The notes beneath the pieces were generated by a model. That model saw only the letters and a program-made list of their open reading frames with translations. It did no database searches and was not told the origin of the DNA. A stretch of 64,000 bases of DNA from an uncultured Saprospiraceae bacterium (lineage in GTDB: Bacteria; Bacteroidota; Bacteroidia; Chitinophagales; Saprospiraceae), in contig CAKZVK010000024.1 of NCBI GenBank assembly GCA_937921825.1, forward strand, positions 1 through 64,000. The letters run 5' to 3'. This document shows, piece by piece, positions 1-64,000 of the stretch (within the stretch, counting starts at the first letter, position 1; each line of letters opens with the position of its first letter). The position numbers and the translations under genes are program-made.

Positions 1-261
1 ATCAATTCTTGTTCTACTTAATGTAACAGCTCCATCTGACGAGGTAATACCATTCCAATCCCCGTTACATGCCTCTATGTATCCGCCATTCTTAGTAAAG
101 CTAACTCCATTATTAACGATGATCCAAGAGTTGTCCCACATTGAGAAATTAAGTCCAGAACCTATCGTGACATTTTGATCTATATACAAAGCACCATTGA
201 TACCTACTTCAGCATTTACTGTTTTCAAATCTTCAACATCAGTTAAATTTAGAGCATTCAT
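1..261 (-). CDS. Partial secreted/beta-helix-like protein fragment (3' end beyond window; 5' end probably truncated)
   Basis: Minus-strand open frame MNALNLTDVEDLKTVNAEVGINGALYIDQNVTIGSGLNFSMWDNSWIIVNNGVSFTKNGGYIEACNGDWNGITSSDGAVTLSRTRID runs off the left edge; in-frame stop a few codons upstream of the first ATG and no signal peptide. Confidence 0.5.
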   Translation of the reverse strand, partial: MNALNLTDVEDLKTVNAEVGINGALYIDQNVTIGSGLNFSMWDNSWIIVNNGVSFTKNGGYIEACNGDWNGITSSDGAVTLSRTRID

Positions 262-405
262 TAAGTCGTTTACGTTTGAACTGCGTAGTATTGTTCATTC
301 TAATTACATGATTGGTCTAGCCTCGCTAATGCTATCTTGATATACTTTCTAACTGATCATGATAAATCTTAATACGCTTATGTACCTCAGAGTAATAAAG
401 ATCGA

Positions 406-620
406 GTCGTCTATACGCAGAAGATATCGGTGGTGCGCTAGGATCACGGATTTAAAGGATTTCACTGAATTCTAGCGTTACTATGAACAGCGATGCAAAT
501 AAATCTGTGCAATCTCAAAATCCCTAAAATCCGTGATCCTGCAGTTATAGGAGAGCTTTAGAGTTTGTCCCTCAGGAAAATGGGGAATGGGTCGTGTATA
601 CGCAGAGGATATCGGTGGTG
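406..620. repeat. Degenerate repeat mosaic: 30-bp direct repeat (406-435 and 591-620, 28/30 identical) flanking an imperfect inverted repeat (440-463 / 517-540)
   Basis: gtcgtCtatacgcagaAgatatcggtggtg vs gtcgtGtatacgcagaGgatatcggtggtg; aggatcacggatttaaaggattt vs reverse complement of aaaatccctaaaatccgtgatcct. Confidence 0.75.
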
Positions 621-663
621 AGGTGATTTTTTGGTTGGCATTTTTTATTTGGAGCATGCAACT

Positions 664-707
664 ACCTCTCTTCACAAGAGAGGTCAGAATCTTTGCAAAA
701 GATTCTG
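664..707. repeat. Two back-to-back perfect hairpins
   Basis: acctctctt-cac-aagagaggt (664-684) followed directly by cagaatcttt-gca-aaagattctg (685-707). Confidence 0.8.
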
Positions 708-739
708 GGTGAGTTGACTCAGTAAACTGCTGCAGTTCC

Positions 740-1432
740 TTATCCCTTCAGCCACCTCTTGCAAAACTTCTTTATCCTCGTAGAAGGAATTTTCATCTTA
801 TACATGATAAAGGCTATGAGGTTAGTCAGATTAACTCTGAGATAGGAGTTGTTTTCGTATTTTCTAGCAGAGGCAAGGGCCTTAGATTTTCCTAAGTGAA
901 TCTTGATGCCATGACTTTTGATCCTATCATAGAATTCAAAGTCCTCCATGATATCAAAAGAGGTATTGTATCCTCCGAGTTTATCAAAGATATCTCTAGT
1001 AGCAAAATGTCCTTGGTCACCGCCACCACAGAAGAGCCCTTTATATTTTGTGAATGAGGCATTGATTTTAAGCAGTAAGTTCTGGGTTTCGAATTTATAG
1101 GGAAAGAGTCCAAAGCCAGAATTGTCGGACAGTGCATTTTGGATTTCAGAGAAATAGTTTTCTGGGGGTAATACATCAGCATGCAGAAAGAATAGCGTAT
1201 GACCTTTGGCTAGTTCTGCCCCTTGGTTCATTTGTCCAGCTCTTTGTGTCACAGTACATTTGTGATACTTGATGTTATACTGCAGACATAAAGTCTCGGT
1301 CTCATCAGATGAATGACTAGCATCTGCAACAATAAGTTCTATTTTGCTATTAGATTCCTTTAGGATGAAGGGTAATAACTGCTTAAGGTTATTATATTCA
1401 TTGTAACAAGGAATGATTATCGAAAGGTCCAA
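740..1432 (-). CDS. Glycosyltransferase family 2, TIGR04283-like
   Basis: MDLSIIIPCYNEYNNLKQLLPFI...ELIVADASHSSDET...AGQMNQGAELAKGHTLFFLHADVLPP. Confidence 0.88.
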   Translation of the reverse strand: MDLSIIIPCYNEYNNLKQLLPFILKESNSKIELIVADASHSSDETETLCLQYNIKYHKCTVTQRAGQMNQGAELAKGHTLFFLHADVLPPENYFSEIQNALSDNSGFGLFPYKFETQNLLLKINASFTKYKGLFCGGGDQGHFATRDIFDKLGGYNTSFDIMEDFEFYDRIKSHGIKIHLGKSKALASARKYENNSYLRVNLTNLIAFIMYKMKIPSTRIKKFCKRWLKG

Positions 1433-1449
1433 GAAATTTTAAGCTCTTT

Positions 1450-2244
1450 ATGAACTCGAATATAGTAATAGCAATCTTATTAAGTAGTACAATACTCTCA
1501 TGCAAGACCCATATCAGCCAATTAGCAGATTCTAGTCCGAGTTCTGCTGGAAAATACCTGTCGTTATCCATAGAGATGCTTGAGAAACTAGAAAAAGAGG
1601 AATCTGTAAAATCTATCAAAGATCAATTCGCTAGTAGCTCTCTAGAAGATATCGCACAAGAAATAAATACTGATGAAGAACGCTACGCCTTTTGGGTCAA
1701 TATTTACAATGCCTACATCATAAGTGTCCTCAAGGATAATCCAGAATATTATGAGGACAGGCGTAGTTTTTATAAGCAACCCTACATTAAGATTGCTGGA
1801 CGTGATTTTACTTTTGCCGAGATAGAACATGGCGTACTGAGGAGATCACAAAAGGAATATTTTCTTGGCTATATCAGTCATTTCTTTCCACCGAAGTATC
1901 AAAGAGTTTTACGTCCTGAAGAAAGAGATTATCGGGTACACTTTGCCTTAAACTGTGGTGCTAAAAGCTGTCCTCCTGTTCCTATCTTACGATTGAATAA
2001 TTTGGATCAGCAAATGGATAAATTGACGACTGACTACCTTAAAGCAATGACAGAGTATACCCCCTCTATTAACAAGGTAGTCACTACTCCATTGTTCTCA
2101 TGGTTTAGAGGAGACTTTGGAGGTAAGAAGGGCATAAAGAGAATCCTGTTAGAACAAGGATTGATCCCCAACAAAAAAGTGCAACTTGAATTTGGTCCTT
2201 ATGACTGGACTTTAGAAATAGATAATTTTGCAGCTGATAATTAG
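1450..2244 (+). CDS. DUF547 domain-containing secreted protein
   Basis: YAFWVNIYNAYIISVLK...FTFAEIEHGVLRR...VHFALNCGAKSCPPVPIL motifs. Confidence 0.85.
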   Translation: MNSNIVIAILLSSTILSCKTHISQLADSSPSSAGKYLSLSIEMLEKLEKEESVKSIKDQFASSSLEDIAQEINTDEERYAFWVNIYNAYIISVLKDNPEYYEDRRSFYKQPYIKIAGRDFTFAEIEHGVLRRSQKEYFLGYISHFFPPKYQRVLRPEERDYRVHFALNCGAKSCPPVPILRLNNLDQQMDKLTTDYLKAMTEYTPSINKVVTTPLFSWFRGDFGGKKGIKRILLEQGLIPNKKVQLEFGPYDWTLEIDNFAADN

Positions 2245-3335
2245 AAGGCTTCATTCATAGTCACATAGATATTAAATGCACCATCTCCAGACGCAAGATC
2301 TAACCTGATTCTAGTCCCTTCCTTTTCATCTAGTAGAAAACGCAGACCTGTGCCAAATCCGAACTTTAGGATATTATCGGAAAAATCAAAAGGGCCGTCG
2401 TTATAGATATGATTAGCAGAACCAAAGGCGACACCTGATAATCTTTTGTAGATAGGAAATCTGAACTCTGTCTCTATAGTAGATATGTTCCTTGCCATAT
2501 ATCTACGATCATTAAATCCTCTTGACCTTTTGGGAGAAGAAATATATTCATAATCAAAGAATGGGGTATTCGCTGAGGTATGAAAACTAGCAGCTTTCAG
2601 CGCTAGGGTTAGCTTTTCTTTCAGAGGAATAAAGTAGCGATAATCTATACTCGCTTTATGATAATCAAAGGGAGTAATGAATTCTGGAAGGCTTTTCTCG
2701 ACTTTGATTTCGAAATAGCTGCCTTGAGTAGAGGAGATGATATTATCTCGCTTATCTCTGACGATGAGGAATTGTAAATTCAATTTTGTACCTCCAGTAT
2801 AGCCTATAGGCTGCTCCGTATCTAAGAGGCCTTGATCTTCACGTTCTACGATGTCGAAGCCATCATACTTAAAGCCTGCACCATAGTACCAGATTTTATT
2901 TTTAGTGTAGGCATAGGAAAAATCAAAACGTGGAAAGTTGACCGAGTAGCTTTCTACATCTGCAGCTCTACTTGTACTGCCCGTTCCATAGTAGTTGTAG
3001 AAGTATCGATAGTATCCAAGCTCACCTACAAATCTATGTGTATTGCTTTGAGCATAGATTTCATAAGGGACGAAGAAGAGGAATTGATTCTTTAGGGTAT
3101 AGACAGCACTATAGATTATCTGCGATGGCCTATTGCTGTCATCTTCTCCACTATTCCTGAAAGTCAATATTCCAGTACCTCCTAAGCCCAAGCTGGTCTC
3201 CGGCAAGAAAAATGCTAAAGGAAAAATAGAATGATCGAAGACTAGAGAATCTTGTTGTTCCTGTGCCTGCCCATTCTGACTGAAGAGAAAGGACATGATG
3301 CAGATCATTAGGCAAAGAAACTTAGGCTTGTACAT
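2241..3335 (-). CDS. BamA/TamA-like outer membrane protein (Omp85 surface antigen domain)
   Basis: Signal peptide; beta-barrel pattern with GGTKLNLQFLIVRDKRDNIISSTQGSYFEIKVE and a C-terminal barrel. Confidence 0.8.
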   Translation of the reverse strand: MYKPKFLCLMICIMSFLFSQNGQAQEQQDSLVFDHSIFPLAFFLPETSLGLGGTGILTFRNSGEDDSNRPSQIIYSAVYTLKNQFLFFVPYEIYAQSNTHRFVGELGYYRYFYNYYGTGSTSRAADVESYSVNFPRFDFSYAYTKNKIWYYGAGFKYDGFDIVEREDQGLLDTEQPIGYTGGTKLNLQFLIVRDKRDNIISSTQGSYFEIKVEKSLPEFITPFDYHKASIDYRYFIPLKEKLTLALKAASFHTSANTPFFDYEYISSPKRSRGFNDRRYMARNISTIETEFRFPIYKRLSGVAFGSANHIYNDGPFDFSDNILKFGFGTGLRFLLDEKEGTRIRLDLASGDGAFNIYVTMNEAF

Positions 3336-4206
3336 TCGCTCGTTCTTGGAAGTAAAAGGAAGCTTGCATGATGAATCTTAAGGCCATTCTCAAGATGAGA
3401 AATACTTGTCCTATGATGATCGCTACAATTAACCAATGACCTATTAGTTTTTTTATCAAAAGATAAAGTAAGGTACAGCCGATAAGTACCAAGAGATTGA
3501 CTAAGCCTAGACCTATAGCTCTAGTGCTGAAAGTTGCAGCAGCTGCTGCGAGGTTAGCTTTTGTGATCAAGGTATCTTGATTGGAGGCTATTTTAGCCTT
3601 AGCTATTTCTTTGAAGATGGATATCAAAAAGGCACCTAGTCCTATAGCGGCTAGTAAGATCCAGAATTTAGTAATCAGGATACTTTCTGATTCTAATTCG
3701 AAAGGACTGAGACCTCCTGCACTAAATAATACGAAGCCAGCAGCACATAGTATTAATAGTGCAGACAAGGTATAGCTTCCTAGTCTCAAGAATCTAAAGG
3801 AATATTCTGCACCACCTTTCCAAAATTCTGTAAGTGGGACTTTCCTAGGGTAGTGTTTAATAAGTTGCATCATTCCACCACTAGAAAAAACCAACCAAAG
3901 AAAAAAGGGGATAACAAAACTCAGGAGTAGGGTTAGGTTCAGTTTTAACGCTTCGCCGTGATTATTGATGATGTCCATGAGGAGGGTATAGTCAAAAGGG
4001 CCAGCGATGGCTTCATGGTAGTTTGTTTTTTCGACTACTTTCTTCAGTAAGTTGCTTAGTGGGCCCAGAGCTATAAAGACCATCAGAAAACTCAGTCCAT
4101 GTAAGAGAAACAGGACTCTCCAGTTGAGGATAAGGCAGTTCCATCCTTCTCTATACAGTTGTAGGGTAGAGGTATAAGTTTTATTATATGTAGCCTGCTC
4201 TATCAT
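3322..4206 (-). CDS. Multi-pass integral membrane protein of unknown function
   Basis: Several hydrophobic helices; overlaps both neighbours by a few bases on the same strand (operon-like). Confidence 0.75.
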   Translation of the reverse strand: MIEQATYNKTYTSTLQLYREGWNCLILNWRVLFLLHGLSFLMVFIALGPLSNLLKKVVEKTNYHEAIAGPFDYTLLMDIINNHGEALKLNLTLLLSFVIPFFLWLVFSSGGMMQLIKHYPRKVPLTEFWKGGAEYSFRFLRLGSYTLSALLILCAAGFVLFSAGGLSPFELESESILITKFWILLAAIGLGAFLISIFKEIAKAKIASNQDTLITKANLAAAAATFSTRAIGLGLVNLLVLIGCTLLYLLIKKLIGHWLIVAIIIGQVFLILRMALRFIMQASFYFQERANVQA

Positions 4207-6215
4207 ATGAGTACGCTGAGCAGTTCTAGGCTATGCTGAGCAGAGGTAATGAGCCTCCCAAATAAGGCTCTGATGCCTCCCGATTTCTTTTCTAGCAGCA
4301 TGGAGTTGTTGAGAAAATTCTTGTCTAAGAATATCTTTCTGTCAGGATCTATTTCTGCGGCTATTACTTTTTGTGGGCCTACTATAGTAAAGGTCTTACA
4401 ATTATCTTTACCGTCCCAGTATTGTGTTTCTGTGGTATTGTCTTCATAAGTCAGCTGGAGTTCTACCGGGAGGTACATACCCTCTTCTCTACATACCTTT
4501 ACTTCATTGATAATAAAATCTTCTGCGGCATCTGCGATTTCACAATGCTCCTCTGAGCTGAGATAACCTCTATGTGCTGCTTTGGTTCTACTCTCCAAGC
4601 TAGTAACTGCATAGTCACATAGGTCTGTACCAAATAGTACCTGCTCAAAGTACCAGTCCATACCATCTGGATATTTATCAGCTTGATTCTTTATGACTAA
4701 TTCATTGACTATCGCAATAAAATCTTCTCTGCAGGGGTGATTGAATTTCCAAGTCTGAAAATAAGTCTTCATTATTTCGTCCATGGTAGCTGTCCCGATG
4801 AGGCCTTCTAGGGTCTGCAGCCACAGCGCTGTTTTGTTGTAGGAGATAGGACCGTAACCCCCTTCTGTGAATTCCCAGCTCTTGACACTATTAGGATGGG
4901 CTTGGTTAGTCGCTGATCCAAAAAACTCCGCTCTATTCCATTCCTTGTTTCCGGCATTGAAACCAAGTACTTCTATCGTGGAGGTAGAGTCTGACATATA
5001 GCTATCCAAGATGCGACTTTCATAATAAGTGGTAAAGCCCTCATCCATCCACGGTTCTTCTACCTCATGTGTCGCAACCATCTGCATAAAGTACTGATGG
5101 ATAAATTCATGTACGACCAAAGTTTCTGGAGTTTTGAATCCCGCTGGAAAGGAATTAAAACTTAGGGCTGTGATCAAAGTAGGATATTCCATGCCTCCTG
5201 TGAATAAGCCATGAATAGGAGGATCTACTATAGATAAGGTGCTGTAAGGGTAGACGCCAAGATATTCCTCTAGGTAAGCCATGCAGTATTTAATGGTATT
5301 CAGATACCGTGTTGCAAAGTGCTTCTTGTCAGGATAGGCATAGACTTTTATCTCTGTGTCTTTGTACTGATCTTCTACGATCTCGTAATGTGGAGAAGTC
5401 GACCAAGTAAAGTCTATAACATCCTCAGCTATAAACTGCCAGGTTTTGTTTTCTCCTTTTTTTTCTTGTCCTTTTAATTGACCTGAAGCGGCAACGACAT
5501 AGTTGTCAGGTACGGTAATACGTACGTCATAGAGCCCAAAGTCAGAATAATATTCTCCACTAGAATGATACTGATGACAATTCCAAGCACCTTCTTTTTG
5601 ATAGCGCATACCTGCAGGTTCGTATACACCTACTTTGGGAAACCATTGCGCTAAGAAGTAGAATTCCTTGTTATAGCCCGTCCGAGCCATAGTCTTAGGA
5701 ATCTTTGCAGTCCAGCTGAAGTTGATAATGATTTTCTCTTTAGGTCCTGCTGTCTTGACCAGGGGGACTTTGAGCACAGTACGATCTTCAGGGTTGGCAT
5801 CATCGGGTTGTATGTAATGACTGTTATCGAGTAAGCTATTACCCGCCTCATCAGTAATGGCAGTCATCTTACTCCAGCCCCATCTACATTCATCATCTTC
5901 TTCTAGGGATAAGAATGAGTTGAAGTCTCTTTCTTTGAGGAAAGTTGATTTTGTATTTTTAAAGGCATTGTAATAGAGATGAAACTGGAGGTGATCTATC
6001 GTATCGTCAGAGGGGTTCTGCCAGATGAGTTGTGTTCGTCCTTCTAAGAGCTTTTTATTTACATCCAAGGTCACATCCATCGCATAGTTAGCAACTCTTG
6101 GCGATAGAACATTTTGCCCTATTGCAGAGTTATAGCTGCAACTGATACAGAGCAACACTATCGTAGAGTAGAGCAGCTGATGAGTCCTAGAATATGTAGG
6201 GTAAAAGCTATACAC
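4203..6215 (-). CDS. M1 family metallopeptidase (aminopeptidase N-like)
   Basis: GGMEYPTLITAL and HEFIHQYF...EPWMDEGFTTYYE zinc-site motifs; signal peptide. Confidence 0.93.
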   Translation of the reverse strand: MYSFYPTYSRTHQLLYSTIVLLCISCSYNSAIGQNVLSPRVANYAMDVTLDVNKKLLEGRTQLIWQNPSDDTIDHLQFHLYYNAFKNTKSTFLKERDFNSFLSLEEDDECRWGWSKMTAITDEAGNSLLDNSHYIQPDDANPEDRTVLKVPLVKTAGPKEKIIINFSWTAKIPKTMARTGYNKEFYFLAQWFPKVGVYEPAGMRYQKEGAWNCHQYHSSGEYYSDFGLYDVRITVPDNYVVAASGQLKGQEKKGENKTWQFIAEDVIDFTWSTSPHYEIVEDQYKDTEIKVYAYPDKKHFATRYLNTIKYCMAYLEEYLGVYPYSTLSIVDPPIHGLFTGGMEYPTLITALSFNSFPAGFKTPETLVVHEFIHQYFMQMVATHEVEEPWMDEGFTTYYESRILDSYMSDSTSTIEVLGFNAGNKEWNRAEFFGSATNQAHPNSVKSWEFTEGGYGPISYNKTALWLQTLEGLIGTATMDEIMKTYFQTWKFNHPCREDFIAIVNELVIKNQADKYPDGMDWYFEQVLFGTDLCDYAVTSLESRTKAAHRGYLSSEEHCEIADAAEDFIINEVKVCREEGMYLPVELQLTYEDNTTETQYWDGKDNCKTFTIVGPQKVIAAEIDPDRKIFLDKNFLNNSMLLEKKSGGIRALFGRLITSAQHSLELLSVLI

Positions 6216-6267
6216 AACTTTTTTTAATCAGGTAAGAAACGAAGATACCTAAATCAACTAAAGAGAA

Positions 6268-6744
6268 ATGAAGAATTTGTCCCTTCCATTGAAAATTGTT
6301 ATTGCTGTCCTTGTCTGCCTACTATTAGGCTCAGCATCAGGAATACTGGCAGGTTCTGCTACTACAGAATGGTATATGCAATTACAAAAGCCCTCTTTTC
6401 AGCCACCGTCTTGGGTATTTGGTCCGGCATGGACACTATTGTATACCTTGATAGGATTAGCTTTGGCTTTTATCTGGGATAAAAAAGCTTCTCCCGCTAG
6501 AAGCACTGCCCTTAAGATTTTTGCGGTACAGTTTTTTTTGAATCTTATTTGGTCCCCAATATTTTTCTACTGGAATCAGATAGCTTTGGCACTAGTTGTC
6601 ATTATAGTATTGTGGTTTTTGATTATTGCGACGATTAGAGCTTTCAAAAAGATAGATAGTAGAGCCGCTTATCTATTGATTCCTTATTTGCTTTGGGTTA
6701 CATTCGCGACTGTATTGAATGCATCCATTGTATATCTAAACTAA
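6268..6744 (+). CDS. tspO: TspO/MBR family protein
   Basis: WYMQLQKPSFQPPSWVFGPAWTLLYTLIGLALAFIWD signature. Confidence 0.94.
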   Translation: MKNLSLPLKIVIAVLVCLLLGSASGILAGSATTEWYMQLQKPSFQPPSWVFGPAWTLLYTLIGLALAFIWDKKASPARSTALKIFAVQFFLNLIWSPIFFYWNQIALALVVIIVLWFLIIATIRAFKKIDSRAAYLLIPYLLWVTFATVLNASIVYLN

Positions 6745-6753
6745 AAGGAACAT

Positions 6754-7101
6754 ATGAAGACCATCGTATCTCTGGAAGGAGTTGAATTTTTTGCCTATCA
6801 CGGCTTTTATGATGAAGAGAGAAAGAAAGGAAATACTTTTATCTGTGATGTGTCTGTAGAGCTGAAGAGTTTTGATTCCTTAGATGATAATATTGATGAC
6901 ACGGTCAATTATGAAGAGATCTACAAGATCGTAGAAGAGGAGATGCAACAAACTAAGAAGTTGATAGAAACAGTCGCCTTGCATATCATCAAGCGGATTC
7001 AAGAATTAACTAATGTAACTGCCGCCAAGGTCCGTCTGCACAAGTTACAACCGCCTATGGATGGCAAAATAAAAAAGGCTGTCGTAGAGATGCAGTTCTA
7101 A
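6754..7101 (+). CDS. folB: Dihydroneopterin aldolase
   Basis: VSLEGVEFFAYHGFYDEERKKGNTFICDVSVEL...LHKLQPPMDG. Confidence 0.93.
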   Translation: MKTIVSLEGVEFFAYHGFYDEERKKGNTFICDVSVELKSFDSLDDNIDDTVNYEEIYKIVEEEMQQTKKLIETVALHIIKRIQELTNVTAAKVRLHKLQPPMDGKIKKAVVEMQF

Positions 7102-7149
7102 TCTTCTCAGTATAATCTTTTAGTATTGTGAAAATACTATCTTAGTCTC

Positions 7150-8616
7150 ATGACCAAGGTAGAATCCACTCAAGAGCCCTTTTCTAATAAGCAGTTGAAT
7201 ATTCTAGAGGCACTTATTCCTCTAGTTGTACTGGTAGCCTTATTGATTATAAATGTCTATGTTTTTGGAGACGATGCCCTTAGTGGTTCTAATCAATTTG
7301 TGTTGTTGCTAGGAGCTGCAGTTGCTGCTCTAGTTGGTTTTAGAAATGGCGTCTCATATAAAAGCATGATCGCCGAGGTGGCAGATAATTTTAAGTCTAC
7401 CACGGGTGCTATTTTGATTCTACTGATGGTAGGGGCCTTGGCGGGGACCTGGCTGATCAGTGGAGTTATCCCTGCTATGATCTACTATGGACTGAAGATC
7501 TTAAACCCAGCTATCTTTCTGCCTGCTACAGTTATTATCTGTGCTATAATCTCGATAGCTACTGGTTCTTCTTGGACGACCTCTGCTACGGTAGGTATTG
7601 CTCTCGTCGGTATCGGAAAGGCCTTAGGTATTCCTATGGGAATGACAGCAGGAGCAGTAATTTCTGGAGCCTACTTTGGAGATAAAATGTCTCCTTTATC
7701 AGATACAACTAATCTAGCTTCTGCTATGGCAGGAGCAGAATTATTTACTCATATAAAGTATATGTCCTTGACTACTGTACCCTCAGTGGTCATCACGATC
7801 ATATTATTTGCTCTGCTCAGCTTTATGCAAGAAACAACAGGTAGCGCTGAGACGGCAGATATGCTTATGGGTATCCAAGCCTCATTTAATACGACGCCAT
7901 TGTTATTCATCGTACCTATCGTCGTGGTCCTGCTGATTATAAAGAAGACACCACCTTTAGTAGCACTGCTGGCAGGCACTCTGTTGGGAGGTCTATTTGC
8001 ACTTATATTCCAGACTAGTATAGTTGCCGAAGTAGCAGGAGCTGAGACTTTCGACTGGCAGGCAGGGTATAAGGGAGTGATGAATGCAATTACAAGAGAT
8101 GTTGCAATTACCACAGAAAATGAGGCACTGAATGATCTGTTTTCCTCAGGAGGCATGAATGGTATGCTAGGGACGATCTGGCTTATAATGTGTGCCATGG
8201 TTTTTGGGGGCATCATGGAGGCCATAGGGGCCTTGGCTAGAATCAGTTCAGCGCTACTCAGTATGGCTAAGTCTGTGTTTGGTCTATTTGCAGCTACAGT
8301 GGCGAGTGCACTCTCTTTAAATTTGACCGCCTCTGATCAGTATCTCTCTATTGTCGTGACAGGTAAGATGTTTGATAAAGCCTATGAAGAGAAAGGTCTA
8401 GCGCCAGAAAACTTAAGTAGAACCATAGAGGATTCTGGGACGGTGACTTCAGTATTGATTCCTTGGAATACTTGCGGTGCCTATCAGAGTGGCGTCCTAG
8501 GTGTAGGAGTCGCCGAGTACTTTGTCTATGCCTTTTTTAATTGGATCAGCCCTCTGATGACCTTGCTTTTTGCAGCCTTCGGTATCAAGATAAAACAACT
8601 GGTTCACAAGGATTAA
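7150..8616 (+). CDS. Na+/H+ antiporter NhaC family protein
   Basis: GSSWTTSATVGIALVGIGKALGIPMGMTAGAVISGAYFGDKMSPLSDTTNLA motif; many transmembrane helices. Confidence 0.92.
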   Translation: MTKVESTQEPFSNKQLNILEALIPLVVLVALLIINVYVFGDDALSGSNQFVLLLGAAVAALVGFRNGVSYKSMIAEVADNFKSTTGAILILLMVGALAGTWLISGVIPAMIYYGLKILNPAIFLPATVIICAIISIATGSSWTTSATVGIALVGIGKALGIPMGMTAGAVISGAYFGDKMSPLSDTTNLASAMAGAELFTHIKYMSLTTVPSVVITIILFALLSFMQETTGSAETADMLMGIQASFNTTPLLFIVPIVVVLLIIKKTPPLVALLAGTLLGGLFALIFQTSIVAEVAGAETFDWQAGYKGVMNAITRDVAITTENEALNDLFSSGGMNGMLGTIWLIMCAMVFGGIMEAIGALARISSALLSMAKSVFGLFAATVASALSLNLTASDQYLSIVVTGKMFDKAYEEKGLAPENLSRTIEDSGTVTSVLIPWNTCGAYQSGVLGVGVAEYFVYAFFNWISPLMTLLFAAFGIKIKQLVHKD

Positions 8617-8792
8617 GTGTTAAAAAATAGTATTAGATCTCAAATATTTTAGCACCTTCACGACCAACTTAAAAGTAATCAAGTAAGCTTCTCTCTGAAG
8701 CAGACATTCTTAATTACAATTACAATACATTTAAGTTATCTATCCTTTCTCCCATCGGGGAAGTTTATTAATGTATTACAGTTTTAACTTAT

Positions 8793-9776
8793 TTGAATTC
8801 TTACCTGAGTATACTATACTTATCCATAGGACTAGCTTTGATATTGGCTAGTTGTGTGAAGGAAGACCCATGTTACTACGTGGGCCACCCTGATGATATA
8901 CGTATAGAATCAGAATTCGTCTCCATGAATCCTGAGGGTAAGCCTGTCATGAAGTTATATCTCGTCTATGATAAAATAGATACCTCTACAGCAGAATATA
9001 AGTGGGAAATAAATGGTCAGGTCAGTGAGACCAGCACTATGATCGTCACAGATGATGGTCCTGCCTCAGGTTATATTAAAATTAGAAATTCGGAAGATCA
9101 GTGTTTCCTTTATAAGGAAGTAGATGAGGTATTTGATTTTTCTGATTGCTGTGAGTACATGGGTGATGAGGATTATGTCACTATAAGAGAACTCAAAGAT
9201 TGCTCTGGAGGAGATAATAAGTTGATCCTAGAGGCTGAATACAAGGGTCCATCTAATATGGGTCTGACTTACAGATGGGATATAGAAGGGCAGACCAGTG
9301 ATGAGGTCTTTATTGTACTGGAAGGAGATGGAATCATGGATGGTACTCTTAGGGTCATGAATCCAGAAGATAGTTGTACTATGGTTATTCCTGTAGTAGC
9401 CAACTTGCTTTTTGGTAGTATCATTGGAAATCGAGTATGGATTGATAATCCGAGTTCTATTGGGCAATCGCATATATTAGATTCAACTGATACTCAAGCA
9501 GAAGGTATATCAGTAGACCTCCTGACTTACCCAGAAATGGAACTTGTGGAGACCACTGTTACTGATGATGAGGGATACTACTTATTTCTGAATGCAGCTA
9601 GTAGAGAATATGTTTTGCAGTTTCATGCGCCTTCTCAATACGAATTCGTTTTAAAGAATTATAGTCAAGATGATACTGAAGATAGTGACGCTAATTTTGA
9701 TGGTCTCACAGATCCATTCTTCCTAGACAATTGTGAGCAAATTATAACTTTGGACGCTGGTCTGAAATTGAAGTAA
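8793..9776 (+). CDS. Lipoprotein with SdrD_B-like domain (TTG start)
   Basis: Lipobox LILASC; GSIIGNRVWIDNPSSIGQSHILDSTDTQAEGISVDLL...TTVTDDEGYYLFLN. Confidence 0.7.
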   Translation: MNSYLSILYLSIGLALILASCVKEDPCYYVGHPDDIRIESEFVSMNPEGKPVMKLYLVYDKIDTSTAEYKWEINGQVSETSTMIVTDDGPASGYIKIRNSEDQCFLYKEVDEVFDFSDCCEYMGDEDYVTIRELKDCSGGDNKLILEAEYKGPSNMGLTYRWDIEGQTSDEVFIVLEGDGIMDGTLRVMNPEDSCTMVIPVVANLLFGSIIGNRVWIDNPSSIGQSHILDSTDTQAEGISVDLLTYPEMELVETTVTDDEGYYLFLNAASREYVLQFHAPSQYEFVLKNYSQDDTEDSDANFDGLTDPFFLDNCEQIITLDAGLKLK

Positions 9777-9832
9777 AAGCAACTTGTTCTTTTGACTAGA
9801 TTCTATTTCTAGTTATTTCCTATTTTTAGTAC

Positions 9833-10558
9833 ATGAAAAATTTATACCTCTCCCTATTTATGGCTTGTGCCTTTTTGGCCTGCAAGCAAGATCAAGCTAC
9901 CGTCACTCCTGCTCCAGAGACAGTTGCAGCTACTAAGACAACACAAAAGACTACACCACCACCAAAAGTGATGACAGAGGCGACTCTAGATCTAACGAAG
10001 TATGGCATCGCTAATGACTCTAGAAATGTCCTAGGAGGATTGAAGGTCGGCGACAAAGCACCAGACTTTGAGCTCAAAAGCAATAGAGGAAGAGTCATAA
10101 AGTTGAGTGAGTATACAGAACATACACCAGTGGTGCTTTCTTTTTTCAGAGGCGACTGGTGTGGCTACTGCACAAAGCATCTGGCAGAGTTTCAGGACAA
10201 TTTTAAAATGTTATCTACAGACAAGAGAACACGTATCATAGCAGTCACTCCTCAGAAAATGGATGATGCTAGAAAGATGGCCTCAGATATGGGTATTTTT
10301 TACTCTGTGATTTCTGATGAAGATCACCAAGTGATGAAGGATTACAAAGTGTTCTATCATACTACTCCAGAATACAATCAGAAAGTCGCAAAGGCAAAAG
10401 GACAATCTTTGAATGCCTATAACAATGATACAGAGCCAGTATTACCTGTACCAGCAACCTATGTCATAGGCAGTGATATGCACATAAAGTATGTGTTCTA
10501 CGATCCAGACTATTCTAAGAGGCCTCCTGTAGAGGATTTACTGTCAGCACTAGATTAA
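9833..10558 (+). CDS. Redoxin/AhpC-TSA family lipoprotein
   Basis: Lipobox; VGDKAPDFELKSNRGRVIKLSEY...VVLSFFRGDWCGYCTKHLAEFQ. Confidence 0.87.
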   Translation: MKNLYLSLFMACAFLACKQDQATVTPAPETVAATKTTQKTTPPPKVMTEATLDLTKYGIANDSRNVLGGLKVGDKAPDFELKSNRGRVIKLSEYTEHTPVVLSFFRGDWCGYCTKHLAEFQDNFKMLSTDKRTRIIAVTPQKMDDARKMASDMGIFYSVISDEDHQVMKDYKVFYHTTPEYNQKVAKAKGQSLNAYNNDTEPVLPVPATYVIGSDMHIKYVFYDPDYSKRPPVEDLLSALD

Positions 10559-10577
10559 GCTTAGAGGATTTCTAATT

Positions 10578-13433
10578 CTATAGCTTTATTATTTTCTGGA
10601 AGTTCTTTTCTCCTGTAGAGATTGTGATTTCCTCCAGTAGGTATATGCCTTTAGGTAGCTCTGATAGATTGATTTTTCTACCATAGTTCACTACGATATT
10701 TTTGTAGATCTGCTCTCCATTGGGCGCATAGATATTGTAGCTACAGCTTTCGCAATCAGACTCTACTCTTATAGCTTCACCGAATGGATTAGGGTATACC
10801 TTAAGAGTTCCTGCACTTAAATTTTCTGTCCCTGTCATCGTTTCTGTCAGAGAAATGGTTGTGGCATTAAAGACCTCATTGGTTTCTGTGGACTGCACCC
10901 AAGCGACTGCATGACTATTTTCTAAGACCATCCCCATCGGGATTGGAAGCTTGATAAATTTTCTATCGACACCATTATCCAATAAATCTAGAGGCGCTTC
11001 GAAGTAGGCCTTTTCTACCAAGTCCAATACATCTAAGCCCTGCCATTCTTCAGCAATACCATCTTCAATGAGAGCCATACGTAAGACATAATTAGGATTC
11101 TCAATTTTACTTGGCGCAGTTATATCTAGCCATGCTTCATAATTCTGGCCTTTGACCTCAGAACCATAGAAACTGACAGAGACAGGTACCTTGACTTCTT
11201 TGAGTTGATTGACGAAAGGCCTGTAGGTGTTAGCAATACTCAAGGAGACATTACCACCAGCACTATTTATCTGTCCATCAAAGACCACCGTAGGGAAGCC
11301 TAGTACATTATAGAGGTCCATTTTTTCTTGTGTCGTTGGAGTTTCGTAGTCATCATTTCTGTGATAGGCCACTGCGAGTACAGGTTGGCCTTCAGTAATA
11401 AGGTCATCAATGCCTAAGGCTGCTCCTGGGCAGTAAGAACACCAAGTGCCAGTAAATTCTTCAATGAGTACATAATCTTTATCTACCAGCTGAAGAATAT
11501 CTAACTGGTGACTGTAGCTGTTATTGTTGACTTCTTGATCTTCAGGATTTTCAAAATTAATCTTTACAATATATTCTCCTTCTTGACCTTTCCATTTCCC
11601 AAAATCTATGGTTCTGACTTCACCGATACCCAGGTCTTCTACTTCCATTGTAAAGGTACTCAGGACTTCATTGCCATAACGTTGTTCTACGACACAGTTG
11701 GCAGTACCACTCACTACTTGGGTGCTGCCGTTTTCTACTACGCCGAATAGCGCTATTTCTGTGCCCGGCTCTTCACGTGTAGTCATATCTGCTTCTTGTG
11801 CTATGAGGTCAATGCTAGGCTGATAGTAAACTCTAAAATTGTCATATCTTCCAAAATTGGCATAGCTGGCATCACCATGAACAGAGATAGCAAATTGGAA
11901 GTTCTTAGCACCTACATCATCGTTTCCGATAGTTTTGACCACATGCTCAGTTATAGAATTGGTCTCTTGCCATCTTGCCGCTTCTTGCCAGGTCACCCCT
12001 CCATCACTGGTTGTTTCTAGTACCATGGAGAAGTTAGGATTGGCTGGAAAATCTACTGAGTGGTTAAATTCTATAGAGATGGCAGGAAAGCCCGTAGTAT
12101 TTATTTCAGGAGAGACAGCTCTTACTGTATTCGGGCTATTGTTACCACCCCATAGGTAGGCCATTTCGCCTTCGTCATTTCCAGCAAAGTTAGAAAAGAA
12201 GTGAGACCAGAAAGCCTGCGGCGTAGTAGACTGCGTTGTCCACTTGTAATCGTAATCCAAAGTCTCATCAGGTCTCTCTACGACGTCGACATAAAAATCT
12301 TCATAGTAGAGATAATCTGCTTCTACTCGATAGACGATATTTGAAGTCGCTTCAGTTCCACGACCAGAAGGGTTTTCAGGAATTAAGGTATAGCTTATAG
12401 ATCCTTGGATATCTAGAATATCTGTAAAGCTGGTTTCATTACCAGGAATGACAAACTGTTTTCCATCTGACCGTACTATAGTATATGATTGTACGATATT
12501 ATCAAAGTAGCTGCCGCCTTGCTGGGCACTATTTGCACCCACCGTAGGGGCTGTCCATTCTAGTAGTACATCATCTCCACTTTTAGCAGCTGTAAGATTG
12601 GTCACTGCTCCAGGCCTGTCTAGCCCTAGCCAATAATTTTTTGTAAATCTAGAGTATCCATTGCCAGCCTCATTGACGCCGTATACTTCAAAGCGGTAGT
12701 AGCCAGCATCTCCCTCTATATCAATGACAGGCATGTAGTTTTCTCCTGGTGACGGATTTTCAAAACTATAGGCCAGTTTATTATCATTTAGATTTATAAA
12801 ATCAATCGAGCTTAGGTTGGGTAGTAAGTCGCCATCCGCTTCCAGCTTAGGACTGATCCAGAATGAAACATCAAAACCTGGCTCTGCTGAGACTCTAGGT
12901 TCTAAGTGCAGATTTTCTACGGCTGCTGCTCTGTTGTTTTCAAATTTATCGTTGTAGAGTTTAAAGTTGTCTAAGTTGAGGATATGACTTTTGTCTCCTT
13001 CCAGTTTGAATACTAGAGCCGTATTAAGATTTACAGAGGCGATGTCTATCGTCAAGGTCTCGTAAGCAGTATTAGGAACATAGACGGTATGAATGGGTTC
13101 AAAGCAACAATCCGAATTAGGATGAAAATGCCCAATGTGTAATTCTGGGACTGAAGACGAAACGAAACTCAAATTGAACCCGGCAACATCTATCTCCAAT
13201 CTGGTATACTGCGACAGGTCATACTGCTCCGTAATTAGCGAAAGGGATTCATCTCCTTCACTTTGTTTGAAGAGATCTATTTTTCCACCATTCTCTATTA
13301 CCCAATCAAATCCTGCAGAAGTTTCTCCATACCAGCCTTGAGGCATTCCCGAGTCAAAATTCTCTGTAATAACTTGCCCAGATAGAAGGCTAGTAAATAT
13401 GCAGGCGCAGAAAAGTAGAATTGAGTTTTTCAT
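10578..13433 (-). CDS. T9SS type A sorting domain protein with Omp28/thioredoxin-like domain
   Basis: LIEEFTGTWCSYCPGAALGIDDL; C-terminal KVYPNPFGEAIRVESD...LPKGIYLLE sorting domain. Confidence 0.85.
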   Translation of the reverse strand: MKNSILLFCACIFTSLLSGQVITENFDSGMPQGWYGETSAGFDWVIENGGKIDLFKQSEGDESLSLITEQYDLSQYTRLEIDVAGFNLSFVSSSVPELHIGHFHPNSDCCFEPIHTVYVPNTAYETLTIDIASVNLNTALVFKLEGDKSHILNLDNFKLYNDKFENNRAAAVENLHLEPRVSAEPGFDVSFWISPKLEADGDLLPNLSSIDFINLNDNKLAYSFENPSPGENYMPVIDIEGDAGYYRFEVYGVNEAGNGYSRFTKNYWLGLDRPGAVTNLTAAKSGDDVLLEWTAPTVGANSAQQGGSYFDNIVQSYTIVRSDGKQFVIPGNETSFTDILDIQGSISYTLIPENPSGRGTEATSNIVYRVEADYLYYEDFYVDVVERPDETLDYDYKWTTQSTTPQAFWSHFFSNFAGNDEGEMAYLWGGNNSPNTVRAVSPEINTTGFPAISIEFNHSVDFPANPNFSMVLETTSDGGVTWQEAARWQETNSITEHVVKTIGNDDVGAKNFQFAISVHGDASYANFGRYDNFRVYYQPSIDLIAQEADMTTREEPGTEIALFGVVENGSTQVVSGTANCVVEQRYGNEVLSTFTMEVEDLGIGEVRTIDFGKWKGQEGEYIVKINFENPEDQEVNNNSYSHQLDILQLVDKDYVLIEEFTGTWCSYCPGAALGIDDLITEGQPVLAVAYHRNDDYETPTTQEKMDLYNVLGFPTVVFDGQINSAGGNVSLSIANTYRPFVNQLKEVKVPVSVSFYGSEVKGQNYEAWLDITAPSKIENPNYVLRMALIEDGIAEEWQGLDVLDLVEKAYFEAPLDLLDNGVDRKFIKLPIPMGMVLENSHAVAWVQSTETNEVFNATTISLTETMTGTENLSAGTLKVYPNPFGEAIRVESDCESCSYNIYAPNGEQIYKNIVVNYGRKINLSELPKGIYLLEEITISTGEKNFQKIIKL

Positions 13434-13670
13434 TTCATTGTGGTTTGATCTCCTTAATATAGGGATTAACTATGAAATGAAGAGCATTAAAACTCATAGG
13501 GTCTGTGAGTCTATAACAGAGCCGCAGCTCTTATTCTTGCATCACCTACTTATTGGGATTGTGTTTTTGCTCAGACTTACAAAAAAGTGGCGTTCTGATA
13601 ACGAAACTTAGCCCAGAAACTTACCATTGGATATTACCTCGTATAGGAAGGTACAGATGACTTTATGAAA

Positions 13671-13712
13671 AAAAAGAGGCTGAACTCATACTTATGAGAC
13701 AGCCTCTTTTGG
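13671..13712. terminator. Rho-independent terminator
   Basis: aaagaggctgaactcatacttatgagacagcctctttt hairpin with nested ctcat/atgag, downstream of the minus-strand gene ending at 13726. Confidence 0.75.
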
Positions 13713-13725
13713 TTAGTGTTTATAC

Positions 13726-14418
13726 TTACTTGGTTGGATGTCTTTCCTCTTTTAGCTTTAGAATATTCGTAGCTTTTTCTGTCATGCCTTCCTCCTCATA
13801 AAGTCTGGCTAAGTAGTCATAGAGTTCTGCTCTCTTGTATTCCATAGACAGTAATTCTTCAAAATCAGAAATAGCCTCTTTATTCTTTTTTGCAAGAGTG
13901 GCAAATACCGCTGCGGTAAAGATCAGGGACGTGTCTTGTCTCGCATGTTTAGGATAAGCTAGTTCTAAGTCGTTCATACTTAGAGCATTTTTATAATGAC
14001 TATGTGCCGCACTATGTTGTCCATCTGCATAGGCATCATTACCCATTTCCATCATCTTGATTTTAGCGGTATAGAGATCATTGAGTAGGGTATATCTATA
14101 AGTCATTTTTTCATCCTTTTCTAGAGCAGCCGAATACGCTTTTTGTACATCTTGGGAGTAGGAGAGAGGGTCTTCTAGTTCTCTATTCAGTAAGGACAGA
14201 GACAGTACTTTTGATTTAGTTTTTAAGCTTTCTAGATCAGGGCGAAAGGCTTTGTCTGCAAACATTTCATTGAGCATGGTTTCTGCCTTTTCGAGGTCTT
14301 CGATGTTTTTCTCCGTCTCGAAAGAATTGATCAATTTGTTTACTTCATTCAAGTCATTAGACTGGGAATATCCCATTGTAACAAAGAGACCAAAGGTTAC
14401 AATAATCATTAATTTCAT
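13726..14418 (-). CDS. Secreted TPR-like repeat protein, function unknown
   Basis: Signal peptide; helical repeats ending AELYDYLARLYEEEGMTEKATNILK. Confidence 0.7.
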   Translation of the reverse strand: MKLMIIVTFGLFVTMGYSQSNDLNEVNKLINSFETEKNIEDLEKAETMLNEMFADKAFRPDLESLKTKSKVLSLSLLNRELEDPLSYSQDVQKAYSAALEKDEKMTYRYTLLNDLYTAKIKMMEMGNDAYADGQHSAAHSHYKNALSMNDLELAYPKHARQDTSLIFTAAVFATLAKKNKEAISDFEELLSMEYKRAELYDYLARLYEEEGMTEKATNILKLKEERHPTK

Positions 14419-14645
14419 CTCGAAAAAATTTATGGTTTATAATAAATTGCTTGACTTAGGGCTGCGAATTTATCAAAGTCTTCTGTGAAAAATCTGTTAA
14501 TTAACTAAGCTTTAGCTTTTTTCTCTTTTCCGCTCACGTCTATATTTCGCAGCCTATTTATCTATTTGATGAGATAGTAAAACGTTACAAACATTTCCTT
14601 GTTCGTTTTTATACTTTTGCTGTTCATTAATTACAAATAATTATT

Positions 14646-15359
14646 ATGTATAAGACATTGACAATATTCTTGATAACCTTCAGCTTGGTATCATGTGATC
14701 CCGCTACAATGCAGAAGGTATTAGATTCAGTATCAGAAGCCCCACTAACTAATCTAGATGTTTCTAATGGTCTAAAAGAAGCCTTACAATTTGGGGTCGA
14801 TAATAGCGTAAACTTTCTTTCTGCTGAAGATGGCTATTACAGATCTGCATATAAAATCCTCTTGCCTGAGGAAGCAACTAAGGTAATAGATAAATTGTCT
14901 TTCATCCCAGGCTTTCAAAATCTAGAAGCCGAGATGATCAAAAAAATAAATAGAGCTGCCGAAGATGCAGCCTCTAAGGCAGGCCCTATATTTCTAGATG
15001 CGATCAGAAGTATCACCTTCGATGATGCCATGAATATTCTGATGGGTGAGCGAAATGCGGCTACACAATATCTTAATAATAGAACCTACAATAGTCTCTA
15101 TAGTGAATTCAAACCAGTACTGACAGGTTCGCTTAATAAGGTCGGAGCACTAGATCTATGGACTAAGGCCATTACTAAATATAATTCTCTTCCTCTCGTC
15201 AATGATATAAACCCTGATCTTGCAGATCATATTAATACTAAAGCTTTGGTAGGACTATTTGATTTGATAGAGAAGAAAGAAGATGGCATCAGATCAGATG
15301 TATCACAAAGAACCACAGGTCTATTGCAGAAGGTATTTGCTAAGCAAGACAGGTCATAA
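14646..15359 (+). CDS. DUF4197 family protein (lipoprotein)
   Basis: SNGLKEALQFGVDNSVNFLSAEDGYYRSAYKILLPEEATKV...ITFDDAMNILMGERNAATQYL. Confidence 0.88.
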   Translation: MYKTLTIFLITFSLVSCDPATMQKVLDSVSEAPLTNLDVSNGLKEALQFGVDNSVNFLSAEDGYYRSAYKILLPEEATKVIDKLSFIPGFQNLEAEMIKKINRAAEDAASKAGPIFLDAIRSITFDDAMNILMGERNAATQYLNNRTYNSLYSEFKPVLTGSLNKVGALDLWTKAITKYNSLPLVNDINPDLADHINTKALVGLFDLIEKKEDGIRSDVSQRTTGLLQKVFAKQDRS

Positions 15360-15382
15360 GCATAAGAAGAAAATTCTAATTG

Positions 15383-15421
15383 AAAATCCATTTCTAGCCA
15401 AGCGTTAGAAGTGGATTTTTT
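15383..15421. terminator. Bidirectional terminator between convergent genes
   Basis: aaaatccatttct...agaagtggatttttt stem with T-tract. Confidence 0.65.
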
Positions 15422-15441
15422 CGTTGGATAGGATAGGTAAT

Positions 15442-16698
15442 TTAGATGCCTGCCGTCAGTTTCTTGACGACATCAAATTCGGATAAGAAAACCTTGGCCA
15501 GTACCCTCAGTACTGTGTAGGCAGGTATTGCTAGTACCATCCCTGCTACTCCGCCTATCTTGGCACCCATGAGCACTACAAGGAAAATTTCCAGTGGATG
15601 TGCCTTGACAGATCTAGAAAAGATATTGGGTTGTAAGATGAAGTTATCCAGCAACTGTAAGATCGCAAAAACAATGACCGTTTTTATAATCTTAGGTAGC
15701 ATGACATCATAGAATCCGACGTCTAGATTAGAAGAGATCACTATCAGTACACCGAAGAGGTTTCCTAGTATAGGACCTATGTAAGGTATCAGGTTGAACA
15801 CCGCAAAGCAAAAAGCCATCAGTAGGGCATTTTGCAAGCCTAATAACTTGAGCACTATGGTCGTGATCAATGTTATCACCATAGCCTGTACGAGCAACCC
15901 TACAAAATATCTTATCAGTAGAGCAGAGGATTCTTCTATAGCATGAGAAGCTTTACCCTCTTGACGATTAGGGACTAAGGCAGATACCATTTTTGTGAAC
16001 AGTCCTTTCTCTTGGAGGAAAAAGAAGGCAATAAAAAATACTGATAATAACGTAATCAGAATATTTCCAAAGAATCCTACGAAAGAACTAAGGAGTTTAG
16101 GAATCTTAGCCGGATTAAATAATTCAAAAATATTATTCTTGACACCTGTTAGATAATCTGGTGAACTGTTCTCTACATTTATCTCTCCATTTTTTATAGG
16201 AGGAGTATTGACATTAATCACTAAGTCTATTCCGGTGTCCGCAAGTGTATCTCCTTGTAGCTTCAGCAAGGAATCCAGTCTGACGACGGTAGCTTTTAAG
16301 TCTTGTTGAGTATTAGTTTTTTCCTCTGCAAGGACCTGTATCTCTGGTGCTAAAAGACCTTTTTCTTCTAACCAATCTTTGGTGTCTTGAATAGGTTCTT
16401 CTAGTCCTGTCAGAATTTTCTCATAATCTAGTCCAGCTAAATTTTTTGCTTGGTCCAGCAGGGGTGGTGCAAGTACTCTCACAAGGAGGAGTAGAAAGAG
16501 CGCAAAAATAAATAAGGTCAGTCCTGCAGATAATCCACGACTCAGGTATTTGCTCAGAAAGTTATTTAGCGGAGCACCTATCATAGAGATCACCCAGGCC
16601 ATGATAATATAGCTTACTATATCAGCAAAGTAGTAAAGTAAAAAGCCTGCTATCAATAAGGGGATAGCATACAGTGTATATTTTTTAAATTGCGGCAT
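15442..16698 (-). CDS. AI-2E family transporter (PF01594)
   Basis: NLIPYIGPILGNLFGVLIVISS and multi-TM pattern. Confidence 0.92.
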   Translation of the reverse strand: MPQFKKYTLYAIPLLIAGFLLYYFADIVSYIIMAWVISMIGAPLNNFLSKYLSRGLSAGLTLFIFALFLLLLVRVLAPPLLDQAKNLAGLDYEKILTGLEEPIQDTKDWLEEKGLLAPEIQVLAEEKTNTQQDLKATVVRLDSLLKLQGDTLADTGIDLVINVNTPPIKNGEINVENSSPDYLTGVKNNIFELFNPAKIPKLLSSFVGFFGNILITLLSVFFIAFFFLQEKGLFTKMVSALVPNRQEGKASHAIEESSALLIRYFVGLLVQAMVITLITTIVLKLLGLQNALLMAFCFAVFNLIPYIGPILGNLFGVLIVISSNLDVGFYDVMLPKIIKTVIVFAILQLLDNFILQPNIFSRSVKAHPLEIFLVVLMGAKIGGVAGMVLAIPAYTVLRVLAKVFLSEFDVVKKLTAGI

Positions 16699-16742
16699 TC
16701 CTGAGCCTAAGCTAACAATTTATCGTTGATTGTAGAGGAATT

Positions 16743-18119
16743 TTAGACTTGATACAAAGATTCTTGTACTAAGTTTTCGATCTGCTCTGCTTGTGTAGGT
16801 AGTTGTGGTCCGAAGTTTCTGACACCATCTTTAGTCACTACAAAATTGTCTTCTATCCTTATCCCTCCAAAATTTCTATTGGCCTCCAGCTTATTGTAGT
16901 TAATGAATTCCATGAATTTTCCTTCTGCTCGGAACTTGTCTATGAGTTGTGGAATGACATAAATGCCAGGTTCTATCGTGATACAATTATTAGGTTCTAG
17001 AGCCTTAGCTAATCGTAAGGACTTCAAGCCAAATTCAGTAGACTTAATATGCGGCGGAGCATATCCGACATATTGTTCGCCTAGGTTTTCCATGTCATGT
17101 ACATCTAGCCCGAGCATATGTCCTAGACCACACTGAAAGAACATGGTATGAGCACCAGTGGTGACGGCATCTTCTGTGTTGCCTTTCATCCAACCTATAG
17201 CTTTCATCCCTTCCACCAGCATTCTAGCACTCGCAAGATGTAGCTCTTGAAATGCTACTCCTGGACCTGCGAGATTCACTGCCTTTTCGAGAGCGGTTGC
17301 TACAGTATTGTATACCTCTTTTTGGAGTGGAGTGAATTTTCCTGAAGCGGGAAAAGTTCTAGTTAGATCTGCACAGTAACCAGATTTCACCTCTAAGCCT
17401 CCATCAAAGAGTACGAGGTCTCCCTCTTCTAGGACATGATGGTACTCATTAGTATGGAGGATCTGTCCTTGGGTCGTCAGTATGGGTTGGTAGGCTAGTA
17501 CGGTTTCGTGCTCGTAGGCTACTTGATTAGCAATACCTACGAGGTCACTCTCCTTGAGCCCTAACTTGCAGTGCTGCATGACACGAGTATGCATTACTGT
17601 AGAATACTCTACCGCTTTTTCTAACTGTGCTAATTCAAAATCCGACTTGTAGGATCTTTGCTCTATGACAGCGTGGATAAGTTCTAGAGATGCGGCTGGT
17701 TCTTGCTTAAAATATTGTCGTAGTCTTAGAGTATGGTCGTAAGTGTAGGGTGGTAAGTAATGCATCCCATCAGAAAGGTGATTATCAAGTTCACTGCTAG
17801 AGAGAACCTTATCTACACCTACTTTGCTGGCCATCGATTCGAGATTCTCTTGGTCTCCTATCCAGACGATATCATCTATAGTCGGATTATCTCCGAACAG
17901 ATAAGCAGCATGATTATCTACATCTATTATAGCATTGAGATTAGGGAGATCTAGACCAAAGTAGTATAAGAAACTACTGTCTTGTCTAAATGGGTAATAA
18001 TTTGATTTGAAGTTTCTAGGTGAATGATTATTACCTAGGAATAAAATTTTTCCAGTTCCCAGTTTATCACAAAGTCTTTGTCTTCTTTCCTTGTATACAG
18101 CCGTCGGTGCCTTCATCAT
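16743..18119 (-). CDS. Xaa-Pro aminopeptidase (M24B, aminopeptidase P family)
   Basis: VLFDGGLEVKSGYCADLTRTFPASGKFT...GLGHMLGLDVHDMEN...ITIEPGIYVIP metal-ligand motifs. Confidence 0.93.
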   Translation of the reverse strand: MMKAPTAVYKERRQRLCDKLGTGKILFLGNNHSPRNFKSNYYPFRQDSSFLYYFGLDLPNLNAIIDVDNHAAYLFGDNPTIDDIVWIGDQENLESMASKVGVDKVLSSSELDNHLSDGMHYLPPYTYDHTLRLRQYFKQEPAASLELIHAVIEQRSYKSDFELAQLEKAVEYSTVMHTRVMQHCKLGLKESDLVGIANQVAYEHETVLAYQPILTTQGQILHTNEYHHVLEEGDLVLFDGGLEVKSGYCADLTRTFPASGKFTPLQKEVYNTVATALEKAVNLAGPGVAFQELHLASARMLVEGMKAIGWMKGNTEDAVTTGAHTMFFQCGLGHMLGLDVHDMENLGEQYVGYAPPHIKSTEFGLKSLRLAKALEPNNCITIEPGIYVIPQLIDKFRAEGKFMEFINYNKLEANRNFGGIRIEDNFVVTKDGVRNFGPQLPTQAEQIENLVQESLYQV

Positions 18120-18320
18120 CTTTTCGTTTAGTTACTAAGAGTAATGAAAGTGGATGTATAATGATGGAGGGTATGACAAGTTAAGAGATTCATCTAGTTT
18201 TTACCCCATACAGTCAGTTATTTTATTGATTTAGTCTTTGAATGGGGATTAGTCCAAACTAATTTTTTCATATTTAGGTTTTATAGCAAAACATCAACTT
18301 CATCTCAAGCGCAGACACTT

Positions 18321-19100
18321 ATGATCAATGTCCAAAACGTAACGAAGACCTACAAGCTAAGTAAGCAGCAGAAAAAAGAGCTACAAACTACTGCTCCCTC
18401 CATTAATGCGGTCAATAATGTTTCTTTTCAATGTCAGCCCGGAAAGATCTTTTCTTTGCTAGGACCTAATGGTGCTGGAAAAACTACAACACTGAGAATG
18501 ATGTCTACGATCTTAAGTCCTACCCAAGGAGATATAGAAATCTGTGGACATAGCGTCAAAACTTCCTCTGAAGCCGTCAGAAGAAAGATAGGTTTCCTTA
18601 CAGGATCTACTAATCTGTACGACAGACTTAACCCTGGCGAAATAGTAGAATATTTCGGTAAGCTGCATGAGATGGATAGTAAGAAGCTTGCAGAAAGAAA
18701 AGACATGCTCTTCACGGGGTTAGGTATCCACGAATTCTCTAAGAAACGTATCGGTCAGATGAGTACAGGAATGAAACAAAAAGTTTCTATAGCACGTAGT
18801 ATGATACACGATCCAGATGTGGTGATCTTTGATGAACCGACTTCAGGCCTAGACGTCATCACTGCTAACAGTATTATAGACCTCATCAGACAGTGTAAGA
18901 CTGAAGGGAAGACTGTTATCTTTTCTTCTCACATAATGTCTGAAGTAGACTTGCTCTGCGACGATCTAGCTATTATTGCAAAGGGAGAGTTAATCTACAA
19001 TGATAGCATGGAAAATTTCAGAGAACAAAACAAATCGACCTCATTGACTGAGGCATTTATAAATATTGTTTCTCAAAGCCAACAATCGATAACAGCCTAA
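18321..19100 (+). CDS. ABC transporter ATP-binding protein (NatA-like)
   Basis: Walker A LLGPNGAGKTT, signature MSTGMKQKVSIARSM, Walker B VVIFDEPTSGLD. Confidence 0.93.
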   Translation: MINVQNVTKTYKLSKQQKKELQTTAPSINAVNNVSFQCQPGKIFSLLGPNGAGKTTTLRMMSTILSPTQGDIEICGHSVKTSSEAVRRKIGFLTGSTNLYDRLNPGEIVEYFGKLHEMDSKKLAERKDMLFTGLGIHEFSKKRIGQMSTGMKQKVSIARSMIHDPDVVIFDEPTSGLDVITANSIIDLIRQCKTEGKTVIFSSHIMSEVDLLCDDLAIIAKGELIYNDSMENFREQNKSTSLTEAFINIVSQSQQSITA

Positions 19101-19109
19101 CCAACTTAG

Positions 19110-20285
19110 ATGAATACTATACTTACTGTTTTCAAGAAAGAGTTTATTGATACTCTAAGAGATAGAAGAACATTGATTACGGCTATTATTATGCCCGCTG
19201 TTCTGATTCCTTTTTTAATGTATGGAATGACCTTCATGATGAAGACCATCATGGAAAAGGAGGAGAATAAAAAACTCAAGTTGGCTTTCATAGAAGCACC
19301 AGCAGAATTTGTAGCAAGTGTAGATACAGCTAAGATTGAAGTTATTACAGGTATGACTATGGAGTCAGGTCGGGATGCCATCTTAGTAGACAGTCTAGAT
19401 GCGCTGATGACCTTCAAAGGTAACTTTACACAGGACCAAGTAGACCTTAAGACTACTAAGGTCAATATGTGGTTCAAGTCCACCAACCTTATGGTGAAGG
19501 ATAGAATCTCGTCTATAGTAGAAAAGTATGAGGAAGAACTCTTGGATAAGAGAATCCAGACTCTAGCTATTTCTGAATCTTCTATAGATCCCATAGATCT
19601 TACGCGGTATGACATTGCCCCTAAGAAAGAATTCATAGGTAAGACTGCAGGAGGATTCCTGCCGTATATGTTTATCATTTTTTGCTTCATGGGTTGTATG
19701 TACCCCGCTCTTGATTTAGTGACAGGAGAGAAGGAGCGAGGCACGATAGAGACCCTGCTGACTGTGCCAGCATCTAGATTTAAAATTATGCTCGGTAAGG
19801 TGATGACCATATCTGTGATGGGTCTTGCTGCGGCAGTGATGGGTATACTAGGTATGTACATAGGTGTCAAGCTGCTACCCGATATGCCAGAAGACATGTT
19901 TGAAGTACTTAATAATATTGTGAGCACAAAATTTGTGGTCATGCTACTCGCTATGTTGGTCCCATTGTGTATTTTCTTTGCAGGGATACTAGCGGCGCTA
20001 GTGATCAAGGCAAAAAGCTTTAAGGAAGCTCAGAGCATCGTGTCGCCACTAACGTTTATCATTTTCTTGCCAGCAGCTATGGCGATGCTGCCCGGTATAG
20101 AGTTGGATTGGAAGACCGCCTGCGTGCCTATTCTGAATATTGCCTTAGCGACTAAGGAGATCATTGCTGGAACCATTAATACTGGTCAGTATGCCTGCAT
20201 AGTCCTTTCCTTAATTGTACTCGCTATAGTAGCTGTTATAGTTAGTTTCAAGCAGTTTTCTAAGGAGAGTATGGTCCTTAAGTAA
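19110..20285 (+). CDS. ABC transporter permease (NatB-like, ABC-2)
   Basis: FKKEFIDTLRDRRTLITAIIMPAVLIPF...PALDLVTGEKERGTIETLLTVPASR; adjacent to the ATPase. Confidence 0.92.
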   Translation: MNTILTVFKKEFIDTLRDRRTLITAIIMPAVLIPFLMYGMTFMMKTIMEKEENKKLKLAFIEAPAEFVASVDTAKIEVITGMTMESGRDAILVDSLDALMTFKGNFTQDQVDLKTTKVNMWFKSTNLMVKDRISSIVEKYEEELLDKRIQTLAISESSIDPIDLTRYDIAPKKEFIGKTAGGFLPYMFIIFCFMGCMYPALDLVTGEKERGTIETLLTVPASRFKIMLGKVMTISVMGLAAAVMGILGMYIGVKLLPDMPEDMFEVLNNIVSTKFVVMLLAMLVPLCIFFAGILAALVIKAKSFKEAQSIVSPLTFIIFLPAAMAMLPGIELDWKTACVPILNIALATKEIIAGTINTGQYACIVLSLIVLAIVAVIVSFKQFSKESMVLK

Positions 20286-20345
20286 CATCTAGAGATTCTT
20301 TCTTTTTAGTTGTGACTACTTTGTAATTTCGTGCCAAAGGCAAGC

Positions 20346-21470
20346 ATGAAAGGTCAAAAGTGCATATTCGTATTATTTCTGATTATGATATTCTCCTGTA
20401 AAAATGAGAGGACAGATGTACTACAGAAAGATGAAACGCTATCCTCACTGGAGAGTACAAAAGAACAAGCTCCCAAAACTATAAGCAAGCTCCTTTTTGC
20501 AAGCTTAGACAGACTCCGTATCAGAACTGATTCTAGCATGAACGCTAGTACGGCAGTCACTATCTCAGAAAAGGATACCCTCTTATATTTAGATCAGCAC
20601 TCTATCATAAGACCTATTCTAAAGCTGAGAGGTCAGTATCATTTCGAACCATGGCTCAAGGTCAGACATCAAGCTTCTGGCAAGACGGGTTGGGTCTATG
20701 GAGGAGCTGTAAAGTATAAGTCCACAGAGCTCAAGAACAGAATTGCTAATGATCATTCCTATGTAGACGAGCTTAATAATGATGACCTCGAATGGGAAGG
20801 AACGGTTCCTGCTAGTTGGGAGTCTGCGACCATTAGAGATCCACGAAGTTTCAAGATGTTCCTCATTATGTTCAAGGAAATGGTCAGGACGGATAACAGT
20901 GAAGCAATTGCAGAGCTCATCAGATATCCTATAAAAGATGTGACTTCTAAGTCGCAGTTTATAGATAGGTATCAAAGCATTATGACCTCTGAGGTAAAGG
21001 AAGCTATCCTCAATCAGCGATTAGATAGAATCTTCCGTAACTCCAATGGTGCTATCATAGACGGGGGCAAGATGGTTTTTCATCAGGTAGGTAAAGACTT
21101 CAGAGTCGTTTCGATTGATTTTAAAGGCAGAGATGATTTGATCCAAGATATAATTAAGTCACTTTCAGATACCTATACTGCTTCAGATTCTGAGAGAGAT
21201 TATGCTATTAACGTATTTATGATACGTGGGTATCTAGAATTGACGCTGAACTATAAGGATGATATGGGCCGAGCTCAGAGTAAGTCCTTAGGAAAGTATA
21301 TTCACGAGACATCAAGAAATAACAAGCATGCCTTTTATCAAGAGTCACAGTCTCCTGATAGAAGAAGATTAATGTTTCATGACCAAAGCGATTTTGTAGA
21401 AATGGAATTACAAGGTCAGACAGATCCTCCCTTAGAAGGTCTAAGATTCACTGTCGTCCGTGAGATTTGA
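20346..21470 (+). CDS. Lipoprotein with SH3-like domain
   Basis: Lipobox MIFSCK; LRIRTDSSMNAS...WLKVRHQASGKTGWVYGGAVKY. ATG at 20346 preferred over GTG at 20331. Confidence 0.75.
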   Translation: MKGQKCIFVLFLIMIFSCKNERTDVLQKDETLSSLESTKEQAPKTISKLLFASLDRLRIRTDSSMNASTAVTISEKDTLLYLDQHSIIRPILKLRGQYHFEPWLKVRHQASGKTGWVYGGAVKYKSTELKNRIANDHSYVDELNNDDLEWEGTVPASWESATIRDPRSFKMFLIMFKEMVRTDNSEAIAELIRYPIKDVTSKSQFIDRYQSIMTSEVKEAILNQRLDRIFRNSNGAIIDGGKMVFHQVGKDFRVVSIDFKGRDDLIQDIIKSLSDTYTASDSERDYAINVFMIRGYLELTLNYKDDMGRAQSKSLGKYIHETSRNNKHAFYQESQSPDRRRLMFHDQSDFVEMELQGQTDPPLEGLRFTVVREI

Positions 21471-22217
21471 GTTGTAATAGGAGGCGTATGGCTCGAAGGT
21501 TTTTTCCTTTGCTTTCTTCATACTTCTGTAGTAACTGATTTTCAGCTTCTTTTGCTTTTTGTTTTCAGGCAATAGGTGTAGCATTCTTCGTACTGTCCCG
21601 AGGTTGCCATCTATAAGTTTTATATGACTAGCCGAAGCAGACCGAATAGCTTTTCTAAAGTAAACGAAATGGGTGCAGCCGAGGACGATGGCTTTGTATT
21701 CACTCCAGTCTATATCTTCGAATTTCTGTTCTAGGTATTTTGTTACTCTTTTCGATTCGAATTCTTGTTTCTCAGCATAGCGTACTAGTTTTCCTAGGGC
21801 AAGGAGTTTCACATCATCATTAGCATTAAGGTTAGAAATCAGATGTTTTAGCTTGTCTTCTTTTATGGTGAGCTTAGTCGCGCAGACTAGAATTTTCTTT
21901 CGTTGTCTTTTTAGTTCTGTAGCTGGTTTGACAGCAGGTTCCATGCCGACTATAGGGAAATTATATTTCTTTCTGAGTTTCTTGACAGAGACACTAGTAG
22001 CAGTATTACAAGCGAGTACCAGTATGTCTATATCTTTCTGGGATAGAAAATGGACAGCCTTGTCCACTAATTTGTGTATCTCTTTTTTGGTCTTGGTACC
22101 ATAAGGCACATTCTCTGTATCGGCAAAGTAGATATAATGGGCGCTAGGATAATATCTAACAGCATCTTGCAGCACTGTAAGCCCCCCCATTCCAGAATCA
22201 AAAAATGCTATTTTCAT
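21441..22217 (-). CDS. murI: Glutamate racemase
   Basis: IAFFDSGMGGLTVLQDAVRYYPSAHYIYFADTENVPYGTKT...VLACNTATS...IVLGCTHFVYF. Confidence 0.95.
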   Translation of the reverse strand: MKIAFFDSGMGGLTVLQDAVRYYPSAHYIYFADTENVPYGTKTKKEIHKLVDKAVHFLSQKDIDILVLACNTATSVSVKKLRKKYNFPIVGMEPAVKPATELKRQRKKILVCATKLTIKEDKLKHLISNLNANDDVKLLALGKLVRYAEKQEFESKRVTKYLEQKFEDIDWSEYKAIVLGCTHFVYFRKAIRSASASHIKLIDGNLGTVRRMLHLLPENKKQKKLKISYYRSMKKAKEKTFEPYASYYNSNLTDDSES

Positions 22218-22310
22218 ACCGCTACAGAGTTATAGTATCTTTATTTAACTTACTTTTTGAAGTCTGACTTCAGGTTTTCAGTTATCTTTCATTGAACACA
22301 AGCTATAAAG

Positions 22311-23408
22311 ATGAAAAAATATTTTTATCTCCTTCTTTCGTTGCTTTCCATCTTGGCCTGCAGTAGCCCGCAGAAGAGTTTCGATAAGGGGAAGTATGAG
22401 AAAGCGTACAATGCCGCTCTGAAAAACATCAAAAAAGGAAAGAAAAGTAGAAGGGATAAAACAATATTGAATAAGTCCTTTGATGAAATCGTAGCCCAGA
22501 AATCTAACGAAGCAGAGACCTATCTCTACAGTGATATGATAGAAGACTGGGAGCTGGCCTATGCGAACTATGATGATTTACTTAGGCTATACTACAGCGG
22601 TAAGGTCTACCTCGATAGTGATTTTGACTCAGAGATGCGAATTGTCGAAAGTTTCTCGGATAGCTTAGGAATGGATATCGCACTTAATTATCACGAGCTT
22701 GGGCTGATGAGTATGGATGACTACAGTGATTCGGGCAACAAACTTTATGCCCAGGAGGCTTTCGCATATTTCCAAAAGACACAGTCATATGATCCTGATT
22801 TCACCAATATCACTACCCTTATGGACGAAGCCTTTGATAGGGGAGTCGTGCTCATCTTGGTAGAGGCAGATGCCCCTTTTGGGCGAAATTACGAATGGAC
22901 CATAGATAGACGGTTCTCTGATATAGAAAGAGAAAGTGAGGATTTTTACCAGATTGTCTATGAGAGAATGGTGGATGCTGACTGCAAGCTGGAAATAGAC
23001 TTTTCTAGCTTAGAGAGAAGTATTAATCAAAGTAGAACGGTGGAGACCTTCTCGGAAAGAATAGAAGATGGATATAATACTTCTGTGGATAGCTCTGGCC
23101 GTACTATTAGAGAACCTATCTACAGGACGGTAGAGGGTGCTGTGACGATAATCGCGGAGAATATTAGATACTACTGGGGCGCAGCAGTCAATGTTAGAGG
23201 CTCTAGAGAATATTGTGATTTTAGAGATCGCACATTTAACGAGGAAGAAGTCATTACAATAGAACGGTATGAACTAAGTGGCGATGAGCGAGCGATACCC
23301 AATAGATATAAGAACAATAGAAATAATAATTCGGGAATAGATGAAGATGATATCGCTGAGGAGCTAATTGATGAGCTATACAGAGAGATATCTCGCTATT
23401 ACTTTTAG
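22311..23408 (+). CDS. Lipoprotein of unknown function
   Basis: Lipobox SILACSS; KSFDKGKYEKAYNAALKNIKKGKKSRRDKTILNKSF. Confidence 0.75.
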   Translation: MKKYFYLLLSLLSILACSSPQKSFDKGKYEKAYNAALKNIKKGKKSRRDKTILNKSFDEIVAQKSNEAETYLYSDMIEDWELAYANYDDLLRLYYSGKVYLDSDFDSEMRIVESFSDSLGMDIALNYHELGLMSMDDYSDSGNKLYAQEAFAYFQKTQSYDPDFTNITTLMDEAFDRGVVLILVEADAPFGRNYEWTIDRRFSDIERESEDFYQIVYERMVDADCKLEIDFSSLERSINQSRTVETFSERIEDGYNTSVDSSGRTIREPIYRTVEGAVTIIAENIRYYWGAAVNVRGSREYCDFRDRTFNEEEVITIERYELSGDERAIPNRYKNNRNNNSGIDEDDIAEELIDELYREISRYYF

Positions 23409-23421
23409 GTCTATAACGAAC

Positions 23422-23449
23422 GAAGCACCATCATTTCTGACAGTGCTTC
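23422..23449. terminator. Possible terminator hairpin
   Basis: gaagcac...gtgcttc 7-bp stem after the + strand gene ending at 23408, no strong T-tract. Confidence 0.4.
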
Positions 23450-23672
23450 TCCACTTTTAATACCCTTAATTAAAAATAAATTGAGAAAATTAAAGTTTTT
23501 AATACCCTTAAATACTTATATGCAAAACTATTCTAATATTAAGTATGGCCCCCAACTATACCGCCTACACGACTACTACAAAACACTACAAAACCACTAC
23601 ATATTTTTAAAATGTTAATACTTAAGAACGTGTAGACCAGCATTTAATACATAAGTTAACAGTATAATCTGT

Positions 23673-25073
23673 CTATAACTTGATTTCAAGGCCGATACCT
23701 ATACCAATTTTACTATTGGATTGAGTGATAGGGTTGTATTGATTGTTTATGTCAGAAAGATTGTGCTTAAAACTTGTATAAGCCATAGCAGTATATCTAC
23801 TATTCAGTTTATACCCCAGAGACAAGCCGCCAGTCAGGGAGGTATTGATTCTATTCTTGAAAAAATCTGGATCCATAGTAGGCACTAGAGTTTTGTCTAG
23901 TAGCATACCTTCAAACTTATAGAGCACATTATAGATAGCTCCTAGTTCTATGCCTAGATTGAATTTCTTTAGTTCGGTCTGATATCCTAAGAGGACAGGG
24001 ATCCCTACCGTCTTATATGTATTCCACACTTTCCATGAGGTAGTTTCTACGATAGTGACTGGCGCATCTCCATATATGTAGATAGTGGTATCCGCTTGTG
24101 TTATGGTCTCTAATAATTGGTTAGGAAGTATCTCTGTTTTTTCTGTTGTTTCGGATCTATCAAAACGTTCTCTGATAGCACCAAATTCCACACCTGCCTT
24201 GAAATATAGTCCACTCCGAGTAAGATACTTTAGTCTTAGACCAGCACGGTAACCTTGTAGCTGTGTCTGCGTCGCTTTTCTTTCATTAAGGTAGCTGAGT
24301 TCTTCATTGCCATTTGCCGAGAGCCAGTTCTTGATGAAGTCTACGCTAGAATATACTTCTAAGTAGAAAGGATGCACTTTCTTCCTGTGGTCGTAGCATT
24401 CTATCTTGTCATTTCTACTGAACGGTGGTCTATTGTAATTCAAAGGCGATAGTGCCTGCATGCCTAATCGCTGAGCATACGATAGCTCGTTCTTCTTATT
24501 AGCTATGGCCGCTATGCTAGATTGTAATGGTGCTACAGTACTCTTATCCTTACTAGAAAATACTTTGTTATTTGCTGATGGAGTTGTTCTGGTCTCACTG
24601 ATGTTTTTTAGAAGCGGTGCAGTATAAGAATGATTGGCTGTGGATGACGCTGTAGTTTGAGTTGCTGATGTTTTATTCGTTGTAGTAGGGTTACTCGTAG
24701 TTTTCGTGTTGTTAATTTTTTTAATTGCTCTAATGCTTTCAGCTTTCTGAGTGATAGCTTTCTTTGCTTTGGTTAGGTTGGTATTGTTGGTTTCTTTTTT
24801 TGAAGATTCTAGGTGTGCCTGAGAGTACGGTTGTATAGAATAGTTTTCTACGGGAGCAAGTGGGTCTTCTGCTGTAATTTCAGAACTAGAGTTAATAAAG
24901 TATATAGTCACCATAGCTACAGCTACAATTAGACTCAACAACTTGAGCGCAAAAAACTTAGTGTTTCTTTTTTGTTGCTGATCTATATTAGCCCATAGAC
25001 TGTCTTTGTCTAAGGCAGTAGTATGGTCGTGAAGTTCACTTCTGAATATCTGGTCTAACTTGTCTTGATCCAT
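23673..25073 (-). CDS. Membrane protein: cytoplasmic N-terminus, one TM, Thr/Asn-rich linker, C-terminal outer-membrane beta-barrel-like domain
   Basis: MDQDKLDQIFRSELHDHTTALDKDSLWANIDQQQKRNTKFFALKLLSLIVAVAMVTIYF...YRAGLRLKYLTRSGLYFKAGVEFGAIRERF...SLGYKLNSRYTAMAYTSFKHNLS. Confidence 0.7.
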   Translation of the reverse strand: MDQDKLDQIFRSELHDHTTALDKDSLWANIDQQQKRNTKFFALKLLSLIVAVAMVTIYFINSSSEITAEDPLAPVENYSIQPYSQAHLESSKKETNNTNLTKAKKAITQKAESIRAIKKINNTKTTSNPTTTNKTSATQTTASSTANHSYTAPLLKNISETRTTPSANNKVFSSKDKSTVAPLQSSIAAIANKKNELSYAQRLGMQALSPLNYNRPPFSRNDKIECYDHRKKVHPFYLEVYSSVDFIKNWLSANGNEELSYLNERKATQTQLQGYRAGLRLKYLTRSGLYFKAGVEFGAIRERFDRSETTEKTEILPNQLLETITQADTTIYIYGDAPVTIVETTSWKVWNTYKTVGIPVLLGYQTELKKFNLGIELGAIYNVLYKFEGMLLDKTLVPTMDPDFFKNRINTSLTGGLSLGYKLNSRYTAMAYTSFKHNLSDINNQYNPITQSNSKIGIGIGLEIKL

Positions 25074-25621
25074 TGGTCAGAATTTTTAAATGCTTTTATT
25101 TTTTTTCTAAGAAGTTGTTTGGCACGTGATAGATTGGATCTAGAAGAAACTTCTTGGATGCCGAGCATCTCCGCTATTTCTTTATGGCTGTATCCTTCTA
25201 TCACAGATAAGTTGAAGACCTGTCTATATCCGTCAGGTAGAGTCATGACGATTTTCATCAGATCTTCTTTGCCAAAGTTTGCCATCACTTCGGGCTCTAC
25301 GACGATCCTATTATTAAGATCGACAGTGAGAGTTGAGACCTCCAAGTTTTTTTTGCTCAGAGATCTCAACGCAACGTTCACAGTAATTTTTCTCATCCAT
25401 GCTGTCAATGAACCTTTGTCAGAATCATAGCTCTTAAAGAACTTAAAGATTCTAATGAAAGATTCTTGCAGGATATCTTTTGACTTAGTCTCGTCTCCTG
25501 TATATCTAAGACATACGGAGTATAAAAGCTCAGAATAGTTGTCTACCAAGGCTCTCTGGCATTCAGCTTGTCCTTGCTGACATCCTAGGATAATTTCTTC
25601 TATTGTGAGTTGCTTTTTCAA
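25055..25621 (-). CDS. RNA polymerase sigma factor, sigma-70/ECF family
   Basis: SKDILQESFIRIFKFFKSYDSDKGSLTAWMRKITVN...LPDGYRQVFNLSVIEGYSHKEIAEMLGIQEVSSRSNLSRAKQLLRK. Confidence 0.94.
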   Translation of the reverse strand: MKKQLTIEEIILGCQQGQAECQRALVDNYSELLYSVCLRYTGDETKSKDILQESFIRIFKFFKSYDSDKGSLTAWMRKITVNVALRSLSKKNLEVSTLTVDLNNRIVVEPEVMANFGKEDLMKIVMTLPDGYRQVFNLSVIEGYSHKEIAEMLGIQEVSSRSNLSRAKQLLRKKIKAFKNSDQWIKTS

Positions 25622-25651
25622 ACTGTCTGTACTGATTTTGTATCAGTTATT

Positions 25652-28588
25652 CTATTCTGGGTTTAGGCCGATCATAATTCCTTTATATCCGCCACATTCC
25701 TCTAATGCGAAAGGATCTGATAAGCCAGTAGTTGGCTCTATGTCACTATCTGATAATTGGTTTGGATCTTGTCCAAATTTTTCTACTAATGCGAAACCTG
25801 ATGGAACACTTACTCCTACTGTGTAATCGCTTCCTCCTGCAGGTGTGAATGAATAGATTCCGTTAGCATTAGTTAGAGTCATGTCTACAAGGTTTCCGTT
25901 CTGGTAGAGAGAAATTTCTACATTGGCCAAGGTTCTTTCAAAACCAGCATCATATAGATTAGGATTTCCTATGATAGAATCCACCCATACTGTGCCTTGG
26001 ATCTGAGGCAATGGAACGTCTGTAAAGTCCACAGCGAATATTTCTTCACAACCGAATTCATCCGTAACGGTAGCATTATATATACCTGGTCCTGGAATAG
26101 AAACAGCTGTACCTGTCTCACCTGTTTCCCACAATACAGTTACCTGGGTATTGCAACTATATTCAGTGTAGCCAAAATATTCATTGCCATCACATTCTAC
26201 AAAAGGCCAAAATTCACATTCTAATCCCTCTTCAATTGTAAAATCTACCGAGCATATCTCTGTTCCATTATACATTAGAGTTGCAGTATAATCTGCTGAG
26301 GCAAGATTAGTCACAGGTACCCATGGTTCGAATTCTGTGGAAGATACAAGAGTCATCCCTTGATACGTTTCTAGAACATAGTCTTCCCAGAATAGTGAAT
26401 CCTGAGAATCAACTATCAATCTGTAGCTACCGTTAGCAGCACCACATGACGCATTAGAAGTTCTGACTTCTATACATTGGACACCACCGACAAAAAATAA
26501 TCCTGCATCATAGGCATAGCTGGAAGTTCCATCTACGACAAATTCTTCCGTATTTCCAGTATCAGGATCTGCATCGCTGTCTATGCTTGGGTCCGTTCCT
26601 TGACCTTGGTCTACATATCTATATCCTCCAGGTTTAGTGAAATTGATGTAGTAGTTACCTGGCTCTACACTAAAGGAATAAAACCCATCTCCAGCTCTTG
26701 TAGTTACAGACTGTACAAGGATATCATCTTTGTATAATAATACTCTACTGAATGACGGGGGGCTATCACCATCAGCTACATCTCTTACACCATTTTCATT
26801 AGTATCATCCCATACATATCCAGAGATAATAGATTCACTAATGACCTCATCTAAGCGTACTCGGAAGCTGCCCATAATATCTATGTCTTGTCCATTTGAA
26901 TTGGGTAGAGTACCCATGAATTCTCCTTCTATGTAATTGCCTAGAAGACCATCGTATGTTATTAGCTCACAGATCATATTTATACATCCAGGGTCTCCAG
27001 GATTGGTGCTTCCACAAGATCCGCCTAGGTTAGCTGAGCTTAGATAAGCTTGGAGTCTTTTTACATTATTTATTCCTTGCTGTGGGGCATCCAAAAATAA
27101 GTTCACGCCATTTTCTTGGTTGTCATTATCCAAGATTCTCAGTTGTCCATTTATTAGTCTTGCTTCTGGAGTCTCTAGAACGAACTCGATGCTTCCATCC
27201 ATTTTATATTTAATGAACTCATCAAGGATTACAGCGCCATCACAAACTTCTATGTTTCCAACGGAAACAGCATCTGTTATGTCTTCATAGATTTCCCACT
27301 CAGAAGCGGAGTCACTATCTGTGCTGTAACCTTTTATGGAAAATTTATTCAGCTCACATTGAGGAAGAGAAATAGTGAAATTGCCATCATCATCTGTCTC
27401 TGCTACAAACTGAGCGCCATTAGTGAGAGCGATAAGGGCATAGCCGTTCGTAACTGGGACACCATTGCATAAAAGTCTACCAGTGACATTCAGAGAAGAT
27501 GTATTGTCTACAACTAGGTCACCAAGATCTATATCTTCACTGAATGGTCCTATTTCTCCCTGGTAGATGATGTTTTCGTCACATTCATCTTTAGCAACTA
27601 TCTTCAATGGGGCATTCTTAGGAATCTTGCCGCAGAAGACGCCACCATATGAGGTCCAACCCATTCTAGTGATGGATCTAGATAAGTCTGTGATACACAT
27701 TTTTACACCTGTCAGCCCATTGCCATTACTATCTACTAATCTTCCTTTAATGTGTACCACTGGGAATGGGGCATCACAATTCCAAAAAGAGAAATGGCTC
27801 ACTTCTGCTACATAGTTACCTTCTGATAAGGCTGCAGTCCCTTCCTCTAGCCAGTAAGCTCTGTCTTCATCAAAAGACCAGGTCTTGATGGTCTCAGAAG
27901 CGAATTCTTGTAGCTCATCTGGAAGAGGGAAAGTAATTGTTGCAGTAGTACCATCTTTCAGTTGGATGTCATTGTTGTTGGCATCTCTAATTTCTACAGC
28001 GACCATTCCATAGGTAGCTAGTTGTACTAAAGCTTGCTCTGAATCTATGCCTCTAAGGTCTCCTGGCATTTCTTCTGCTAGTTTATTGCCGATAGGATTA
28101 TACCAGTGTCCATAGATTTTTACATCACCCTGAGCATCTATGGCCCCAGCAGGGAATTCTACAGTGGCTCCTCCATTCAGAGTTACTGTACCACCTTCTG
28201 AGGAGGATAGACTGCCTACTAGTTTTTCTTCTACCATGACAACTCTTACAAAGGCATTGTCCTCCAGCTGAGGGTAGAACCATTTGTAATTTTTGAAGAA
28301 TCCATCTTGGTTGAACTTCAGTAGGCCGCCGTCAAAAGCAGCTGTAGCTTCCTTTACTTTGAAGTACCCGTTTACGTCTGTTTCTAAAAAATCAGCTTTA
28401 TACTGGACAGAAACACCAGCCAGTGGATTACCATCTTGGTCGGTGACTAAGCCAGATACACTGGTCTGTATGGTTTCTATTGTCTGAGGACCTGTTATAG
28501 TAGTCTCAGTTACACCTATTTCGTCTTTCTGGCATCCTATGGCTAGTAGGACTAGAAGGAGGAATATTGAATATTTGATCTTCATCAT
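25652..28588 (-). CDS. Large surface lipoprotein with CarboxypepD_reg-like and SdrD_B-like domains
   Basis: Lipobox LLAIGCQKDE; SVSGLVTDQDGNPLAGVSVQYK; SGYVWDDTNENGVRDVADGDSPP; GTVWVDSIIGNPNLYDAGFERTLANVEISLYQNG. Confidence 0.83.
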   Translation of the reverse strand: MMKIKYSIFLLLVLLAIGCQKDEIGVTETTITGPQTIETIQTSVSGLVTDQDGNPLAGVSVQYKADFLETDVNGYFKVKEATAAFDGGLLKFNQDGFFKNYKWFYPQLEDNAFVRVVMVEEKLVGSLSSSEGGTVTLNGGATVEFPAGAIDAQGDVKIYGHWYNPIGNKLAEEMPGDLRGIDSEQALVQLATYGMVAVEIRDANNNDIQLKDGTTATITFPLPDELQEFASETIKTWSFDEDRAYWLEEGTAALSEGNYVAEVSHFSFWNCDAPFPVVHIKGRLVDSNGNGLTGVKMCITDLSRSITRMGWTSYGGVFCGKIPKNAPLKIVAKDECDENIIYQGEIGPFSEDIDLGDLVVDNTSSLNVTGRLLCNGVPVTNGYALIALTNGAQFVAETDDDGNFTISLPQCELNKFSIKGYSTDSDSASEWEIYEDITDAVSVGNIEVCDGAVILDEFIKYKMDGSIEFVLETPEARLINGQLRILDNDNQENGVNLFLDAPQQGINNVKRLQAYLSSANLGGSCGSTNPGDPGCINMICELITYDGLLGNYIEGEFMGTLPNSNGQDIDIMGSFRVRLDEVISESIISGYVWDDTNENGVRDVADGDSPPSFSRVLLYKDDILVQSVTTRAGDGFYSFSVEPGNYYINFTKPGGYRYVDQGQGTDPSIDSDADPDTGNTEEFVVDGTSSYAYDAGLFFVGGVQCIEVRTSNASCGAANGSYRLIVDSQDSLFWEDYVLETYQGMTLVSSTEFEPWVPVTNLASADYTATLMYNGTEICSVDFTIEEGLECEFWPFVECDGNEYFGYTEYSCNTQVTVLWETGETGTAVSIPGPGIYNATVTDEFGCEEIFAVDFTDVPLPQIQGTVWVDSIIGNPNLYDAGFERTLANVEISLYQNGNLVDMTLTNANGIYSFTPAGGSDYTVGVSVPSGFALVEKFGQDPNQLSDSDIEPTTGLSDPFALEECGGYKGIMIGLNPE

Positions 28589-28836
28589 TTTAAGTTAAAA
28601 TTTAAGTCTCGTAATGGAAAGTATGTTTCCTTTTAATGTTGTAGGTCGACTCACACTTATTAATATACCTGAAGTCAAAATTTCGTTGCGTAGCAATTGA
28701 TTTAATATTTATTAACAAATGTTTCACAGAATAACAATAATTAGGTATATAATTTGCTATTTATTTATATTGTCAATATATTAATGTACGACAGGGCACT
28801 TATTCATAATATTTATTAACTACAAATTCTATTATT

Positions 28837-29292
28837 ATGATGAATGAAGCTGTAAAGTCTATTATGACGACTAATCTAATTACTGTCAGTCCCACCACGG
28901 ATTTATCTATTGTTAGGCAGATTTTTATGAAAAATAAGATCCATCACCTGCCTGTTGTGAATGAAATGCACCAATTGGTAGGTCTTCTGACCACTTATGA
29001 TCTGTGGAAGAATAAAATCGCTCCTGATGATTATGCCAAGGTTTTGGCTATGGATATTATGACCACTAGAATCGCTAAGATTAATCCATGGGATAAGATA
29101 GGGACGGCGGCAGAGATCTTTCTGGATAATCGATTTCATGCCTTGCCTGTAGTAGATGAGAAGAATTATCTACTAGGTATAGTGACCTCCCACGATGTCC
29201 TCAAGTATGAATATCTAAAGGCCTATCCAAAACCGCTGCTATACAAAGGCCTCTTTGCCAACTTGAACTCAAGTCAACTTAGAACAGCTTAG
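28837..29292 (+). CDS. CBS domain pair protein
   Basis: SIMTTNLITVSPTTDLSIVRQIFMKNKIHHLPVVNEMHQLVGLLTTYDLWK...FLDNRFHALPVVDEKNYLLGIVTSHDVLK. Confidence 0.93.
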   Translation: MMNEAVKSIMTTNLITVSPTTDLSIVRQIFMKNKIHHLPVVNEMHQLVGLLTTYDLWKNKIAPDDYAKVLAMDIMTTRIAKINPWDKIGTAAEIFLDNRFHALPVVDEKNYLLGIVTSHDVLKYEYLKAYPKPLLYKGLFANLNSSQLRTA

Positions 29293-29415
29293 TATCCGAA
29301 CTTTTAGGGTTTTCCCTAGTATAGAAAATGGGGTTACTACTGTGTATTAGTCCCTAGGGATATCAGAACTTAGTAGAGTAAATTATTGAATCACCAGAAC
29401 TAAAAATTGAATGAT

Positions 29416-29760
29416 ATGAAACAGATACTTAGTGTAACCGGTTTATTGATGGGTTTATTATTCACGACGGGACTTGGCGTTTTTAGTTTTTTCGGAATCT
29501 ATAATATGGGACAGTATGCTGTCTACAGTGGCCAAATAGATAAAACAGCAGGAGAAGAAATCGTACTACTCACTGACGAAGGTGAGGAGCCTCTGCGCCT
29601 AAGCTTTGCCTTTGATAAGGAGTCAGACTTGGTGATAGAGGAGTTTAACTCAGTGAATGTAAGCGGTTATTATAATAAGATATTAAAGGTGCTCAAGGTG
29701 GAAGAAATATATGAGCAAACTAATCCACCCATCTTGTGCCTCCAAGAAATGAACAATTAA
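29416..29760 (+). CDS. Small membrane-anchored protein of unknown function
   Basis: N-terminal TM/signal MKQILSVTGLLMGLLFTTGLGVFSFFG; ATG at 29416 preferred to TTG at 29407. Confidence 0.6.
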   Translation: MKQILSVTGLLMGLLFTTGLGVFSFFGIYNMGQYAVYSGQIDKTAGEEIVLLTDEGEEPLRLSFAFDKESDLVIEEFNSVNVSGYYNKILKVLKVEEIYEQTNPPILCLQEMNN

Positions 29761-29785
29761 GATTTAGAGATTGAGTATTATAAAA

Positions 29786-29815
29786 AAAGAGGGCTATAAT
29801 AGTATGGCCCTCTTT
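29786..29815. terminator. Bidirectional terminator between convergent genes
   Basis: aaagagggc-tataatagtatg-gccctcttt perfect 9-bp stem flanked by A- and T-rich tracts. Confidence 0.8.
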
Positions 29816-29838
29816 CTATTTATGGTTGAATGTATTGT

Positions 29839-32800
29839 CTAGTCTAGAATCAATACTTTCTTGTATAACTTCTGCACACCATTAGAAAGATTCAGTAGAT
29901 ATATTCCAGCAGACTGGTTGCCTAAATCTAAAGTCGTCTTACCTGTTAGTGTACCTTCTAAGATTCTCCTCCCATCTATAGAGCTTATAGTATAGTTCCA
30001 GTTGTCATTATTGCTGACCACAGGATCTATGAATAAGATATCATTAGTAGGGTTAGGATAGATACTAAAGAATGAATCTGACTCTTCTATATCATTAGTA
30101 TTAGAAGCACCGTCTTCAGTCATATTTATTGTGAAAGGTGTCTGGTCTATCCAGCCGCCTTCACCATCAATTAGTGTAAAGACAAACTGGTCAGTAGCAT
30201 CTTGAGATCCATTATGATCATACCTAAGTTTACCTGACGAGAGTTCTTCTTGTGTGAATTGATCACCAATAGCAAGAGTAGTACCATCCATTGTTAGTGT
30301 TCCTATAGTCGGAGGTACCACTAGTGTATAGAGTAACTCTTCTTCTGTATTGTTATCATCTGCACAAAGCAATTCATCTGCTGAGATGAATCTTGCACTA
30401 CCCGTAAGTACTTCTAATACGTTATTATTTACAATGAACGGATTGTCTAGGGCACTATCAGAACAAAGCTCTAGTTGGAATTCATTGAGTTGTCCTCCAT
30501 TGCCTGGTTCAGTGTCTTCTATTTTTAAGATCCAATCTCCTTCTATGCTCTCTCCATTAAATATTGAAAGGTTTTCTCTTGGACGTATTCTTCTACCATT
30601 AGAATTAGGACAGCCATTAGGAAATGAAGATTCATCATCAAACCCTGCATCAATAGTTTCTACATTTAAACAAACACCTTGGAAAAGGATACATGAAGTA
30701 CCACTCGGAGAGGTCAGTGTCGCACGTAGACTTTTTATCTCTTTGTGATTTCCTTTTAGTACCGAGATATTGACATCTGTCACATTTCCAGGTGATTCAA
30801 TTAGAATTTTTGATTCTATATCAGGAGTGCCTGTACTAGGTATGATAGATGGAATATCTATAGCTGCATTGGCAGCGCAACTCAGTGCAATAGACCCAAA
30901 AGTATAGACCTCTGAACTGACCTCTCCTAAGCAAGAATTGTAAGCCACTACTCTCCAGTAGTATAAAGTGCTATTAGTCAGATTTATAAGACCTGTAGCA
31001 GAAGTCTCGATGCCTGCTTCTCTCGAGAAGATCATGCTTTCGTTACTGAAACTAGGGTTGGTTGCTAATTCTATTCTGTAGCCATCTGCGTTATCAGTTC
31101 CATTCCATTCAAACTCAGGAAAAGTCGAGACACCTCTTACGCCATTCTCCGGAAAAGTCAACCCAAATCCATCTAAGAAAGAACTTGCGGCAAGTATAGA
31201 AAGGTGTAATTCTGCCGTATCTACGCCTGGCGCAGAAGCTTGGACTACTACATTGTAGACACCTTCATCTCTTACTTGCGAAAGATCTACATTAAGCATT
31301 GTAGTGGCTCCCGGAGGTACTGGATTTTGGCTGAAGCTATGTGTGGCATTAGTTGGTAAGCCAGAGATGACCTCTAGTGTGACTTCCTCCCCAAAACCTA
31401 ATAATGATTCTGCAGTGATTTCTGCATTGACAACATCAGGAAGACAAACATCAAAAGTCTTCACTGGCGCATCTACAAAAAATGTAGGAGCAGAAGGTTC
31501 GTTAACCTGTACGAGGCCTCTACCCACATTAAAGAAAATAGTATTGTTTCCTTTTACTTTTATGATGCCACTACCTGTGGTAATGTTTGGAATATTTACA
31601 ATTTCTGATCCATCATTCGGAGTCCTAGCTTTGAGTAAATGAGGGAAAGTCTCACCATTGTTTTCTGATAAATATATATCTACATATTGGCAATCGATTA
31701 TGTCATTATCAGTATTAGCGACATCCCATTCTATGAGCATGGTCTTACCTGGTTCTGATTCTGTAAACTCACTCGGAGTAGTCACTATGAATGGGCCGGC
31801 AGAGTCAGAAGAATTAAAAGTAATATCTGCCCAGCTTACACCTCCAGCGGTTGGGTTGTCATCTCTTGCTACAAATCTAAAGTTGAATTCTCTTGTAGTA
31901 GTAGGCCATCTTTCTTCTCTCCAATCGTTCTGGCTGAGTACATAGCTCAAGCCTGGAAACATTCTTTCTTTATTATTAGAAGGTGCTACATATCTAAATA
32001 GGGGGCCTGACGGATCTCCTACACCTGCAGGGATAGATTTAGTATCCACTTGTTCCCAGCTATATACTAAGTTATCTCCATCCATATCAGAGGCGTCTCC
32101 CGCAAGCTCAAATGGAGAGAGGATAGGAATAGTAAATCCTCCTTGCTGCTCTATCCATACATCAGGGTGGTGATTATCTGTTTCTACCTGATCACTACAT
32201 CCAGCTCCTCTACCATTCAGTACATAGGACTGCATTTGTTCTAGAGTGCAACTGTGATAGATAGACTGTCTAGGGCCACTAATATTGTTAGTCCCACAAG
32301 AGCCATTATAAGAGAGGATAGTAACCCCTGATCCAAGCTCACAAGAACTTTGACTTGCAAACTGATCATTTAGATCAGTTGAGCAAGCTGCCCAAGTATG
32401 ACCTGCACTGAACTGATGCCCTATCTCATGGGCTGTAGTATTGACCATGAAGTTGAGAAGAGGTCTGTTGCCTACGCAACTTACACCTGCGGCCTTGTTT
32501 ACACTACATATAGAACCTCCAAAGGCAATTCCTGCGACGCCGTCTGTACACGACACTGTGATGACGTGACCTACATCATAAGCTCCTTCCCCTATAGCTC
32601 TATTGATGACTTCTGTATTTTCTCTTAGAGTGACGCCACCTGCATCTGGTTCAGTATAAGGTTCTGTATCAAAGAAGAAAATCAACTTGTCATTATCATC
32701 TATGAGCTCGAACTTGATAGCGAGCTCGTCTTCGAGTAGCCCATTCAGTCTATTGACAGCACTATTCATTTTAGGTAGGACAGCATCTACAGTTCCTCCT

Positions 32801-33471
32801 TGCTGGCTTCCCCACATTCCTGTACAAGCTAGGGCAAATCTATAGGTGGTCTTGATTACAGGTTCTCCTAAGTGCTTAGATGGCGCAGTTTTTACTTTTT
32901 TCTTTAGGCCTCTCTGTACGAAGTGATCTTCGTCAAATGAAGTAACTCCACAAGTAGCAGAGTATGCATCCGCATCTACATGATGGTCCGCTACATAATA
33001 GGTGACATAATGACCATCAGCTTCTGTGTAGTAGGGATCTACATAGATGAGCCCTTCATGACTCTCTATTGCTCCTCTGAAGCCAAGGTTGCTTATGTCT
33101 ATTCTTGTTACACTTCCATCTTCTGGCGAGGTACCTCTATAACTCTTGATGCTAGGGTATTTTGCAGAAAGTACAGGACTCATGCAAGGACTTTCTACGA
33201 AGTTGTACTCCTTAGTAGACCCATCCGGCATAGGTAGGCTCACATTGACACCTTGTTTTCGTGTATTGTATACATCCTCCATTGGCGCTTCGCTGAGGAG
33301 TGATTTTAGCATTTTGATATCTAAGTGGAAGGTAGAGTAGGCATCTGGTACTACTTCTCTTTCTAGGTCATGTCTCTTTTGGATTTGACTTTCGTCCTTC
33401 AGGTTCCATGGCTGCTGGCTAAAAAGACTAAAAGACAGTAAAAGTAAGATGCAAATCGATGTTGATTTCAT
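29839..33471 (-). CDS. Reprolysin-like zinc metallopeptidase with P-domain and T9SS type A sorting domain
   Basis: NTTAHEIGHQFSAGHTW (HExxHxxxxxH); P-domain LRATLTSPSGTSCILFQG...IEGDWILKIEDTEPGNGGQLNEFQLELC; C-terminal SIYPNPTNDILFIDP...AGIYLLNLSNG. Confidence 0.92.
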   Translation of the reverse strand: MKSTSICILLLLSFSLFSQQPWNLKDESQIQKRHDLEREVVPDAYSTFHLDIKMLKSLLSEAPMEDVYNTRKQGVNVSLPMPDGSTKEYNFVESPCMSPVLSAKYPSIKSYRGTSPEDGSVTRIDISNLGFRGAIESHEGLIYVDPYYTEADGHYVTYYVADHHVDADAYSATCGVTSFDEDHFVQRGLKKKVKTAPSKHLGEPVIKTTYRFALACTGMWGSQQGGTVDAVLPKMNSAVNRLNGLLEDELAIKFELIDDNDKLIFFFDTEPYTEPDAGGVTLRENTEVINRAIGEGAYDVGHVITVSCTDGVAGIAFGGSICSVNKAAGVSCVGNRPLLNFMVNTTAHEIGHQFSAGHTWAACSTDLNDQFASQSSCELGSGVTILSYNGSCGTNNISGPRQSIYHSCTLEQMQSYVLNGRGAGCSDQVETDNHHPDVWIEQQGGFTIPILSPFELAGDASDMDGDNLVYSWEQVDTKSIPAGVGDPSGPLFRYVAPSNNKERMFPGLSYVLSQNDWREERWPTTTREFNFRFVARDDNPTAGGVSWADITFNSSDSAGPFIVTTPSEFTESEPGKTMLIEWDVANTDNDIIDCQYVDIYLSENNGETFPHLLKARTPNDGSEIVNIPNITTGSGIIKVKGNNTIFFNVGRGLVQVNEPSAPTFFVDAPVKTFDVCLPDVVNAEITAESLLGFGEEVTLEVISGLPTNATHSFSQNPVPPGATTMLNVDLSQVRDEGVYNVVVQASAPGVDTAELHLSILAASSFLDGFGLTFPENGVRGVSTFPEFEWNGTDNADGYRIELATNPSFSNESMIFSREAGIETSATGLINLTNSTLYYWRVVAYNSCLGEVSSEVYTFGSIALSCAANAAIDIPSIIPSTGTPDIESKILIESPGNVTDVNISVLKGNHKEIKSLRATLTSPSGTSCILFQGVCLNVETIDAGFDDESSFPNGCPNSNGRRIRPRENLSIFNGESIEGDWILKIEDTEPGNGGQLNEFQLELCSDSALDNPFIVNNNVLEVLTGSARFISADELLCADDNNTEEELLYTLVVPPTIGTLTMDGTTLAIGDQFTQEELSSGKLRYDHNGSQDATDQFVFTLIDGEGGWIDQTPFTINMTEDGASNTNDIEESDSFFSIYPNPTNDILFIDPVVSNNDNWNYTISSIDGRRILEGTLTGKTTLDLGNQSAGIYLLNLSNGVQKLYKKVLILD

Positions 33472-33653
33472 ATTAGGCCCTTATTGATTTTTAATGAATA
33501 CTACAAATATATACAGTGTCCACTAAGTTAAGTTGTATAAATAAGACCAAAGGCGACAGAGAATGGATAAATAACTAATCAGAAAATATAGAAAAATCAG
33601 AAAAAACTGTAAAAACAAAAAATTCTGATATATTTACATTGATTTTAAGTCTA

Positions 33654-33887
33654 ATGGATAAAGGAAAATTCTCAGTAGAAGCTATAGTCTCTTGTGATGA
33701 CAGGGGGCAGCTAGTACTACCTAAGGATCTTCGGAAGAGATTAAAGATTGGATCTGGAGAGAAATTGGCTTTGTTGAGATTTATGAATGACAAAGAGGAG
33801 TTCTTTCTTACACTAATTAAGACTCATGCTCTGGAAGACTTAATCAAAAACTATATGAGTCCTGTAATTAAGGATGTCATCAAATAA
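33654..33887 (+). CDS. AbrB/MazE/SpoVT-type DNA-binding domain protein, HgcAB-associated-like
   Basis: VEAIVSCDDRGQLVLPKDLRKRLKIGSGEKLALL swapped-hairpin motif; ATG at 33654 preferred to TTG at 33639. Confidence 0.8.
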   Translation: MDKGKFSVEAIVSCDDRGQLVLPKDLRKRLKIGSGEKLALLRFMNDKEEFFLTLIKTHALEDLIKNYMSPVIKDVIK

Positions 33888-33959
33888 GGAATAATCAGAT
33901 GGTACATAGATTGAGTCGTTATAAGACTCTTTTGTTATGAGATTGATATCATTTTAGTC

Positions 33960-33992
33960 AAAGGAGATAGTGATTGAGCTGTCTCCTTTTTT
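33960..33992. terminator. Bidirectional terminator between convergent genes
   Basis: aaaggaga...tctcctttttt stem and T-tract. Confidence 0.65.
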
Positions 33993-34003
33993 ATAAGTCT
34001 TAT

Positions 34004-37000
34004 CTAGAAGACAGCCCTTAATTGGGCACCTAGATTATTGACCATTGGTGCATCTTCAGATTTTCTTGCATTGTAGGTTAGTATCATATCAAAGTTCTTA
34101 GCGACCCTTCTGGTATAATTAATATTCCAAAGAAAATTTGTACCGTCCTGCAGACCTTGTAGCAATTCGAATTCTACTGGTGTGCTACTGTCGCCATTAA
34201 ATTCTATGAATACTAAACCAAAAGTACCTTGGAAACTAGAGCTGGAGGATTGCCTCCAGGTCAGTTCCATATTTAGATTTTGATTCTTAGAATTTTCTAA
34301 ACCGCCAATGGTATTGTTGTTAAACTCCTGGGAGTACTTGGTGACTATTCTAAGCTTAGGCGAAGGTCTGTAACTTAACTGAGGTACAACTCTCCAGAAG
34401 TCTATTAGGAAGTCTTGATCTGGAAAAGCTTCTGAGGCAAATACTTTTTTTCCTAGTCCAGTTTCTAATATAAAATCAATCGATTTTATAAGATTGTACC
34501 TCCCTCTGAAGTAGAGTTCTTCAGTTCCTCTGCTGTCCCTTCCCGTGATCTGTGTTATAACATTATCAAAGGTTCTATAAGATAACTGCATGTCATGGCT
34601 GACATTCCCTCTATTGTAGAATAGACTATGGTCCATAGAGGCATTGTAACTAATCAGTGTAGTGTCCCGGAGATCTGTTATTATTGCTTTTACAAATCCA
34701 CCTCCATCAGAACTTGCTGACCGCTGGTCTATTCTGTATCTGGAGTTGAGTTGAAATCGGGTCGGAAAAGTTTTCTTGTCTTTTAGAATTTTCTTCAGAT
34801 TAATTCTAAGAGATTGATTGAGGATAGTTTTATTAGAACTCAAGAACTCATTGTTGAATATTGATATCTTTTCGTATTGGCCAAGGTCACTTTGTGGAGC
34901 TATTCTGAATTCATTGACAGTCATTAGGCTGTCTTGGTTGAAGTCCTCCCAGACATAGGAACCCTCTCCTCTCTGGACCTCCACATATTGGAATTCGACC
35001 TTAGGTTCCTGACCGCTATTGGATTCATAATAAGAATTCAAAATTAGGCCTCGATTGAAAGCATTGAAATCATGTTCTAAGGTCCCTATCAGCGTTTGTT
35101 TGGAATTATCTTGATCATCTTCTATGAGGTCTTGGAAGTCTCTCAGAGTAATATTCCATCTAAGGTTTGAGTTCTTGCCGACTAGCCAACCACCACCCAA
35201 GTTATACTCGTCTGAGCTACTGAAAGGCGCTAAATTATTGTCTATTACTCTGGTGTCCTTTCTTAGTTGGTAAGAGGCATTAAGATGGAACGGTTTATTA
35301 GCATCTGACGTAATAAAGGCTCTGTATAGATCATAGTTAAAGGAACTGGAAAGCAGAGAGTCGGTCTCTGTGTTATTTCTGATGTTCTCTTCTTTTTCGA
35401 AATAGCCACCCACTTGCCAGCTTTCACTTATCCTTCTCTTTATCAGTAAGTTAGGTCTGAAAAAGGTTGTCTTTTGATCGATTAATTGACTTTCGGAACT
35501 GAGGTAATTAGCTTTACCATCTATGGTCCAGTTTTTTGATTGATGGGAAAAGATGAGTTTGTTTTTTAGACCAGAATAAATATTTCTATCATGAAATCCT
35601 CCTAGCCCATACCCTAGCGAGGTCGTGCCATCAGAAAGTGTAAAACTGGCATCATGTAATAATTGATCGCTGGTCTCTGCTATATTTTCTAAATTCCAAT
35701 CTCTGGTGAATTCTGCGGCACGGTAAGGATTAAGTGCAGAAAAGTTCTTTTGCTTTATTTCTATGCTGGCCTCTGTTTCTAGGCTCCATTTTCTCCTTCT
35801 AAGACTATCAGCGGATGTCTTTTTAGGGAGCGGTCTTAAGTCATTTAATCTGAATAAAATAGATCCACCAAGATTGTCACTGTTGTCATTTTCAGAGAAT
35901 CTATTCTTGTCTAGGAAGCTCAGTCCTGATTCTAGATAGAGCTGTGTACTGTCACTTATTTCGTACAGCGCAGAAGCTGTAATGAGTTGCTTTTTTTCTG
36001 GTGCTTGTAATTGGATGACTGGATCGAAAGTACCTTGATTGGCACCAACGTATTTGTATACCCTACCATTGACCCCGACTTCATCATCTATACTGTATGA
36101 CCCTTGCCCGAATCCAACATTTGAAAATCTTGCGGCCACTAAATTTTCAGTAGCTGTCGGCACATAGACTAAGGTGTCTCCGCGCAACTGATAAGGCGTA
36201 AGCCCCGAAAAGTCGTTTTCTTGAGGAATGAAAATGCCATTTTTTAGTGCCTGTCCATCACCGCTTTCGTTTAGGATTCTGATGTCTGTGCTATCTAGCT
36301 GGATATTCCCTGCTAGAGATTTACTGTCTTGTTCATTGTAGAAATTGACTCCTAGGGTGACACGATTTTTTTTAAACTCAGACGAGGTGGCGTATAGGGA
36401 TCTCAGATAACTTTGGGTTGCAAATTCATACTCTACAATGATTCTTATATTTTCTGCGATTACCATATTGGCAGTGAAGCGAATTTCAGCTCTATTGTAA
36501 TCTATAATGTAATCATAGTTATCTCCTCTCTTGAGTAGTCTACCGTCAGCATACACCTTTTCAGTACCAGAAAGAACCTGGAGGAATACATCACCATTCT
36601 CACCTTCGAGTCTGTAAGGCCCTTGATTGCCTTCAGAGGTATTGAGTTCTAATCTTTTGAATTTTCCTCTGGATATAGCAAAGCTGCCTCGGTTATTAAT
36701 GGACCAACCCTTATCTGTAGTCGTTTGATTGCTGAGGCTAAGTCCTTTGAGTTTTTTGTAGTAATTCATGAAATAGGAGTCAGGTCTACCCAACTCATAA
36801 TCACCGGCTATGATCTTCGTCCTGTCTTTCTGTACTTCTATAAATACCTTGTCGAATTCTTGGAGTACTTGAGTATTGCCTTCTGGCTGAATCGGGATAT
36901 TATCATCAGAAATAGCCGCTCTGATGAATAGATTGTTGCCTAGATCACCTTTCATTTGGAGGTTGAAGTCAGAATTGAGGACGAGATCTTGAGTATTCCC

Positions 37001-37474
37001 AAAATTCACTCCTCTAGAAAAGCTCCCTGTGTACTGGATCTTGTTAGATTGTATGAATCGTCGATCTATAGATTCTTCCTTGGAGTAATCATTCTCTATT
37101 CTGATGAGAAAGCTCTTTTTTTCTACATTGTCGGCATTCAATACCGGCTCACTGGTTGTAATATTTAGAGGTAGAACTCTGAACTTTACATAGAGTGAAT
37201 CATTATTATTCGAGCCAGAGATTTCAAGTTTATTGTTATTGATTTTATAACCGGGTTTATTACTCGGATTGATAAGGTTACTGATTACAACTGATTGCGA
37301 CACGATGGTGTTAGAACCAAATAAAACTGTATCCTTTGAAATTTTGAATATGTGCTCCTCGATGTTGGAGAAATCAGATTGAGCAGACAGTGAGATTATC
37401 GATAGATAAGCAATTAGTGATAAGCATATTAGCCTAGGAATCTTACTTGTAGACTTGTATGAACTAGGAATCAA
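34004..37474 (-). CDS. Large outer-membrane beta-barrel-like protein, locally SprA-reminiscent
   Basis: Signal peptide; FLQVLSGTEKVYADGRLLKRGDNYDYIIDYNRAEIRFTANMVIAENIRIIVEYEFA; long alternating beta-strand pattern to the C-terminus. Confidence 0.6.
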   Translation of the reverse strand: MIPSSYKSTSKIPRLICLSLIAYLSIISLSAQSDFSNIEEHIFKISKDTVLFGSNTIVSQSVVISNLINPSNKPGYKINNNKLEISGSNNNDSLYVKFRVLPLNITTSEPVLNADNVEKKSFLIRIENDYSKEESIDRRFIQSNKIQYTGSFSRGVNFGNTQDLVLNSDFNLQMKGDLGNNLFIRAAISDDNIPIQPEGNTQVLQEFDKVFIEVQKDRTKIIAGDYELGRPDSYFMNYYKKLKGLSLSNQTTTDKGWSINNRGSFAISRGKFKRLELNTSEGNQGPYRLEGENGDVFLQVLSGTEKVYADGRLLKRGDNYDYIIDYNRAEIRFTANMVIAENIRIIVEYEFATQSYLRSLYATSSEFKKNRVTLGVNFYNEQDSKSLAGNIQLDSTDIRILNESGDGQALKNGIFIPQENDFSGLTPYQLRGDTLVYVPTATENLVAARFSNVGFGQGSYSIDDEVGVNGRVYKYVGANQGTFDPVIQLQAPEKKQLITASALYEISDSTQLYLESGLSFLDKNRFSENDNSDNLGGSILFRLNDLRPLPKKTSADSLRRRKWSLETEASIEIKQKNFSALNPYRAAEFTRDWNLENIAETSDQLLHDASFTLSDGTTSLGYGLGGFHDRNIYSGLKNKLIFSHQSKNWTIDGKANYLSSESQLIDQKTTFFRPNLLIKRRISESWQVGGYFEKEENIRNNTETDSLLSSSFNYDLYRAFITSDANKPFHLNASYQLRKDTRVIDNNLAPFSSSDEYNLGGGWLVGKNSNLRWNITLRDFQDLIEDDQDNSKQTLIGTLEHDFNAFNRGLILNSYYESNSGQEPKVEFQYVEVQRGEGSYVWEDFNQDSLMTVNEFRIAPQSDLGQYEKISIFNNEFLSSNKTILNQSLRINLKKILKDKKTFPTRFQLNSRYRIDQRSASSDGGGFVKAIITDLRDTTLISYNASMDHSLFYNRGNVSHDMQLSYRTFDNVITQITGRDSRGTEELYFRGRYNLIKSIDFILETGLGKKVFASEAFPDQDFLIDFWRVVPQLSYRPSPKLRIVTKYSQEFNNNTIGGLENSKNQNLNMELTWRQSSSSSFQGTFGLVFIEFNGDSSTPVEFELLQGLQDGTNFLWNINYTRRVAKNFDMILTYNARKSEDAPMVNNLGAQLRAVF

Positions 37475-37793
37475 TTGACGGTAATATTTTGCTATTGGTA
37501 GTTATCACTGTAGAACGGTCAATTTCAATAAAAAATTAGTCGTATGAAACCTGAAAAGTGGCATAGTTTTTACTTTATTTATATAATAAATATGTCTAAG
37601 TCATAATTAACTGATTATTAGAGATTTATCTCTTTTTTGATTTTGAAAATTAACACAGGGACTTTGACATTAGACTATTTGACCGCTTTTATTGCCCCAA
37701 AAGTTATAATTCGAAGCAAATGATATACGCTAGAACTCATTTTACTGGCCTACTTAATTGCTCTTTGCAACTAGTATATATCTTCTATTGTAC

Positions 37794-37801
37794 TATATTT
37801 G
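37794..37801 (+). promoter_or_regulatory. Candidate Bacteroidota -7 box (TAnnTTTG) upstream of the peroxidase gene
   Basis: tatatttg; no well-spaced -33 TTG found. Confidence 0.3.
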
Positions 37802-37870
37802 GGTCCTTTAAGTTTTTGGGACTAATCACTAAGCAAATTAAACCCCTGAGCATTAACTGATTTTGGTGGA

Positions 37871-39784
37871 ATGATGAGATTTTTATTAGGTATTCTCTGT
37901 TTTTTTCTTGTTTCTAGCTCTTTCTCGCAAGAGAACAGAACTATCACAGGTATAGGGAATAATCCGGATGTATCTCACATTGGTAGCGAAGGCGCCCCAC
38001 TCATCAGATATACCAAAGCGAATTACGCTGACGGCTTTCAAGCAATTAACGACCAAAACTTGCCTGGTCCAAGGGAAGTTAGTAATAGTCTCTTCGAACA
38101 ATTAGATGATATCTTCGAGCCTAGTGACTTAAGCGACTACGTTTGGTTATTTGGTCAATTTTTAGATCACGATATTTCATTAGTCGAGAACGACGAGGAG
38201 CAAACGCCTCTTCTATTGGATATACCTGCAGACGACGCTTATTTCAATTCTAATACTCCAATATTTCTTTCTAGAAATAAATTTATACAAGGTACTGGAG
38301 TCGAGCCTGGCAATCCTAGAGAATATGCAAATGAAGTTACCTCGTTCATAGATGCTTCAATGGTCTATGGTAGCACTGAGGAAAGAGCTGATTGGTTAAG
38401 GACTTTTGAGGATGGGAAAATGAAAATGGCTAAGAAGACAGGAAGTACTGAGAACCTCTTGCCTTGGAATACGCTATCTGGAGAATTCAATGATGCGATA
38501 GATTTTTCTCCCGCTGCTAGAATGGCAGATGATACAAGAACACTAACCAAGTATTTTGTGGCTGGTGATGTCAGAGCTAATGAAAATCCGTTACTTATAG
38601 CAATTCATACCTTGTTCGTCAGAGAACATAATAGACTCTGCGACGAGCTAATAGAATTATATCCTAACTGGAATGATGAGCAATTGTATCAGAGGGCTAG
38701 AAAGTATGTAGGAGCCTACATTCAAGCTATTACTTATTACGAATGGTTGCCTGCTATGGGAGTCTATCTAACTGATTATCAAGGATATGACTCAAAAGTC
38801 GACCCCAGTATAATGAATGTTTTCTCTGCAGCAGCGTTCAGGATAGGGCATACTATGATAGACGATGACATCATCAGAATGAATAATGAAGGTGAAATCA
38901 TAACTGCAGGAAACCTAAAACTAAAAGATGCTTTTTTCAAGCCTTATACTATAGTCAATGCAGACGGTCTAGATCCTTACTTCAAGGGTATGGGTACTCA
39001 GATTATGCAAGAAATGGATTGTAAGGTAATTGGTGATCTTAGAAATTTTTTATTCGAAGATTCAGGTGTTGCTTTGGATTTAGCGTCCATAAACATATTT
39101 AGAGGAAGAGAAAGAGGTCTATTAGATTATAATTCATTGAGGTCTGAATTTGGTTTGACTCAATTAAGGTCATTCTCTGATTTTTCTGACAATGAAGAGG
39201 ATGTAAGAATTATGACGGAGCTATATGGTGATGTCAATAATATAGATGCATGGGTGGGCATGCTTGCTGAGCCACATATTGATGATGAAGCCGTATTTGG
39301 CGAGCTAGTTATGGAGATAGTCGAAAAGCAATTCAGGCATCTCAGAGATGGAGATAGATTCTACTTTGAAAACGATAATGCTTTTACTCAGTCAGAAAAG
39401 GATGCTATCAAAAGAACGTCTCTACATGATATCATTATGAGGAATACTAACATCACTTTGATGCAACCTAATGTATTCGAAGCGATGCCTCATATGGATA
39501 TCCCTAATCTAGTTATAAACGAAATTCCTCTAGAAGCTCTTGCTTTCCCTAATCCTGTCGAGACAAAGACTACTATTAAGGTTTACTCAGATATTCAGAG
39601 AGAAATGACCTATAAGCTCTTTAGCCCCCTTGGAAAACTTATCCAATCTGGCACTATGAAGCTGTACGAGGGACAAGACAACTACCTTGAGCTAGAACTT
39701 GATGGTTCTGCTGTAAAAGGATATTATCCTTTCTTGTTGGAGTCAGATGAACTTCATACAGTTTTGAAACTCGTTAAGCAATAA
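37871..39784 (+). CDS. Secreted animal-type heme peroxidase (PF03098-like) with probable T9SS sorting domain
   Basis: VWLFGQFLDHDISLVE (distal His), HTLFVREHNRLCDEL, AAFRIGHTMIDDDI (proximal His); C-terminal ALAFPNPVETKTTIKV. Confidence 0.92.
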   Translation: MMRFLLGILCFFLVSSSFSQENRTITGIGNNPDVSHIGSEGAPLIRYTKANYADGFQAINDQNLPGPREVSNSLFEQLDDIFEPSDLSDYVWLFGQFLDHDISLVENDEEQTPLLLDIPADDAYFNSNTPIFLSRNKFIQGTGVEPGNPREYANEVTSFIDASMVYGSTEERADWLRTFEDGKMKMAKKTGSTENLLPWNTLSGEFNDAIDFSPAARMADDTRTLTKYFVAGDVRANENPLLIAIHTLFVREHNRLCDELIELYPNWNDEQLYQRARKYVGAYIQAITYYEWLPAMGVYLTDYQGYDSKVDPSIMNVFSAAAFRIGHTMIDDDIIRMNNEGEIITAGNLKLKDAFFKPYTIVNADGLDPYFKGMGTQIMQEMDCKVIGDLRNFLFEDSGVALDLASINIFRGRERGLLDYNSLRSEFGLTQLRSFSDFSDNEEDVRIMTELYGDVNNIDAWVGMLAEPHIDDEAVFGELVMEIVEKQFRHLRDGDRFYFENDNAFTQSEKDAIKRTSLHDIIMRNTNITLMQPNVFEAMPHMDIPNLVINEIPLEALAFPNPVETKTTIKVYSDIQREMTYKLFSPLGKLIQSGTMKLYEGQDNYLELELDGSAVKGYYPFLLESDELHTVLKLVKQ

Positions 39785-39834
39785 TTAAAAACTTCCCTTC
39801 TATCTGGATCTAGGTATATCTTATATTAGTGATT

Positions 39835-40809
39835 ATGATCACTAGACGTAAGTTTTCTTCCTTATTTGGCTTGTCGATCTTAGGTAATAGCTTAAAAAGC
39901 TGTTCCGCAGGAGTGATGACGGACACAACTAACTCATTTGTTAGTGGAAATCTTGTCATTAGTACTTGGAGAAATCCGACAGCTAATCAGTTGGCGTTCA
40001 GTGCTTTGAAGTCTGAAGATAAATCCCTTTTGGATGCAGTCGAAGTCGGTATTAATACCGTAGAGGACGATCCTAAGGACCAGTCAGTAGGTTATGGAGG
40101 GAGACCAGATAAAAATGGCGAAGTCACCTTAGATGCCTGTATTATGGATAGTAAAGGGAACGTTGGTTCTGTAACTTATCTCAAGGAAATCAAACATGCT
40201 ATCTCTGTAGCTAGACTAGTATTAGAAACCACGCCTCATGTCATCTTATCTGGTCAAGGTGCTCAAGATTTTGCTCTCGAAAATGGATATATCAAAGAAA
40301 ATCTGCTGACTGAAAAGTCAAAACTAGAGTATGACGAATGGGCAAAGGAGATGAAATACGAACCTAAAGCGAATATAGAAAGACATGATACTATAGGTCT
40401 TCTAGTGAAGGATGCACAAGGAAATTTATCTGGAGGCTGCTCTACGAGTGGAATGGCTTATAAGCTAGGTGGTAGAGTAGGAGATTCTCCTATTCCCGGT
40501 GCAGGGTTATTTGTAGATAATGAAATAGGGGCTTGTACTGCTACAGGAGTAGGAGAGTTGGTATTAAAAACTTGCGCAAGCTTCTTATGTGTAGAGTTCA
40601 TGCGCTCTGGCCTTTCGCCTCAAGCGGCCTGTGAAAAAGCAATTATGCGGATAATTGATAAAATCGGTGCAGAAAAGCAGCAAGTAGGCTTGATCTGTTG
40701 CAATAAAAAAGGGCAGATTGGCGCCTACAGTATCATGTCTGGCTTCGTTTACAGTGTAACTGATAATGATTCTACCCAAATTTTGGAGGCTTACTCATAT
40801 AGCTTATAG
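39835..40809 (+). CDS. N4-(beta-N-acetylglucosaminyl)-L-asparaginase / isoaspartyl peptidase family, Tat-like signal
   Basis: ERHDTIGLLVKDAQGNLSGGCSTSGMAYKLGGRVGDSPIPGAGLFVDNEIGACTATGVGE; N-terminus MITRRKFSSLFGLSILG. Confidence 0.88.
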   Translation: MITRRKFSSLFGLSILGNSLKSCSAGVMTDTTNSFVSGNLVISTWRNPTANQLAFSALKSEDKSLLDAVEVGINTVEDDPKDQSVGYGGRPDKNGEVTLDACIMDSKGNVGSVTYLKEIKHAISVARLVLETTPHVILSGQGAQDFALENGYIKENLLTEKSKLEYDEWAKEMKYEPKANIERHDTIGLLVKDAQGNLSGGCSTSGMAYKLGGRVGDSPIPGAGLFVDNEIGACTATGVGELVLKTCASFLCVEFMRSGLSPQAACEKAIMRIIDKIGAEKQQVGLICCNKKGQIGAYSIMSGFVYSVTDNDSTQILEAYSYSL

Positions 40810-40934
40810 TCGTAATGTGTAGTGAATACGAGGGTTTGAGACCTTTAAGTTGGCATTAGATTTGCATTCTCTCAGCAAAAGGTCTTCTTGTGCTATGCTC
40901 AGGAGGGAACTTACACATTTTAGAAAAAAAACGA

Positions 40935-41603
40935 ATGTCTGCAATAACCAGCGTATTAGTTGATAAGCAAAGTATTTTCAGAGCGGGTCTTAAGGCCTTT
41001 TTTGCTCATACTGTCGAACCAAGTGTCGAAATCATTGGTGAGGAAACTAGCGCTGAAGGTTTGAAGCTCTTCCTACATAAGAACCTTGGTACTGAACTGG
41101 TATTCCTTGATCTAAACCTACCCGATCAAGATGGACTCGAACTCATACCCCAAATAAGAAAGCATTTCAAGTCAGTAAAGATTATTGTCTTGACTTCATA
41201 TAGTGATTACAAGTTTGTAGGACAAGCTCTAAAAAATGGTGCAGACGGATATATCGTAAAATCTAATGAACCTGAAGATTTGCTACAAGGCGTCAGAGAA
41301 GTGATGGCTGGCAATACTTACATAGCGCCTGGCTTACATATCACACCTCCTAATGGCAAGAGGCTGACAAATGGTAAGAAGTCAGCTTATGAAGACAGAT
41401 TTGTCATCAAGCAGAAGCTGACTAAAAGAGAGCATGAAGTGCTAGAGCTAATTACACAGGCAAAAAATAACAAAGAGATTGCAAAAGAACTGTACATCAG
41501 TGATCAAACTGTAGGTGTACATCGCAAAAATATAATGAGAAAACTCGGTGTCAGAAATACAATAAACTTAATAAAGTTTGCACTTGAGAATCAACTAGTA
41601 TAA
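40935..41603 (+). CDS. LuxR/NarL-family response regulator
   Basis: Receiver LVFLDLNLPDQDGLELIPQIRKHFKSVKIIVLTSYSD...GYIVKS; HTH LTKREHEVLELITQAKNNKEIAKELYISDQTVGVHRKNIMRKL; ATG at 40935 preferred. Confidence 0.92.
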   Translation: MSAITSVLVDKQSIFRAGLKAFFAHTVEPSVEIIGEETSAEGLKLFLHKNLGTELVFLDLNLPDQDGLELIPQIRKHFKSVKIIVLTSYSDYKFVGQALKNGADGYIVKSNEPEDLLQGVREVMAGNTYIAPGLHITPPNGKRLTNGKKSAYEDRFVIKQKLTKREHEVLELITQAKNNKEIAKELYISDQTVGVHRKNIMRKLGVRNTINLIKFALENQLV

Positions 41604-41612
41604 GACCACAAT

Positions 41613-41629
41613 AGCTTATCCCCTAAGCT
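41613..41629. terminator. Weak hairpin after the response regulator gene
   Basis: agctta-tcccc-taagct, no T-tract. Confidence 0.3.
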
Positions 41630-41701
41630 TAACCTTTCCACATACTCTGAACAGATTTAATTTTTAAGTAAATCAATTGGCCATAGACTGGTCATTAATA
41701 T

Positions 41702-44700
41702 ATGATTATGACTTTAAGAGAATTGTTCAAGAGACAAAGTATTCTACAGCCTAAGAGCTACAAATTCATACCTACACTGGTTGTGATTTTGTTTGCGATG
41801 GGTAACATTGGTGCTCAGCAACTAGTAACTAATGGTGATTTTGAAGCCGGTTTAGCTGGTTGGACCATTACTAGTACAGGGACTGGGAATAATTATGTTC
41901 TCAATACAGGTGCCTTTAATTCCAGTTGCACAGATGCCTTCACGGTATGGATGAGTCCACAACCACAGATAGCAGACTTAAACAGTGTAGCTAGCGATTT
42001 GGATGCAGGAACATCTAAACTAGTTTCTGGTGTAATAGCTATACCTGAAGCCTGTAGTAAGCTCAAGCTTTCTGTGGACGTAGAGTACGAAAGCCTAGCT
42101 CCTTTAGATCCCATGACACAGGATATTAAAATCACTGCCTTCGATGCAATGATGAACAATTTAGGAACTATGTTTTCTTTGACAGGTTCAGGGTCAGGAC
42201 AAGCTCATGTGCCTCATGCGACTATATGTAGGTCTATTTTCAACCCAGGAACGGGTTCTGGGTCAGCTGGTCTAGCACCTCTCTCTGGTCAGAATATCAC
42301 TTTGGAATTTGAAGCAACTGCGCAAGATGGTTGTTTCCCTCACCAGTTTGATAATATTGGTTTGGTCTGTCATGATCCTCTTGTTGCGATGGACATAGAG
42401 ATAACGGATCCATGCTCTTGTACCAATCCTAATAATGTAGTCCAAGCAGACGGCTCTTACTTCTTCCATGATATACTTCATGTCAGTTCAGGAGTAGGTC
42501 TGACTACAGTGCATTTAGCAGCTAATGATGGATTCTTAGTAGATGCAACTAATACGCCTATACCCGTAGGTACAGTGTTTACAGAAGTAACACCAGGAGA
42601 ATATGAGCTAGAGTTTTTCACGCTATCAGGTACTTCTAGTAACATAGAAGTAAGTACTGGTTTCGGATCAGTAGCTTTCACAGCAGGTGGCTGTGTTTTT
42701 GAAGGATGTAATGATTCTTGTCCTACTACTTTAGCTTGTAATAATAATATACAGATCTCTTTAGGACATACTTGTGAGGCTATTTTTGACCCTAACTTGA
42801 TATTAGAAGGGACTATAACTGATTGTCCTTTTTCTGTAAGAATAAAAGATGCAAATGATGTCGTTCTTCTTGCTTCAGAAATGAATGGAGGCGCTATGAC
42901 ACATCCAGTAATAGATGCAACCTTTATAGGTGATAGCTGCAAAGCAGAGGTGTTCTACCTAGATGATAATGGTGTAGAAGTAACTTGTTGGGGATGGTTT
43001 ACGGTAGAAGATAAATTAGGTCCGACGTTGACTTGTGCACCAGATGTTACAGTTTCTTGTAAGGATAATGTAACTGTTGATGCAGCTGAGCTAGCGGCTA
43101 TAGGCCTCGTTGATAATTGTGGCAATGCAGAGATTAGAATAACTAGAGATGTACTAAACGAGCACGAATGTGGGCCAGATGGTATCACTGCAGAACGTTT
43201 GGTTGAGTATATAGCAATAGATAACAATGGTTTAGTTTCTCAGACTTGTAGTTACCTAATATCTTATAGTAAGATCGACTTAGCTGATTTAGATTTCCCT
43301 TCTAACTATGAGGGAGAATGTGTAGATGGTGAGACACCTGATGCGGACATAACTGGAGTACCTAACGTAGGTGGATGTGATCTAATGCTGACAGATAATC
43401 TATGTAAGTTTAATATTTCATTTACTGATGATACTACAAGAACTTGTGGTTCTAATATTTCAATTCTTAGAAAATGGGTAGTACTAGACTGGTGTGCTGC
43501 AGAGCATAGACAGAGTTATCAGACTATCAAAATCTCTGACACAGAGCCTCCTGTGGTTTCTTGCCCTATAGATATAACAGTAGAAGCAACGGCGGGTTGC
43601 TCAGGAACATATACTTTTGATCCGTTTGAAGCAAATGATTTATTTGATGCAGCGATTATTGATGACTGTTCTAGTTTGACTTTTCAAGCTCAGTTTTTGA
43701 CTGCAGATGAGAGAGATGTAGATGATGTAGATCAGCCGTTTAATAATATGTCTGGTAATGGTCCATTTACTGCGACTTTACCAGGAGGACAGAGTTGGAT
43801 AAAATATATTGCAACAGATGCTTGTGGAAATTCTTCAGAATGTAGAATGGAAGTATTTGTCCAAGACAATCAAGCACCTATAGCAATATGTGACCAGTTT
43901 ACTGCGGTTTCTCTGGCAGACAATGGCTGGGGTAGAGTATATGGTCCTTCACTTGATGATGGCTCATATGACCAGTGTGGTGGGGAGGTGACATTTGAAG
44001 TTAGAAGATCAGATACACCATGTGGTGACGATGCTTCTAGTGATAGAGATGACACCATCTTTGGGGACTACGTTCAGTTCTGCTGCTCTGAAGCAGGAGA
44101 TACCGTTAGGGTAGAGCTTAAGGTTCTAGATCCAGTTGGGTCATTCAGCACCTGTTCTGTTAATGTGGTTGTGCAGGATAAGCATAACAACTTTGATATG
44201 GGCTGCCCTATGCCAGCCGTAATAACTGCTGATTGTGATATGAATTTGAGTCAGATTAAAAACATGTATGGATCACCTAACCCAAGTAACTCTTGTGGTG
44301 CAGTGCCTACCTTTATATCAGAAGATGATGACTCCGGTCTAGGTGATTGTGGCGCAGGGAGTATTTCTAGAATATGGACAGCAGTCTATGGGCAGGATAC
44401 TACTAATACCACTTGTATGCAGACAATACAAATTGAAAAGGCATCAACTTTAAGTAGATCTTCTTTCAATCCACCTACCTCTAATCCAGTTGCTAATTGT
44501 TCTAACTACTTTGAAGATACTGGTGATGGACCTAGTCTGAGATCGGATAATGTATGTGCTGATGTAGGTTTTACTTTTGAAGACAATAGTTTCTTTAACG
44601 TAGAGGGATATTGTGTAAAAGTTATCAGAACATGGACAGCTATCGACTTCTGTAATTACAATGCAGGTACCGGTGAAGGAATATGGGAATGGACACAAAC

Positions 44701-46555
44701 TATTAAGGTTTCTGATACTACAGGGCCTGAAATAGATGAAGATTCTTGTCCTGAGGATATAGTAGTAGTTACAGATTCAGGTGACTGTGAAGTTGCTGTG
44801 AATATGCCGATGCCATCTGCTGTAGATGCATGTACTGGAGAGGTAATTCCGGACTCAGGATTTATTTGGGCGATAGAAGGAACGACTCATGCTGGTATAG
44901 GTAACACTGCTTCTGCGACTCTAGGAGTAGGGGAGTACGAGTTCGTCTGGACAGTAACAGGAATATGTGGTGCTAATGCAAGTAACACCTGTGAGGCTAC
45001 AATAAAGGTAGAGGATACTACTGGACCGACACCTTACTGTAGATCAGTAGTGACGACAGTAATTTCTAATTCTAACGTGACTGGTAACCCATCTGTAGAT
45101 ATATGGGCAGGTGATTTTAATTTAGGAACAAGAGATGATTGCGATTCTACGAGTATTAGTATTTCTTTCAGCAGTACTGATCTTAATGATACAAGAAGAG
45201 TATATGAATGTCATCAATTAGGTTTCCATACATTAGAGATTTATTTCACAGACCAGAGTGGAAATCAAGAATTCTGCGTAGCTTCTGTTAATATACAGGC
45301 TAACGGTGATGTATGTGATACTATAGGTCAGAGAAGTTATGTGCGAGTAGAAGGAGATGTCTATACTGAAGACAATAAAATGGTAGAAGATGTAGAAGTA
45401 GGACTTCAGGCGATGGTTTCTAGTTCTATGAATTTTGAAGCGACTAACGAAAATGGACATTTTGCCTTTGATAATATCGAAGCCTACTCTGATTACAGAC
45501 TAGAAGCACAAGGAGAAAGTGATTACTTGAATGGTGTCTCTACTTTAGATCTTATCATGATCCAGAGACATATCTTAGGATTAGAGGATCTTGATTCTCC
45601 ATACAAGTTAATTGCAGCCGATATCAATAATAGTGCAGACATCAATGGATTAGACCTAATAGAACTTAGAAAGCTGATCTTAGGCATCTATGTGGAACTA
45701 CCACAGAATGATAGTTGGAGATTTGTAGATGAGTCTTACCAATTCACAGATGTAACAGCCCCATGGCCATTCAGTGAAAAAATTGAACTACAGCAATTAG
45801 CTCAGGATATGATGGATAATGACTTCATAGCTGTAAAAATTGGAGATGTTAATACGACAGCGATTGTAAATGGTGCTCAAGACATCGAAACTGGCCTGAA
45901 TTCAGGTGCTCAGCTTGAAACGGAGGTACATACCTTGGCAGCTGGCAATGAATATCTAATTCCTGTCTACCTAAATCAGGCAAAAGAGGTCTATGGTGTC
46001 CAGTTTAAGTTGAATTTTGATGAGGATCTAGAGATTAAAGCTTTAGAATCAGGCAAATTAAAGCTTGATGCTGAGAACTATGCTCTAGAAGGTAATCAGG
46101 CTATGATCTCATACAATGAGGAAGAGTTATTCTCAATAGAGCCTGGAGAAGCTTTATTCTACTTAACTGTTAGTGGTTCTAACTCATTGAATAATAATGG
46201 TTTAGATGCAGGTAGCCTTTCGTTAGAGGCAGAGTTATACAAAGAAGGATATGCTGTAGAAAATGTCAGTTTAGGAGCTTTAAAGCCAAGTTTTGTGACA
46301 ATTCTTCATCAGAATATTCCAAATCCATTCACAGCAGAGACTTTAATTGAGTTCGAACTACCTCAAGCGGGAGAAGCGACATTGACAATATTAGATCTAA
46401 ATGGTAAAACTGTGAAATCTATAAATGGATACTATAACGCTGGTAAAAATAGCTTGACAATTGATCAGAATGATCTAAGTGAAGACGGCGTTTATTACTA
46501 TCAATTAGATACTGAGAACTTCTCAGCAACTAAGAAAATGGTCCGTCTGAAATAG
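41702..46555 (+). CDS. Giant HYR/Ig-like secreted protein with dockerin-like region, C-terminal cohesin-like module and T9SS type A sorting domain
   Basis: N-terminal NGDFEAGLAGWTI (CBM4_9-like); HYR modules; YLNGVSTLDLIMIQRHILGLEDLDSPYKLIAADINNSADINGLDLIELRKLILGIY; C-terminal LHQNIPNPFTAETLIEFELPQAGEATLTILDLNGK...GVYYYQLDTENFSATKKMVRLK. Confidence 0.88.
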   Translation: MIMTLRELFKRQSILQPKSYKFIPTLVVILFAMGNIGAQQLVTNGDFEAGLAGWTITSTGTGNNYVLNTGAFNSSCTDAFTVWMSPQPQIADLNSVASDLDAGTSKLVSGVIAIPEACSKLKLSVDVEYESLAPLDPMTQDIKITAFDAMMNNLGTMFSLTGSGSGQAHVPHATICRSIFNPGTGSGSAGLAPLSGQNITLEFEATAQDGCFPHQFDNIGLVCHDPLVAMDIEITDPCSCTNPNNVVQADGSYFFHDILHVSSGVGLTTVHLAANDGFLVDATNTPIPVGTVFTEVTPGEYELEFFTLSGTSSNIEVSTGFGSVAFTAGGCVFEGCNDSCPTTLACNNNIQISLGHTCEAIFDPNLILEGTITDCPFSVRIKDANDVVLLASEMNGGAMTHPVIDATFIGDSCKAEVFYLDDNGVEVTCWGWFTVEDKLGPTLTCAPDVTVSCKDNVTVDAAELAAIGLVDNCGNAEIRITRDVLNEHECGPDGITAERLVEYIAIDNNGLVSQTCSYLISYSKIDLADLDFPSNYEGECVDGETPDADITGVPNVGGCDLMLTDNLCKFNISFTDDTTRTCGSNISILRKWVVLDWCAAEHRQSYQTIKISDTEPPVVSCPIDITVEATAGCSGTYTFDPFEANDLFDAAIIDDCSSLTFQAQFLTADERDVDDVDQPFNNMSGNGPFTATLPGGQSWIKYIATDACGNSSECRMEVFVQDNQAPIAICDQFTAVSLADNGWGRVYGPSLDDGSYDQCGGEVTFEVRRSDTPCGDDASSDRDDTIFGDYVQFCCSEAGDTVRVELKVLDPVGSFSTCSVNVVVQDKHNNFDMGCPMPAVITADCDMNLSQIKNMYGSPNPSNSCGAVPTFISEDDDSGLGDCGAGSISRIWTAVYGQDTTNTTCMQTIQIEKASTLSRSSFNPPTSNPVANCSNYFEDTGDGPSLRSDNVCADVGFTFEDNSFFNVEGYCVKVIRTWTAIDFCNYNAGTGEGIWEWTQTIKVSDTTGPEIDEDSCPEDIVVVTDSGDCEVAVNMPMPSAVDACTGEVIPDSGFIWAIEGTTHAGIGNTASATLGVGEYEFVWTVTGICGANASNTCEATIKVEDTTGPTPYCRSVVTTVISNSNVTGNPSVDIWAGDFNLGTRDDCDSTSISISFSSTDLNDTRRVYECHQLGFHTLEIYFTDQSGNQEFCVASVNIQANGDVCDTIGQRSYVRVEGDVYTEDNKMVEDVEVGLQAMVSSSMNFEATNENGHFAFDNIEAYSDYRLEAQGESDYLNGVSTLDLIMIQRHILGLEDLDSPYKLIAADINNSADINGLDLIELRKLILGIYVELPQNDSWRFVDESYQFTDVTAPWPFSEKIELQQLAQDMMDNDFIAVKIGDVNTTAIVNGAQDIETGLNSGAQLETEVHTLAAGNEYLIPVYLNQAKEVYGVQFKLNFDEDLEIKALESGKLKLDAENYALEGNQAMISYNEEELFSIEPGEALFYLTVSGSNSLNNNGLDAGSLSLEAELYKEGYAVENVSLGALKPSFVTILHQNIPNPFTAETLIEFELPQAGEATLTILDLNGKTVKSINGYYNAGKNSLTIDQNDLSEDGVYYYQLDTENFSATKKMVRLK

Positions 46556-46598
46556 AAGAATAAGCAGAAAAGACACAGAAGAATAAATTTTAAGTTTA

Positions 46599-46634
46599 AA
46601 AGTAGGTCTGAGCTCATGGTTCAGGCCTATTTTC
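46599..46634. terminator. Terminator after the 1617-aa dockerin protein gene
   Basis: aagtaggtctga...tcaggcctatttt hairpin (with G-U pairs) and T-rich end. Confidence 0.6.
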
Positions 46635-46758
46635 TTTGTATATATAAGATAATCAATCTATTATGTATAGTATATTTATTTATAGAAATTATACCCATTT
46701 ATTGTTATTGTAGACAAAAGAATAAGTCTCTGCGTTAAAAAAAAGAACTTATTCCTTG

Positions 46759-46766
46759 TACCTTTG
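46759..46766 (+). promoter_or_regulatory. Candidate TAnnTTTG promoter box for the cohesin-array/PorP unit
   Basis: tacctttg about 70 nt before ATG 46835, after a terminator-like hairpin. Confidence 0.4.
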
Positions 46767-46834
46767 ACCCCTTGTAAGAACAATAGGTCTAAGCCAACAC
46801 TACTGTACTTGTTTACCTAATTAAAATCCTGGAC

Positions 46835-49800
46835 ATGTCATTACGTATCCACGTCATTTTTATTTTACTCCTGAGTTCCATTACCGGATATGCTCAAACC
46901 CCACTGAATTTCATAACAACACAGACCTCTGTACCTGCTCCAGGCAGTACCTTGGATGTGGAAGTGAGATTCGCGGACTTCAATGATCTAATTGGCGTAA
47001 ATGCCTATATTTTATGGGATTCTACCGTGATGGAGATTGACACCATTCCTTTTGTTGATACTTCTAACACCTTACCAGGTTTCTCTAGGGCTAGCCTTGC
47101 ACTCCCTAGTATGAATAATTTGAATCCTGAACAAGGTCAGATGAAGATGTTTTGGTTTTCAGGTGGGGCTGTAAGCATACCAGATAGTACACATTTGTTC
47201 ACCATGCGATTCAATGTCGTGGGAACACCTTGTGATTCTACGACTTTCACACTTGGAAATGTAGGAAGCTTCCCCACTCAGATGACAGAGATTTTAAATG
47301 CAGCAGGGGAGGATATAGGAGGAATCATTACAGGACCAGTAGTAGAGATTCCTGGTACCAATTGTAACATGATGACGGCTAGTCCAGTTGGATTTGACTT
47401 ACTGAATGTTACAACAATGTCTGGTTCCAATATCTGTATGCCTCTAGTGGTAAGTAATTTTGATAGTATAGATTCATTTGGCGGCAGTCTCGCTTGGGAC
47501 CCCAATGTTCTAAGTTATACAGGTGTACAAGCCTTTGGTGTGAATAATTTTTCTGCCACAGATTTCAATGAATTACAAACTTCGGCCGGTTCACTCACTT
47601 ACACATGGATAGATAATTCTGGAGTTAATCCTGAGACATTAGGTAATGGTGCAACTTTATTTGAAGTATGCTTCGATGTACTTGGTTCTCCAGGGTCTTC
47701 TGGTCAGGTTAATATAGTGGATACACCGACCCCAGTTTCTATAACCAAAGCGCAACCAGATCCTACTAATCCGAACAGTATTTTGTTACAGTTCACGACC
47801 AGTGCAGGAATCGTGTCTGTACAGCAAATAGCACAACCAGACCCTGTAACTTTTCATTTTGCAGATGTAAGTGCTGATATGGGTACCAACGTTTGTATTC
47901 CTGTAACAGTAGATGATTTTACAAATATCAATTCAGTAAGTGCAAGTCTATCATGGGATGCCTCAGTAGCACAGTATACAGGGTCTCAAGCATATGCACT
48001 TAATAATTTTACAAATAACAATGTTAACTCTAATAATGCCTCTAGTGGAGAATTAGGGTTTACGTGGTCAGATATAAGTTCAGCGAATCCAGCGACACTT
48101 TCTAATGGCAGTACCTTGCTAGAATTGTGTTTTGATATGGTAGGAGCTCAAGGGACAAGCACTGGTGTGAATTTTTCTAATTCCCCATTCCCTATTATGG
48201 TTACTCAGCAGAATAGCACTCCAGGTCAGCCTGCTATAACCCTCCAAACCATGCTTGATAATGGTAGTATTGCTGTCAATAATAACTCCTTAGCAGATGT
48301 GGTATTTACCCTGCCAAATCTCTCAGGAAATAATGGCGATAACGTATGTATACCTGTAACTGTAGATGGATTTACAAATATAAATTCTGTCAATGGTAGC
48401 CTCATGTGGGATCCAACGATATTGAGTTATACAGGTCTCGGAAATTCAAACCTTCCAGGCTTGACACCATCATCTAATTTGAATGAATCTCAGACAGGTA
48501 ATGGTATGTTAGGATTTTCTTGGTTAGACCTTTCTGGTTCTACCCCAGTGACTATTCCCAATGGTGGCACTTTGCTGGAGTTATGTTTTGATGTAGTCGG
48601 TAGTCAAAATGCAGTGACTACTTTGAAGATGACAGATAGCCCTACGATAATATCTGTCTCAGAACAGCCAGCTAGTCCTTCAGAACCATCAATAGAACTA
48701 AGCTTTAGTCTCGAGAATGGATCTTACACTGTAATCAATGGTCCGAATACCGGAAGTGGTGTTACCTTGACTATGGGTTCAGCATCAGGAAGTTGTAATG
48801 ACAACATTTGTGTGCCTATGACTGCTAGTGGATTCACTGATATTAATTCTTTCAACGGAAGTATTCAATGGTCTCCTACGGAATTAGAATACACAGGAAT
48901 TGCAAATGTTGCTCTGCCTGGATTGACTCCTTCTGGTAATCTAAATGAAACTCAGACGGGTAATGGTATGTTAGGTTTTTCTTGGTTGGACCTTTCTGGT
49001 TCTGCTCCAGTGACTCTAGCATCAGGTGCGACGATTTTTGAAGTATGCTTTGATGTTATAGGGTCTAACTCTAATAGTACCTCTGCGCTGACTACAATTG
49101 ATTCACCGACGATAATTTCTATATCTGCTCAGCCAGCAAATCCCTCTGATCCGTCCATTGAACTTATGTTCAATTTACAACCAGGCAATTTCACTATTAA
49201 TGCAGGTTGTACACCAACTACAGGTGGAGTTGACTTTATACTTTCAGAAGTCTGTGCTGCGCCTACCGATAATACTGTTTGTGTGCCTTTAGAGGTTAAC
49301 AACTTTACAAATGTTTCACAGCTTGACTTTAGTCTAATGTGGGATCCCACAGTAATAGAATTTGATGAAGTGGATGAAGTTTTACTTGCCGGGTTCAATG
49401 AAACTAATAATATAAATACCAACCAGATTGATAATGGTATGTTGTCATTTATTTGGTTTGATGATACTGGTGCTAATCCAGCGACTTTTGCTGACGGTAC
49501 TGCTATCGCAGAGTTTTGTTTTGATGTCATAGGAGGAAACGGTGATGTTTCTGTAGTCAAGATGTTTGACGGTCAGTCAGTTGGACTGACGGATATCGCT
49601 GTAGGTGTTGCTGGGGCTACACCTTCTGACCCTGTAATGCCTACGACCTATACTTTAGATGATGGAGAAGTAGAAATTAAAACTGCATCTCCAGATTTTC
49701 ATCTTTCAGTATCAGAAACTACGACTGAGACTCCAGGAGGAGTTGCTTGCGTGGACTTGAATGTAGTCAACTTTAATAATCTGATTATTACTGAATGGAA

Positions 49801-52471
49801 TCTACAATTCGATCCGAATGTACTTTGCTACAGAGAGATTAGAAATATAAATCCAGCTGTTCCTACAATGAATAGCGGATTTATTGATGTTAATACTCCA
49901 GGCATCATGAAGCTGGCATGGTCAGATCCTAATAGACAAGGAAGAACTATAATAGATGGACCAGGAGAGGAGACTTATTTTAGTGTCTGTTTTGATGTGA
50001 AGCTACCTTGTGACCAGACTGCGAATGTAGATGTGCTCGTGGATCCTTCTGTTGCAGCTTTCTTTGAAGTTGTAAATGAAACAAATCAAACGACGCCTCT
50101 GCCATTCACTTTTGACAATGGTTCTGTGACCTTGGATTGTGATGGTAACCCTATGCCACCTACTATTACAGGTCAGAATATAGTCAACCCTAGATGCAGT
50201 GATGAGAATAATGGGGCTATAACCGTAGATTTTGTTGGAGGGGTAGGAGTGACTAACTGTTCTTGGACAGGTCCTAACGGTTTCTCAGCATCATTTGATA
50301 ACTGTAATGGCACGACAGGGATTTCTGGTCTTGCTCCAGGTACATATACGATCCGTATCACTGATAGTGCTAACAATGCAGCTACAGAATTTTATAGCAT
50401 AACAGCACCAAGCCCAATTGCCATTAATGCAACAGTAACTAACGTCACTTGTGATGCACAAGGCAATACCATATTCGGAATGATTCTAGTGAATCCTTCT
50501 GGAGGCACAGGACCTTATACAGTTAGCCCTACACAACAAAATCTTATCAATATAAATGAAGGGGATTATAGAGTAGAAGTAACTGATTCTAGAGGTTGTT
50601 CTGTAGTTCAGTTCTACAGTGTCGGAAAAGATTGTGACCAATTTGAAATAACTTCTTGCTCTGCTACAGTAGTTTCACAATCAGAATGTGGTCGAGGAGG
50701 TAGAATAGAAACACAAGTAGTAGGCGGTCTGCCGCCTTTTGCTGTTTCATATAGTCCAGCTGTTTCTGATATAAATAATATCCCTCCAGGTGCTTATTGC
50801 CTTACTATTCGTGATGCTAATGGAAGTGAGTGCAAAACCAATACGGTCACTGTCTTTGATAGTACGCTGCCTCTCAATGCTTTTGTATCTAACATACAAC
50901 CGGGTAATTCATGCACCTTGGTAGGAGGTAGTGCAGACATAGAGGTCGTAGGAGGTTGTCCACCTTATGCTTGTTCTATAGGACTTATCATAGGAGGTGT
51001 ACAGCAAGGTGCAAATAATTGCTCTACTAGTAATAACATCTTACCTGGCCTTTATTACTTGAGGGTAAGAGATAACAATAACAATATCTTTGAGACTCAG
51101 TTTACAATACCGAACATGCCTATCGCACCTCTAACTTCTAGTGTTTCTAATCTAGAAGATGCTGGGCCATGTAGTTATGATAATGGTTCGGTAACTATAG
51201 GTGCTGCTGGGGGTTGTGGTCCATATACTGTAGAGATAGAAGAAGAAAATAATCCAGGTACTCTAGTAGCGAGTGGAGCAGGTAATGTGACTTATCAGTT
51301 ACCCACTGGTTCATATATAGCAACTATTACTGATAATGATGGGAGTAATCCTTCTATGAGTACTGAGACCTTTACAATTGGTGGTCCAGATCCTATAACC
51401 CTAGCTGGAGTATATGAAGATATAGACTCTTGTGATATTAGAATACCATTTGCTGGAGGTACACCACCGTATAGTTTTGAATGGTTAGATTCTAGTAATA
51501 ATCTTGTATCAAGTGATGAAGTATTGGATCTGACTAATGAAATGCTTGCAATTTGTGATACAGCATCTGTGACGAGAGTTTACACTGTGATAGTAACTGA
51601 TGGCTCTGGTTGCGTATTTAATTTTGAAGAATCGATTGAATGTATGGGTTTACTGCCTTGTGGCGATCCAGGAGTTCTATCTGTAAGTGATCTTGAAGGA
51701 AGTACTGTAACTTGTCCAGAAGATACTGATGGTACTATCTCAGGTGTCATAGCTCAAGAGCCTGCATTTGCTCCTTATACAATCACAGTAAGTGACCAAA
51801 ATGGAAATGAGTCTAGTATTATCCAGAATGATGTGGGACCATTTACTTTCCCTAATCTGAGTGCGAGTAGTTATACTATGATGATTACAGATATCAATGG
51901 TACAGACTGGTTCCTCGGTTCTAATATTATCGTGGGTTCTAATGAGCCAATCGACATAGAGCTATTGGATTCCTCATGTGAGGATGGCCAAGGTGTTCTA
52001 GAGGTTAGTTTTTCTGGAGGCACGGGTAATAATTATACATTGGAATGGACCTATCTAGGTCAGGCATTTTCGGCGGAGCCTAGAATCACTGACCTTGAAG
52101 AAGGGTCCTACTTTATAGAAGTAGTGGATGGTGCTAATTGTAGCCAATCACGTGTCTATGATGTGATGTGTGATGAAGTCATCGAAGATTGTGACATCTA
52201 TGATGGAAGACCAGTCATTACGCCTAACGCTGATGGTATAAATGATGTGTTAACTATCGAGTGCGCCTCAGCAGATCAGCAACTAAGTATCTATGATAGG
52301 TGGGGTAACATGGTTTACTCTGCAGATTATGGTGCTGGTTGGGAAGGATTGGATAACGATAATCAGCGATTAGGAGAAGGAGCCTATTATTGGGTTTTAT
52401 TGGTTGAGAACGCTGACGGTACCGCAGAACGAATAGAAAAAGGAACTGTCACCATACTCAGAAATGAATAA
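46835..52471 (+). CDS. Seven-module cohesin-like array protein with SprB-like repeats and gliding motility-associated (type B) C-terminal domain
   Basis: Signal peptide; modules start about 46898, 47389, 47846, 48299, 48761, 49229, 49697 (e.g. DNVCIPVTVDGFTNINSVNGSLMWDPTILSYTG...LLELCFDVVGS); SprB-like repeats 50161-52190; C-terminal VITPNADGINDVLTIECASADQQLSIYDRWGNMVYSA. Confidence 0.9.
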   Translation: MSLRIHVIFILLLSSITGYAQTPLNFITTQTSVPAPGSTLDVEVRFADFNDLIGVNAYILWDSTVMEIDTIPFVDTSNTLPGFSRASLALPSMNNLNPEQGQMKMFWFSGGAVSIPDSTHLFTMRFNVVGTPCDSTTFTLGNVGSFPTQMTEILNAAGEDIGGIITGPVVEIPGTNCNMMTASPVGFDLLNVTTMSGSNICMPLVVSNFDSIDSFGGSLAWDPNVLSYTGVQAFGVNNFSATDFNELQTSAGSLTYTWIDNSGVNPETLGNGATLFEVCFDVLGSPGSSGQVNIVDTPTPVSITKAQPDPTNPNSILLQFTTSAGIVSVQQIAQPDPVTFHFADVSADMGTNVCIPVTVDDFTNINSVSASLSWDASVAQYTGSQAYALNNFTNNNVNSNNASSGELGFTWSDISSANPATLSNGSTLLELCFDMVGAQGTSTGVNFSNSPFPIMVTQQNSTPGQPAITLQTMLDNGSIAVNNNSLADVVFTLPNLSGNNGDNVCIPVTVDGFTNINSVNGSLMWDPTILSYTGLGNSNLPGLTPSSNLNESQTGNGMLGFSWLDLSGSTPVTIPNGGTLLELCFDVVGSQNAVTTLKMTDSPTIISVSEQPASPSEPSIELSFSLENGSYTVINGPNTGSGVTLTMGSASGSCNDNICVPMTASGFTDINSFNGSIQWSPTELEYTGIANVALPGLTPSGNLNETQTGNGMLGFSWLDLSGSAPVTLASGATIFEVCFDVIGSNSNSTSALTTIDSPTIISISAQPANPSDPSIELMFNLQPGNFTINAGCTPTTGGVDFILSEVCAAPTDNTVCVPLEVNNFTNVSQLDFSLMWDPTVIEFDEVDEVLLAGFNETNNINTNQIDNGMLSFIWFDDTGANPATFADGTAIAEFCFDVIGGNGDVSVVKMFDGQSVGLTDIAVGVAGATPSDPVMPTTYTLDDGEVEIKTASPDFHLSVSETTTETPGGVACVDLNVVNFNNLIITEWNLQFDPNVLCYREIRNINPAVPTMNSGFIDVNTPGIMKLAWSDPNRQGRTIIDGPGEETYFSVCFDVKLPCDQTANVDVLVDPSVAAFFEVVNETNQTTPLPFTFDNGSVTLDCDGNPMPPTITGQNIVNPRCSDENNGAITVDFVGGVGVTNCSWTGPNGFSASFDNCNGTTGISGLAPGTYTIRITDSANNAATEFYSITAPSPIAINATVTNVTCDAQGNTIFGMILVNPSGGTGPYTVSPTQQNLININEGDYRVEVTDSRGCSVVQFYSVGKDCDQFEITSCSATVVSQSECGRGGRIETQVVGGLPPFAVSYSPAVSDINNIPPGAYCLTIRDANGSECKTNTVTVFDSTLPLNAFVSNIQPGNSCTLVGGSADIEVVGGCPPYACSIGLIIGGVQQGANNCSTSNNILPGLYYLRVRDNNNNIFETQFTIPNMPIAPLTSSVSNLEDAGPCSYDNGSVTIGAAGGCGPYTVEIEEENNPGTLVASGAGNVTYQLPTGSYIATITDNDGSNPSMSTETFTIGGPDPITLAGVYEDIDSCDIRIPFAGGTPPYSFEWLDSSNNLVSSDEVLDLTNEMLAICDTASVTRVYTVIVTDGSGCVFNFEESIECMGLLPCGDPGVLSVSDLEGSTVTCPEDTDGTISGVIAQEPAFAPYTITVSDQNGNESSIIQNDVGPFTFPNLSASSYTMMITDINGTDWFLGSNIIVGSNEPIDIELLDSSCEDGQGVLEVSFSGGTGNNYTLEWTYLGQAFSAEPRITDLEEGSYFIEVVDGANCSQSRVYDVMCDEVIEDCDIYDGRPVITPNADGINDVLTIECASADQQLSIYDRWGNMVYSADYGAGWEGLDNDNQRLGEGAYYWVLLVENADGTAERIEKGTVTILRNE

Positions 52472-52498
52472 TTCTAAAGCTCTATAAAGAATTTAAAC

Positions 52499-53482
52499 AT
52501 GAAACGATATTTATATATACTCTTCTTAGTTGCTGTTAGTACTACTGTATTTGGGCAAGTAAGGTATTTTGACGAAAGATATATATCTACCCTAAGCTAC
52601 TTGAATCCAGTGATTATCAATCCTGGAGCCTCTGGTGCCATGGGTACACATCAGATTATAGTTAACTACAAGAACAAATGGGCTTCCTTTCCGGATTCTC
52701 CAAAGTCTTATCTATTAAGTTATGATGGCCCGATTGCTGAAAGATTAGGATTAGGTATACTCGCATCTTCTGATAGTAATGGCGCTCTAGAGACAACTAA
52801 GATTCAAGGATCTTTGGCTTATACTATTGAGTCAGTTAATAATGTAATCAGAGCTGGATTTTCTGGAGAATATGTCAATCACGGCTTATCCTCTGATGTC
52901 CTTACCAATAAATATATTCAAGAAGGCGATGCGATATTAGTAGACAGAGAGGCAGGGAATGGTTTTATAGATGTTAGTGTAGGCGCTTATGGGGTATATG
53001 ATAATACGATCACCTATGGACTAGCTTTACCCTCTTTAGTAAGCAGTCGTATAGATACAGATTCTGAAGACACTTTTACTAGAGAGATCGGCTTCATCTT
53101 GAATGTGGGTTATATCTATAGGGTAGAAGGCGTAGATGCTGTCTTTGAGCCTTCAGTCTTTATTAAGCAGTTAAACAATGTACCTTTCCATACAGATATA
53201 AATCTTCTGGGAAGATTTGCAGACGATAAGCTGAGAGGAGGTATTACTTATACAGTCGGTGGCGATAAGAGAGTAGGCTTTACTATGGGTACCACTTTCA
53301 ATGCTATGACACTGAACTATAGCTATAATGCAAGCAGACATGAGTTCCAGACCTATAACAATGGAACACATGAGTTTTCATTGAGGTTTGATATTGGAGG
53401 AAAGAGCCTAGGAAATAGTGTGATAGATATGAAGGGAGACGATATGGACGGTGAGAAAATTATAGAAGCGATTGAAAATTAA
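52499..53482 (+). CDS. PorP/SprF family type IX secretion-associated membrane protein
   Basis: YFDERYISTLSYLNPVIINPGASGAMGTHQIIVNYKNKWASFPDSPKSYLLSYDGPIAERLGLGI; 28 nt after the type B CTD gene. Confidence 0.92.
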   Translation: MKRYLYILFLVAVSTTVFGQVRYFDERYISTLSYLNPVIINPGASGAMGTHQIIVNYKNKWASFPDSPKSYLLSYDGPIAERLGLGILASSDSNGALETTKIQGSLAYTIESVNNVIRAGFSGEYVNHGLSSDVLTNKYIQEGDAILVDREAGNGFIDVSVGAYGVYDNTITYGLALPSLVSSRIDTDSEDTFTREIGFILNVGYIYRVEGVDAVFEPSVFIKQLNNVPFHTDINLLGRFADDKLRGGITYTVGGDKRVGFTMGTTFNAMTLNYSYNASRHEFQTYNNGTHEFSLRFDIGGKSLGNSVIDMKGDDMDGEKIIEAIEN

Positions 53483-53582
53483 TAAAAACAGATAGTGTTC
53501 AAACTACGGTTACTATATATTAAAATAAATATATATATGAAATATACCAATACGTTGGTACTTCGATCCTGATTTGAAAAAC

Positions 53583-53590
53583 TATCTTTG
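53583..53590 (+). promoter_or_regulatory. Candidate TAnnTTTG promoter box for the 53825/54354 unit
   Basis: tatctttg about 235 nt before ATG 53825. Confidence 0.35.
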
Positions 53591-53824
53591 TCAAGATAAG
53601 AAGCATGCCATAGGTATGTTTCCACTAAGCGTATTTTTAAAAGGACAGTCTACACGAAGAAAAAGACGAAATCATCTTCAGATTATCCTTTAATCAAGTT
53701 TGGTAAAAATACAGAGCTGTATTGCTTTGTATTGGTTGTGAAAACCATTGTACTGGTATTCCAGTGCTATTATTTTATAGTATTATTTGATTATTTAAAC
53801 TTAATTATTCAAAAACTCAATCTC

Positions 53825-54316
53825 ATGAAAAAAGCGTACAACGTTTATTCTATTCTAGGGAAGGCAGTTAGTAAGGCAGCAATGTTGACTTCAGTGTTTG
53901 CGCTTTGTTTTCTCTTTTCGGGACAAGCTTTTAGTCAAGCATCTGCTCCCGATGCAATTTTTGACGATGCAACTACGATGGAGTTGATGTCTACTGTAAG
54001 AAGCAATTCGGAAAGACTCAATCCTGCATCTATTACCCCAGATGGTGCGCAAAGCATTGCACGTGCATTATACCAGGAATTTAAGGCGGATTATAACCCT
54101 GATACAGAGGGTAATCAAGAAATAGAGATGGAGATCAGAAAGGTCTTTGTTACAACTCTAGTAGATCAACTTAATAAGTCTATTGTTTTCGACCAAGCTT
54201 TTACTAGAGCGCAATCAGCTGCTCAATTAAGGTTTATGAAGTATGGTTCAGGAGCATATACAGGTCCTAACACTGTACCTGTTATTGCAGAGGAGATTAT
54301 AGCTAAGTTCTTTTAA
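53825..54316 (+). CDS. Small secreted protein of unknown function (163 aa)
   Basis: Signal peptide MKKAYNVYSILGKAVSKAAMLTSVFALCFLFSGQAFSQ; ATG at 53825 preferred to the upstream alternative start. Confidence 0.75.
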   Translation: MKKAYNVYSILGKAVSKAAMLTSVFALCFLFSGQAFSQASAPDAIFDDATTMELMSTVRSNSERLNPASITPDGAQSIARALYQEFKADYNPDTEGNQEIEMEIRKVFVTTLVDQLNKSIVFDQAFTRAQSAAQLRFMKYGSGAYTGPNTVPVIAEEIIAKFF

Positions 54317-54353
54317 GTAGAAAATTCGATTATAACATAAACTCAATCTTATT

Positions 54354-57300
54354 ATGAAAAAGATTATTAATTTATTAACTCAATCACTAGCAGTACTCTC
54401 GCTTGTGTTAGTGTCTATGTCCTTGGGATATGGACAATGTAGCCCAGGCCAGATTAACGTAGATGTATCTTACACAGCTGGTGGTTTCAATGGTGAAAAT
54501 GGCTGGTTGCTGTGGAATGCAACTGCCGGCACCCCTACAGGCCCGATGGCTAGCGCAGCTGCTGGTTGTGATCCAAACGCAACCGTCGTCTATTCAGGTG
54601 ATGGTGGGATGAACCCTGTAGCTGGAACTACATCAATATGTGTTGCAGATGGTTCATCAGTAGAACTTTATCTTTTTGAAACATTTGGTGACGGCTGGTG
54701 TGCTCCAGCTTGTATTGATGTTTCAGTCAATGAGGACGGTTCAAACAATGGTTGTGACCCATTAAGTGTTGCTGCTTTTACTTCTTGTCCAGGGGGACCG
54801 AATGCCTTGTTTAGCGGCGCTACTCCTGAAAATATGGGTACTCCTGCGGGAGGTGTGCTTGCGGCTTCATTCACAGTGACAGGGTCAGGTTGTGCTCCTC
54901 CATCGTGTAGTATTGAATGTCCAGATGATATAGTATTATCTACTGACCCAGGTGTTTGTTCTGCTTTCGTAGAATTACCTGAGCCTGTTTTGACTGGAGA
55001 TTGTGTAGCATCACCTGTAGCTTTCGTTGAAGTAGGTGGTGATTTAGGACTACCTACTTATAATGCTACAGGATTAGATGTTAGTACGTTTACTCTTAAC
55101 GTGCCTGTTGATCCAGCAGTTTGTGCATCTTGTTTATCAACTGTTCCTTCCCTTCCTATGGAAATCTGTTTAACAGCTGATTGGGGTGGAGCTACTGCAT
55201 TTGAATCTTCAACTGTTACTGTATCTAGTCCTTCTGGCTCAGTTACAGGTGTTTTAGGTTTAGGTGGAGTAGGAGATTGTAATGAAGACTGTATTACTAT
55301 AGATGTACCTACATCTTGGTTGTGTGGACCTGGAGGAACTTCAGTTCCTATTACTATAGAATTAGGAGCAGATGCAGATGTTGATAACATTTGTGGTGGT
55401 GATGATCCACTTTTAGTAAGTTTCGCTATGCCTACGGATTGTGATTTTTATGATATTCAGGGAGCAATCGCTGGAGGTAATTATCCTTTAGGCGAAACTT
55501 GTATCACTTACCTTGCTACAGGTTCTGGTTCAGCTATCCCAACCGAGCAATGTTCGTTTAAGATAACTGTTGAAGATAACGAAGCGCCTGTATTTACTTG
55601 TCCTGTTGATCAGACAGTTAACCTACAAGGAGGAGAATGTTGTCAGTTAATTGATTATGCGGTGAATGCAACAGATAACTGTGGCCTTAAGGCGTTCGGT
55701 TTAGAGCCTTCAGTAACAACATTTGATGGTTGTGATCCTTCAGCTGCTGGTGGTTCTACTTTCGATATGATTTATTTTGACATCCAGAATAACGGTTCTA
55801 ATACTGTATTCTTGGAAACTATAAATATCCCAGTTTGGGCTGGATTAGGTTCTGGTACATTTGCTTGGGAAGTTTACATTACACCAGGCACATCAGTAGG
55901 TAATGAAACTAATTCAGGTGCTTGGACCTTAGCGGGTAGTTTACCTGAGGCAGTTTATTCTGGTGGAGATGTAGCATCAGTGCCTATTACTGGTGGATTT
56001 TCTTCTACAGCTTGTGGTGATGATGGTCTTGCGATAGGACCAGGCGAGTCGCTAGGTATAGCTGCAGGATTCCCTATCCAGTATACTGGTTCATTTGGTA
56101 TCGAGTACGTATTTGGTGCTTGTACACCTCCAACTAACGCAGACGGACTTACTCTTATTAGTAACGGAGCGACGACTAATGCTTTTGCTGGTACACTTCT
56201 AGCACCTAGAGGATTCGTGGGTAATTTCGATTACTCTGTTCAGCCAGCTAATGGAAGTGGAAGCTTTGAACTTGTTTCTGGTTTACCATCAGGTTCAGAA
56301 TTCCCAATTGGTACTACACAGCAATGCTTCAGAGCAGAGGATTGTTCAGGAAATATGTCTGAATGTAAATTCTCAGTTACTGTTAATGAAATACCTGAGT
56401 CAACAAGAGTTACCTCTTTGACTTGTAATGATAATATTAACGTATCTATAGATGAGAACTGTGAAGTATTCATCAATGCAGATATGTTCTTAGAAGGAAC
56501 TAACTATGGATGTTACTTCAACTGTTATGAAGTATATATCAAGGATGAGCGCGGAGTTATAATCTCTAGTACTTGTTCTGATCCAGAAAAGGGAGAATTG
56601 TTCCCAGATAAAGACAGAAATCCAGTAGATGTTAATGGTTGTAAAGTACAACTTCCTTGCGGTGAGTATACTTATGAAGTATACGATGCTTGTAATGATA
56701 ATCTATGTTGGGGTACATTTACTGTAGAGGACAAGATCGCTCCTATGTTACAATGTCCTAGTAGTTTCACAGTAAATTGTACTGAATCTACTGAGCCAAG
56801 AGCTACTGTCATAGGTGTAAATGCTAATACTCCAGATCCTAGTCCGATGCAGTGGTCTGCTACAGGTAATGGAGCTTCTTTGGATTATGATTTTGGACCT
56901 GTTGATCCAGAATGCATCATTACAGATGTAAATATTCAGATAGTTTTAGATCACGGTTGGGTTCCAGATACAGAGGCGACATTGACTTCTCCTTCAGGTA
57001 CTACTGTTGCCTTATGGGGTGGTACAGCTGGTGTTGCACCTTGCTTTAATCCTAACAATGATAATGTTAATGTAATATTCGACGATGAATCCGGTAATGC
57101 TTTTGCATGTCATTCACCAGCTGGTGGTCCAGATCCAAATGTAACACCTCCTGCTGATTGTCTAGGTGTAGCATATGATTATGCTGCTTTAGGCGGTTCT
57201 GTTGGGTTTGGTGCTATGAACTCTCAGGCAGGTGACTTGAGTATGTTTAACGGTGAAAACTGTGGAGGTGTTTGGACTCTTGAGATAGTAGATAACTTTG

Positions 57301-60300
57301 CCTTTGGTCAAGGTGGTTGTTTGAATGAGACTACTTTATTTGTAGAAGGAGATGGTCCAGGAGTTCCGTTACTAGCAGGTACCTTACCTACTATAACAGA
57401 CTGCGAGGATAACTCAAGAAATCAAACTTTTGTTTATGATGCTTCTTGTGGAAAAGAAACAGTGAGATATACTGATAACGTATCTGGTAGCGGATGTGAT
57501 GGTATGCAAATACTAAGAACATGGGTTGCTACAGATGACAAAGGAAATAGTGGAGAATGTGTTCAGACGATAACTGTTGAGTCTATTGGTATTGATACTG
57601 AAGGAACTGATTGGTTCTGGCCAGATACTGATGTACCTACTATAGCTTGTTTAGATGGTTCTTCTATCAATCCAGATGGCGACTCAGGTATCCAACTGAC
57701 ATGTGGCGCAGATGCTTCACCAGAAGGAATTATGAAGTATTACTTAGCTGAATATCAAGCTTGTGTACCACCTCCATCTCCGGATGCAGCTGACTACCCA
57801 ATCTACAGAGCTAATCTTAAGAGATTTGCAAGAAGTAAGGCTTTCCCTTACGCTGTAACTAACGAAGGATGTGAGTCTGATACTTACCCAGAAGAGACTG
57901 CTGTGATATTCATGGAAAACACATGTAATATTATCTTCAGCTACAATGATCACGTATTACCAGCTTGTGGTAGTGATTGTTCTGGAAATGAAAAGATCAT
58001 CAGAGAATGGACGGCTTTAGATTGGTGTGATGCGAGTACAATAACTCATACTCAGATTATACATTCTAAGGATAACAATGGTCCTCAAGTTGATTTATTA
58101 GCGGCATTTGGTGTTCAATCAACTAATGAAATGACTGTGAGTGCTGACCCTTGGGGTTGTCAAGCAACTTTCACTATACCTGCTCCTGAGCATTTATTAG
58201 ATGACTGTTCTGATGATATTACTTATACAGTTAGTGGGCCAGCTAATCTTAGTTTTTCAAATGGCGCATGGCAAGTAAGTGGCGCACCAAGAGGTGTTCA
58301 CACATATACTTATACAGCAGTTGATTGTTGTGGTAATGAAGGAACGGCTACTTTAACAGTAACTGTTGTAGATAATACACCACCTATTCCAGTTGTAATT
58401 AGAGATGTTGTTGTAGGGATGACTTATGCACCATCTAACCCAGAAGGGGGATCTGCAAAAGTATTTGTAGACCAAATAGATAACGGATCTCATGATGGAG
58501 ATTGTGGAAGAGTTAAGACATACATTAGAAGAATGGATGGCGAGAACTGTGGAAACCCAGGTAACAATACCTTCGCAAACTTCAATGATTTACCAAATAA
58601 CGTTCAGACACCAATAAATCATGATAGAAATGATCCAGATGGTGGTCAATTCGTTAAGTTCTGTTGTGCAGACTTGTTGAATGATTCATTTGATGGTGGA
58701 GATTTAGATGGTGATGGAATCAATGATTATGTAATCATACCTGTAGAGATAGCTGTATGGGATGATGCGGATGGTGACGGATGGCCAGGAAGTTCTCTTG
58801 GAGATAGATTGTCTGTGACATGGGCTAATGTAAGATTAGAAGCAAAAGTTGCTCCTATCTTAACTTGTCCTCCTGATGCAACTATTGAATGTGATCAAGA
58901 TGAGAATTCAATGTTAGTTATTCAGTCTTTCTTAGGTGGAACGGCGACAGCAGTATCTAACTGTGGGACTCTTGATGTTGAATATACTGATGAATGTGAT
59001 GAAGATTTCAATAAAGCTTGTCACCATGGTATTGTTATAAGAACATATACTATACCAGGTACTCAAATGACTTGTGAGCAAGAGATTACAATTAATGAGC
59101 CAGGTGTAGGCACAACTGAGTATTTCTCAGGTAGTTATTACCTGACTGATGCTAATGGTGATTACATACTACAGAATAATGGAAGACCTATCGAAAATGA
59201 CAATGTTACTTTCCCTTATGAAGGTGATGCTGTGGATGTTGAAAACGATGATTTCGATGACTTCTCTGAAGTAGAGCTTGATTGTGTAGATGGAATGTTA
59301 GAAGATGAGCCTACATGGGTTGCTGAAGGCTGTGGTTTAATTGGATGGTCTTTAGAGTCTGATACAATCTATCTTGAAGGAGATGCTTGTGTTAAAGTAA
59401 TAAACAAGTACTGTGTAATTGACTGGTGTCAGTATGATCCAAGTTTACCTGGAAGAGTACCAACTAATGGTGACATGAAAGGAAACGAAGAGAACCCAGG
59501 TAAGTGGTGCTGGACTGTAATAGGAAAGTTAAGAGACGAAGTTGCTCCATCAGTAACAGCTACAGATGCTGAATTCCCTGCTCAGCCAGGTGGAGGTGGA
59601 TCAGGTGGATTCCCTACATCATTGAACTGTGTAGGTACAGCTCAGATGTCTGCAGTAAGTAATGATGATGCTTCTGATTGTCCAAGTGACTGGATTAAGT
59701 GGGTAGTATATGTAGATAGTTATGATGACGGTACTCCTAACTGGGAGTGGAGTTCATTCATTGCTCCTGATGATGGTAACCAAATACCATGTTGGACAGA
59801 TACTAACGGAAATGGTATTCCTGATGTAAGAGTCGGAAGTGGCACATGTAACTTTGATAATGCTGATAGTAATGGAACAGCTCCAGGTGAGACGTTCACT
59901 ATTAACATTCCAGAAACATATCCTGCAGATTGTGATGGTTCTACTAGACACAAAGTAAGCTGGACTGCATTTGATGGTTGTGGTAATATTTCTTCTACAA
60001 CAAGTTATTTCACAATAACAGATCAGAAGGCACCAACTCCTTACTGTGTGAACTTAAGTACTGCGTTAATGGATATCCCTGTAGGTGGAAGTCCTGAAGA
60101 TGCAATGGTTGAACTATGGGCTATTGATTTCGATAGAGGTAGTTTCGATAACTGTACAGATGATGAGAACTTGTTATTCACGTTCACAGATGATGCTTCT
60201 ACAGTTATACCTGAGTTCAGAAGTGCAGCTATGACATTCACTTGTGAAGATTTAGCTGGAGGTAATCCTGCATTATTAACTCTTCCTATCTATGTATGGG

Positions 60301-61592
60301 ATGGTTGTGGTAACAGAGATTTCTGCTTAGTTAACTTGAGATTGACTGATAACAACAATGCTTGTGGAATACCTACTACAGGTAGTACAATAGCAGGTGT
60401 GGTTCAGACAGAAGAAGGAGAGACAGTAGAAGATGTTGAAGTTATGAATGAGCAGATGCCTAACACATCTATGCTTATGGAAATGACTGACGATATCGGT
60501 CACTTCATGTTCGCAGGAAATGACAGAGGTGAAGATTATGAGATATCTGCAAGTAAGAACAATGATTACTTGAATGGTGTAAGTACAATTGACCTTGTTA
60601 AGATTCAGAGACATATTTTAGGTCTTGAATTACTTGACAGTCCTTACAAGATGATTGCAGCTGACGTTAATAGCGATGGTGCAGTAGACGGTAGAGACCT
60701 TGTAGAGCTTAGAAAACTAATCTTAGGAATCTATACTGAGTTACCTCAGAATGGTAGCTGGAGATTTGTAGATGCTACTCAGACATTGGATATCAATAAT
60801 CCATGGAACTTCAATGAGAAGATAGAAGTTAAAGATCTTTCTTCTAATATGATGACTGAGGACTTTGTAGGTGTGAAAGTGGGTGATGTTAACAATAGTG
60901 CTATTGCTAACTTAGCTACAGGAACTACTGAGATGAAGTCTGGTAATGTAATCAACATTGATTTCGCTGATGTACAAGTTGAAGCTGGTCAAGAAGTTGA
61001 GGTTCAAGTAAATGCAAATGTTACTGATCTTTACGGATACCAATTCACAATGTCAACTCCAGGATTACAGCTTGTAAATGTTACAGCTGGTGATCTAGAT
61101 GTAACAGAAGCGAACTTTGGAGTATTCAATAATGTTTTAACTACAAGTTGGAATTCTACAACTGGTGTTAATACTACTGATAACTTATTCACTATGACGT
61201 TCAAGTCAAATGTTTCAGGAAGTCTTTCTGAGATACTAGGATTGAACAGTAGCATAACTTCTGCTGAAGCTTATGTAGGATCTAACTTAGAAATCGTAGA
61301 CATCGCATTAAACAATGCAAATGGTACGTCTGAGTTCGCTCTACATCAGAATGAGCCGAATCCATTCAGAACAACAACTGAAATAGGATTCGTAATGCCA
61401 GAGACAGCTGATGCTACAATGACTGTATATGATGTGACTGGAAAAGTTATTACTGTTATTAACGGTAATTACACTAAAGGTTACAACACTATAGAATTGA
61501 GTAAATCTGATTTAGGAGCTAGTGGTGTTCTTTACTATCAATTAGATAGTGGTGACTTCACTGCAACTAAGAAGATGATTATAATCGAATAG
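54354..61592 (+). CDS. Giant (2412 aa) HYR-rich secreted protein with P-domain-like inserts, dockerin-like region, cohesin-like module and T9SS type A sorting domain
   Basis: Multiple HYR motifs; ATLTSPSGTTVALWGG...GGVWTLEIVDNFAFGQGG (P-domain-like); YLNGVSTIDLVKIQRHILGLELLDSPYKMIAADVNSDGAVDGRDLVELRKLILGIY; C-terminal LHQNEPNPFRTTTEIGFVMPETADATMTVYDVTGK. Confidence 0.88.
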   Translation: MKKIINLLTQSLAVLSLVLVSMSLGYGQCSPGQINVDVSYTAGGFNGENGWLLWNATAGTPTGPMASAAAGCDPNATVVYSGDGGMNPVAGTTSICVADGSSVELYLFETFGDGWCAPACIDVSVNEDGSNNGCDPLSVAAFTSCPGGPNALFSGATPENMGTPAGGVLAASFTVTGSGCAPPSCSIECPDDIVLSTDPGVCSAFVELPEPVLTGDCVASPVAFVEVGGDLGLPTYNATGLDVSTFTLNVPVDPAVCASCLSTVPSLPMEICLTADWGGATAFESSTVTVSSPSGSVTGVLGLGGVGDCNEDCITIDVPTSWLCGPGGTSVPITIELGADADVDNICGGDDPLLVSFAMPTDCDFYDIQGAIAGGNYPLGETCITYLATGSGSAIPTEQCSFKITVEDNEAPVFTCPVDQTVNLQGGECCQLIDYAVNATDNCGLKAFGLEPSVTTFDGCDPSAAGGSTFDMIYFDIQNNGSNTVFLETINIPVWAGLGSGTFAWEVYITPGTSVGNETNSGAWTLAGSLPEAVYSGGDVASVPITGGFSSTACGDDGLAIGPGESLGIAAGFPIQYTGSFGIEYVFGACTPPTNADGLTLISNGATTNAFAGTLLAPRGFVGNFDYSVQPANGSGSFELVSGLPSGSEFPIGTTQQCFRAEDCSGNMSECKFSVTVNEIPESTRVTSLTCNDNINVSIDENCEVFINADMFLEGTNYGCYFNCYEVYIKDERGVIISSTCSDPEKGELFPDKDRNPVDVNGCKVQLPCGEYTYEVYDACNDNLCWGTFTVEDKIAPMLQCPSSFTVNCTESTEPRATVIGVNANTPDPSPMQWSATGNGASLDYDFGPVDPECIITDVNIQIVLDHGWVPDTEATLTSPSGTTVALWGGTAGVAPCFNPNNDNVNVIFDDESGNAFACHSPAGGPDPNVTPPADCLGVAYDYAALGGSVGFGAMNSQAGDLSMFNGENCGGVWTLEIVDNFAFGQGGCLNETTLFVEGDGPGVPLLAGTLPTITDCEDNSRNQTFVYDASCGKETVRYTDNVSGSGCDGMQILRTWVATDDKGNSGECVQTITVESIGIDTEGTDWFWPDTDVPTIACLDGSSINPDGDSGIQLTCGADASPEGIMKYYLAEYQACVPPPSPDAADYPIYRANLKRFARSKAFPYAVTNEGCESDTYPEETAVIFMENTCNIIFSYNDHVLPACGSDCSGNEKIIREWTALDWCDASTITHTQIIHSKDNNGPQVDLLAAFGVQSTNEMTVSADPWGCQATFTIPAPEHLLDDCSDDITYTVSGPANLSFSNGAWQVSGAPRGVHTYTYTAVDCCGNEGTATLTVTVVDNTPPIPVVIRDVVVGMTYAPSNPEGGSAKVFVDQIDNGSHDGDCGRVKTYIRRMDGENCGNPGNNTFANFNDLPNNVQTPINHDRNDPDGGQFVKFCCADLLNDSFDGGDLDGDGINDYVIIPVEIAVWDDADGDGWPGSSLGDRLSVTWANVRLEAKVAPILTCPPDATIECDQDENSMLVIQSFLGGTATAVSNCGTLDVEYTDECDEDFNKACHHGIVIRTYTIPGTQMTCEQEITINEPGVGTTEYFSGSYYLTDANGDYILQNNGRPIENDNVTFPYEGDAVDVENDDFDDFSEVELDCVDGMLEDEPTWVAEGCGLIGWSLESDTIYLEGDACVKVINKYCVIDWCQYDPSLPGRVPTNGDMKGNEENPGKWCWTVIGKLRDEVAPSVTATDAEFPAQPGGGGSGGFPTSLNCVGTAQMSAVSNDDASDCPSDWIKWVVYVDSYDDGTPNWEWSSFIAPDDGNQIPCWTDTNGNGIPDVRVGSGTCNFDNADSNGTAPGETFTINIPETYPADCDGSTRHKVSWTAFDGCGNISSTTSYFTITDQKAPTPYCVNLSTALMDIPVGGSPEDAMVELWAIDFDRGSFDNCTDDENLLFTFTDDASTVIPEFRSAAMTFTCEDLAGGNPALLTLPIYVWDGCGNRDFCLVNLRLTDNNNACGIPTTGSTIAGVVQTEEGETVEDVEVMNEQMPNTSMLMEMTDDIGHFMFAGNDRGEDYEISASKNNDYLNGVSTIDLVKIQRHILGLELLDSPYKMIAADVNSDGAVDGRDLVELRKLILGIYTELPQNGSWRFVDATQTLDINNPWNFNEKIEVKDLSSNMMTEDFVGVKVGDVNNSAIANLATGTTEMKSGNVINIDFADVQVEAGQEVEVQVNANVTDLYGYQFTMSTPGLQLVNVTAGDLDVTEANFGVFNNVLTTSWNSTTGVNTTDNLFTMTFKSNVSGSLSEILGLNSSITSAEAYVGSNLEIVDIALNNANGTSEFALHQNEPNPFRTTTEIGFVMPETADATMTVYDVTGKVITVINGNYTKGYNTIELSKSDLGASGVLYYQLDSGDFTATKKMIIIE

Positions 61593-61618
61593 TACTAGAA
61601 TAAAATCGGTTTTTGGGA

Positions 61619-61653
61619 TGGCCTCTCTCCACTTGTGGAGGGGGGCTTTTTTT
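61619..61653. terminator. Strong rho-independent terminator
   Basis: ggcctctctccac-tt-gtggaggggggc followed by ttttttt. Confidence 0.85.
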
Positions 61654-61737
61654 ATTTACATATGATGAACTAAATATTAAAATATTTATATGTGATAAAT
61701 ACTACTAATATGTTACAACTACATATTATAAAAAATC

Positions 61738-61745
61738 TACATTTG
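61738..61745 (+). promoter_or_regulatory. Candidate TAnnTTTG promoter box for the 61881 gene
   Basis: tacatttg about 135 nt before ATG 61881, downstream of a strong terminator. Confidence 0.4.
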
Positions 61746-61880
61746 TTAAGTCTTAGCATCTCTCTCAGGATGATGAGACCCTTTTCAACAACCTAGGAAT
61801 ACTAATAGATCCGTATTAAAGTAAACTGATTTTTATCTGGGTGGCAGAATGTCACTACCCCAAACAGTAAAAAATTTAAA

Positions 61881-64000
61881 ATGGATCTCATGAAGTATTT
61901 GAATCTCTGCCAAGAGAAAAGTGTAGAATTGTGTCTGATTATAGCGGTTATGCTTATAACTGCGGTCTCAGGATACAGTCAGTGTTCTCTTTCCTGCAAC
62001 GGTACCACACAGGTATCCCTTAGTTCCACATGTAATGCTATAATTACACCTAACATGATACTCAGCGATAATGGTATCTCCTGCATGGGTGGTTCTTTAT
62101 CAGTTGTTGTATCGGATGATTATGGTCCAATGCCTGGAGGGAACGAAGTAACTTCTGAATACATGGGTCAGACTTTAACTGCAATGGTTATTGATGCAAC
62201 GAGTGGAAATTCTTGCTGGGGTAATATAATTATAGAAGATAAGCTAGGACCAGCGATTACTGACTGTCCTATGGGTTTCATCACTATGGATTGTCCAGAT
62301 ATGACAACATATTCTGGACCTACATTTACAGATAACTGTGATGGTGATCTGACAGCTGTGCTGCTAACAGAAGATATTACTACGCCTTGTGATCCAGGAA
62401 TAATAAAAGAAATAGTACAGACGTACTCTGCTGTAGATAATAAAGGAAACGTCGCCACTAATCAGTGTACTGTTAGATTAAGACTAAACAGATTCAGCTG
62501 TGATAGAGTAACTTATCCTGACAGTCTTTTGATTAGTGATAATACAGCCCTTAGTTGTGCAGTGGTATCAGATTATGATGCAAATGGCAATGGAAGAATA
62601 GACGAAGGTGAATTAACACCGGCAGAGTTTGGAGTTCCATTCTATACTTTAGAGCCTGAGCCAGGTGTATTTGATACTGTCTTGCTATATCCGTATCCAG
62701 ACATCTACTGTAATACAGTTGTAACTTTTGAAGACATAGTATTACCTAAGATTGGTTGTACACAAAAGATAATGAGAAGATGGTTAATTAATGAATGGCA
62801 CTGTGATGGTGAGAATTCATGTAATTATACTCAGTTAATAGAAATTACAGATAACGAGGGACCAGAAGTTACATGTCAGCCAACACTGGAACTTACGACA
62901 AATACTCTTATTGCTGCTCCGGGAGGTACTTATGGTGATTTCAATTGTGGCGCTGAGGTCAGCTTACCATTACCAGAAGGTACTGATAACTGTTCTGAAG
63001 ATATCAAGTACGACGTTACATACCCAACAGGTCATATCAATGATTACGATGGAGGCAAGATAACTTTACCGATGGGTACTAATGTGGTTTTGTTTACAGT
63101 TTATGACGATTGTTATAACTCATCTACTTGTCACATAGCACTTAATATAGTAGACAATACTCCGCCAATAGCTATTTGCGATCAGAATACGACTGTAAGT
63201 TTGACTTCTGGTGGAACTGCAACTGTAAGATCAGAATCATTTGATGATGGATCTTATGATGATTGTAAAATGCATTGCTCATTAGTAAGAAGAATGGATA
63301 ATGGTACATGCGTATGTCGAGTACCTGAGTTTTGCGACCTCACTTATTTAGGCAATAGAAATGGTTCTAATTATTACTTATCTAACTATAAGATAGCAGC
63401 ATCGATAGCTAAAAATAGAGCAACTTCATATGGAGGTGGTTTAGTAACATTTGAAGACGAGGATGAAGAATCTTGGTTGACAGGGGAAGTAAGGAAAAGA
63501 TGGAGTGACAGGTTCTGGATAGGAATAAAAAGACAGGGCGATGCTTTCTTGAATGAAGATCACACCGCACTAGAATATACTAATTGGGCTACTGATCAAC
63601 CATCATTAGGTATAGGTGAAGACTGTGTCATGGTTACTCCAAACAATCAATGGAACGATGCACCTTGTAGCAGTGAACAAAGATATGTACTCGAAATCGC
63701 AGAAGGATGCGGCTTCTCTAGTGGGGCTAAGTTCTGTTGTGAAGATGCAGGAGCTGAGCATATGGTAGTTCTAAGAGTGGTAGACTTTTATGGAAACTTC
63801 AATGATTGTATGGTCAGCTTGACTGTACAAGATAAGTCTGCACCAAGATTAACTTGCCCGAGCAATATGACCGTTGATTGTGATCACTTATATGATAGAA
63901 ATGATTTAGATAGTGCATTCGGAAGCTTAGAGATAGGAGAGAGCTGCGGCTCTAATATATTCCCATCTGTAGATATTGACTTTGACGAATGTGGCTCTGG
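61881..64000 (+). CDS. HYR-rich secreted protein with nested C-type lectin domain (partial, runs off the window)
   Basis: Open frame from ATG 61881 to the window end (not in the ORF track, no stop): MDLMKYLNLCQEKSVELCLIIAVMLITAVSGYSQCSLSCNG...FWIGIKRQGDAFLNEDHTALEYTNWATDQPSLGIGEDCVMVTPNNQWNDAPCSSEQRYVLEI. Confidence 0.88.
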   Translation, partial: MDLMKYLNLCQEKSVELCLIIAVMLITAVSGYSQCSLSCNGTTQVSLSSTCNAIITPNMILSDNGISCMGGSLSVVVSDDYGPMPGGNEVTSEYMGQTLTAMVIDATSGNSCWGNIIIEDKLGPAITDCPMGFITMDCPDMTTYSGPTFTDNCDGDLTAVLLTEDITTPCDPGIIKEIVQTYSAVDNKGNVATNQCTVRLRLNRFSCDRVTYPDSLLISDNTALSCAVVSDYDANGNGRIDEGELTPAEFGVPFYTLEPEPGVFDTVLLYPYPDIYCNTVVTFEDIVLPKIGCTQKIMRRWLINEWHCDGENSCNYTQLIEITDNEGPEVTCQPTLELTTNTLIAAPGGTYGDFNCGAEVSLPLPEGTDNCSEDIKYDVTYPTGHINDYDGGKITLPMGTNVVLFTVYDDCYNSSTCHIALNIVDNTPPIAICDQNTTVSLTSGGTATVRSESFDDGSYDDCKMHCSLVRRMDNGTCVCRVPEFCDLTYLGNRNGSNYYLSNYKIAASIAKNRATSYGGGLVTFEDEDEESWLTGEVRKRWSDRFWIGIKRQGDAFLNEDHTALEYTNWATDQPSLGIGEDCVMVTPNNQWNDAPCSSEQRYVLEIAEGCGFSSGAKFCCEDAGAEHMVVLRVVDFYGNFNDCMVSLTVQDKSAPRLTCPSNMTVDCDHLYDRNDLDSAFGSLEIGESCGSNIFPSVDIDFDECGS

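Follow-up and report, generated by a model that had tools for sequence, protein, structure and literature searches.

The 64,000-nt window, the whole stretch of DNA analysed here, comes from an uncultured Saprospiraceae bacterium and ends within an ORF for a secreted HYR-type protein (61881..63998, + strand). The window holds the first 706 of the 1456 aa of this protein; the rest of the gene lies further along the contig, up to L009:4752. The full-length 61881 protein matches the Pfam families Lectin_C, Cohesin and Por_Secre_tail, with an additional weak match to Dockerin_1, and it has HYR-like units and a C-terminal T9SS sorting domain. We read it as a T9SS-exported surface protein and probably an adhesin, and we infer that it acts in surface adhesion. 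The gene is flanked by the gene of a second HYR protein, 54354, and by genes for peptide deformylase, RNase H and TatD. The protein encoded at 46835-52471, which has several cohesin domains (E = 3e-38) and a sorting domain of the CHU_C type, sits among the HYR proteins 41702, 54354 and 61881, whose C-terminal stretches are dockerin-like and cohesin-like; the four may form a surface cohesin-dockerin assembly. The window also encodes, at 37871-39784, a haem peroxidase of the animal type (PF03098, E = 8.5e-151) whose T9SS sorting tail is weak.

An initial annotation of this DNA had placed a C-type lectin domain (CTLD) within a cysteine-rich module of the 61881 protein, and we found this arrangement between 63144 and 63845 (protein residues 422-655), together with the quoted motif WATDQPSLGIGEDCVMVTPNNQWNDAPC, which is present letter for letter. 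The module was delimited with a profile of 24 natural copies without a long loop (empty copies), the 61881 protein not being among the 24. The N-terminal half of this Ig/HYR-like host module, residues 1-56 (63144..63311, +; ICDQ..DDGSYDDC..VRRMD..C), was located by the profile and by alignment, and the C-terminal half (63714..63845, +; FS..V.FCC.DAG..D..GN..C.V...VQDK) by the profile. The empty-copy profile matches the 61881 protein twice, with profile positions 2-65 (E = 5.5e-24) and 63-107 (E = 3.1e-16), leaving a gap of 125 residues that holds the CTLD (63339..63704, +). The CTLD was identified by Pfam PF00059 (residues 514-603, E = 1.6e-10, 42.1 bits against a cut-off of 22.6), by Foldseek and by its modelled helices and strands. 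An unbroken profile over an interrupted sequence, as seen in 61881, is the hallmark of nesting, and the two halves that enclose the CTLD belong to one module.

Structure prediction of the whole module, which the initial annotation had suggested as a check, agrees with this. The AlphaFold2 model of the module with its CTLD (57 sequences) is confident (pLDDT 93.9, pTM 0.88) and places three host strands before the CTLD and three after it. In Foldseek searches with this predicted model the guest resembles CD23, mannose-binding protein and similar CTLDs, with E-values down to 1.3e-9 and TM-scores (target) up to 0.89 against solved CTLD structures. None of the matches listed spans the entire module, and a viral structure library gave generic CTLD matches only.

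The host module comprises about 107 residues and keeps six cysteines with and without the guest; Cys198 is replaced by Ser in two empty copies. It resembles HYR (PF02494) and HYR_4C (PF23237) as a Cys-bearing Ig-like unit that ends in D..GN..C...V.V..D and stands in tandem with true HYR units, but unlike them it lacks a dedicated Pfam model. The HYR model PF02494 matches 5 of the 24 empty copies (best E = 0.0046), and the module is HYR-like without being assigned to HYR. A sequence search for solved structural relatives of the module returned none. The module had been described as common to all three HYR proteins, and this holds cleanly for 61881 and for 41702, where an empty copy (43856..44185, +; E = 8.2e-38) was also recovered by a whole-genome search and has the short loop reported for it. 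The copy in the 54354 protein (58383..58850, end approximate, +) is diverged: its N-terminal half matches the empty-copy profile at E = 4.4e-12 and its C-terminal half falls below significance, ICDQ is missing and the sequence reads VVIRDVVV, and a later loop is enlarged. Its loop, described as about 40 aa longer than that of 41702, is in fact 33 aa long after the cysteine. The initial annotation had allowed that homologues might lack such a module; it is present in 56 of the 59 sampled genomes of the family and, with CTLD-nested copies at about 50 loci, the arrangement is far beyond chance.

The gene order around the 61881 gene allows the module to be followed at one locus. Thirteen relatives (L026-L038) keep the window gene order as far as their contigs extend. 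An empty module is found in L092, with the HYR gene, deformylase and RNase H ordered as in the window, in L077, L079, L080, L081 and L091, with deformylase downstream, and in L074, with deformylase nearby on the opposite strand. Full-length alignments of the window protein with those of L092, L077, L079, L091 and L074 (1264-1289 aligned residues, 37-41% identity) contain one large extra piece in the window protein, 113-119 aa long and located at the CTLD; each of these except L074 also carries an additional stretch of 29-38 aa at another position. When the window protein is compared with L035, the sole large difference is 99 + 62 extra residues in L035, in the long-loop region of the CTLD. The module thus exists empty, with a CTLD, and with a CTLD plus a third domain at one syntenic locus. 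Since HYR-type proteins are tandem Ig-like units, flanking fragments are easily taken for halves, yet the reading of the CTLD as a conventional, separate domain of a linear chain, with the two halves as independent short repeats, is very improbable and we rejected it at the level of sequence comparison, because the profile positions continue exactly across the gap and the full-length empty orthologues miss just the CTLD piece.

As the extra residues of L035 fall within the CTLD long loop, L034-L036 carry a domain inside a CTLD inside the module. This third domain of about 160 aa (L034:6001-7188, L035:6001-7200, L036:6001-7194) gave only a weak Pfam match to GEVED (E = 0.052) and no solved relative by search. 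It is known only from these three loci, with no convincing copy in 118 genomes of the family. The model of the twice-nested protein is poor overall (pLDDT 69.7), with both CTLD parts at about 80-95. Foldseek with this model returned mostly mannose-receptor-type chains in long alignments with TM-scores near 0.2, and these matches were disregarded.

A tree of the module halves with the insert removed (98 rows, few columns) requires one change between the empty and the CTLD-bearing state and one further change for the third domain. Support for its key single-origin branch is moderate (56/86). An independent deformylase tree gives the same change counts with support of 84/79, likewise moderate, for the single-origin branch, and 95/92. 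On these trees the CTLD entered once into a pre-existing module, and each step has a single origin. Both trees are unrooted, with midpoint rooting used for drawing only, and one change would also fit a loss. CTLD-bearing modules would then be ancestral and the empty ones at the locus would have lost their CTLD, which we consider unlikely. The module occurs in nearly all sampled genomes, and the majority of its copies in the fetched loci are empty; 62 of 148 genomes have at least one CTLD, whatever its kind. In the deformylase tree the midpoint root has empty orthologues on either side, and in a clean loss the two cysteines that border the CTLD would need to be removed exactly as well. We therefore take the direction to be from empty to CTLD-bearing, based on the prevalence of empty copies.

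CTLDs are also found elsewhere in these genomes. Two family members of one genus (G026 and G131) show an unusual expansion of CTLDs, with 23 and 28 matches in their respective genomes. The window genome encodes six further CTLDs (two each in C18 and C21, one each in C170 and C72) inside ordinary HYR units. The HYR-nested CTLDs at L010:2686-7431, L011:4446-12818, L012:2663-5107 and L013:2387-4306, all in the window genome, have a QPN-type motif and WND; two of these four proteins have two CTLDs in a row, followed in L010 by a GEVED domain. By sequence comparison and our reading of the strands, such HYR-nested CTLDs would sit before the strand that precedes the guest in the window module, and hence in a neighbouring loop. 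On this placement, the nesting of CTLDs in Ig-like units seems to have arisen at least twice in these bacteria.

We examined what fills the loop in relatives in a single scan of a genome collection, which returned 80 loci, nearly all from Saprospiraceae; this sample over-represents CTLD carriers, a CTLD being part of the query, and the search patterns themselves lie in the N-terminal half. Pairing of N- and C-terminal halves over all fetched ORFs yielded 198 module copies. Their loops are mostly 0-55 aa long, with about 50 at 113-167 aa and three at 305-308 aa. The long loops share a flank, C.C..P....YLG..G..YY.S, and end in (D)PCGFS. Pfam Lectin_C was found in 35 of the 57 modules scanned, which include 10 empty ones. 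No guest other than a CTLD was seen in the confident long-loop copies among the 198. Four long-loop pairings in three loci, L023 (92 and 156 aa), L040 (350 aa) and L043 (366 aa), were considered as other guests; both halves match weakly in each, and we set them aside as likely mis-paired neighbours. Five guests of 113-118 aa (L047, L048, L058, L060 and L061) keep the cysteines that border the CTLD and miss the CTLD long loop, and that of L047, scanned singly, had no Pfam match.

The initial annotation had viewed the loop as an evolvable display site and proposed an alignment of homologues to see what occupies it. They carry empty and CTLD-filled loops, and the guest does evolve faster than its frame: among 11 orthologues mean identity is 68% for the host, 51% for the CTLD and 47% for the long-loop region. 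This faster evolution, the variation in loop length among empty copies (8-53 aa) and the further domain gained in L034-L036 are what a general display port, repeatedly given different guest domains, might be expected to leave behind. Every confident long loop is a CTLD, however, the module tree needs one change, and the third domain went into the CTLD and not into the host loop. With CTLDs as the sole guest class and a single insertion on the trees, the loop does not appear to be a repeatedly reloaded display site, and we regard a general port as unlikely. What stands of the earlier view is the nesting in a module that also exists empty and a fast-evolving guest in a slower frame, with a CTLD that was itself later invaded.

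Two cysteines lie just outside the CTLD, in module numbering Cys58 (63315..63317, +) and Cys189 (63708..63710, +). Both are present in 46 of 47 guests, the one exception being L030, which has lost both, and all 10 aligned empty copies lack both. That the two cysteines occur together and are lost together speaks for a disulphide at the guest's base, and the alignment suggests a Cys58-Cys189 bond at the neck of the insertion.

The long-loop region of the window CTLD contains a candidate Ca2+ site (63597..63659, +). A motif table of 47 inserts shows that Gln-Pro-Ser (QPS), the Glu before Asp-Cys (GEDC) and Trp-Asn-Asp (WND) are all present in the window copy, with Ser an unusual third residue when compared with EPN- or QPD-type motifs. 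L026-L030 keep this set unchanged. The full set survives only in the window subclade; most relatives, including the orthologues L031 and L032, have lost it, and in most of the 47 inserts Gly takes the place of the Glu, and VV, EI or the like that of WND. L037 has DPN, and C146 and C63 of the window genome are degenerate paralogues. A preference for galactose has been reported for a crayfish lectin with QPS (PMC9638144). Ca2+-dependent glycan binding by the window copy, perhaps of a galactose type given QPS, is plausible at close to an even chance by these residues. As a conserved trait of the family, such binding is not supported by the motif table. A diversity-generating retroelement target was considered and rejected, since the window's assembly (96% complete) has no match to the RVT_1 reverse transcriptase.

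Because the Ca2+-site residues are lost in most relatives, the common function of the nested CTLD may not be sugar binding. The guest may now act chiefly as a spacer in the structure or in protein-protein contact, as a rigid knob with a decaying sugar site. The retention of QPS, Glu and WND in the window subclade alone and the five cut-down CTLDs of 113-118 aa point this way, and known families contain many CTLDs that lack a sugar site and bind proteins. Against it, the window copy and its closest orthologues L026-L030 all have the candidate site intact and unchanged, which suggests selection there. We give the spacer reading a substantial chance, somewhat short of even, and judge side-mounted ligand display by the nested CTLD to be likely.

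The reading that we consider probable as a whole is a split host domain with a side-mounted CTLD head, entered once and later given a third domain. The chain would lay down the first host strands, leave at the loop that follows the VRRMD strand and fold into a complete C-type lectin domain, then return beside its exit point to finish the host domain. The N- and C-terminal ends of the guest would thereby lie together at the base, pinned by the putative Cys58-Cys189 disulphide, and the long-loop binding face of the CTLD would be turned outward from the adhesin axis, making the CTLD a ligand-binding head mounted on the side. After the single entry the CTLD would have been inherited and duplicated, its tip would have diverged, and one lineage would have gained the third domain in the tip.

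With PF00059 members such as CD23, mannose-binding protein and the macrophage mannose receptor, the guest shares the Pfam and fold match, the WIG-type core and, in the window copy, the Glu and WND of a candidate Ca2+ site 2. It differs from them in that the classical C1-C4 disulphide cysteines are missing and the Cys pair is at the neck, outside the fold, in that QPS replaces EPN/QPD, and in that most of its nested relatives have no Ca2+ site. Intimin and invasin are bacterial adhesins with Ig-like units and a CTLD-like tip, and there the CTLD-like domain is C-terminal and follows the Ig units linearly, whereas the window CTLD is nested within one.

The closest parallel is with RTX adhesins (MpIBP with PA14, FrhA of Vibrio cholerae and AhLap of Aeromonas hydrophila), in which split Ig-like domains display ligand-binding domains, and AhLap provides a precedent for double nesting, its projected vWFA domain itself carrying an insertion (PMC12077191, PMC10865825). 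In both systems an Ig-like unit is interrupted by a domain of ligand-binding type, and the corresponding discontinuity in sequence is found in the window module. The interrupting domain of RTX adhesins has its ends side by side and its binding face away from the axis. Those proteins use type I secretion and belong to Gammaproteobacteria, whereas the window protein is a T9SS protein of Saprospiraceae; we found no RTX repeats or type I secretion signal in it and a C-terminal T9SS sorting domain instead. RTX guests are PA14, CBM, peptide-binding or vWFA domains and the window guest is a CTLD, and the FrhA host is split after its first strand whereas the cysteine-rich HYR-like host is split after its third predicted strand. 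The paired neck cysteines and the empty orthologues at the same locus further set the window system apart. The window protein works like the RTX adhesins and is not a member of them, with a different secretion system, host, guest and phylum. Our literature search found no report of split-domain display in T9SS proteins with a CTLD, and nothing relevant on CTLDs with HYR or in Saprospiraceae.

Linear domain calls miss the host domain because the domain lacks a Pfam model and its sequence is interrupted, which is a warning for annotation. Natural orthologues at one locus allow the consequences of each insertion for folding and binding to be tested without engineered constructs. Split-domain display, so far as we found known only in the RTX adhesins of Gammaproteobacteria, is extended here to T9SS proteins of Saprospiraceae, in which the guest is a C-type lectin and its neck probably carries a disulphide. 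We think it reasonably probable that adhesins can grow by stepwise outward nesting, in which an Ig-like domain receives a CTLD at a loop and, in a later lineage, the CTLD in turn receives a third domain of no known kind at its ligand-facing loop, each step being clamped or bounded and all three stages still living at one locus.
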